A model generated the notes under the pieces. It searched no databases and had not been told where the DNA came from. It saw only the letters and a list, made by a program, of their open reading frames with translations. The position numbers were made by a program, and so were the translations under genes. From assembly GCA_029964075.1 (NCBI GenBank), contig CM057144.1, positions 15,275,281 to 15,339,280 of the forward strand: DNA of 64,000 nucleotides, read 5' to 3'. Positions within the stretch are counted from its first letter, which is position 1; each line of letters begins with the position of its first letter. Shown here piece by piece: positions 1 to 64,000 of the stretch. Source of the DNA: Patiria pectinifera (lineage: Eukaryota; Echinodermata; Asteroidea; Valvatida; Asterinidae).

Positions 1-1379
1 TTATATATTCGTTTAATTCTCGTAATTATTTTTCTTCAAGTGTCGCTTCCAATTGGGATAACCATCTCGTGTACTTAATTTTATTCAAAGCTAATTTTAT
101 GATTTATTTTTAATTATGCTTTATAAAAAAGATTCTTAAAACAAACATGTCTAGCATCCTCTTCAAGAGCTAAATAAACTAAGAATGCAGTGCCACGTGC
201 GGAACAATTCAACACTATGCCACCTGACATACATGGCATAATTGAGGAATGGCCTTGATGTTAGCCTGGAGATAGCACCGCAGTGGTTTCAGCTACAGAA
301 CCATAACAGATTACGTTGGGACCAACTACATTAAAACTAGCAAAAGTAATGCAGTCGTCACAGTTCACCATGTTTTGTTTGCTTTTCACAAATACTGACT
401 ACACAGCCTTATGAGCTATTAGTTGACGACCATACTCCTGCAGAAAATAGTGCTCTGTATAGCTTATATCTTCCATGTTGTCAGCAAATGTCGTACTATC
501 CACTACGGTGACTACTTTTATAGAGCTGATATATCATTGCGTCTAACGATCCATTTAAGGCTACGTTCGTACGTATACGTTAGCCTACCCTAGGCCTACA
601 AAAATAAGTGAACTGTATTATGATATACGTACTGTTTCACTAATACGTCCAACCAGGGGTTTACTTCCGTATTTGCACTCGCCGTACCTCCAGACTTGTC
701 GGTAATCGGTATATGCCTGCACCGCACAATGCATCGCATGAATATTTCCTCATCGGGGTTTTTCCCAGTCAATATAACGCGGAGACTTGTGGGGAAATAT
801 CACACTGCCATGCTAAGCATCAAGTGCGCCCTCTATGCGAGGATACTTGGGAGACGACGGATCATCAGTGTATCAACAAAATCTTTTCTTTTCAACTTGA
901 ACACACAGTTTATTCTGTACCTTTTTAAAAATTATTTTCAAACAGTAGGCCTAGATATAAGTACTACCGTCGTACGCTAACAAGTACGCTATATGGGAAT
1001 GATAAAGTACAGACATTGCGCTAATTAATTACAAGTGTTTCTGTTTATCTGCCATCTGTCGGTATAAGCGTTTTACCACAAGCAAGTTGGCCGACACAGT
1101 AGGCCCTACATCGAGTTTGTTACTCATTAAACGAACCATCTAATCATTTACAGATTAAGCCATGATTATCGACTTTCGAAATCGTTGATATCCCTTTCTG
1201 CATTTGCGTTTAACATCGGCTTGCATGGCAAATTATAGTACGGTGGGGATTGTGGCCTTGGCCCATTTTCATAACACAGCTTAACAGCAGAAAAGTTGTG
1301 CTTAAAATATTAACAGAAAAATGTGCTAAACTTAAGCACTATTTAATTCATGGTGTGGATGTGCTAACGGTTCAGTGAC
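1..1379. other. No gene seen (left edge)
   Basis: AT-rich sequence with only short open frames that lack homology or splice support. It lies downstream of the minus-strand Myb/SANT-like gene, so its right part may be 3' flank of that gene. I see no repeat with clear ends here. Confidence 0.5.
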
Positions 1380-1380
1380 G

Positions 1381-1770
1381 AAGCTAGAATTTTGGGGGGG
1401 GGGCACTAGAATATTCTGGGGGCACCATAGAGCTATATTAAGTTGTATTTTTTTTAAGTTAGCAAAAAGCTTACTGTTTACAATTTCTTATGTCAATGGA
1501 TATAACGAGGCATTATGGGGCCCAACTGGGAAAAACTGCAATTTAGGACGTTTGCGATATGTGCCCCCATAGACAGAGCTATATTAATTATTTTGCTAAC
1601 TTAAAGAAAAATACAACTTACAAAAAAATACATTTTTGGTTGGGGAAGGAAAAGGGGCATTATCAGTATTTTGGTGTGTGTGTGTGTGTGGAGGGGGGGG
1701 GGGAGGGCCGCACCTGTGGGGGGAATTTGTGGGGGCATGGAGATTTCTATTGTGACGTAACCGATTCATG
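1381..1770. repeat. Fold-back (inverted) repeat, probable miniature transposon remnant
   Basis: An arm at about 1437-1469 reappears as its reverse complement at about 1590-1622; both contain the run TTTTGCTAACTTAA in one orientation or the other. The arms are flanked by G-rich tracts (about 1390-1430 and 1680-1730) and a short GT microsatellite. It sits about 150-500 bp downstream of the Myb/SANT-like stop codon. I see no coding capacity. Confidence 0.5.
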
Positions 1771-1919
1771 AACTTTGTTCGGTTATGCATGCTTGCGCTT
1801 TCCTTTTACTGCTCCACTGAATATAGGCTCTGTTAGCAGAAAATAGAGGCTCTGTTAGCAGAAAATCGTGTGCCTAGTAGCAGCGACAGGAAATTGGGCC
1901 CTTGTCCGGAAGTAGGTGT

Positions 1920-3318
1920 CTAAGCTTTATCCAGTGAAGTCTTCTGTTTGGGCTCTAGGGCTCTTGGTTCGTGGGTACCGTGTACCAGCGAGTGTCCGTG
2001 TGGAGTCAGCGCGTTCATCTTTATCCTCCGGTATCGTCGCTTCTCCTCCAGCACCTGCATCTCAAGCCGGTGGCGCTGTCTCGTCTGTTCTCGCACCTCA
2101 CGGGCCAGCTCTCGCTGCTCGTGGGCCGTCTCCATCTGGACGGTCAGCAGCGCCATCTTGGCCTCGTGTTCGTTGCGCGCGTAGTCCATCGCCGTCCACT
2201 GATGGTGGCTGCTGGGGTTGTCGAAGTCGCTCATCACCCCGGCGGCTGTTTCGTGTCTGTAATCGCTGTCGCCTTCGCAGTGGAAAACCTCTCCTGGATA
2301 TAGATTAAACAGATAAAATACGATCCATTAAATCACTCATTTTCCAGCACCAACGGCAATTTGGCATATTGGCTTGCAAGAAATTGTACCTTTAATTATT
2401 TTTTTCATGAAGCCTTTCATGAAGATATGACTTTGGAAGATCATGCGTAGACATAATCATAATAAATTATGTGTTCCATCAATTGAGAAAACAAAATCAA
2501 TGCGAAAAACTCTCTGGTTAAATCAACAAACTTGAGTTACTTAATTTTGAAGATTACGTCACATGAAAAAAAAATAATCACTGCTAATTTCTTTTTACCA
2601 AAAGTACCTGTTCAAGTTATTCCCTCACCAATGTCAACGGTAAATTGTTCACAAATGGAAATTAAAAAAGGAAATGCACACCTATCTCCTCATCATCCGA
2701 ATCATGCACATCCTCGAACTCCGCCTCTGGGTCTGTCACCTCACCGTTGCTTCTCCCGAGATGTTCGTCCGTCTCCTCGTCATCTTGGCCTCCTTCGGCG
2801 AGGGGAACTGGCGAGCACTGCTCCGCTCCATCCTTGCCTTCCTGACTCTGTTGCTCCTGGTAAGACCACGCGTCCTTGGGCTCACTTTTGACCACAACCG
2901 TCCCAAGAGAGGCCGATGTCATACGGCCGCTGGTGGTTGCGCAAGCCCCGTTGGAAACCATTCCATCCGGTATCATGTTAGGGATACCAGGACTCCGGGA
3001 GTTAGATTTTCCCATGCGCAGCGCCACCGATCCCGCGGTGGGCAAGTTGAGCGTGGAGTACCCGTTAGAGCTCATGGATTTCTTGGCCCGCATCTTGAGG
3101 TTGTTCCAGTATTTGCGGAGCTGGCGGTGCGTCCTTTTGACCACGTTGTGCTCAGCATTGAACCCGGCCACGATCCGAGACCAGGCTGCGTCCTTCCGTC
3201 GCACCGTCATCCCGTCGTTTCTCTTCGACTCGACGATCTCGATGTTCGCCTCGATCAGACGTAGCAAGACGTCCCTCTCCAGCACCGAGAAGTTTAACCT
3301 TTTTGACCTGGACTCCAT
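1920..3318 (-). CDS. Myb/SANT-like DNA-binding domain protein (MSANTD3-like), 2 exons, 336 aa
   Basis: Exons (minus): 3318-2682 and 2293-1920. The phase-1 donor AG/GTGTGC joins an acceptor CCAG/GA to give an uninterrupted 336-codon frame ending in TAG. Residues about 8-82 form a trihelix-type Myb/SANT-like domain with conserved tryptophans (DAAW, KYW) and a basic third helix. Residues about 140-210 are acidic and low complexity, with SEPK and DDEE tracts. Residues about 255-303 are a Glu/Arg-rich coiled coil, as in the C-terminal half of vertebrate MSANTD3. The start MESRSK is chosen because the domain begins just after it and the frame further upstream has no better ATG. The family is nuclear and probably DNA-binding; its targets are not known to me. 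Related single-domain proteins also derive from Harbinger transposon Myb-like proteins, so a domesticated-transposon origin is possible. No inverted repeats or nuclease gene are nearby. Confidence 0.85.
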
Positions 3319-4334
3319 GTTATCATGGAGGAATAAGATGTTATCAAGCACAGCGGAGTATCAGTCGCGTCGAGCTGAGCTAGTAGTACATCTACTGCTC
3401 GAGGTCAACATTCAGTTTCCGCATGTACAATATTTTACGTTCTGTGTAGCACACTCTGCCTGTATTGTTGGCGACACTCGAGTATGGTTATTATGCACGG
3501 CTATAACCACAGTGTACTTGTGCTCGGTACATAATCACGCGTGGCCAAGGCTGACCTTTTGTAAGCTGGCTTTACATTATGTGCCGCTGGTAATCGGACT
3601 CAAGCCCGCTCTCATATTCACACAGTGCAGTAGACGGATCTTGAGTCCGTGATTGGATCGCCCAGTCGTTGCGGATACCAGCAGGAATGCGTATTATGCC
3701 GACCTCAAGTACCGTAAGAGTACGCTGCATTATCATCAGCTGTTCAGTGTACGTGCCTCAAGTATGACTATCTCTACCTGAGGCGTGGTGGGAACGAATA
3801 GACAATGACAACTGCTCGAGAATAATTATTAACAATGAGCCCCAACAGCCAAGTGGGACCCTGATAGGTTATTTTATTGCGCTGAGGTTTTGAGGAAATA
3901 CGGAAATAATTATGAACACAATTGTTTCAATCGAGTCATCATACTGTAAACCTATTTTCTGTTAAACACACTGTGATCAAAATTATTCATGAATTCAGGC
4001 ATTGTAAAAAAAAATAATAATACCAATGGATGAACAATACTACATGTACATGTATTGGGAATGGAATTTTAAATGAGTGGCTTTACAATAAAATACGGTA
4101 CGCATGGATGGAATTTTGAATGAGTGCGGGCTATTGAATATTTGCAGTGCGACCGATAACACAATTTATATGGGTTGTTGATTTATACAGGCATCGATTT
4201 GCATTATCATTTAAGTGATATGTATAGCACGCGTCAATGAGATCTGGCATATTGTAATTTTTTTCACAGGTGCTGTTTGTACATGTCTCGTCCAGGCTCG
4301 CTTTAATAATCCAGTTGTCTTACAAAAAGTAACT
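3319..4334. other. Intergenic, 5' flank of the Myb/SANT-like gene
   Basis: No gene seen. The first few hundred bases are CG-richer than the rest and presumably hold the promoter of the minus-strand gene, but I see no TATA box or other element I would defend. The remainder is AT-rich. Confidence 0.45.
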
Positions 4335-4560
4335 GTACGTTAATATTATTATTATTATCATTATTTATTTCTGAATATGAAACCAATGATTCCTCAAAAG
4401 CGCATTATATAGGCACTGTAGCTCGCAAGCCTGAAGAAACCTGCAGAGAGGAGACAATGAGATTAAACTACGTTTTGGAGCATAGGAGGGAAAAGCCCAG
4501 AAGAATATTCTGGGGAAAACCCACACGTTGGCCCGGGTCACAGCGCGCGGTGGAAGGTGA
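4335..4560 (-). repeat. Dispersed retro-repeat, copy 1 (ATT-tailed)
   Basis: It matches the reverse complement of 40800-41060 at many positions: a shared AGAATATTC core, a shared GAGAGGAGACAATG block, a shared AAAGCGC block and a shared GGCACTGTAGCTC block. It ends in a (TTA)n tract at 4340-4362. The tail at the low-coordinate end indicates minus orientation. The tail and the lack of terminal inverted repeats suggest a 3' fragment of a LINE or a SINE. Confidence 0.6.
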
Positions 4561-5301
4561 CGAAAGTACCGCTACGTCAACCTGGCTTATATGGTTCAGC
4601 GGATGTCACTTGGGCAACCATCCCTGTATAAATTCGCGTCGCAAATGCCACATTGAAATTGACACAAATTTCACCAGCAGTACGCACTCACTATGGACAA
4701 ATATTTATCACTTAAAATTCAGTAAGAATCAAAACACAGTGCGTCTACCCGTGTTGATTACAGAGGATCTAACACCTGCCCTCAGATGTGACGTCAGATG
4801 CAATACGTCTATGGACAGTCAAAAGAAAAGGACGCATTTCAGTTTGGACGCATTATATTGCTTTCGTTATTGCTAAAAATAACAGAAGGGCTGTTATTAT
4901 AATTAAACTATTGCAGTAGAATTGCGTCAACGCAGCTTGTGAAATATTGTCCAATTACATGATATACAAATGAACGTGGAACGCGCAAAATCTGAGACAC
5001 AAAACTTAACGTACACATTTCCATAGGGGCGTGGCTAACTCGCAAACGGCGAAAGGACGTGTACATGACATTTTCAAGTTGCACAAACGACACACAAATA
5101 TGCAATCGATCAAGGTGCATGGCTATATCTAGAATAAACACGGGGGCAGACACTACTCACAACATTTGACAATATCTTTACTCATGTAAAGGAAAACTGA
5201 TCACAGATACACAACATACGGTAACTTCACTTGATGTATTGCTCAATCTGTTCAAGAACGTTTAAGAAAACCAAAAACATTGGTCTGATATCAGTTTTGT
5301 C
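4561..5301. other. Intergenic, no gene seen
   Basis: Contains short open frames on both strands without recognisable product or splice context. The region separates the Myb/SANT-like gene from the GFM1 3' end. Confidence 0.4.
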
Positions 5302-6262
5302 TTTATTTCTCACTGATAATATAAACACAAGATGAAACAAAATTATACATGGGATGACTGATTAACATTGTCCTTACAATTATGGTCTACAAATTTGTAA
5401 TAAGGTTTATAGTGTATTACAGTACGACACTACAACCCAAAATGGCACACACTGCAAATGACTCCTATTTGAGACGGGAGCCGTTTGGTCTGTATTCAGC
5501 GAGTTTACTAGTCGCCTAAATCATTTTAAGTATCACTACCCCGACTGATATGCTTGTCAAGATTTTCGTGCATGCACAACCACAAATAGGCAAGTTACAA
5601 GTACCATGACTTTTTTATTTTGTCATAAAATCATGTACAAAGAAGTACCTCGGAGGTGAAGAAAGTGTGGTAAAATCCGTTGCTCAAGGACACTCGTTCT
5701 ATGTGCCTTGGAAGGATTCGAACCCTCACTGTTGAAGTCTCTGCAACATCGGAGTAGTTCAGGCTAAACTTGCCATTTTTTTTCCCAATAAACTCAACTT
5801 AATGACAAATCCTCAAACAAAGCACAAAGGAAACTTCCTACTTTGATTTTGATAAATATCAGGTTGAGCGAAAGAAACTAACTTTGTGGGACTTGAACCC
5901 CCAACTCCATTAAAAGTTAAAACTTGGCCCATCATCCATCAACTTCCTGTCATATTTGAATCAACTTTCAAGTCCTTTCATTGAACCTTAGAACATGTTC
6001 ACTTATATTTCTGTTTCCACAAATTGGACTTTACACATGATTTTCCAGGTACTTTGCTCTGGAAAATATCTACGGATACTTTTCTTTAAAATTTCGTTTC
6101 ATTTTCTAGTATTTAATTAAAAACATTATTAACATACTAAAAATATTATAAATAAAAAATGTCTGAAATATTACCCAGACAATAGTTTCAAAACAACATA
6201 GTCATTTATATTGCAGGCAATAGTTATAATAAATATACACTTCTTTTAAAGCAATACCTTCA
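5302..6262 (-). other. Probable GFM1 3' UTR with candidate poly(A) signals and SINE remnants
   Basis: Downstream of the GFM1 stop, AATAAA occurs on the minus strand at 5619-5614 and 5307-5302; either could end the transcript, giving a 3' UTR of roughly 0.65-0.95 kb. Two tRNA B-box-like sequences on the minus strand lie at about 5708-5725 (GGGTTCGAATCC) and 5897-5912 (GGGGTTCAAGTCCC). They look like remains of tRNA-derived SINEs. No transcript end can be proved from sequence alone. Confidence 0.4.
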
Positions 6263-9200
6263 TCATCTTGAGCGTTTGGCCGTTTTGACCAGACCGTTTT
6301 CTTGTTGATACTGCAGGATCAGTGCTTCTTGCACGGCGGGTCGGCAGGGCTGGTAGTGGCTGTATTCCATGGTGTACTCGCCTTTGCCTTGGGTGGCGGA
6401 CCGGAGCTCGGTGGCGTAACCGAACATGTCGTTCAGCGGCACCTGCAGACAAGGGTAAAAGAAGTTTTGGCCAATATGATAGCAATGATGTGCCACTGAT
6501 GAAGTGCAAGCGAAATGTAGTTATGGTAGGACAGGCTTCAATATTTTAAAATAAATTATCAATGTTTTTAATCAGGTATCAATTGTCTTTCAGTTTTGTC
6601 ATATTGCCAATTTTGCCATACATTGTGGTGTTAATGATATTATAAACACAGTTTTCTGTGTCCTGTTGTTGTTGTTGTCCTTGTTGTCATTGTTCTTGTT
6701 GTTGTGGACGTCATCGCCATTATTGTTGTTATTGTTGAGAGTAATCTATTTCTTAATTTAATGCTAATATATTTCTTATCCTAGTTGCTACCATATGACA
6801 TTTGTGTCTAGATTTTTCATGGAAAATATAAATTAATAAAGTTATCATAGATTAGATTATAACTACAAATGTTTACAAGCAAATGCCCTAGATCAGTATC
6901 CTATTTTGAATCCTTGTAATCAATTTCTAATCAATCACAGACTCACCTCACAACTGATGGAGAAGTACCCCTCCCCGCCGTCCGAGCCCGAAATCACCCC
7001 GTTGCGCTTGTTGATGCCAGCCAGGACGGTACCGTGAAACTCTGAGGGCGCTGTCACTTCCACGTTCATGATCGGTTCCAAGATGTGGCATGCTACTTCA
7101 CTCATCGCTGAGGAAAAATACCCAAAAAAAAAAAAAAAATGTTTTTCGAAGTGAATTCAGGAGCCAACTATGGGATACTACTTTCTTTGTACTACCAACC
7201 AGGTGTTGGAACATTGAAGGTACTAGAATGCGCCCAATTGGGCTACAAGAAACGCGTTTTTAAACAAAATCCCAAGTGTGCTCTGGTGGGACTCGAACCC
7301 AAGACCTCTTTCTGATGAGTGCAGATGTCTTTACCACTTGACACCTGATCTTGCCTAGGTCAGCTGGCTGGTTCGAATCTCATGCAGCAGCAAAAGCATA
7401 TTACATCAAAAGCATATAATTGAGACAAGAACTTTATATAACTGACCTTGCTTGATGGCTCCAAGACCAGCCAACCTGAAAGCCAGCTCACTAGAGTCCA
7501 CCATGTGATGCTGACCGTCTTGAAGACGCATGCGGATGCCTGTGATCTTCTGGCCTATCTGGAGGCCCTTCTCTGCTCCTTCATAGAAACCCTAGAGGAA
7601 AAAAAGGAAAGAAAAGGAAGTTATGAAACAGGTGTCTGATCATTTTAAAGAGTCAGGTAAGTTCATTGGAAATAATTGTAAAGCGCTTTGAGATTGTTAA
7701 TACGATGGAAAGCGCTATATAAGTATTACAATTTTTTATTTTTTTATTTTTTTATTCAATTAAAGAAAGACAGGATCTCCCCAACAAAGATTACAAATAA
7801 GACTTTTGGATACAAAAATACTGACTTTTCATAATTAGGCAGGCAGCAAACATGATCGATTTACAAATGGCAAAGAAAAACAATAAAGAAAAAAACATGT
7901 TTAGCTTGAAAGATGAAAGGGAGTAAAATATTAAATGGAGGTAATGATCTTTTTATCTAGAAATCGACGAGGGGTCAAAACCTATCTTGGAAAGAAAAGG
8001 AGAGGTACAGGTAAGTACATGTAGAATCAAATTCAATGCAGCCACAGTGAAATGCAACAGATACCAGAGAGTCAAAGAAGAGTTCATTTTGGACATGAAA
8101 TAGTCGAAGAATTGAAGCTCACCTTTTCCACCGCTGGAACAAACTGCTTGGGGACATTGGTTCCCAAGGTCTCATCCTCAAACTCTATCTTGGTGTAGGA
8201 ATCCGCAGGTAGAGGCTAGAAAATTACAAATCACGATATATGTGTCAGTGTATGTTTAGTGTTTTATTTATTTGTTTTAATGGTTTATCTGCATTAAGTG
8301 AAAGATCTAACATAAAGGGGGTTCTACAAACTCCATATGTCAAGTGTGTTCAGCACAGAGTTTACATGTGATTCTTTAAAATATTCATTCTCACTCACCT
8401 CAATCACACCGATAACTTTACCGTACTGGCCGGCGCCGCCCGACTGCTTTTTGTGTAAGTAGTCAAATCTACAAAAAAAACACAACAAAAAATGTTGATC
8501 AAATCCATATTCTAAGCTTGTTTTTGCCATTACGTGCTTACCATGCTGAAGCAGAAATTTTGATGCTGACCATATCATCACAGAATCCTTTAAGTTAAGG
8601 GATGTACAAATGGCAAAAGCAAAAAAAATCCTGCCCATGGTTATGCCACCTCTGAAATATGTTAACCATTTTGATTAGATTTTGCAAGGATTTTCATTTA
8701 TGGCAAGAAAATCAGTGAAATCGAACCCAGGTTTAAAGTAGAACCTCTTCTCTTCGAATATCACAGGTTCGGGAAACTTTCAATAACTGTTGTAATTTCC
8801 TGATGAGACCGATCAAACGCAAACTGATATTATTCTGTATTCATTTAAAAAAATCCAGACGTGAAGATTTACTCACTCTATGGGTCGCAAGATGGACTCC
8901 CGGAAGGCCACTTTGGGTTTGCCCACAACCACAGGGCAGTTGTATTCATTTTCCATTCTCTGGGCGTAGATTTCAAGATGCAGCTCTCCCATGCCGGACA
9001 CTATCGTCTGCAAAATAAAACACGTCAAAATATCATCTAGGTAAGGAAAAACAAGGTTTTCAACAATCAGAAAAATCAGAGTGGAGTTGTCAATTTGTAC
9101 CACCAGGCCATAGTGCCTATTACTCCATATACTGCCCAAATCTGCCCCAGCACTGTATGATTTTAAGGCCTGCCCAAGCAATGAAAGGTTTAAGGATTTA

Positions 9201-12200
9201 TCAAGGAGTAAATGAAATGTTACAGAATGTGAAGTAATAACAATATAAAAACAATGTAATACATGAGCTAATGGGTTAACACAAACCTCTTTGCTCTCAT
9301 TGTCAAAGTGCACAGTAAACGTCGGATCCTCACGGGTGAAACGATTGATCGCTTTGGAGAAATTATCAATATCGGTCTGATGAGAAGAAAATAAATCAAG
9401 TTGGAAAAAGACAATAATTTTTTGATGATCCAAAATAGACAGCTGCAAACACAAACTAGGCATGGACAGATGTAAAAACAATGGATACTTGTTCTTGTGC
9501 TTTTACAAAATTAACGACAAAAAAAAATTTAATAAAAATCTCCTAAATTTGGAGGTCCAGTGATTTGTAGTGACATGATCCTACCTTTTTCTGTGGCCTG
9601 ATGGCCAGCGAAATGACAGGCTCTGGGACGTGAATCGATTCCATGGACAGCTGGAACTTGGGTTTGGAGACGAAGGTGTCACCGCTGGCACAATCAATGC
9701 CAAAGAGGGCGCTAATGTCCCCTGCGTAGATGTCAGTCTGGTCCTGGTTGCCAGAAGAAAAAAAAACCAACTTAAATAAACCACAAGATCTTAGACTATT
9801 TTGAGGAGGGGAGAACGGTATTTGGAACGGTCAGTTTTTAAATCCGCCTTCAAGCTGTTCTTCAATATTTACTGACATTCAGGAAAACTTTTGTACATGT
9901 TTCGCTGTTGCTGATGGAAATAAGGAGAGACACAAAATTCTTTCACAAATCCCCCTGAAGTTGGGATTTTTCAGATTCTTACCTGCATTTTATCAGCATG
10001 CATGCGTACCAGCCTAGACACCTTGACTCGTTTGTTTGTCCGCGTGTTGTAGATGTATTGACCCTTCTGTAGATGGCCCTGGTATACCCTCATGTAAGTC
10101 AGCTGACCAAACCGCCCAGCCTGTACAATTATCCAATGCACGCATACATTTATGAATTTATTATAGTTATTAGGTTTAGTATTTGAACTGGGCAAGCTCA
10201 AAAAAGGCTTGGACGCTATTCATGTCAGATGTACATTACACTATTTGAATGTAAAATCATACAAACTGAAGAAAAATCCTGATTCTAAAATACAAAATAC
10301 CTAAAAATTTGTGACTGTACAACAGTATATTGAAAGCAACAAATTTCAGAGTGCAGTTTGTTACCACTTTCCTCATTGATTTGTGTACAATTATCGGCTC
10401 TTTTTTATGTAAAAATTGTACTATATTTGCTACGGTTTATTTGCTACATTGATTTGTCAACCAAAGGGAGAACAACATACCTCAAGTTTGAAGGCAAGAG
10501 CGACAAATGGATTTGAATCGTCTCTCCTTGGATCCATCTTCAACTTTTGATCCTCCCTGGAAAGAAAATCAGCAACAAGAATGTGCTTTTGAAAGATAGA
10601 ATGCTCTGAACAATTCACTCTTCTAGAAATGCTGAAAATTGAATGCTTACTCGTCAAAGGCGTAATTATCCACTTCAGATGGATTGGGGAGGTAGTCCAA
10701 GACTGCATCCAGCAGTGGCTGTGAGAAAAGCAAAGAAACAAGAAAATAATTAATCTCTTGAAGTCATAGATTTGAGTGGACATTAATCTTTGAAAGAATG
10801 CAGTTATTGTAACGGTGTTAACTGAGGCAAAATATCAAACGTAATACTCTTTATGTAATATATCAAGTGGTTTGTACCTGTACTCCTTTGTTTTTCAGGG
10901 CTGTTCCGAGAAACACTGGCGTGAAGGCTTGTTTGAGGGTCGCACGGCGGACGGCTGCCTGTAAAATGTAAAAAGAGGAAGAGACATTTTGGGAAAACGT
11001 AGTCTTGGTTTTTATCTTTCAGGAGTTCCATTTAATTACTGATGTCACAAATCGGACAATTTATGCAGATCTGTTTTCCCCGGAACTTAAAGACTCTTCA
11101 ACTTTTGGAAAATTATTTTTTAAAATATTGCACGACCTTCTAAATTTTGTCAAAAATCTAACACAGAATAGGAAATACATACCTTTATCTGCTCTTCGTT
11201 TGGTTCCAATTCTGAGAGAAACATGTCACCGAGCTCCTCGTCCACGTTTGCGACACATTCTGGGAAGCCAAGAAAACTAAAATCATTTTACGTACAAAAT
11301 TCACAATTTCCAAATTCAAATTTGAGACCAGAGGGAAATAATTCAGAAACAGCAAAAAATTGTATTAGTGGAGAGGCAATCAGAAGGAGTTGTTATCCAG
11401 GGGCCAATTTCACGGCGCTGCTAAGCACAAAATTTTAGAGCTGCTGCTGCACAAAACAACAAGCAGCTTAAGTCAAAAAGTTATAAATGCAGGTTATCAG
11501 CCAAAACTCCAGTAAGATGCTGTTATCCCATAGATGCTGCTAAACAATGTAGGTGCTGTGATCTTATTACAAGCAATATGAATGTCCTGGTTTTCATGCC
11601 ATTGGAAAAGAATCCTTACCAATCATTTCTTGTCTTTTTTCTTCCATTTCTGCTTGCAATTCCTCAGGAACCTCCTTCTGAACAACATTCTGCCTGTAAG
11701 GATTATCACCGAAAATGTTTGCATATTTTAAACAAAACAACAGTGTTTATTTCATTTTATATAATTCAGTTTTTGAAGCACGTTTTAAAAATGTTGACAA
11801 TGCGATTACAGTAAAGTGTCTTGCCCAAGGCCATTAGCATCAGAGTTCTTTGAATAGGACAAACAGTTCCATCAGCAGTACATGCCTGGATCCAATAAGA
11901 TCTCTCACTGCACTGTGTCCTTCACTGTTAAAAATGTTTCAGTGATTACAATGTGAGGCACTTTTTTCTCCTGTCAACGCACCCCTGGTCTCCCTCGAAG
12001 TAGATGGCTCGTCGATGGATCAGGTCCACCACACCTTTAGTACTGGACTCCAGGCCAATGGGTAATTGCAAGAAGGCCGCGTTGTGGTTGAGCTTGGAAC
12101 GGAGCTGGGACAAAACACGGTGTGGATTCGCCTTGAGCCTGTTGGGGAGAAACATTTTTTATTATCTCATGTTACAGTGAGCAAAAGATTTCTGAAACAA

Positions 12201-13952
12201 TTCCAACATGTGGCTATAAAATCATACATTAACTTGATCAGGGCTAATAATTTATTTAAAAAATTACCCTTTTTTAAGCTGTATCCAAAGCTGAAGATGT
12301 GATTTCAAAAACGCCCCAAGTTTTGAGGTACTCCATAAAACTCACCTGTCCAGTTTATTGATGAATGCAATGCGTGGCACGTTGTATCGCTTCATCTGTC
12401 TGTTGACAGTAAAGGTCTGGCTTTGGACTCCTCCTACGGCGCACAGAACCAGCACGGCACCGTCTAGTACGCGTAAGGCTCTCTCCACTTCGACAGTAAA
12501 GTCAACGTGCCCTGAGGAATTTCAGATAAAAAAAATTGGACATTTAAGTACCTATAACATGCTTTCGGGTATGCACTCATCCCAAATAATTCAATTTTCT
12601 AACTTGCTAAGCAGCTATCTCCTGCTAAGCAGTGTTATAAGATGAGGTCCTGGGGCTCAGACCCACCTGGTGTATCGATGATGTTGATATTGTAGTCTTT
12701 CCACTCAACGTGTGTCGCAGCCGACTGTATAGTGATCCCTCTCTGTCGTTCTAGCTCCATGGAGTCCATCGTGGCACCAACATTGTCCTTTCCTTTCACC
12801 TAAAAAAAAAATGTATTAAAAACAAAACAATCAATCATTTTAAACTAAATCACAGCAACTTTACAAGCGCTGGAGGTTTCCAAACTATGGTTCTACCAGC
12901 AGCTTTGGATTTCCTACATGTCTGGCACCAGGATCATTTGAAGATTAAAATTATTAGCAAATGCTGTAAAAAACACTTTGGTATAGATGCAGTTGTTGTA
13001 ATCTGGCACAATAATACCTTGAACTAATTTCAAACTCTCACATGCACTTACTTACACCAAGTTACAGTACAAAATAGTAAATGGTCCTTAATGTACTGGT
13101 GTTAATGTTAAACTGTAAGTTTGCCCGGGGGGGGGGGGGAGTGTGGTCAGAAGAATGACAGGGAAAGGAGGGACTTGATTTTGGCGTTACGTACCTCGTG
13201 CATTTGTTTGATTCTGCCTGTGTAGAACAAAAGCCGTTCCGTGAGGGTCGTCTTTCCAGAGTCAATGTGGGCCGATATTCCAATGTTGCGTATCTTTCGC
13301 ACATCCTATAAATAGAATACAAACTACTTCTTAGGCCTAATTACTAATATACACAAAAGAACAAATAAGGCCTGCAACTAAAAGCAATTTAGAAAAATAA
13401 TTCAAGAAATTTGAAGGAAAGATTCCCACATCTGGCCATCACTAATTTTTTCCTTCAGTGACCCAGCCATCGGAAAGATTTTTTTTATATGTCTCCAAAA
13501 GTCAAATTTTGTAGGGAAAATATTGAAGTATTTACTGAGAAAACACTTCAAAATTTTCAGACCAGTCTAGGGTTTGTGCACAGGATGGCAAGTAAATGGA
13601 GATATGGGAATCTTTCTAATTTGAAAAATCTGTTGGTCCCAACATTTTTGACAGAAAATAGGAATGCCCAAACGAAAGCACACTTACGACATTTCCAGTT
13701 GAAGAGGATGCATGCCGGTAACAAGCACTTGTAGGTAAAATCTAAAGAATAAAAGAAAAACACATTTTGTATTGAAAAAGTTATAGGCATAGGCTACGAG
13801 CACGAGTTAATGACATGAATCCGCTGTCGGAAATACACGGTAAACCGTTCCAAACAACGCTAATCTATCACCTGTTTTCGGAAGTCGAACGCGAATTTCA
13901 CATTGCGTCTTGTTGCTTCATTCAGAAGGGAGGTGAATCGGAGTAAGCCCAT
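6263..13952 (-). CDS. GFM1: Mitochondrial elongation factor G 1, 20 exons, 747 aa
   Basis: GTPase that translocates mRNA and tRNAs on the mitochondrial ribosome (matrix). Exons (minus): 13952-13872, 13741-13688, 13305-13195, 12799-12667, 12511-12346, 12138-11983, 11693-11620, 11259-11183, 10958-10878, 10718-10651, 10556-10481, 10120-9983, 9743-9585, 9376-9287, 9007-8877, 8468-8399, 8215-8123, 7591-7447, 7107-6947, 6442-6263. All junctions are GT-AG and in phase, giving 2244 nt, close to the roughly 750 aa of animal GFM1. Residues 1-22 are basic and amphipathic, a plausible mitochondrial presequence. GTPase motifs: G1 AHIDSGKT at 57-64, G2 [10 protein letters not shown]3 DTPGHVDF from 124, G4 NKLD at 178-181. 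The SAL box that serves as G5 reads GTAL instead of the common GSAL. Later exons carry EF-G domain II ([10 protein letters not shown]), domain III ([14 protein letters not shown]), domain IV ([11 protein letters not shown]) and domain V ([14 protein letters not shown]). Identification is very secure. Confidence 0.97.
7270..7345 (-). repeat. tRNA-derived SINE head in GFM1 intron 18
   Basis: On the minus strand a tRNA-like A box (CAAGTGGTAAAG, about 7341-7330) is followed by a B box GGGTTCGAGTCCC at 7300-7288. Spacing and B-box quality fit an RNA polymerase III internal promoter. No paired acceptor stem is visible, so this is read as a SINE, not a tRNA gene. A plus-strand B-box-like GGTTCGAATCT at about 7370 may be a second fragment. 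Confidence 0.55.
7674..7745 (+). repeat. Retrotransposon 3' tail (AAGCGCTTTGAG...AGCGCTATATAA type)
   Basis: The arrangement AAAGCGCTTTGAGA ... AAAGCGCTATATAAG followed by a T/A-rich tail is the 3' end shared by many CR1/L2-related LINEs and their SINEs in aquatic animals. Only the tail is clear. It lies in GFM1 intron 17. Confidence 0.5.
11397..11560. repeat. Probable dispersed repeat fragment in GFM1 intron 7
   Basis: A block beginning GGGCCAATTTCACGGCGCTG and rich in GCTGCTAAGCA-like words resembles a repeat family common in marine invertebrate introns; CTTGCTAAGCAGC recurs at about 12604-12616. The ends are not definable from this window. Confidence 0.3.
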
Positions 13953-14686
13953 GACAGAAGAAGAAGGTTGCCTTTTACAACCAAGAATTTGCAATTTTAT
14001 CTCTAAAAACTTCTATTCTTCATCTGACCACAACAAAAACCCGGTTGCGCACACAATTTTAACACACGTAACGCATGGCGGTGTGACGTGCATTATGCAA
14101 TCTTTTCTTGAGGGCGCCCTTTTTCGATCAGTGGCGGAAGCATCATTCATAAGTATTTCAAAGTTTAAGAAAAGTCTTGTGGAGTTGTAGGGGCCCCTGC
14201 AGAGTGTCGAGGGAAACTTGTGACAAAATGTCAATCCATTAACCCGTTCGCGGAGGAGGACGTGGTCACGTGATAACACGCACTGTCTGTTTTAGGCGCT
14301 AGTGCCTCCGATCCGGATGACGTCTGAACGCGCTAATCCCGCATGTCTAAAGTAATTTGTACACACACACAAAGTCACCTCAGTCTGTGGAGGCGGACCG
14401 TGTGTTGATCTTGAATTGGCCGCTGTGCACGGCCAGTTGTTTTACGATTTACATTCCAGTCAGATCCAGTGCACACCTCGGAGTATTGAAACATGAGGTT
14501 TCGGCAAGAAATCGTCGTACGAATATTGTTCATGGATGTCTGACAGCCTGCACTAGTTCGTACTGGAAACCGCAACCCTCAAAGTTAAGTGTAAACAAAA
14601 TCATTGTGAGTTTTGTAAATTCATATTTTTTTCTCCTCAAGAAAAAAAAGAAAGACAACTGATGTGACATCTCGATGCTTAACCAG
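13953..14686. other. GFM1 5' flank, no gene seen
   Basis: Presumed promoter side of GFM1. No TATA box is evident. A gene-free stretch follows up to the hAT-type element. Confidence 0.4.
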
Positions 14687-15567
14687 CAATGGCGTAGCCA
14701 GGAATTTTTCAAGGGGGGGGGATGCGAGCGCGAAGCGCGAAGCTCTTACGGCGTGGGGTTCGGGGCCCGCTTAAGGGCCCCGAAAAAAATATATTCTAGA
14801 TGTTCTGATGTGTGATCTGAAGCAATTTCTTACCACTTTAACCAATAGTTATCTTAGCACAAAAGATAACTAATATTTTCTTAGCAAAAGATAATTATTT
14901 GAACATCGTTTTCGAGGTTGGAGTCATTGAATCAGCTATCGGTATTTTGAGCTATAGGCGTGGGGTTCGGGACCCGCTTAAGGGCCCCGAAAAAAATTGG
15001 ATTCTCGATGCTTGTGGTGTGATCTGAGGCAATTTCATACCACTTTAACCAATAATTATCTTAGCACAAAAGATAATTGGTTTAAACATAATTTTCGAGG
15101 TTTTCTCAGCTGAAGGCATAAGAAAAAATTTTGAACATTGTTTTCGAGGTTGGAGTCATTGAATCAGCTACCAGAATTCTGAGCTTTAGGCGTGGGGTTC
15201 GGGGCCCGCTTAAGGGCCCCGAAAAATTTTGGATTCTAAATGCTCTGTGGTGCTATCTGAGGCAATTTCTGACCACTTTAACCAATATTTTCTAAGCAAA
15301 AGATACATTGTAGTACATAATAGGGCCCTGTAAATGAGACACGAGTTCAAAAATCTGGGGGTGGGACATTTGATATTGTGTCCCCCACCCTTCAAAAAGT
15401 GGGGGGGGGACATGTCCCCTGTCCCCCCCAGGATTGACGCCCATGGCGTCATGTAGATCAATGATAATTTTTTTAGAAACTCAAAATCTCAGTGGGGGCG
15501 ACTGGGGGAGCGACAAGGTTTCATCGGGGGACGGTCGCCCCCCACCCCCCCGGTGGCTACGCCACTG
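14687..15567. mobile_element. hAT-type miniature transposon (non-autonomous), 881 bp
   Basis: The left end reads CAATGGCGTAGCCA and the right end, reverse-complemented, reads CAGTGGCGTAGCCA. Both are followed inward by G-rich tracts. The flanking 8 bp are TTAACCAG (14679-14686) and TAAACCAG (15568-15575), a target-site duplication with one mismatch, as expected of hAT elements. There is no transposase frame. Inside are three related tandem units of about 207-232 bp, each opening with a hairpin TTCGGGGCCC-GCTTAA-GGGCCCCGAA at 14759-14784, 14966-14991 (one mismatch) and 15198-15223. Ends, duplication and lack of coding capacity are seen directly; the superfamily is inferred from the end sequence and the 8-bp duplication. 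Confidence 0.75.
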
Positions 15568-18500
15568 TAAACCAGGCATCACGGAGAATCAAGGAGTAAG
15601 TTTCGTTCTCAAAATGTTGATGAAAACATACAACGTATTGTCAGAAAAAAAAAGTGTAGGCCTAGTTTCAACATTTACAAATTAAGGGTCCACCACTATG
15701 CACAAGACATTTAGCCCCTCGAACGTTTTGAAGTACTGAGGGCATACACGTTTAATCATGGCTAGGTTTGGCTCGTTGTGGTTCTAATTTCTCTATGTAC
15801 GTTTCTTATAAATGGCATATATAATTAGGCCACTTCATGATCAGTTATAAATAGTAGGGCTACTGGTTTGAAATGGATCTACGTTTCTGGTCACACAAAC
15901 AAAAACATAAGTTTTTTTTGCAAACAGTTGCCCCAATAGCTACGGTTTTCACTACGTCGAATGGAATCTTGGTGACTTTTAATACTGCCACGCGAAATGG
16001 AACGAGGAGAATAAGATCTATACCTATGTCCATTGTCGGTTTGTATCCAACGAAACTGAAAGTGTTGTTTCTTTCGTGTCATTTTTTCATCTGCCACATG
16101 CATACAGCATATGTTGTATGACGCAAACAACGATATGCTTATTGAGGCAAAAAGACACTTTCCCTGGCAATGGTGGATTGTTTTCGGTGCCGAAAGCTAT
16201 GACCCTGACTTCAGACTCCACCATCTGGATCGTTTACATGTACGCCGTGGTGCCCGGTTGGCATAGTGGATGCGTCTGTGTTCAGTCTTCAAGTCTACGC
16301 TGTCAGCAGGACGAATATATGTAAGTGATGATGGCAATGACAGAGCGAAGACATGTTCACTCTCTTGCTCGAAACGTCGAGAAGACTCATTCGAACAAAA
16401 AAAAGGACTCATGGTGAGCTTTATGGCGATAATAAAACAGTTTTTAACATGCTTTACTGACGATGTGGAATGACATATTGCATCAAAAAAAATACCTGCA
16501 AAGGGAAGCCAGGTGATATTTTGACCAACTTTTGGCAAAAAAACCTATCCAACAAGAGAAACATTTGAAAGCATTTGACATCCAGAGCTTTATATGATGG
16601 ACATAACTCCTTTCCCATAATAAGTTTGTATACATTTTTTAACACCCCCCCCCCAAAAAAAACCCATCAAATTGAACACTTTTAGAAGCCACAAACCTGA
16701 ATTTGTCCTGTTCTCATCCACGTTCGTCTATACTGCTGGTTCTACCTGAGACCTTCAGATGGAGAATGCGGCATTACAGCGGCTAGTCTCGGTAGGATTC
16801 AAACCCATATTCTTTCTGAGTATGCGAAATACACGTTTTCTGTATCCACAATGCATTTATTTCAGCATATGCAAAATCCCGGGAAAATGGTTCATGTACA
16901 TACAAATGCGACACGGTATTTATTTTGACTATTAAAAGTGTTTTAAGGAACAGAAATATGAACATTACATTTCCCTACTATGCATGGTTTTCATAAAAAT
17001 ATTCATTTTGCTTTATATTTTAAGTGAAAGAAAAATTAACCTTTTTAGCCCAAAACATGCTATGTACAATTTAGAATAATTCTAAAAAAGGAAACTGTGA
17101 TTGATGAAACTAAACAGACATCGTGGAATGAAGCCAACGTTTCGGTCGTTATATTCAGGGTCATCTTCATGCAAAACACATGCCTTTTGACATATATCTA
17201 CCAAATCAGTGTCCAAACTCACGATCATTTTTGTTTAAATGTTACGTGTACATATTGTTACTCAAACAAGTTTAACTTAACCCTTTAATTAACAGTCAAC
17301 ATAATATAAAAGCGAGGAATACCCTTATACGGCTACAACTATTACTATAAAAAATTACAAATTTGTAATTGTTATTGTTGATCATTCTTTCTTCACAATC
17401 CTTTCACGCTTACTGTTCTGCTATAAAATAAAATAAAAAATTGCAAAAAACTATAACCTCATAAGACATATACATGTACATGTTTATATATATATATATA
17501 TATACATGTACATGTACACCCAAACTCCATTTTTGTGTAATGCATAGAAACATGAACAACAGTATCAATATCTTCGCTAGTTCCTAAGTGGCACACATTT
17601 ATGCATACCTTTCCACTTTAAATACCCATAAAAGTTGGTTAAAACATATCAAGTTAGTTTGTATCCCTCAAATTCGTACCCCATATACAGATAAAATACA
17701 TGGCCAATAATAATATAAAAAAATAATGTCATTAAAACTCTATTGTGTTATAGTAAAACTTGTATTTATCGGATTTTTTTTTTTAATTAGCAAAATCAGT
17801 GCATTTATACACGTCAGTGCATGATATTTTTGAATCGTTTCAATTCGTTGATTGTTTAAAACATAAAACTGCTAAGCCCAGATTTCGTCGAAGTCCAAAA
17901 CAAGCTAAGACAAATTTCATGGAGGCGCTCAGATGGAAATAGCATATCAGCAGTTTTCCTTGATCAAGGTGGGAACCAGTTACGACCAAGTATACATGTA
18001 CATTGCATGACACTTGGCTGGTAACCCTTTACGGCTCAGCAAAGCAAATTCTGGATAAAAAACAACATTCTTTCTGACAAGCAGCCTTCATGAAACTTAT
18101 CCTTGTAGAATCCTACTTACTATAGTTTCTACATGTATTTTATATACAGGTTCTGTGTACATTTAGCCCGATTGAAAAAAAAATTCCGAGGGTGAGGCAC
18201 TAATTGATATGGAAATCTAGCCGTCCAATAGGAATTCAGCGCTTCACTGATCATCCACTCACCTCATGTTTATTCATGACCCCCTGCCATCCCAATCAAA
18301 ACACCTTTTGTCGTTCGTCCTCGATCAAAGTGACCTCGAGTATCTAGCCTGGTACTTTCCCACTTTTTTATGTGAGAAGTTATGGAATAATTACAATGAA
18401 AAACTGCAAACATAGGAAACAGCTTAGATTTCCTTTACAGAAAATACATGTACGCCTAGATGTCATTTCTGAGATTTTAAAAGGCCGTATATGGTGCCCC

Positions 18501-19147
18501 TAATTTCTGTTTTGCGGTATTAAATAACATTTTAAGCAGCTTTCATGTAGAAATTGAAATGCGCGTCAAAGTTTGATCTAGTTTGGCACAGTCATGAAAA
18601 ATTCATCACATTGTAGTAAGTGTTTGAGTATTTCTGTACTTCAAAGTTTTCTAGTCTAAGTAGGCATAGAAATGTTGAACGACTTTTTCACGTTTTTTTT
18701 TTCTTTTTTACAGCACTGGCTGCTACTTTATCCAGTATGACAAAAATAACTGTGTACTTCATTTTTTATATTTTATACAAATTAATATGCCGAAAATATA
18801 ATGTGACCACCACCCAAAACCAGGCAGAAATAGATTGTGTTCTTTTTAAACATTTTTTTGTACAACTCCAAAGATGACGGTTGCATCTTCAAAAACAATT
18901 TAATATATGTGAAAACTTACTAAAATTGTAGCGCGCAGAAATCTTCGACAGCTACATGTAGGCCTACTTCAAACTTTTTTGTCTGTAATCATTTTTTATG
19001 GGGGGGGGGGGAAGACAGCCATACAGGCGAAATTGGTTTCTGGTTTTAAGAGGTTGGTCATCTGATATTTATGACAGTTAAAAGTCGCTTACTTGACGAA
19101 ATCAAAACCAAAGGTTGGTTAGTGGTTTTTAACCGACTTTCAGGATT
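15568..19147. other. Gene-free AT-rich intergenic region and probable PTB-gene 3' UTR
   Basis: No gene seen. It contains a B-box-like SINE trace on the minus strand at about 16790-16805 (GGGTTTGAATCC) and two blocks with the word CGAAACGTCGA or AACGTTTCGG (about 16370 and 17137). A TACATGTA/TA microsatellite lies at 17465-17520. The part just below 19148 presumably holds the 3' UTR of the PTB gene. Confidence 0.4.
17465..17520. repeat. Palindromic TACATGTACATGT-(TA)n-ACATGTACATGTA microsatellite
   Basis: A (TA)n core is flanked on both sides by ACATGTACATGT repeats, so the whole tract is its own reverse complement. The TACATGTA word is frequent elsewhere in the window (for example near 4045, 25935 and 32815). 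Confidence 0.8.
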
Positions 19148-19152
19148 TTATT
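19147..19152 (-). promoter_or_regulatory. AATAAA overlapping the PTB-gene stop codon
   Basis: The final codons GAA TAA are followed by AA, so AATAAA starts within the last sense codon. Whether it is used cannot be told; a functional transcript would normally need a signal further downstream. Confidence 0.3.
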
Positions 19153-21627
19153 CCCAGTCCGGGCGGATGTCGAATACCACCGGCTGTTGCCGTCCTCGGC
19201 GCCCGTTGCTCACGTCCTGCCGCACGTAAACCTATCGGGGGAAAGGGATCACACTCATTAGTTGTTTGGAGTTATAATTTGTTTGTCCTGACTATTTCTA
19301 CAATTCAAAATACTGATCTGAACGTCACTTATTGGACCGAATTGAGTAAAATGCTGAACTAACTAACTCACTGAGAATGAAACTGACTGAATGACAGTGT
19401 GCTTATAAGACAGGGTCTTCATGTATAATTCAACATGTAGTTTGTAGCATTGATGTGGAATGTTCGTATGCCATTTTCAATCAACGAGGGCGCCATTTTG
19501 CGGACAAAAACAGATGTGATTCCAAGGTTATTGCAATAAAAGTTGGAACAATTCGAAAATTACGATTTGACGATTGTACTAGATTGAAGCGAGGTTATTT
19601 AATTGCTTCAATAAGCCAGACTTTTGTTCTATTGTTTGTGCACCGAAAATGTAGTAACCGCGTCCTCAATATGGCCTAGTGAGAAGTGACAATATAAAGA
19701 AAATAAACAAAAAACCACAGACCTCCTCTTGGGGCGAATCGTCATAATCATCGTCATCGAAGTTGAAGCGCATGGAGTACGGCTCGGGTTCGGGCTCGCG
19801 GTTTCCCTGGTTGGATCGGGAGACGATCAGACGCTCCGGCAGGCCAGGCAGCTCGTCACGAGGGCGGAGGTACTGGTGGGGGCGGGCGTGGCCAGAGTTG
19901 TAGTAGCTGGAGATGTTGTAGAGGGGCATGCCGCGGGGGGCATGGTCATCCCACTCCTGGAAGTATTCTGAGGGGATGAAAACCACACCAAAATCATGAC
20001 GCAATTTTATTTCGATCAGAACGGGCAAATGTCTCAAATCAAGGTTTTAGTTGTTTATTTTTAGTTGTTTATTTTATTATAGTTGCAATATTTTTTAACT
20101 GGAATCATTGAGGCGTGTACTTAGTTTGGGCCAAATATTCCGGTTATATACTGAAACACAAAATAGCATTATTATTTTAAAAACAAAATGGCAAGATTAC
20201 GAAAGCTGAAAATAATTGTCCAAGTTCTTGTAACAGTTCTTGCTCTAGAAATTGTTTTCAAAACCTGATACTGGACAGTGTATTTGTAAAGACTTGTAAA
20301 GGTTGAGGCCAAAAGGAACAAGTTCGAGAATGTTTAGTGACTCACCGAGGCCTCCCATGTCCATCTCGCGGCTCCTGCGCTCCTCCAAACGGCGCTGGTT
20401 CTCCTCCACGCGCAGCCACTTCTCGTAAGCAATGCGAAACGCCTCAGAGACCGTTTTGGTGATGGTGTCACACTGCTTGTAGCTGCTGCATTCGAAGACA
20501 TGGCACAGGAAGCGGTTACCACGACCGCGGGCTACCATTGAGAAAATGGAAGGGTAGCGCGGATCAGCGGCCACGAAGTGGACCTGGTTGATTGGGATGT
20601 GCTGGACGTCTCGGGTCTCTGGAGGAAAGAACACACAATCACATAAACATGAGACAGTGACCTTTGACACAATATGACCTTTGACACAATGCTCAAAAGG
20701 AATGTCCTGAGCAGTTCAAAGCAACCAATCAACGCAGTGGAAATAACTTAATACGTCTTTATTGTGATCCAGTCAGTGAGCAGTTTGCAGCAGTCTAATT
20801 ATTGTTCACGTAATCTTAATAATAATATTAATAATCATAACGATACCGGAGTCTTTTATAGCACACGTATCTACAAACAATTAGGTTCTCGAGGGGCTGG
20901 TAATCTTCGAAGTAATCTAACAAGATAAGCAAGGTATCAAAGAGCATGGATGCGGTTTCAACGTTTCGGGCAGCCAGCTGTGGTTTCCTTCACGAGATTT
21001 TGTTTAATGAAGCTGCAGTATGAACAGTACGAACTATATGCAATTGGTTTTAAGCGCGAGTGTGCGTCGAGTAAATATTTTGCCTAAACTCGGTGAGGTG
21101 AATTTTGATAGTTCTTCAAACTTACGGGTTTCTAATAGGGCTACGTTCTTAGCGTTGATGTGCACGGTATAAATCGGAATGGCAACGCCTCTTTCCCTGT
21201 ACACCCTGGCACGAGTACGGATCTCCTCAACCAGCGCGTTAAGCTCCAAGATACTCGGTTCAGAGCTTTTCACTCGGGTGGCGCCCAGAAAGACTATCCT
21301 GAAGAAGGTCTTGGAGAAATTCTCTGGGTTGGCACTTCTGGTGTTGGCCATTTCGTCGTCATCTGATGTGGTGGTGGTGGGCCGGGCGGCTGGCCGTCTG
21401 CTTTGACGTGCTGGTCGGCCGTTAGCGGGCTCGCGGACTTGAAGCTTCAAGCGGGCTGGCATGGCGCGTCCCAAGCCGCTGTCGTCCCGCGTCTGAGAGC
21501 GATTTGCCGGGGTGAGGATCAAGCGGGTCGGGGAGCGCGACATGGACCGTGCCCGGCCCCGCCGGCTTCCCCCAGACCTCACGCTCGGTCGGTTCCGGCT
21601 CTGCCGCACGTACATCGTGTTACTCAT
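19148..21627 (-). CDS. Same PTB gene, isoform B from an alternative 5' exon (4 coding exons, 367 aa)
   Basis: Exon B (21627-21126) joins shared exons C 20618-20346, D 19967-19723 and E 19231-19148. Exon B ends ACC C/GTAAGT, in the same phase (1) as exon A, so either fits exon C. Residues 1-105 are basic and Arg/Ser-rich (RRGRARSMSRSP) with a later acidic DDDE. Residues about 109-235 form a PTB fold, of which exon B encodes strands 1-4 (FFRIVFLGA ... YTVHINAKNVALLE). The frame upstream is closed by TAA before any ATG, so initiation at 21627 (or the ATG four codons later) is likely. A cryptic acceptor (GGACCAG/AA, about 21704) would let exon A splice into B in frame, but that product would carry two front halves and one back half. 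Alternative first exons are the simpler reading. Confidence 0.75.
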
Positions 21628-24600
21628 TAGTGACAGCGAATTGCGCAAAGCCCACTCGAAAAATGTCCTTGAAAATGACGCAGACAATTTCTTCGTCAAT
21701 TCTTCGGTAAGTTCTGGTCCTCTTGGAAGATAGAAAGTAGCTTAGTGTCTGAAATCCGCAGTGATTTTGTCAAAATCAGCACTCCTATATACTACAAGAA
21801 GTTCCAGGCTTGCACAAAAGAACACGGTTTGTATACAGGTGTGTGTCGGGATTCAAAATGGCTTCCCTAAAAACCCAGAAGTTGCAGACTGCAGGCAAGT
21901 TCTAGTGCGACAGGCAGGGCGTCGATTGTGTTGCCGAGGTGAACCGTGACATCCTCAATCGCACAGGGAATATTGGTAAATTTCGTATGCAGTGCGGAAC
22001 AATGGAGTTTTTTTTATAGCGAAATTCCGTCTCACTGGCTAAGAAAAAAAGGCATTTTGGGACATAGCCTGGTATCATCCAAGTTCTACCGTTTGGATCG
22101 TGGGCGTCGGGGGAGTACCTTTGGGCGTCAGTCGCATCCATCTCAATGTGATGATGATTAATATCAACAAATTTAACAAGATTCAGAACATGGCATCACA
22201 TGTCGATCGCTCAGAGGTTTTTTCCTTATGACGATCGGAGCACATGCCCGAAACGTCGACTTAAAACACCTATGGTTCTTCTCAAAATCACTTCTTTCTT
22301 AAATAGTTAGTCTATATACATGCATCTATCGACAAACGTATGCAGGTAGCAGGCGCGGTTCTACGGGGGGGGGGGGGGGGGCTAGGGGGGATTTAGCGAC
22401 CGGTCTCCCCCTAAAGAAATAGTCGTGACAAGGGTGCATTAGTTAATATAGTGTGAATGATTTTAGGATTTTATTGGCGCTCCCCATTGAAAATATGGCA
22501 TGGTTTGGGAAAATGGAGCTTGTTGACAGTCTTTTTGCAAGGACGCAAAACAGCGGATCCGTCACGCCAGCAGAAGCGATTCAACCGTGAATTGTTTCTC
22601 ATGAGTTAGTTCCCTGGCATGCGATGTCGATTTCAAAATTGTTGTTCTACGCTTTGCATTCTAATGGGTGACGTCATAATGCTGATGGCTTCCGACTAAA
22701 GCCATGCATGAAGTAAATTACCACATACGGTGCGTGGACAGCTGATTACTTTCCTTACAGATTTGGGTGGTTCCTCTTAAACAAATTGAACAAAACACAA
22801 GAAAATGTTCAAGTTTTGGGTAAAAGCTTTGGTGAATACCAAACAGGTAATTGTCGACGCCAAGTGTAATCGACTTTTTTTAGTGTAATCTTGCAGGATA
22901 AAAACACCCCAGTGATTTCACGTGTAAACGGGGATACCAAATTTGGTGTCCCCGTTTACACGTGAAACAATCCTAAGCATGAAGAAGATAAATTTGATTC
23001 TTACGATTCATGTTTCGAGTGACAAGGATCATTACCACATACTGGAACTGTAAAGAGTGCAGAAAATACTTTATGTACAAAGTTATGCATATAAATATGC
23101 ATTGGTATTTATGGAATACCCAAATGCACTCTACAAATTGTTTGTAACAACTCGTAAAGTTGTTCATGAACAGAGGCAACATAAAAAAAAAATATGTGCA
23201 GTATTGTTATAGTCACGTGGTATTTTATGTAGGAGGGTTAGATTGACAAGTATGGTGTTCTATATGTGCCATCGGCGTCGCATTTTTCGCCAGAGCATAT
23301 TGCGCACTCGCACTTTTTTTCTCGAAATTTTCATTGGTTGTGTAATAAAATAGAGAAATTTTACTTATTAAACAATGCTTAAAGAATTATTTATTATTAT
23401 ATTTGCAATTTTTTTGTCAGAGGTGGAATCAGAATCTTACAAATTAAGAACCGTACACATCTGGGGCAATGTTATTCACCTTATAAAAGTATAAACTGCG
23501 CCTATTTTTATTTGGTCAGCCATAATTATAAAGGCCCATACCCGTACCCGGATGTCGATGGCGGGGAAAACGGCGATAAAAGCAAGGCTTTCATCCGTTC
23601 CTGAGAACACCGGGCCATCTTTTCAGGAAACATTTTTGTGGTTTCTATTCCCAACAATACGCTGCCAACTTCGATTGGGATTTTCGCGCTTGAATTGCAT
23701 TCTTTGCTTTGTTTGGACGAAGTTCATATACAAAAATGGCCTCCCGCATCAATAAATATGTTTCTCGTATACCATTTCAGAAGTTGCATCTCGATGATTG
23801 TGGTTTTGTTTCTCTCACTTCATATTAATCCCCCAGTACAAAAATCCATCCACTTCCCCTGCTATGCCTTTTACACAGGCAAGTCACCAACAGCCAGATC
23901 ATATTCAAGTGAGCACTGCGACCAGTCATATTCAGGCAACAGACAAAAGCAGGCAACTGGTAAGTACTGTTGTCTTATCAATCACATACAGTCAATGCAG
24001 AGCTGTATCAAGTTACCTAAACAGTCACAGGCAGTCAATCCTGTTTTATGTCGGCTGGGAGCTCTGAAATTTTGAAAACAGTCACTTGATTTGGACTGAA
24101 ATAACAACTTGGCACAGAATGTTTGCGTAGGATGTTTGTAATGACAATAATGCCTGTATTTTCTTTGATCATGTCAACGTCAAGAAAAGAGACAAGTCTG
24201 GTTGTTTTTCTTTTATTTATGTATTTGTGAGTTCAACTATTTATTAAATTATTGATTTATTTATATATTTATTTTCTTCTCAACGCACTTTTTAGGGGGG
24301 TGTTTCCCTGCTAGAAATCATTTGAAACCGTATTATTTTGTGGTGCTGCTGAAAATTACCAAAATTTCATGTATCATTCTTGTTCTCAAAATTGGGCTAC
24401 CGGTATAAGTTCGTCACTAATATGTTCTTGTGTGAACCTTAATTAAGGAGCCTTAAGGCCAACCTCGTCCCCAGGGTGTCGAGCAGTACGCGCCCACCAC
24501 TAACGTTACACTATCGTTTGTTTTTGTATGCGATGTCTGAGCTAAAAACACAATCAATTCGTCGCGCCGTGAGTTACGAAAACACGATTGTTTTCGAAAT

Positions 24601-27600
24601 TAAAATGTTACAATCTTATCCCGCCAATAGGAAATATCACATTTCATATTAATATGAGCAAATTGGAAAGGAAAAGAGTATTTTTGCGAAGGTGTGGACG
24701 TTATAATTACAGTGATCGTGAAAACACGTCATGCACGTTGGAAATAACAACACCAACTACACGATATAAATCCATTACTAACAAATTGCGGTATCGAATC
24801 AGGATACAGGAAGAAAGTTTCCTATCCAGGGCTTACTACTGGAAACGAGGTTGGAAATAAAGTAAGCACTGGGGAAGAGGTTGGCCTAACGGTTTGCAAA
24901 CACTCCAATCAATACTGAGTTATCCCTTCGCCTACAATACAACTCGGAAAGATTACAAACAATTTATCAAAAGAAAAGAGTTAAAAGCACACAGCATAAT
25001 ATAAGCTGCTGACTGCCATTTTGTATGGGTAAAAGTAGGCCAAAAACCAAGCAGCCATCTTCAAAAATGAGCGCGATTTTGTATTGGCTGCCACAGGCCC
25101 ATAAATTTAAGTTGTGGTTGGCAACGGATTTTGCCAAAAATTGCATATTATCACCCTCATAATGTATAAAAATGCTTTTTATTCAACCTTGGGTATAGCT
25201 TTTGATTGTCATTTTGTATTTTCAACAATCAAATGATAATGATTGAAAACATTTTTCACTATTCTTTCATTTTTGCAACGTTGAACTTCCTTAGTTTGCC
25301 AACCGTGGTTGGCAAAACGTGCCAACAATAGAAAGGTATATCGGCCATTTCAATCCGTTTTAAAATACCTAAACACATAAAAACCCTGTTACTTGATGCT
25401 ACCGCAACAGTTATGCGACAAAGTCATCCAAACAGTATATGTAGTGACCAACTGCAAATCCGTGAAAAATTGAAAACGTCTTCGTGACACACTTGACTCA
25501 GAGACACACAACCTTTGCTGATCACACAGAAACACTTAATACTGTACAGGTAAATAATTTAACCAACGAAAACCCCAACATGCAGAAATACTCCCTTACG
25601 ACATTATAGTTTTATTTACACAAGTAAAAAAATTGCTAGGCTCTAAGCATTATTTGCTGTGGTATAAATTAGCTCCATGGGTGATTTCTTTAAAAACATA
25701 CTCTTGCAATATAATTGCGACATTGTACTCGACATTGCACTTGTAGGTCTAAAAGAAAGGACCTTGAAACTTGTGACATTTCGATTCGGCAGAACATACA
25801 CAGCGTGGGAACGATTACTAATATCGAAACCACGAGGAATTAATGCGTTTGGAATGCGCAAAACACAGCCTGAATTTTTTTGAATAGGTTAGGGTCAAAG
25901 GTTGTCTTCTCGGCCAACTTTTTATTTTGTGACGACATGTACATGTATACTTTAAAAAATGCACACAAGGTAATTTTCCTCCAGATGTAATTGTCACCAA
26001 CTCGAGCACAACTTCCTGTCATCACTTTTATTATATGAAAGTGATGACCTTATGCGCATGATGTCACCAGTCCTATAGAGAGATGCACAATATGACTTCA
26101 GTGGGGTCAAATGGCTCGCATATAAGTTTACTTTGGAAAATTGCATACCTTCTACATTGTGTGAAAACTTTCAAATTCCGGTTTTCTAAGTTATTTGAAC
26201 TCACTGGTTTTGGTGGTGGAATTAAAGTCAGTTATCCGATTTGAAGTTTAAATTCCTGCATTTGCTTAGCAGTCGGCGAAGAATGAATCTGACAACACTG
26301 GGGGTGGGGGATACACACCATGTGACTATAGAGGGCGTTTTTCCAAGATGTACATATATATATTACATAATGTGCAATTTCTGTGAAAAGGGCGGTGCAC
26401 AAGCAAAACCTTTGAACTACAGAGAAATTTTGATAAGTCAAAATCTGTTAACTCAAAAACCTTTCTAACTCAAAGCAAAAACTTATTCCCGTCAATAGTT
26501 GTTACATATAATTATAGAAAATCCATGGGATAACTCAAAACTCTGCTTTACTCAAAATTTGAGCCCATTCCCCTGAGGTTTGACTTATTGAGATTCCACT
26601 GTACAACACCATTTTGGAACAAAAATACTGTGCAGCTTTTTGGTAGCCGAATTATTATTGGGACGCCATTGATATCCCCAGCCCTAACATAAATTTGGGT
26701 GCAAAAATTGTTTGTGATCTACAGTTCGATAATGACCAACATATTAAGGGAATCAATAGACTACCACAACAGCGATAATCAATTTATGTTTAGTTTACAT
26801 GTAGTGATGTACTGTCACTTTGGTTACAAAATGGCGGACATCTTACAAAATGGCGGACACAGTAGTATTCAACTTTAGTAAAGGTTGTTGAAACAAAAAA
26901 CAAATGACATTTTCATGATGTTAACATGTTTTTCATTGTATATTAAATGTTGGTTCATCAAATCTCAATCTACTTTCAACCAACATTCAAAATGTTTTAA
27001 GAGGTAACAAATAGACCTTGCAAATTGAAGTGGCTGTAACCATTTATTCTGGATCTTTTTACCACTTGTATAGGTAACCCTTTTTTAAATTCTATCATTC
27101 TAAAAAGTACCACGAGGAAAGATTTTACTTTAAATTAGTGACCTACTCATAGAACTCGTTCGCACTCATTTCTTTGAGAAAAAAATACATGTACTTATTT
27201 ATCTCAAAAACTATTTGTGCCATTCCAGTATACAATTTTTGACATTTAGAGGTTTACCGCTTTGTCAAAGTAACCTTGCCAATATGAAAATTTAATAATA
27301 AGATTTCACCTTGACATGCCTACCATAGATTTGCAGGGAAGTGATAGTAAATCAACCTTTTTCAGAACACGCCGTTATGGTGCATGTACTGCCTGATTTC
27401 AAGACAATAATTCAAGGAATGAAACGTGAAGTGTGCATTCATCTGCATCTGTAAAATACTGTGCAAACTCCTTGATATAGGATGAGGAGTTTGCACAGCA
27501 AGGTAGGCCTACATTACACAATTATACAAGTTATTTGTCGACTCCTTCACAGTTACTTACATAAGTGTTGAATAAAGTCATGCATGCTCTATGATTATTT

Positions 27601-28147
27601 TAAGATGAGATAGTTATGATCAATTAAGTGGACATTATTGGTTTATATTTTTCAGATTTTAAAATGTTTCTGTTTCTGACTATCAATGGTGGGGTATTCA
27701 AATAAGTATTTCCCTGGTATGTTCAAGTTTATGTTACTTACCGGCCATTTTGAAGGAAACCTTGTCCAGCCCAATCTGGAGAAAGTATTGCTTCAGGCGA
27801 GTCCCTTCCCGACGGTAGGCGTCCGTACGATTCAGCACGTACAACACCACACGGGCCACATCCTCCATACTGGGCTCCGCGCCCTGCTGGACCTGCTGCC
27901 CCATCGGTACGGAGCCCATGTAGACCACGGGAAACTCCGGGAAACCACGGGGCTGGGGCCGGAGCTCGGGCCGGAGCTCGGGCCGTGCTCCGTACCGCAT
28001 GGCCCGACCGTACATCGGATCGGGAGGCGGTGCCGGACGGGTGCCGTACAGTGGGGCCGGCGGGCCGATCATCCGCGACGCTGGCACCAAACGCGGGTCT
28101 CTCCCCCCATAACTACGACCAACTCCGTATTCCGGTTCGTACAGCAT
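19148..28147 (-). CDS. Single-PTB-domain protein, isoform A (4 coding exons, 335 aa)
   Basis: Exons (minus): A 28147-27742, C 20618-20346, D 19967-19723, E 19231-19148 (stop TAA). Phases 1-1-0 agree and all junctions are GT-AG. Residues 1-70 are rich in Pro, Arg, Tyr and Gly, with a small RPEL repeat. Residues about 72-203 form a PTB/PID fold: exon A supplies strands 1-4 (FPVVYMGSV ... LDKVSFKM) and exon C the rest (PINQVHFVAADPRYPSIFS, FLCHVFECS, final helix VSEAFRIAYEKW). An Arg/Glu-rich helix follows, then a disordered tail with an acidic patch (DDDDYDD). PTB proteins are cytoplasmic adaptors that bind NPxY-type peptides or lipids; the partner here is unknown. A good acceptor (TTGTAG) ends at about 28196, so an upstream 5' exon, probably non-coding, must exist. 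ATG at 28147 has A at -3. I do not recognise the family. Confidence 0.8.
22916..22967. repeat. 52-bp nearly perfect palindrome
   Basis: Two 26-bp arms meet with no spacer at CCAAATTTGG. Only one base pair is mismatched (GGGGATACC against GGTGTCCCC). The outer arms include CACGTG. No neighbouring inverted copy or target duplication is obvious. Confidence 0.9.
24453..24889. mobile_element. Miniature inverted-repeat transposon (GGCCAACCTC ends)
   Basis: The left end TTAAGGCCAACCTCGTCCCC and the reverse-complemented right end TTAGGCCAACCTCTTCCCC form inverted repeats of about 19 bp around 437 bp. The left flank contains TTAA and the right TAA. It has no transposase frame. The superfamily is uncertain. 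Confidence 0.6.
25295..25316. repeat. Small perfect hairpin TTTGCCAACC-GT-GGTTGGCAAA
   Basis: Ten-base arms and a two-base spacer. The half-site GCCAA resembles nuclear factor I half-sites, although the spacing and orientation differ from the classical site. Confidence 0.6.
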
Positions 28148-29146
28148 TTTCTTCCCGTCTTCTGCTTTCAAACTGTCTTTCTTTACCCACAAATTCTACA
28201 AGCACAAAAACAAAATAGGGTTTTCCTGAGATCTTCCCAGCAGTTTTCTGCCACGAAGAACAACGGGTGTGACTCAAACTGTAAGAGAAAAAAAACCCAG
28301 AAAGGTACAATTGTTCACGCGGTCAGGTCAAAAACGAGGCCGAACTTTTTGAGGTTTTCATCCACCGCCTGCGATTTTTCTTTCCAACATGGAGGCAGCA
28401 GGGTCGCTGTTTGTTCTTCACGCTTGAGCGATCACACGGAGGTTGTAAAGTCCCACAGTGCAGTACTAACGCCCTTTCACGTACGGGTGCATAGCAATTT
28501 GCATGCTCGGGTCATGAATTGTACCCAAAAATCCTTGCACAAACAAGCCTATTGTTGGAAAGCGGGCTGAATTCTATTGTGTCTCCGACAATACATTTTT
28601 AGTCAAACCACTGGTTGACTGCTCATAGCTAAAATTCAACCTAACTCCCATAACATTTAATATACGGAGGATTATTTGCCGACTGTTCATGCGGAAAAAG
28701 GGTGTAGGGAGGTATTAGTCATGATCTTGTTATGAAAGTAAAAACGCCTTGTTTGATACTAAATAATGAACTTATGTGTTTTGAACCACTCCAAGTTCAC
28801 GTTTTAACTCCAAGTTCAAGTCTAAGTTACATGATTGCTTTACTTATTTCAATAACGACGTTTAGTTGTCGAATTTCCAGTGATTATTTCTTTAAAAATC
28901 AGACAGAACACAGGACTTGCTGATATTTTCAGCTGCTGATATTTTCAGCAACATGCTGTAGCATCAAAGTTCATATAATAAATGTTACTAACAAAGACAA
29001 TAACGCTGCAGCATTATACTGATTTTTAGGGTTTTCCTTCATTGTGTTTTCTTAAAAAGCTTATAAATGAAAGATAACAACTCTTATCTACAGACAGAAA
29101 AAGAGTGTTCTGGCGGTGCACCAAATTCGAATTGGTTCCCAATGTA
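28148..29146. other. 5' flank of the PTB gene, no coding exon assigned
   Basis: The acceptor at about 28196 requires an exon upstream of it on the minus strand. Open frames at 28300-28420 contain ATG codons but all stop quickly, so the upstream exon is probably untranslated. I could not place its donor with confidence. Confidence 0.4.
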
Positions 29147-29819
29147 CAGGGTGAGTCAAAAAGAAAGTGACCTGAATGAAAGGTTTTTTTTGAAGCAAAT
29201 TTGATACACCAATTAAGTATGTTTTAAAAGTGCATGTTCTTCCACTCATCTGAAAAGAAATACTGAAATTGATCCAGGTATGCTATCAAAAGGTTTGTTT
29301 TAACTAAAAGAACCCATTTTTAAAGCTATCCATTGAATACCACTGGAAGCCATTGAGCTAAGTGAGAATTACAGATTACACACAAGCATTCAAATACAAA
29401 TGAGATTTTAATAATTGAAATCGAGACTGAAACATTATTTTTACGGCCACATTTTGTGTTCTGAATATGAGGTGTAACAAGTCAACTCTTTTTTGCTGAT
29501 ATACTGATGGCGATATTTGTATGTTTTAATGCAAGTTCTCGTTCATTCATGGAGGTGGGAAAACGTCCATGTTTCATTGTACTCAATGGGTATTCATCAG
29601 TTCGTAGAACGGTTAATGATCGGTGGTTGACAGCCGAGTTTTGCGATCTTTTTTATTCAAATAGACATCACTTGGGAATATAGAGTATGCAAATTACGTG
29701 AAATTTTCACTGTTACAAGTCAACAAGATATACTTTATCCCTAGTTTTTATGAAATGGAGAAAGCCAAATATTTAAAAAATGTTTTTCAAATTCGGTCAC
29801 TTTCTTTTGACTCACCCTG
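29147..29819. mobile_element. Tc1/mariner-type miniature element, 673 bp, with TA duplication
   Basis: The left end CAGGGTGAGTCAAAAAGAAA and the reverse-complemented right end CAGGGTGAGTCAAAAGAAA continue through GTGACC, giving inverted repeats of 26-27 bp that differ by one A. TA flanks both sides (29145-29146 and 29820-29821). The interior has no intact transposase frame. Confidence 0.8.
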
Positions 29820-32800
29820 TACAGTCTGTTCAAAACAGCTGTGTATAGTACCTTACAGCTTAATTAGTTCTTTAGATAATTATTGTAAAGACAACCACAA
29901 CATGTAATAACACTCACAAAGACAAGACATCTTTGCTTTTGCAACTACTTCACTTTTTATTCAGTACAAATATCGGTGAAGATACATCGTTAACAATGTG
30001 AACATGCCCTCATTATTTCAATTGAATTCCTCTGTATTATCCATCAGTTATTTCACTTTTTTCTTTTAGTTGTAAGAGGGGAAACACATTTTTTACTTTG
30101 TTTTCCCTCAATTCTTAAGTGTGGAAAATGCCATCCATGTTTTTTTTTCAGCCATCTTTTTTTTTTTACACACGAGTCTAAAAAAATAATTTAGGCTCGT
30201 ACCTAAAACAGACTGGTGCCCATGACGAAGATGTCCAGTTCACAGTACTAACTCGTTCAGGAAACTAGACCAAGATGGCGGTGCACGGAGGACACAATGG
30301 ATGGCATTTTCTTTACATTGTCTTCGCATAAATACAACGCAAATGTGAAATTTTCATCTGTCTATTTCTAATTTATTTCGCAAGAAATTCAAGGCAAAGT
30401 TATACTTTCCTAGAAATACGACTCTTTTTTGTTTAAAAGGCGAAACTTATGGTCTTAAAATGCATGAAAGAACATTCGGGCTTTTAACTTTTGCACTTCG
30501 GATGTTACTTATGTTTCAACATGAACAATAATCTTGTAAAGTTTCGACGTATGGAAGTAAGAAAAATACCATCTTATTTTCATGTTGGCTGAATAACTTC
30601 ACCTTGCACTTCACATACTTGTACTTGCACATCTTAACTTTTCATTAGTTTCCCAAACACATTTTCATAATGCAATACATTTTCTCAGTAAGTCTCCCCA
30701 AATATTGAACAATGCAAGACCAAATAACAGCAAAAGCACACTCTATGAAAATGCTCATTACTTTTTTCTTAAATTCTCAATAATAACAATAGGTATAATA
30801 GTAGTAATACTACACAACTCTGTTGTCCCATGTCGCCTGAACACAAAAATTAAATTAAAACCAAAAAATAGCATGGTTACTCTCCCTCGGGCACTTGTGC
30901 TGAGTATATTAGAAAAGACTTCCGTCATATAAGATACATATACAAAGTCTAGTTTCCAACCTCTCTCTCTCCCCAAATCTTTGGCTAAGTAGAAGACACA
31001 GGAATAATAATACTCATTTTACAGTTGTTTATGTTCTCTCTCGTTTATGAATAACATTTTGTATACAGCTATCCCTGTCAACAACTGGATGTTAAAATTT
31101 AGAGAAAAAAAAATATGTTATTTTCAATCACACTTGGAGTTCCTACACTCGTAAGTTTTGGTTTTGTTCACGCACACACTTGCCCCGCACTCGAAAGGAC
31201 AATATTTTTGTACACAGATTTCTGTCTTATCTATTTTAACAGATTTTTGGATAAATTAAAAAGGAATACCTCACAGCATTTTCTCCAATAAATAATCAGC
31301 GATTTACGTTTAACAAGTTTACAATGCTTATTTTTCTCTTCCAAAAAAAAAAATACAAAAAAAAAATACAAGTGATTGATGTTGAAATTTACTTATATTC
31401 ATTGCAACGGTACAATATGAACAATTCAACATCAAATATCTTTATGAATAGAAAAAGTACAGTACATATTGTTCAACTTTTATCATCCTCAAAAAAATGA
31501 AAAAAAAAATGAAGGAAACCTCAGCTAAACTTTGAATACCTGCCTCATACTCAATCAAACCACTCAAATTTCACACACATAACACTTTGGACATATTTTA
31601 CGAGCATTGCATGGATGTATCTATACTCATTGGAGCACTTGTTTTTCTTCGGCAAAAAAAGAAGAAGAAAAAAGGATAAAAAAAGAAGCGTTAAAATATG
31701 TCACACACTCAACCTTAACCTAAAAATTCCAGTCGTATGGCACACATATAGATATTTTGAATTGTAAAGCGCCTTTTGTATCACTGGTTGAAGCTTCTTA
31801 GTTGTGTGCACAACTAAGTTAAAGTTACTATTACAAATAGTTTGGTCCGTAAGAAACGCTACCGCAAGAAACATCTTCAATACGTTTCCACATGTGGGAT
31901 AAAGTATAAAAAGTGCTGGCTCATGATAAAATGTTAAATGTTTTTATTTAAAGCCAAATTGTGCATTTATCAAAAGATTAGTCATCCTTTGAATGTACAT
32001 TAAAAAATATCCAGGAACACAATTCTGGGAGTTGTACGAGTACAATTTTCCTTACTGCTCTGAAACTTGTTTGAATTTCATATTATAAGTATGAAATCGC
32101 TGGCTTCTACACAATTGGTCCAAAAATTCATTAAAAATAAATGGTATCTATGTACATGTTTCAATGGCGTATGCAGTGTCGAATTTACACAACATTGTGT
32201 AATATATACACTCCTTAGCATTACTGTACACTACTTAGTGTAAATTTAACACTTGTGTGTGTAAGATTTACACTTTAATGTCCAAAGTGTTTATTGTACC
32301 CATGTTCTGTAAATTGCACACAAAGAAAGTTCAATTTACACTGAGCATTCAATTCACACTGAATTGTCCAACTTTTAAACTACACTAGCCTTGTTCAATT
32401 TGAACTTGAGCAGTGATACACCTGAGAAATTGTACAATCTTTGAAATTGGCGATTTGTCTCATAAAAAAAAATGAGGTATAAATCTACAGTTTCTTAGTA
32501 AAAATTTTAAAACCTGCAAAATTGTACAGTACTTTAATGGGCAAGATTTAAGGTAGAAACTTGAGCGACCATCTTAAAATAAGAATCTACGACTGTTTCT
32601 TCGGAAGGCACCGTAACGTTCCAAAACTCAACTTCTTGGATGTAAAGGAAAAAAAAAACAATTGTCAGTTACCAAACCCAACCTTAACAATATTCCCCTA
32701 CTTACAAGACAAAATTTGAAGAAAAAAACTCCACTATTTACTGAAGCCAAAAATCTGATCTTGTTTCACAAGCCCTATAACTGATATTTTCTAAGAACTA

Positions 32801-35800
32801 GAAACTGTATACATGTACAAAGACTTTGTACATGTACACAAAATGCTTCAACCATCGGAGGCGCTCTATCCATTTTTTTCAAAGGTAAAAAATCGTTTGA
32901 AAAAAAAATGCTTTAATACTACTGAGCACCTGTCCTACGGTTTCTAATTAGACAGATAGCACCTTTTTTTTTGCCGAAAATTTCAGGGAAAAAACAAACC
33001 AAACACCATGTTTTTATGGTGATGGAAATGGCACTGGAAGCACATGGAGAACAACTTTGTGTTCTGTGCATCAAGGTCGCTGTCGACATGGGTGGAATCA
33101 CACTGTGAATGCCCCGGTTGATCGGCCAATGGGCGGAACAGTCACACCTAGAAATTAGTCATGAAAGTGAAAGTCCTGTGACTAAACTGCACCCGACCGG
33201 TTTAAAAAAATAACTAAAAAAAATCACAATAATAAAAAATATAGAGATATTAGGCCAGCTGGCACGCAATGTGCGTTCCGAACAAAAGAACTGCAGTGAA
33301 ATATTCTTACTTATTTTACTCAGAAAAAAAATTGTTTGAGAACAGAATCTTATCAAGCATGCGCCCTCTAAGCATGTTTAAATTAGATGTCATAGGAAAA
33401 ATTGTCATCCCAAAAAAACCCACATATGGCCATTTGTAAAAGATTTTTTTGCCATTTCCAGTGCCCTAGGATAAATTTACGGGGTGGGTGTGAACAAATC
33501 AGAATAAAAACAAACCCAAAAAGTTGAAGATTAAAAAAAGCACAAAAATTACAGTTTCTTAAGCTTACGTTCTTAGTTAGCACACCAGCTCATCTTTAAA
33601 CCCATTATTAATACTGCACTGCTTAAAAGGCTTTTATGTTTTTTTCGGACACAGGAAGCACTATACCCCCTTAAAGAAAATGGTTGTTTTGTGCAATAAT
33701 GACATTATTTGTACAAAGTGTACTTAGTGGAACTGCGGACTTCTAACAAAAATGTTCGAACGAAAGAAAGAAAGAAAGAAAAAAATAGCTTGTTTGGAAA
33801 TCTGTTTTTTTTCCCCCGGAAATTGTCTTAACTGTTTGTTCCAAGGAAATTCCTATTTTGTAATATTGCAGCAAGCTTTCTAAAAAAAAAAAAAAACAAG
33901 AAATATTTTTTTTGTTAAAGAACCAAATTGAGCTGAAGTTTTTCCTGCTGCATCCAGCATAAAATTAAAAAGTTGATTTTTTCTTGAAATTGTCTTAGTT
34001 TTCTTTATGCTCGAAAGTAATTCAGCCTACAAACAGGGCTCATTATGAGGCAAAGCGGTAACAAACACCTAAAAAGTTAAACCTGAAAAAAAAAATTACT
34101 GCACTTAGATTTTCCCATGTCCAACACGGGAAAGGAATGTCCCGCAGTAATCACACCAAAAAAAATCTTCACAAAAACATCCCCCACTCTCGAACCAGCA
34201 CACACATTTTCCTTCACACTCGTCTTTGTGTAAGAACTTCCTTTCAGACAACAAAACAATTTACGTTTTGGAAAAACACAAAACTTGTATAAATATTAGA
34301 TACATATATCACAGATGCTATAAAAAATCTGGCTCGTGGAAAAAAGTCGATTTTTTTTTTATCAAAAGGTCTACAGAATGCTGTGAGGTGTTTCGCTTTT
34401 ATACAAATACTTAAATAATTTTCTTTTAACAGGCGTATAAAAAGGAAGAAAATGTCTCTGACAATTTCAATGAGTAAAAAATTGTCTTGTGTTCAAGAAT
34501 TGTTTTTAAATGGACACAAAAGTAATAATGCTGTGGTAAAACTATTCAAACTTCTCCCGTCCGTTCATTATATGAAAAAGTCAGTTCAGCACTATAATTA
34601 CAACATACCGAATCCTGGTACTGGTAGTTAATTAAACAGCCGTCACATAAGAGATGTTCGATTCCAGCGAACTATTTTTTTCTAAATTATTTACAAAAAC
34701 CATGTCCCAATTTTTATGGTAACTTACAATTTGCCAGAGACATTTTTAAAAAATTCCTCTTATTACGCGTTATGAACATTGTTTTCCACTTACAGTGTGT
34801 GGAGAGAAGTTTCTCCTATTCCCAAATTTTCATAATCCCCGTTAAATGCCCCTCCATAAAAACAACCTTGGCAGGAATGAAAATATTAAAAAAAAGAGCA
34901 AAACTAGTGTAAAGTACTCTAAATGATTCAGAATTTTTGAAAGGATTTAACTTCAATACATTCATTGGTAAGGAGTGCGAGGTCAAATAATATTGCAAAC
35001 TTTTTTATACCCCAGGCAGTGAAAAAAAAAAAAAAATCTTTGGCGTTCCTGCCTGCTTCCTTTTTCAAAGGCTGCTTTTTTTGGAAAAAAAAATGAAAAG
35101 GGGACAAATGCTTTACAATGGGGTAAAAACACGTCCATGCAATAAATAAGTATTGCCACAATGAAGTATAGAAAATCGGCAACCACCATAAAGGAAAAAA
35201 GGTTCTTGAAAAAACGTAGCCATTGTGATTAAACAAAAAAGCTAAATTTTTGCGTAACACTTTTTGTTTGTAAAACCGGCGGACGAGTCCTGAGTTTGTG
35301 CGTGCGGGGCCAAGTGTTTCAATCTAATAACATTGTACATCTTTTCCTTTTTCTATCTGTGATTGATTATTATATGTACAACAAAAAAATCTTATTACAG
35401 TTCATCTACTCGATTTGTTATATACGATCTCTCATCCTTTCTTCCAAATGCATCTTAGCACTTTGTTATATGTGTCATTTCTTTATAATATTGCATCAAG
35501 GAACAGTGCCACAGTGTGTTTTTTTGGTAGAAAGATAAAAACGAAAACTTTGTTCCCATTTTATGTGATTTCCCTCACTTTTTTAACCAAGCTATCAAAG
35601 ATTTCTTTTTTCAAAGGCACAGGGAAGTGAGCTTATAAAAAATATGCTTTTTCTCTCTCTTTTTAGTTTCCTCTGAAACTGTGTCAAATATTATTCCTTC
35701 CTTTCGCTGTGTAAAAATAGTGGTGTGTGACAGCACACTACACAGCTGATGTAGCCTTGTGCAGCAAAAAAAATAGTTTTAGAGTTGTCACGTTTTCTCA

Positions 35801-35819
35801 AGTCCTCACAAGTCAGTCA

Positions 35820-36010
35820 CAGATTATGTGACAAGTTATGCAAATGTTCATCAAATCATGTGACAAGTTATGCAAATGACATCAAATCATGTGACAAGTT
35901 ATGCAAATGATCATCAAATCATAAGCCAAGTAACGCAAATGATCATCAAATCATGTGACAAGTTATGCAAATAATCATCAAATCATGTGACAAATTATGC
36001 ACATGATCTG
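35820..36010. repeat. Minisatellite of about six 32-bp units carrying ATGCAAAT octamers
   Basis: Units follow the pattern ATCATGTGACAAGTTATGCA plus AATGATCATCAA. Four units carry a perfect ATGCAAAT octamer, the POU/Oct-factor consensus; others read ACGCAAAT or ATGCACAT. Units 1 and 6 are diverged at the outer edges. Confidence 0.85.
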
Positions 36011-36787
36011 TGACGAGGACCGTTGTTTATCCTCGTTACTTGTGACCGAACTTGTTTGACTTGTGATTGACTTGTGATGGACTTGAATGTAACTGCCACT
36101 CTGCATCATATACACACAACTAATACTATCAAATTTTGATCCAGAGTTCAGGTTAAAAGCACCAAAAACTCAAATTCTCAATAAGATCTGTTGTTGTCCT
36201 TTTTTTTCACATTTGAGAAATACCTGAAGACTTCTTAAAAACAAGTTTATAACTCCTGTCTCAAGATATATAAATACAATTGCCAAAACCCTGTCTGCTA
36301 AGTAGTAGTAAGTTCCAAATTCCATTAATATACCATCGTTAACTTAACATCAGAGTACGAAAATTGATCAATTAAATAACTGGAGGTCCATTTACAAAAA
36401 AAACTTCTACGTTGAGAGAATACAAAAAAATCCCAGTCTATCTTTGGATGTCTCCAGTGCGAGAAATGAAATTTGACTGTTAAATATCTCTCCGAAAACA
36501 TCTTTGCACTTACAAATGGTTATTTAATACAGTTTTTCTCCTTTTGATTAAAAATGTTTAACAAAAAATGTACACAGACCAAATTTGTGAGGTCGGTCGT
36601 ACAAATCTTTCTAAAAAGTTATGACGTGCCTCGATTAGTTGCTTCAAAACGGAGGCAGGAAATTCCTAGTCAAAAGCCACACTTCTTTTCTTTTGAGACC
36701 GGAGGTTAGTCTCTTATTTGGATAAACCGATTATTAAGCAAAGACCCAAATATACTCAGCATTGTGTGGGCCCGATTGGGAGGTTAT

Positions 36788-37018
36788 TAAAGGGCCAGGC
36801 CAATCACAAAAATCGGTCGACCGCTGCGTTCGGGACGGAGAGAGTATCCCCGAACATAACGGTCATTGTATGATGTCTTGATGACGTCATTCTCATCAGT
36901 CAAAAAACGGTTAAAAAAAAAAAGGAACAGAACTATGGAATTACCAAACCTGAGAATGACATCTTACTTTGACTTTGTTTTTCCTGGCTCGAAAATGATG
37001 GATTTGGCCCTTTAATTA
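36788..37018. mobile_element. Small inverted-repeat element (TTAAAGGGCCA ends)
   Basis: The left end TATTAAAGGGCCAGGCC and the reverse-complemented right end AATTAAAGGGCCAAATCC enclose about 230 bp. Inside is TGACGTCAT, a perfect CRE/ATF palindrome, near 36890. No coding frame. Confidence 0.5.
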
Positions 37019-38330
37019 TCAGATCATGCTCTCTATTAATTGCTTTAAGACCAACTTTCTGGACAACAGCCAACTTGAATAAGCATCTTGAACTCGGAAA
37101 TCTTTCTTGAGCATTGGTAAAAAACCTTTTTCGTTAAACAGCACAATTCTTTTTACCGTGTAGTCATGTAAAAATGCCGAATATGCAAATTTGACAATCT
37201 GCATTTATAAATAAAAATATACAGGCTGAACAATACTTTCTCATTTTAAATTTGTTTTTCACAAAGAAGCGAAAAGATGGAAAACACTTCAGTTTGAAAA
37301 TGCAACGTCTGTTGCTTTTCATTCATGTGGTCGTCCAGTCAAAAACTGGATGTCTTTCTGTCAGAATTTGTTGTAAGTCGAAAGTTTAAGTTTCTCTTGT
37401 CCTTGAGATAGTTGACCATTTTTTTTATGTTGTCAACATACAAAACCGAAAGTATGATTTAAAATGTTGGATACCTTTGGTATGTTAAAAAAAATTACAA
37501 TGATTTTTTGCTCATCTTTGTGGGCGACAGCTCAAAGCACTCATCCATTTTTATTTTTTTTACGAGACGAAAATCGGAAAACGCTTCTTTTTGGTTTCTT
37601 ATTTCCATCTTTTGGAGAGTTCCTTGAAAAAAACAACGTATGGAACAACAGAATATGCACCGATTATAAATACAATAAACACCAAATAAAACAACTACGG
37701 CCCCTGCAGAACAAAGAAACACAGAAAAAGGAAACAAAAAAGCATGCACGAAAAAATTTGAACAATTACTGGAGTTGTTCGATACAGGAACACTCCAACT
37801 ATACTAAAGCTTAGGTCTTACGTTTTGATTATAAATACACCACAGGTTCCGAGTGGATCATGGCTGAAATATGGTCCAAATTAGTTTTTAAACAGTTAAA
37901 TCACCTCAATAATTGTTGGTTTCTGGAATGAATGTCTCATTTTCAAATGTGACAAAAATTGAGAAAATGTGAATACATTAGTCTGCGGATATTTCACATC
38001 TCAGTCATTATTTTTCTTAAAAAAGTCACAGTTTTTTCCCCTCCAATATTGCTTCATTTGAGTGGGCGTTGCCACTTTGTGCATCCTACTATTTATATTA
38101 CTCATTAGTGTCATCGATAAACAACAACGACGTGGATTTTTAATACTGTAAATAATTTGTCTTCAATCAAATGTTACCTTTAATCCACTTCTTCAAGTCA
38201 GCTACTTTTTATATCTTAAAACAATAACAAACACTCATGCTGCAGGGGCCATTACTAACACAACTCCTAGAGGAAAAAAAAAGCTACGGCAAAAAACATC
38301 AACTATGCGTTAAAGTTTAACATCCACTTA

Positions 38331-38349
38331 ATTAATTAATTAATTAATC
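38331..38349. repeat. (TTAA)n microsatellite
   Basis: Four to five TTAA units in the DDX3 3' flank. No other feature is attached to it. Confidence 0.8.
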
Positions 38350-39011
38350 AATGACAAACAGGTGATTCTTCCTTGCCACCTGTCCTGTCTGGTTCCACTG
38401 TCATCGTCTATCTTACATTCAGGGTATCAGTGCCAGGTACCAGTCTTTATGACGTCCGACTGCGTCATACATATACTTATTACGGTCCTTATCGTCAAAT
38501 GTTAAGATGTACTTTTGTAAGTGTTTTTTGTTTTTTGGGGTTCATCCCGTTTTTCATTTTTTTTTGGCGATAAATATAAATTTATCCTCAATCATCATTT
38601 ACTGAGGTTTTCTCTCTAAAACCGTTTCACAAAAAAAAGAGACATTTTCTTGGATCACGTGACATTCCTGAGCTTTCCAAATAAAACTCAGCGATAAAAT
38701 TGGTCTCCTTTTTCTTCTTTAATAAACTGACAATTAATCTGGTGATGCCATGATATTTCACAACACACCACAGAAACGTTTCCTTGGCGAACAATTTGCA
38801 CAAATAATCAAATCCCATCAAAATTTTTGCCTATTTTATATAGTTGTTAAATCCTATCCAGGACTGACTGGTACTTTTTTTAACATTCATACTTCTTTTT
38901 GGAATACACTTCAGCTTGTAAAGAGTCTGGTGTGAGTTCACATTTTTTTTCAAGAATGGTACATCAACCCTGAATGTTTCTTACCGTTTCTGTCTCTGAC
39001 CATGTGGGTGT

Positions 39012-56624
<17,613 letters not shown>

Positions 56625-58200
56625 TACTAAATAATATTCAGGGGAATTTTGAGATAAATCTGCGAAACTTCGGGGAGAGATTTGGTAGACTTGGGGAAAA
56701 GACACAGCACGCAGCGGGCCTAATTTAGCAACAGGCTCTAACAAAATGTTAGAAATAACATGTGTCATTATAAAATCATCAGCACTACAAGCTTGACATG
56801 TAACGAATTTACAAAAATATGAAACATAACAAAATAAATTTTAAATGGAAAAGCTAATAACAAAACTTAGTTTTAATTATCAAATTGATAATATTAATAA
56901 TAAGTATTTCTTTCTTTAAAAAAAAGTTACTTCACAAGAGGGCGCCCCTTATGAAAGTGCGCCATCTGCGTTTATGGGGGCAACCCTGCAAAAAAAATCC
57001 CATAGACACTAATGCTAAAATAATGCGCATACTTCATAATTCTTGTAAAAATACTCAGAACTCTCACAGGTATTCAAACTGCACAGAAAAATGATGATCA
57101 ATGTGTCATCTTTCATTTTCTTTTCATTGTTTGGTGGGTTGACCATTGACTTTTTGAGATATTCTCACCCAAAGAAGACGACCGCCCCTATTTTCCCCAA
57201 AGCGGAAAGTAGTAGCCATCTCAGTTGAAAAACAAAATAACACTGAACCAAACTGAAAATGCCGTGGGGGGGGGGGGGGTAGGAATTTCATTAAAATCCA
57301 TTAACCATGGTCACCCGATTAGTTATTTAGTTAAGACAAACCGCACCCCAGTGGGGGGGGGGGACTGGGGGGTGCGACGATTTTTATTTTTTTTTACGGT
57401 GGAGCCGTGCCCCCCCCCCCCCCCACGGCTACGCCGCTGGTACAAAGCAACTTTACCCTGTGACGAATTATCTGACAGAATATCTATTGCAATGTATTCG
57501 CCATTGAAGAGGGCCTCCGTGATAGAATTGACAGCGTGCCCGAATTGTACACTGAGCATCATCCTATTATTTTATAGGCGTTACTCCCCTCCACACCAGT
57601 CCCAGCTCCCACAGCTGACATTATCATAGAACCCCACATTTTCTTCTTGTGTTTCAAAGTAGTCTCCTTCAAAGTGTTTCTTATACCCTTTCGACGATTC
57701 ATAATTGCATAAAATATAATCTCAAGACAAATTATTATGAAGCTTGGCCAATTAATTTGTAAGACCTGAATCGACTATCCCGAATTCGCCTTTTGTTGAG
57801 CCTCATCTGATGTACGTGGTATCCACGCAACTTGTGTATAATACTGTCCTTGTGTGTCACTGTGTTTTTCACACAGAGCGTACCACTAGCTCCATGGGTT
57901 TATTGTTGGGAATCTCCACTTCGATGAGGGTGTTGCTCAGATGGGAAAGAACCATTATGAACATTCATAAAAGACTACGTTAGATTATGGACAGTTATAA
58001 GTATCGAAAAGTGAAAAACACTGGGTAAAGAAATGTAATAAATAAATAAATAAATAAATAACATATCAATAACTTTTTTAAAGCTCTTCGACATTGTCCT
58101 AACAGTCTTTATGGTTTCACCTTGCCATATGGTGCCATGATTCAGTTAAGTCGCTTAATGGAATTTGTGCCAGGCAGTGGAAAATTTAGTGCTTTTAACA
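56625..58200. other. DDX3/CA-like intergenic region, DDX3 side
   Basis: Presumed DDX3 promoter side; no TATA box seen. The frame containing exon 1 is open for some 48 codons upstream of the chosen ATG, so part of the 5' UTR is open by chance. At 57250-57440 there are long G and C runs ending in CACGGCTACGCCGCTG, the same type of end as the hAT element at 14687-15567, but I find no matching left end. Confidence 0.4.
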
Positions 58201-58386
58201 AAATACTAATGGTAAATATAATCTTTTCGTCTTTCTCGAACACTTGCCTTGTTTGAGCACTGCGTTGGTGGACCTGCCATTAAAAGCATTAAAACAAAAA
58301 TACTAATGGTAAATATAATCTTTTCGTCTTTCTCGAACACTTGCCTTGTTTGAGCACTGCGTTGGTGGACCTGCCATTAAAAGCAT
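58201..58386. repeat. Perfect 97-bp tandem duplication
   Basis: The sequence from TACTAATGGTAAATATAATC to TTAAAAGCAT is repeated at a distance of exactly 97 bp with no mismatch seen. It is non-coding and lies between DDX3 and the CA-related gene. Confidence 0.9.
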
Positions 58387-59154
58387 CAGTGAAAGAAAAT
58401 AAGGGTATTTTTTTGGTGTAGCTCATAACGTGCTTATAAGCACAAACGGAGAGCTTCAAATTGACCAGCCAGCTACAAGCGTGCCTTTTCCTCCGTTGCT
58501 TAAACATATCTTTGTGTAAAACAGGTAACGCTTATTTCTTATTCAAAGCTTTCTACATATCATAAGCTATGAGGCTACTTTTCCGACATGCACTGAACAT
58601 TGTCATGGCAGAACGAGATCATTATGGTGATGCGACAACACTTTCGACTTTACCATTTATTACCCTTGCTGTGGGAAGTGATCGTGTAGGGCCTATTTTG
58701 CTTACAAAAGTGTCGCGGCTAGGTTTTGAATATCCATTTGAAAATATTGCAACCGTGTTGAAACAGAGGTAATTTACCCCGCGTCGTTTGCAGTAACGCT
58801 GCTGAAACGTACATTTTGTGCTAATGCAATGCAAGAATTCCACGTTCCTAGTTCTAAGGCCGCACCTTTTTCAGTGAATTTAACTCTGTAAACTTCCCCT
58901 TGTGATTTCACTGCAACCAACATAGGAGGCAGTATCACCCGTTCTCCACGGAGCCCATCTCCGGTAGAACGTCTGATATGCGTGATCGGCATGCGTGACG
59001 TCATTTCATTCCGAAATCTGGACTACAATTTTGACTGGACAATTTTGATGTCATTTTTTTTTGTGAAACAACAACCTAAAGCTACTCATCGTCTGCGTGA
59101 TGTTTACGCACGCGGGGAACTCGCTTCACTACGCGCGTAAAGAAGCGCCCGCTG

Positions 59155-59336
59155 ATTGGTCAGTTTCTCGAGGTCATACGCAGTCTATAGTTGCATAATT
59201 AATAGCTAAATCTGCTTACGTAATCATAGATCATGGCCGGCTTCGCCAGGGCCAGGGTCTACATTTGTATTACATAGACTTCATAGGAGGCGATAAGGAG
59301 ACTTACTGTAACTCCTCTATCAACTTGATATAAATA
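59155..59336 (+). promoter_or_regulatory. Candidate promoter of the CA-related gene (inverted CCAAT and TATA)
   Basis: TATAAATA at 59329-59336 lies 55 bp before the ATG at 59392, leaving room for a start site near 59360 and a short leader. ATTGGT, an inverted CCAAT box, is at 59155-59160, within a CG-rich block (59060-59165). Function is inferred. Confidence 0.45.
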
Positions 59337-59391
59337 CGTGAATACGCTGTCTTGGTGTGTTTGTCTTTTTTTAGTCATATGATACATCGTC

Positions 59392-62300
59392 ATGACGGCT
59401 CTCGTGATACTGATGACTAGTCTGTGTCTAGCTATTCCCGTCGTTGGTAAGTTTGATTAATTGCCCGCCTTCTACCTCGGTGCTCCGGGTTCACATCCCG
59501 GCAGGTTGACATGTGGGTAAAATGTGCTTTAGGCCCCCTTAATTGTTAATTTTTAACAATTCCATTCAAAAATTACTTTTGCAAACGACCTTCAGTTCCA
59601 AAATGACTTTTTTCAGCCTGAAACATTTTTAGAATGTATATTAACTCCAGTTTTTTTTTTGCCTTCACCAGTAATTTGGAAGAGGTTAGTAGTTCTGTGA
59701 GTCACAGCAATGCAAACATGTCCGATACAGTCCTCGTTGTACCCCAACTTCTCCTTCATAAATCAAGACCCTGCCCTCTTTGTAAAAACAAATAAGCCAG
59801 TTTATTTATATTCAACGTGGTATCTTAACCCAACTATTTTCGATTGGCATCATCATCGCACACTATAGGAAAGTCTCATAAAAAAATCTTGCCGTTCTCT
59901 TATATGGAACAGGGCTCTAAACTACACTTCTTCCAACAGGTGGCTTTTCTACCAGGGATATAATTCCAAAGAGTTTTTCCCCTACCTTTAAAGCTGAACA
60001 TGTCATCTTCTATTTGTCTTCGTCTGTTGTCTACTGTCCTCTTCTGCTATACATGTATAGTTTACTGCTTTTTCTGTCTTTGAACTATCATACCTGTCAG
60101 TAAACCTTTGTGGTACTCTTGGCTGTATATCAGAGAAACTGAAATAGGTGGCCAACATAAACGGCAACGGTTAATCAACTTAGCATTAAACAAAGACAAA
60201 CTGATCTGGTTAATGATTTGTGAAACCGCTATGGTCTCCATTATTCGAACATGTTTAATTTCGTAGAAGCATTTAGGTTGGAGAAAATTAATTCCTGATT
60301 TTTGCTTTTCTGATGAGCAGATGCGTCGGACGCCACTTACAATGACGGTGATCCACAAGGTAACCACTCCCATAACAACATTCCCTTCCTTCTAAAATAA
60401 AAGATGTATTTTTTTTTATGTTCGCCGCTTTTATAACATTTTGACTGGAAATAAAACAAAATTATACTATAACGACTGCACCTGATGGACGGTCGATGCT
60501 TATTATGTATTTCAAATTCGGAAAATCAAGACAGACACTTTCTTTTCTTTAGGGAGTTGCATGGTTATTGCGGCAAACACTCTTTCTCATGATATAAACA
60601 AGACCGGTTAAGAAAATTTTGCAACAGATTCATTAATGAAAAATTCTGTCCGAGATCTGCGAATGCTTCATACAGCACAGGAGTATCCTAATTATTTGTA
60701 GAGGATGCAATGGGTGGTTTTAATTCAAAATCTGTGTATTTCATAAATAACAGATTGTGTATCTCTTGAAGTGTAATGGACCGATCCATTAAGCACCGCC
60801 CATGGTTTCCTGACCAATCACAGCCGTGATTTATGTCCGACGTGCGTGCACAAAAGTCCGACGTGCGTGCGCGTGCACGCGCGTATGAAGCGCGCGGCAG
60901 GAAAATGCAGTGTGGCATTATTGGAGAGCAGCACGTGTTAATCTGCCAAGTGCGCAGTGGGCGGGGCTTACTGGATCGGTCCATTGGTGTAAAGTGGTGA
61001 CATAAACGGTTTAATGTGGGCAATAATGGCCTACAAAAGATGTTTGCTTAGGTTAACCATCCATTTCTCGTCCGTTGCCTGTAAGTTTGACGTCATAGGG
61101 CACAAGGTCTGTATTCGAACAAATATCATTTCACAAGTTTTTTTTTTACCCGTTTTCTTGACCCGTTTGCCAGGGCCTGCGACATGGGCGAAGCTCTTTC
61201 CAAAGCACTGCGCCAGTAGGGAACAGTCGCCCATCGCAATTAGCGAAGACTCCATGATCACCAAAGTCCGTTTCGCCGACCTAAAGTTTACCGGATTCTC
61301 CAAAGATGACAAACCGGCTGGAACGAAGCTGAAAATACACAACACTGGGCAATTACGTGAGTAGGCTGGACATTATTTTTACGACCTGATCTTGTTTTTC
61401 CTTAATTTTTAGTATATTTTAATTATGAAGAACGGAAAGAGCATGTTCTGATATAGCACTCAACTTGATTGTGTAAGGTTAGGGTATATGTTGCATTCAT
61501 AAAAAAAGACACAAAACACTATTTTCAACCATATTTTGGAAAACGTTTTGGTTATTCAATAATAAAGAAAATAGACTTTGCTCAAAGTAATGAAATAACA
61601 CATTTATTTTTGAACGCAAGTCAAATTTTAAAGAACACTCAATTTGCGTCAGTACAGGCCTACTTCTGATAATCAAGTGTCTCATTATATCTCCCTCATA
61701 ATACAGTTTATCTTTTCTCATCGGATTCTTTCGGCCATTTGGTCAGTGGGGGCGGTCTTCCGGGTAAGAAGTATAGGTCCATGGGTGCCTTCTACCACTG
61801 GGGGAGCAAAAACGGCAGGGGCTCTGAACACAAGTTGAACGGCAAGTTTTACGATGGGGAGGTAGGAATGTCAAATTTGTGTAGCCAAGTTTGTGTAGTG
61901 AGCAAGCAATTCAAATTTGTGTAGCCAAGTTTGTGTAGCGAGCAAGCAAGCATAAGGGGAGCAAGCAAGCAAGCAAGCCGGCAAGCAACAAACAACAAAC
62001 ACCCCTAACAAACAAACAAACAAACACTCAACACCGGCCAACAAACACCCCAACAACCCAGCAAATACCACAACCAAAATCAAGCTAACAAAGAAAAACA
62101 GGAAAAACAAAAAAAGCAATGCCCGATTGGTAGACCAACTATCATGTATAGTTGTTGAACTGTGACGTCAACTTACGCATGCGCTGAATCGCAAAGTACC
62201 GACGATCCCTGATAAACGTAGGTCAAAGGTCATCACTCATTTTTACTCTCCTGGCTCCCTGCTGAATATTGCGATGCGCCCGGCTTTTGATAACCAGCGA

Positions 62301-63515
62301 TGCCACATATCGTCGCAATGAGCTGGTTCCGAATAATTAAATAGAATAGTCCAAATTATGGTCGACTCATGATTTGGGAGTCAAAAAGCTGTATGATTTC
62401 CCCTAAACACTGGTATAACTACATTGGTAACAATTTATTTTATGGACAGAGACTATTGTAGAAACGGGCTGTCATCCGCAAACCTAAATTTACTTGACTT
62501 GAGACCGGGCGACTTGGGATTAACTTCGGCTGTGACTTGAACACAACTTCTCCAGAGTTTTGCTATATGATGTTGAGAAATGTATTCATAATTTGGGTAC
62601 CAAACAATCAGATAAAAAAAAGTTTTAAAAACACGTACTGTATTCTGTATTCATTTTACAGGTACAACTTTTGATGGTTGACACAACACGCTCACCCTTC
62701 AGCATAAAACCCGGTCAAAAAGACGTCATCGCCGGATTTGCCACTATGCTCCAGGTATGAATCAACCACAGTGAATTTACTTTAAAAAAATAATAATAAT
62801 AATAATAATTTGCGTGGATTTCACAGTGCACGAAATTCTTTACGGGAGTGCGTGGTGCTGGTGTTACTTGTTTGTTGATTTTGATGAAATGATTTTAAAA
62901 CATTGTAATACATTTCTCATAATTCTCTAGGTCGTTGAAGATGATAATCCTCGTTTGAATCCTTTAATTGACGCTGTCAAGAAGATGAAATACATGAGTA
63001 AGTTTATGAGCATGTTTATGAGCATTTTATAAGGGCGTATATCTAGTTTCGAGTTAATCGAGGATCATGTGTAAAATCTTAAATATCAATGTACATATTT
63101 TATTATTTAAAAAAATACCCTTACGAAACTGCCAAAGTGTGAGTTTATCAAAATGTTTAACTGTAGTTAGCACATTTTGAGGTCTTTGAGCTGTTATTGA
63201 CTTCGTATTATATACATTGTGTACAACCAAAATAATAGGTAACAATGCAAAATATCACCAGTGGGCCCTATCCGGTTCGTAAGGATCGCTTGCTTCATAG
63301 GCAACACAAACACAACTAAAATGGTATATCCAATTGTTTTCTTTTTGACGACAGATGATGAAGTAGAACTCGCTGATTCTGCGAATCTGGCTGATCTGGT
63401 GTTCCCTGATTCCCAGGGCGAATATTACCGTTACTACGGCTCCTTCACCTTACCAACTTGCCAGCCAATCACCTGGACCGTTTGGAAAACACCGCTGAAG
63501 ATTTCTGAGAGACAG
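59392..63515 (+). CDS. Secreted carbonic-anhydrase-related protein (CA10/CA11-like), 7 exons, C-terminus beyond the window
   Basis: Exons: 59392-59446, 60321-60359, 61174-61356, 61707-61861, 62662-62754, 62931-62997, 63355-63515. All are GT-AG and in phase (251 codons). The last ends in phase 0 at GTAGGC, and the final roughly 50-70 residues lie beyond 64000. Residues 1-19 are a hydrophobic signal peptide (MTALVILMTSLCLAIPVVG). The alpha-CA fold is clear: SREQSPIAI, then SGGGLPG, then AFYHWGS, then GSEHKLNG, then GEVQLLMV, then GSFTLPTC and ITWTVW. Of the three zinc histidines, only the second (His96 equivalent, in YHWG) remains; His94 is Phe and His119 is Gln. Glu106 and Thr199 equivalents are kept. 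Catalysis is therefore not expected. GSEHKLNG and GEVQL resemble CA10/CA11, which also have Gln at position 119. Exon 4's acceptor (AATACAG at 61706) was chosen because it alone fits the phase. Confidence 0.88.
60775..60985. mobile_element. Inverted-repeat element in intron 2 of the CA-related gene
   Basis: The left end AATGGACCGATCCATTAAGC and the reverse-complemented right end AATGGACCGATCCAGTAAGC continue through CCGCCCA. This gives inverted repeats of about 28 bp with two mismatches around 211 bp. The interior has repeated CGACGTGCGTGC words. No coding frame. Confidence 0.7.
61866..62060. repeat. Simple repeats in intron 4 of the CA-related gene
   Basis: A tandem pair of about 48 bp (TTGTGTAGCCAAGTTTGTGT) is followed by (GCAA)n and (AAAC)n microsatellites. 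Confidence 0.8.
62130..62360. mobile_element. Degraded relative of the 46410-46721 element
   Basis: Shared blocks include TGTGACGT, TTACG...TGCGC, CTCCTGGCTC/ATCCTGGCTC, GCGC...GGCT, ACCAGCGA and GAGCTGGTTCC/TAGGCTGGTTCC. Ends are not recognisable. It lies in intron 4 of the CA-related gene. Confidence 0.45.
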
Positions 63516-63876
63516 GTAGGCCTGGGCAATCTCTTAAAGACGATCTCTTTGAGCGGTATAAGTTAACCATCCAATACACAATACACGACTCCCAAAACTA
63601 AGGTTACAATACATCGACCTGGCCTGACGCAAGTTAAGTCCCTTTCTTACTCGTCCCGCCTAGCAATCTAATACGCATTGACCAATCAAAACCATGACTT
63701 TTGGTCAGGTGACCACGGTAGCTCAGTGACACGTGGTCACATGCACTGCGGGAAAATTATACACAAACCAAAGGTGGGCGGGGCTTAAGGCTTATTTGTG
63801 GGTGTGAAATTTGGACTCAAAATGAAATACAGACTGCGATTGTCTGCAGATTCGACCCAGCCAACTGATCCGTCAA

Positions 63877-63960
63877 GCCGTCGTTGGTCGAGTGGTAACA
63901 CGTCTGCACTACAAAGCAGTAGGTCGTGAGTTCAAGTCCCAACCGAGTGATTTTCCCAAC
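63877..63960 (+). repeat. tRNA-derived SINE head near the right edge
   Basis: A-box-like TTGGTCGAGTGG (63884-63895) and B box GTTCAAGTCCC (63930-63940) have tRNA spacing, but the 5' and 3' ends do not pair as an acceptor stem. It is therefore a SINE, not a tRNA gene. It continues towards the window edge. Confidence 0.6.
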
Positions 63961-64000
63961 TTTCACTTTGGGTAATACACTGACTCGTCGTACATGTATA

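Follow-up and report, generated by a model that had tools for sequence, protein, structure and literature searches.

The window analysed here is a stretch of 64 000 nucleotides from Patiria pectinifera (Echinodermata, Asteroidea; GenBank assembly GCA_029964075.1, contig CM057144.1, forward-strand positions 15 275 281 to 15 339 280). Its minus strand carries five exons, here called A to E, of a gene that appears from its sequence to encode an animal-type, Dab-like PTB adaptor. The two upstream exons both begin with ATG and end in phase 1 at a GTAAGT donor: exon A (positions 28147–27742) has 406 nt, that is 135 codons plus one nucleotide, and exon B (21627–21126) has 502 nt, or 167 codons plus one. 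Exon C (20618–20346) encodes the PTB back half common to both products, approximately from strand 4 to the final helix. It is followed by exon D (19967–19723), a common tail in which the frame remains open downstream of C, and by exon E (19231–19148), which provides the common C-terminus and ends in a TAA stop. The coordinates, frames, phase and donors of A and B are those given by a first-pass annotation of this DNA, and both exons read in frame into C-D-E. Translation of the joined exons gives 335 residues without a stop for A-C-D-E and 367 residues without a stop for B-C-D-E.

Each of the two upstream exons consists of an N-terminal tail and a putative PTB front half. The front half in exon A (minus strand, approximately 27934–27742) begins with FPVVYMG, and that in exon B (minus strand, approximately 21303–21126) with FRIVFLG. 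The tails are of different composition: the 71 residues of the exon A tail are rich in Pro, Tyr and Gly (16 Pro, 6 Tyr and 9 Gly), and the 108 residues of the exon B tail are rich in Arg and Ser (21 Arg and 14 Ser).

The gene lies between two others on the same strand. Upstream of A there is a DEAD-box helicase gene, with Pfam-matched stretches at about 48.7–43.6 kb; judged by eye, it starts at about 52.2 kb, and its C-terminal exon, whose last residues are DWWGN, lies near 39.0 kb. Downstream there is an EF-G-like gene, with Pfam-matched stretches at about 10.1–6.3 kb. The search for tRNA genes in the window gave none, and no Rfam family reached its gathering threshold.

Splice sites were scored with general consensus base frequencies and ranked against 3790 GT and 3481 AG sites of the minus strand. 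In this ranking, exon A has its donor at the 99.7th percentile, exon B at the 96.6th, exon C at the 99.4th and exon D at the 94.0th, the exon D donor (GTCTGT) being weaker than the others. The acceptor of exon C is at the 99.3rd percentile, that of D at the 98.4th and that of E at the 99.1st. Codon usage was compared with a table of 532 codons from eight neighbouring coding stretches (seven in Pfam-matched open reading frames (ORFs) and one recognized by eye). For each of the five exons, the proposed sense frame scores highest of all six frames. With a background matched for GC, the PTB fronts reach 0.376 (A) and 0.121 (B) bits per codon. Negative values on this scale are found for the A tail (−0.179), the B tail (−0.088) and exon E (−0.017), all still being the best of six frames.

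Both joined products match the Pfam PTB/PID family (PF00640) above its curated cut-off of 20.9 bits, with 53.1 bits for the whole A-C-D-E protein and 44.5 bits for B-C-D-E. C-D-E without a front scores 37 bits and also exceeds this cut-off, so that passing it does not by itself prove the fronts to be PTB sequence. The domain-only pieces score 56.1 bits (A-C) and 47.6 bits (B-C) with the same family, and shuffled fronts joined to C give 38.0–39.2 bits (four shuffles of A) and 38.8–42.3 bits (four shuffles of B). The A product spans positions 1–138 of the 140 positions of Pfam PID and positions 4–130 of a local profile built from four solved PTB structures. The B product is covered by Pfam PID only at positions 55–138 of 140, by the local profile at positions 1–130, and aligns with residues 17–154 of the GULP1 chain. 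With the four-structure profile, A-C scores 59.8 bits and B-C 68.8 bits, compared with 49.6 bits for C alone, 1.5 for A alone and 8.5 for B alone. None of 500 shuffles reaches the score of the real front, either for A (best 56.3 bits) or for B (best 58.6 bits). With any of 229 other window peptides of 69 residues joined to C in place of a front, the score is at most 53.7 bits, A-C and B-C being the top two of the 231.

The best matches of both joined products among solved PTB structures are GULP1 (6itu) and LDLRAP1 (3so6). The GULP1 structure is matched by B-C with 54.9 bits, by A-C with 42.0 and by C alone with 31.6; the corresponding values for LDLRAP1 are 47.6, 40.1 and 38.5 bits, A-C barely exceeding C alone. 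Identity to these two proteins is about 28–31 per cent in the back half and 16–27 per cent in the fronts. Patterns for the clathrin box, DPF/W, NPF, FxDxF, WxxF/W and AP-2 beta binding have no match in either product. In view of these absent endocytic motifs and of the low identity, we do not class the gene as an orthologue of LDLRAP1 or GULP1.

Exon A alone and exon B alone have no PTB match in Pfam, and a PDB search with exon A alone gave no match. With exon B alone, the PDB search returned only weak matches to histone H2B (E about 0.2), taken as chance. The case for the fronts as PTB sequence is thus made by the joined domain and by the similarity of A to B. Exon C relatives were also looked for outside animals: five pattern stretches in viral contigs and 31 stretches in bacterial and archaeal contigs were found, none of which was confirmed, as expected for an animal-type gene.

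The isolated fronts were also modelled with AlphaFold. The models are of low confidence (mean pLDDT 57.6 for A and 57.2 for B) and contain in both cases a helix at residues 29–48 and strands at 56–60 and 65–69, a helix and two strands being as expected for a PTB front. As the pair of sequences was common to both runs and the pLDDT is low, the models are weak evidence and do not count as independent of each other.

The two fronts are related to each other. Their Smith–Waterman score is 55, and 2000 shuffles give 21.4 ± 4.0 with a maximum of 44, none reaching the real score; amino-acid identity is about 25 per cent. When A and B are themselves included in a front profile, they score 79.2 and 78.5 bits, and the next ORF, on the other strand, has 11.2 bits. 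With a front-half profile built from four solved PTB domains and excluding A and B, neither is among the best six of the 2193 ORFs of the window. Addition of A to this profile recovers B (E = 0.0018); after addition of B, A is not among the best six of the 2193. The shuffling comparison shows the two fronts to be homologous. At the nucleotide level, the exon A and exon B regions have no match at E ≤ 1, which rejects a recent duplication. The pair probably arose when the 5′ portion of the gene was duplicated, a long time ago.

In contrast to the front, one back half was found in the window. A back-half profile built without exon C was run against the 2193 stop-to-stop ORFs of the window that have 20 codons or more. 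Exon C scores 49.8 bits and the next best ORF 8.8 bits, so that neither a second exon C nor any other PTB back half was found among the 2193 ORFs. Remnants of C-E were also looked for between A and B, where none is convincing (best E = 0.35), and comparison of C-E with the A-B intron and the upstream region gave a best E of 0.28 and no second exon C. From this search and the flanking genes, no PTB back half other than exon C was found in the 27.7 kb of the window downstream of A. The first-pass annotation had proposed two front halves served by one back half and had named a missed second copy of exon C among the findings that would refute that proposal; homologous fronts and a single exon C in the window are what we find.

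The position of the splice point was placed by alignment, with strand names taken from the NUMB literature. In the alignment with AIDA1, the junction of A or B with C follows residue 79, and we take it to lie between strands 3 and 4. The exchanged part would therefore comprise approximately strands 1–3 with the first helix, strand 4 starting in exon C. On this alignment, the earlier assignment of strands 1–4 to the fronts would hold for about strands 1–3, strand 4 being moved to the shared exon. Passages of the AIDA1 study (PMC3683042) name seven cleft residues of its PTB domain that contact the peptide: N91, K110, I134, L135, G138, F141 and Y145. The letters of the AIDA1 chain agree with these seven numbered residues, and all seven align to exon C. 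F141 and Y145, in the last helix, are conserved as F and Y in both products, being encoded by exon C. The other five positions all differ (N91 is Q, K110 is R, I134 is T, L135 is K and G138 is S). This supports the placing of the NPXY-type peptide groove (strand 5 and the last helix) in the shared exon C, as had been proposed at the outset.

Exons A and B are probably both first coding exons, as suggested by their own ATGs and by upstream stops in frame, 51 nt before the ATG of A and 117 nt before that of B. No further ATG occurs between stop and start in either, and there is none for about 300 nt upstream of the ATG of B. A strong acceptor precedes exon A on the minus strand (28276..28298, first exon base 28278; 99.5th percentile), so that A may have an upstream non-coding exon. 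A second acceptor lies ahead of A at 28195, and another strong one precedes exon B on the minus strand (22032..22054, first exon base 22034; 99.1st percentile). With these three acceptors, the 5′ ends given here are provisional. A TATA-like sequence, TATATAGGA (minus strand, 21783..21791), lies 164 nt before the ATG of B and is a weak candidate for a proximal promoter. It is one of three TATAWA sites within 900 nt of this ATG (at 691, 391 and 164 nt), the background on this strand being about one per kb. There is no TATAWA site within 900 nt before exon A.

The strong acceptor at 22034 means that A could splice into the B region. A and B might then stand in one transcript (A-B-C), or A transcripts might include the B region optionally, as a cassette or poison exon. 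Joined as whole exons, with B taken from its ATG, A-B-C does not stay in frame. The interval from A to the B donor contains 319 possible acceptors; used with that donor, 304 of them close the frame and 15 keep A open through C-D-E, which leaves some room for such transcripts. These 15 are weak, however: the best, at 21719, is at the 91.6th percentile, against at least the 98.4th for the acceptors of C, D and E, and would give two front halves in series. Ten of the 15 would set the A front ahead of the whole B front. Six acceptors in the same interval, including 22034, are at the 97.5th percentile or above and speak for some splicing of this kind, but none of them keeps the frame, all meeting a stop 5–49 codons past A (26 codons in the case of 22034). 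The possession by B of its own ATG, with the next one absent from the preceding 300 nt or so, also argues against this account. For the A-B-C joining that the first-pass annotation had raised against its own reading, the window thus offers no frame-keeping version with a good acceptor. Such joining is disfavoured by the frames and acceptor scores, and we regard a shared transcript or a cassette role for B as quite unlikely, although the B region might act as a poison exon.

Another possibility is that a partial duplication has left exon A, or less likely exon B, as a silent remnant, either open by chance or recent, and not expressed as a PTB front. The failure of exon A alone to match Pfam or PDB would agree with this, as would the lack of a convincing C-E remnant between A and B, as if A had lost a back half of its own. 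Against it, A is open over 135 codons and retains a donor at the 99.7th percentile, and its front has a higher codon score than that of B. An identity of about 25 per cent to B moreover points to an old duplication, in which an unused copy should have decayed. We consider a silent exon improbable, though less so than a shared transcript. Since the layout is known from a single contig window, A might also belong to another gene with a back half beyond the window, or be misplaced by an assembly error. Yet the 27.7 kb downstream of A include the EF-G-like gene on the same strand and one PTB back half, the phase and donor of A fit C, and A resembles B. This explanation seems to us very unlikely, slightly more so than the shared transcript.

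The reading that we prefer, and hold to be fairly probable, is that of a single gene for a PTB adaptor in which two first coding exons are used alternatively, each giving a complete Dab-like PTB domain when joined to C. Transcripts starting upstream would carry exon A spliced to C; a second promoter inside the A-C intron would give transcripts that begin with exon B, also spliced to C. The peptide groove encoded by exon C (strand 5 and the last helix) would remain constant, and strand 1, the first helix, strands 2 and 3 and the N-terminal tail would be exchanged. The exchanged front and tail may alter other contacts, with membranes or partners, NPXY-type recognition being kept. The layout itself is genuine and, for a PTB gene, unusual, and alternative use of A and B in cells is probable on the sequence evidence. 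More tentatively, and with somewhat less than even confidence, we suggest that promoter choice swaps the front face of the PTB domain and the tail, giving two adaptors that recognize the same NPXY motif at different membranes or with different partners. If alternative use is confirmed, a small signalling domain would be built combinatorially at the level of the gene, from a recognition groove that stays the same and a front that can be replaced. The two products would then be a natural pair of chimeras for probing the role of the PTB front half in lipid contact, in binding of second-site partners or in stability.

Splicing is known to vary other PTB genes. CCM2, according to passages of PMC6825194, has two start-codon exons with separate promoters, reported as mutually related. 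Its first coding exons, of 30 and 93 bp, are outside the PTB domain (exons 3–5), unlike those described here, which reach into it. In NUMB, the 11 residues of exon 3 alter PI4P binding, localization at the membrane and the binding of MDM2 and LNX1, as stated in excerpts of PMC11889595. Excerpts of PMC6778778 describe the part from strand 4 to the last helix, which exons 5 and 6 encode, as the most conserved. As far as these excerpts go, NUMB resembles the present gene in having a Dab-like PTB domain that differs between splice forms before strand 4, with an exon break at a similar place, and differs in that an 11-residue cassette is involved instead of replacement of the whole front half. The isoform 826 of Mint1/X11, which lacks 11 PTB residues, is reported in passages of PMC3667844 to keep APP binding and to gain Rab6 binding; it skips one 11-residue exon inside the PTB domain, again unlike a swap of the front half. 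The effects of NUMB exon 3 and of Mint1 826 indicate that front-half changes can matter in other PTB genes.

Among the matches listed in the open-access full-text literature, from which subscription papers are mostly absent, there is no PTB gene with alternative front-half exons, in agreement with the earlier statement that such a layout is not known to have been described. Known PTB splicing in that literature, to the extent of the passages cited, consists of alternative first exons outside the domain (CCM2) or of 11-residue exons inside it (NUMB and Mint1). Set beside these matches, the present gene, if read correctly, would be a split-domain, two-headed adaptor with no counterpart among them.

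The closest parallels in gene plan are the clusters UGT1, UGT2A, GCNT2 and PCDH alpha/gamma, in which, as given in passages of PMC1885805, multiple first exons are each spliced separately to constant exons; in UGT2A, the N-terminal domain is variable and the C-terminal domain common. The present locus shares with them the possession of two homologous, putatively first coding exons of equal splice phase and one downstream exon set. It differs in that those clusters encode enzymes and cadherins, whereas the split here falls inside one PTB domain of about 135 residues; only two variable exons were seen, and its separate promoters are putative. The best reading of its plan is that of the known variable-first-exon cluster type, applied inside a PTB domain.

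The region on either side of the PTB exons codes for several other proteins, all on the reverse strand. One of these genes (39015-52281) encodes a DEAD-box helicase with Pfam matches to DEAD and Helicase_C; by eye, its N-terminus is RGG-rich, its C-terminus carries DWWGN, and the gene looks DDX3-like. An elongation factor G-like gene of several exons (6275-10120) matches the Pfam families EF-Tu domain 2, EFG_III and EFG_C. An open reading frame near 12.0-12.2 kb looks, by eye, like a further piece of this gene; a Pfam search with it gave no match. A single uninterrupted frame at 2665-3318 (218 residues counted from ATG) scores 64.6 bits against PF13873, a DNA-binding domain of Myb/SANT-like type. 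Directly downstream, on the same strand, there is a second open reading frame (2327-1923).

Two arrays lie elsewhere in the window: a tandem array at 58200-58386 (97-base unit, 1.9 copies, 100% matches) and a satellite-like array at 35826-36008 (32-base unit, 5.8 copies, 88% matches).

On the forward strand, an open reading frame of 296 codons (27680-28567) lies opposite exon A, one of the two candidate first coding exons, and the region upstream of it. Codon scoring favours exon A read in its sense frame, so we regard the antisense frame as a side effect of coding sequence that is rich in GC.

The intron between exon A and the common exon C contains a near-perfect palindrome of 52 bases (22916-22967), composed of 26-base arms that are 96% complementary and have no spacer. 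About 40 bases upstream of the exon C acceptor, two near-copies of TGTCAAAGGTCA are found with a 17-base period (20658-20690, reverse strand); these resemble nuclear-receptor half-sites.
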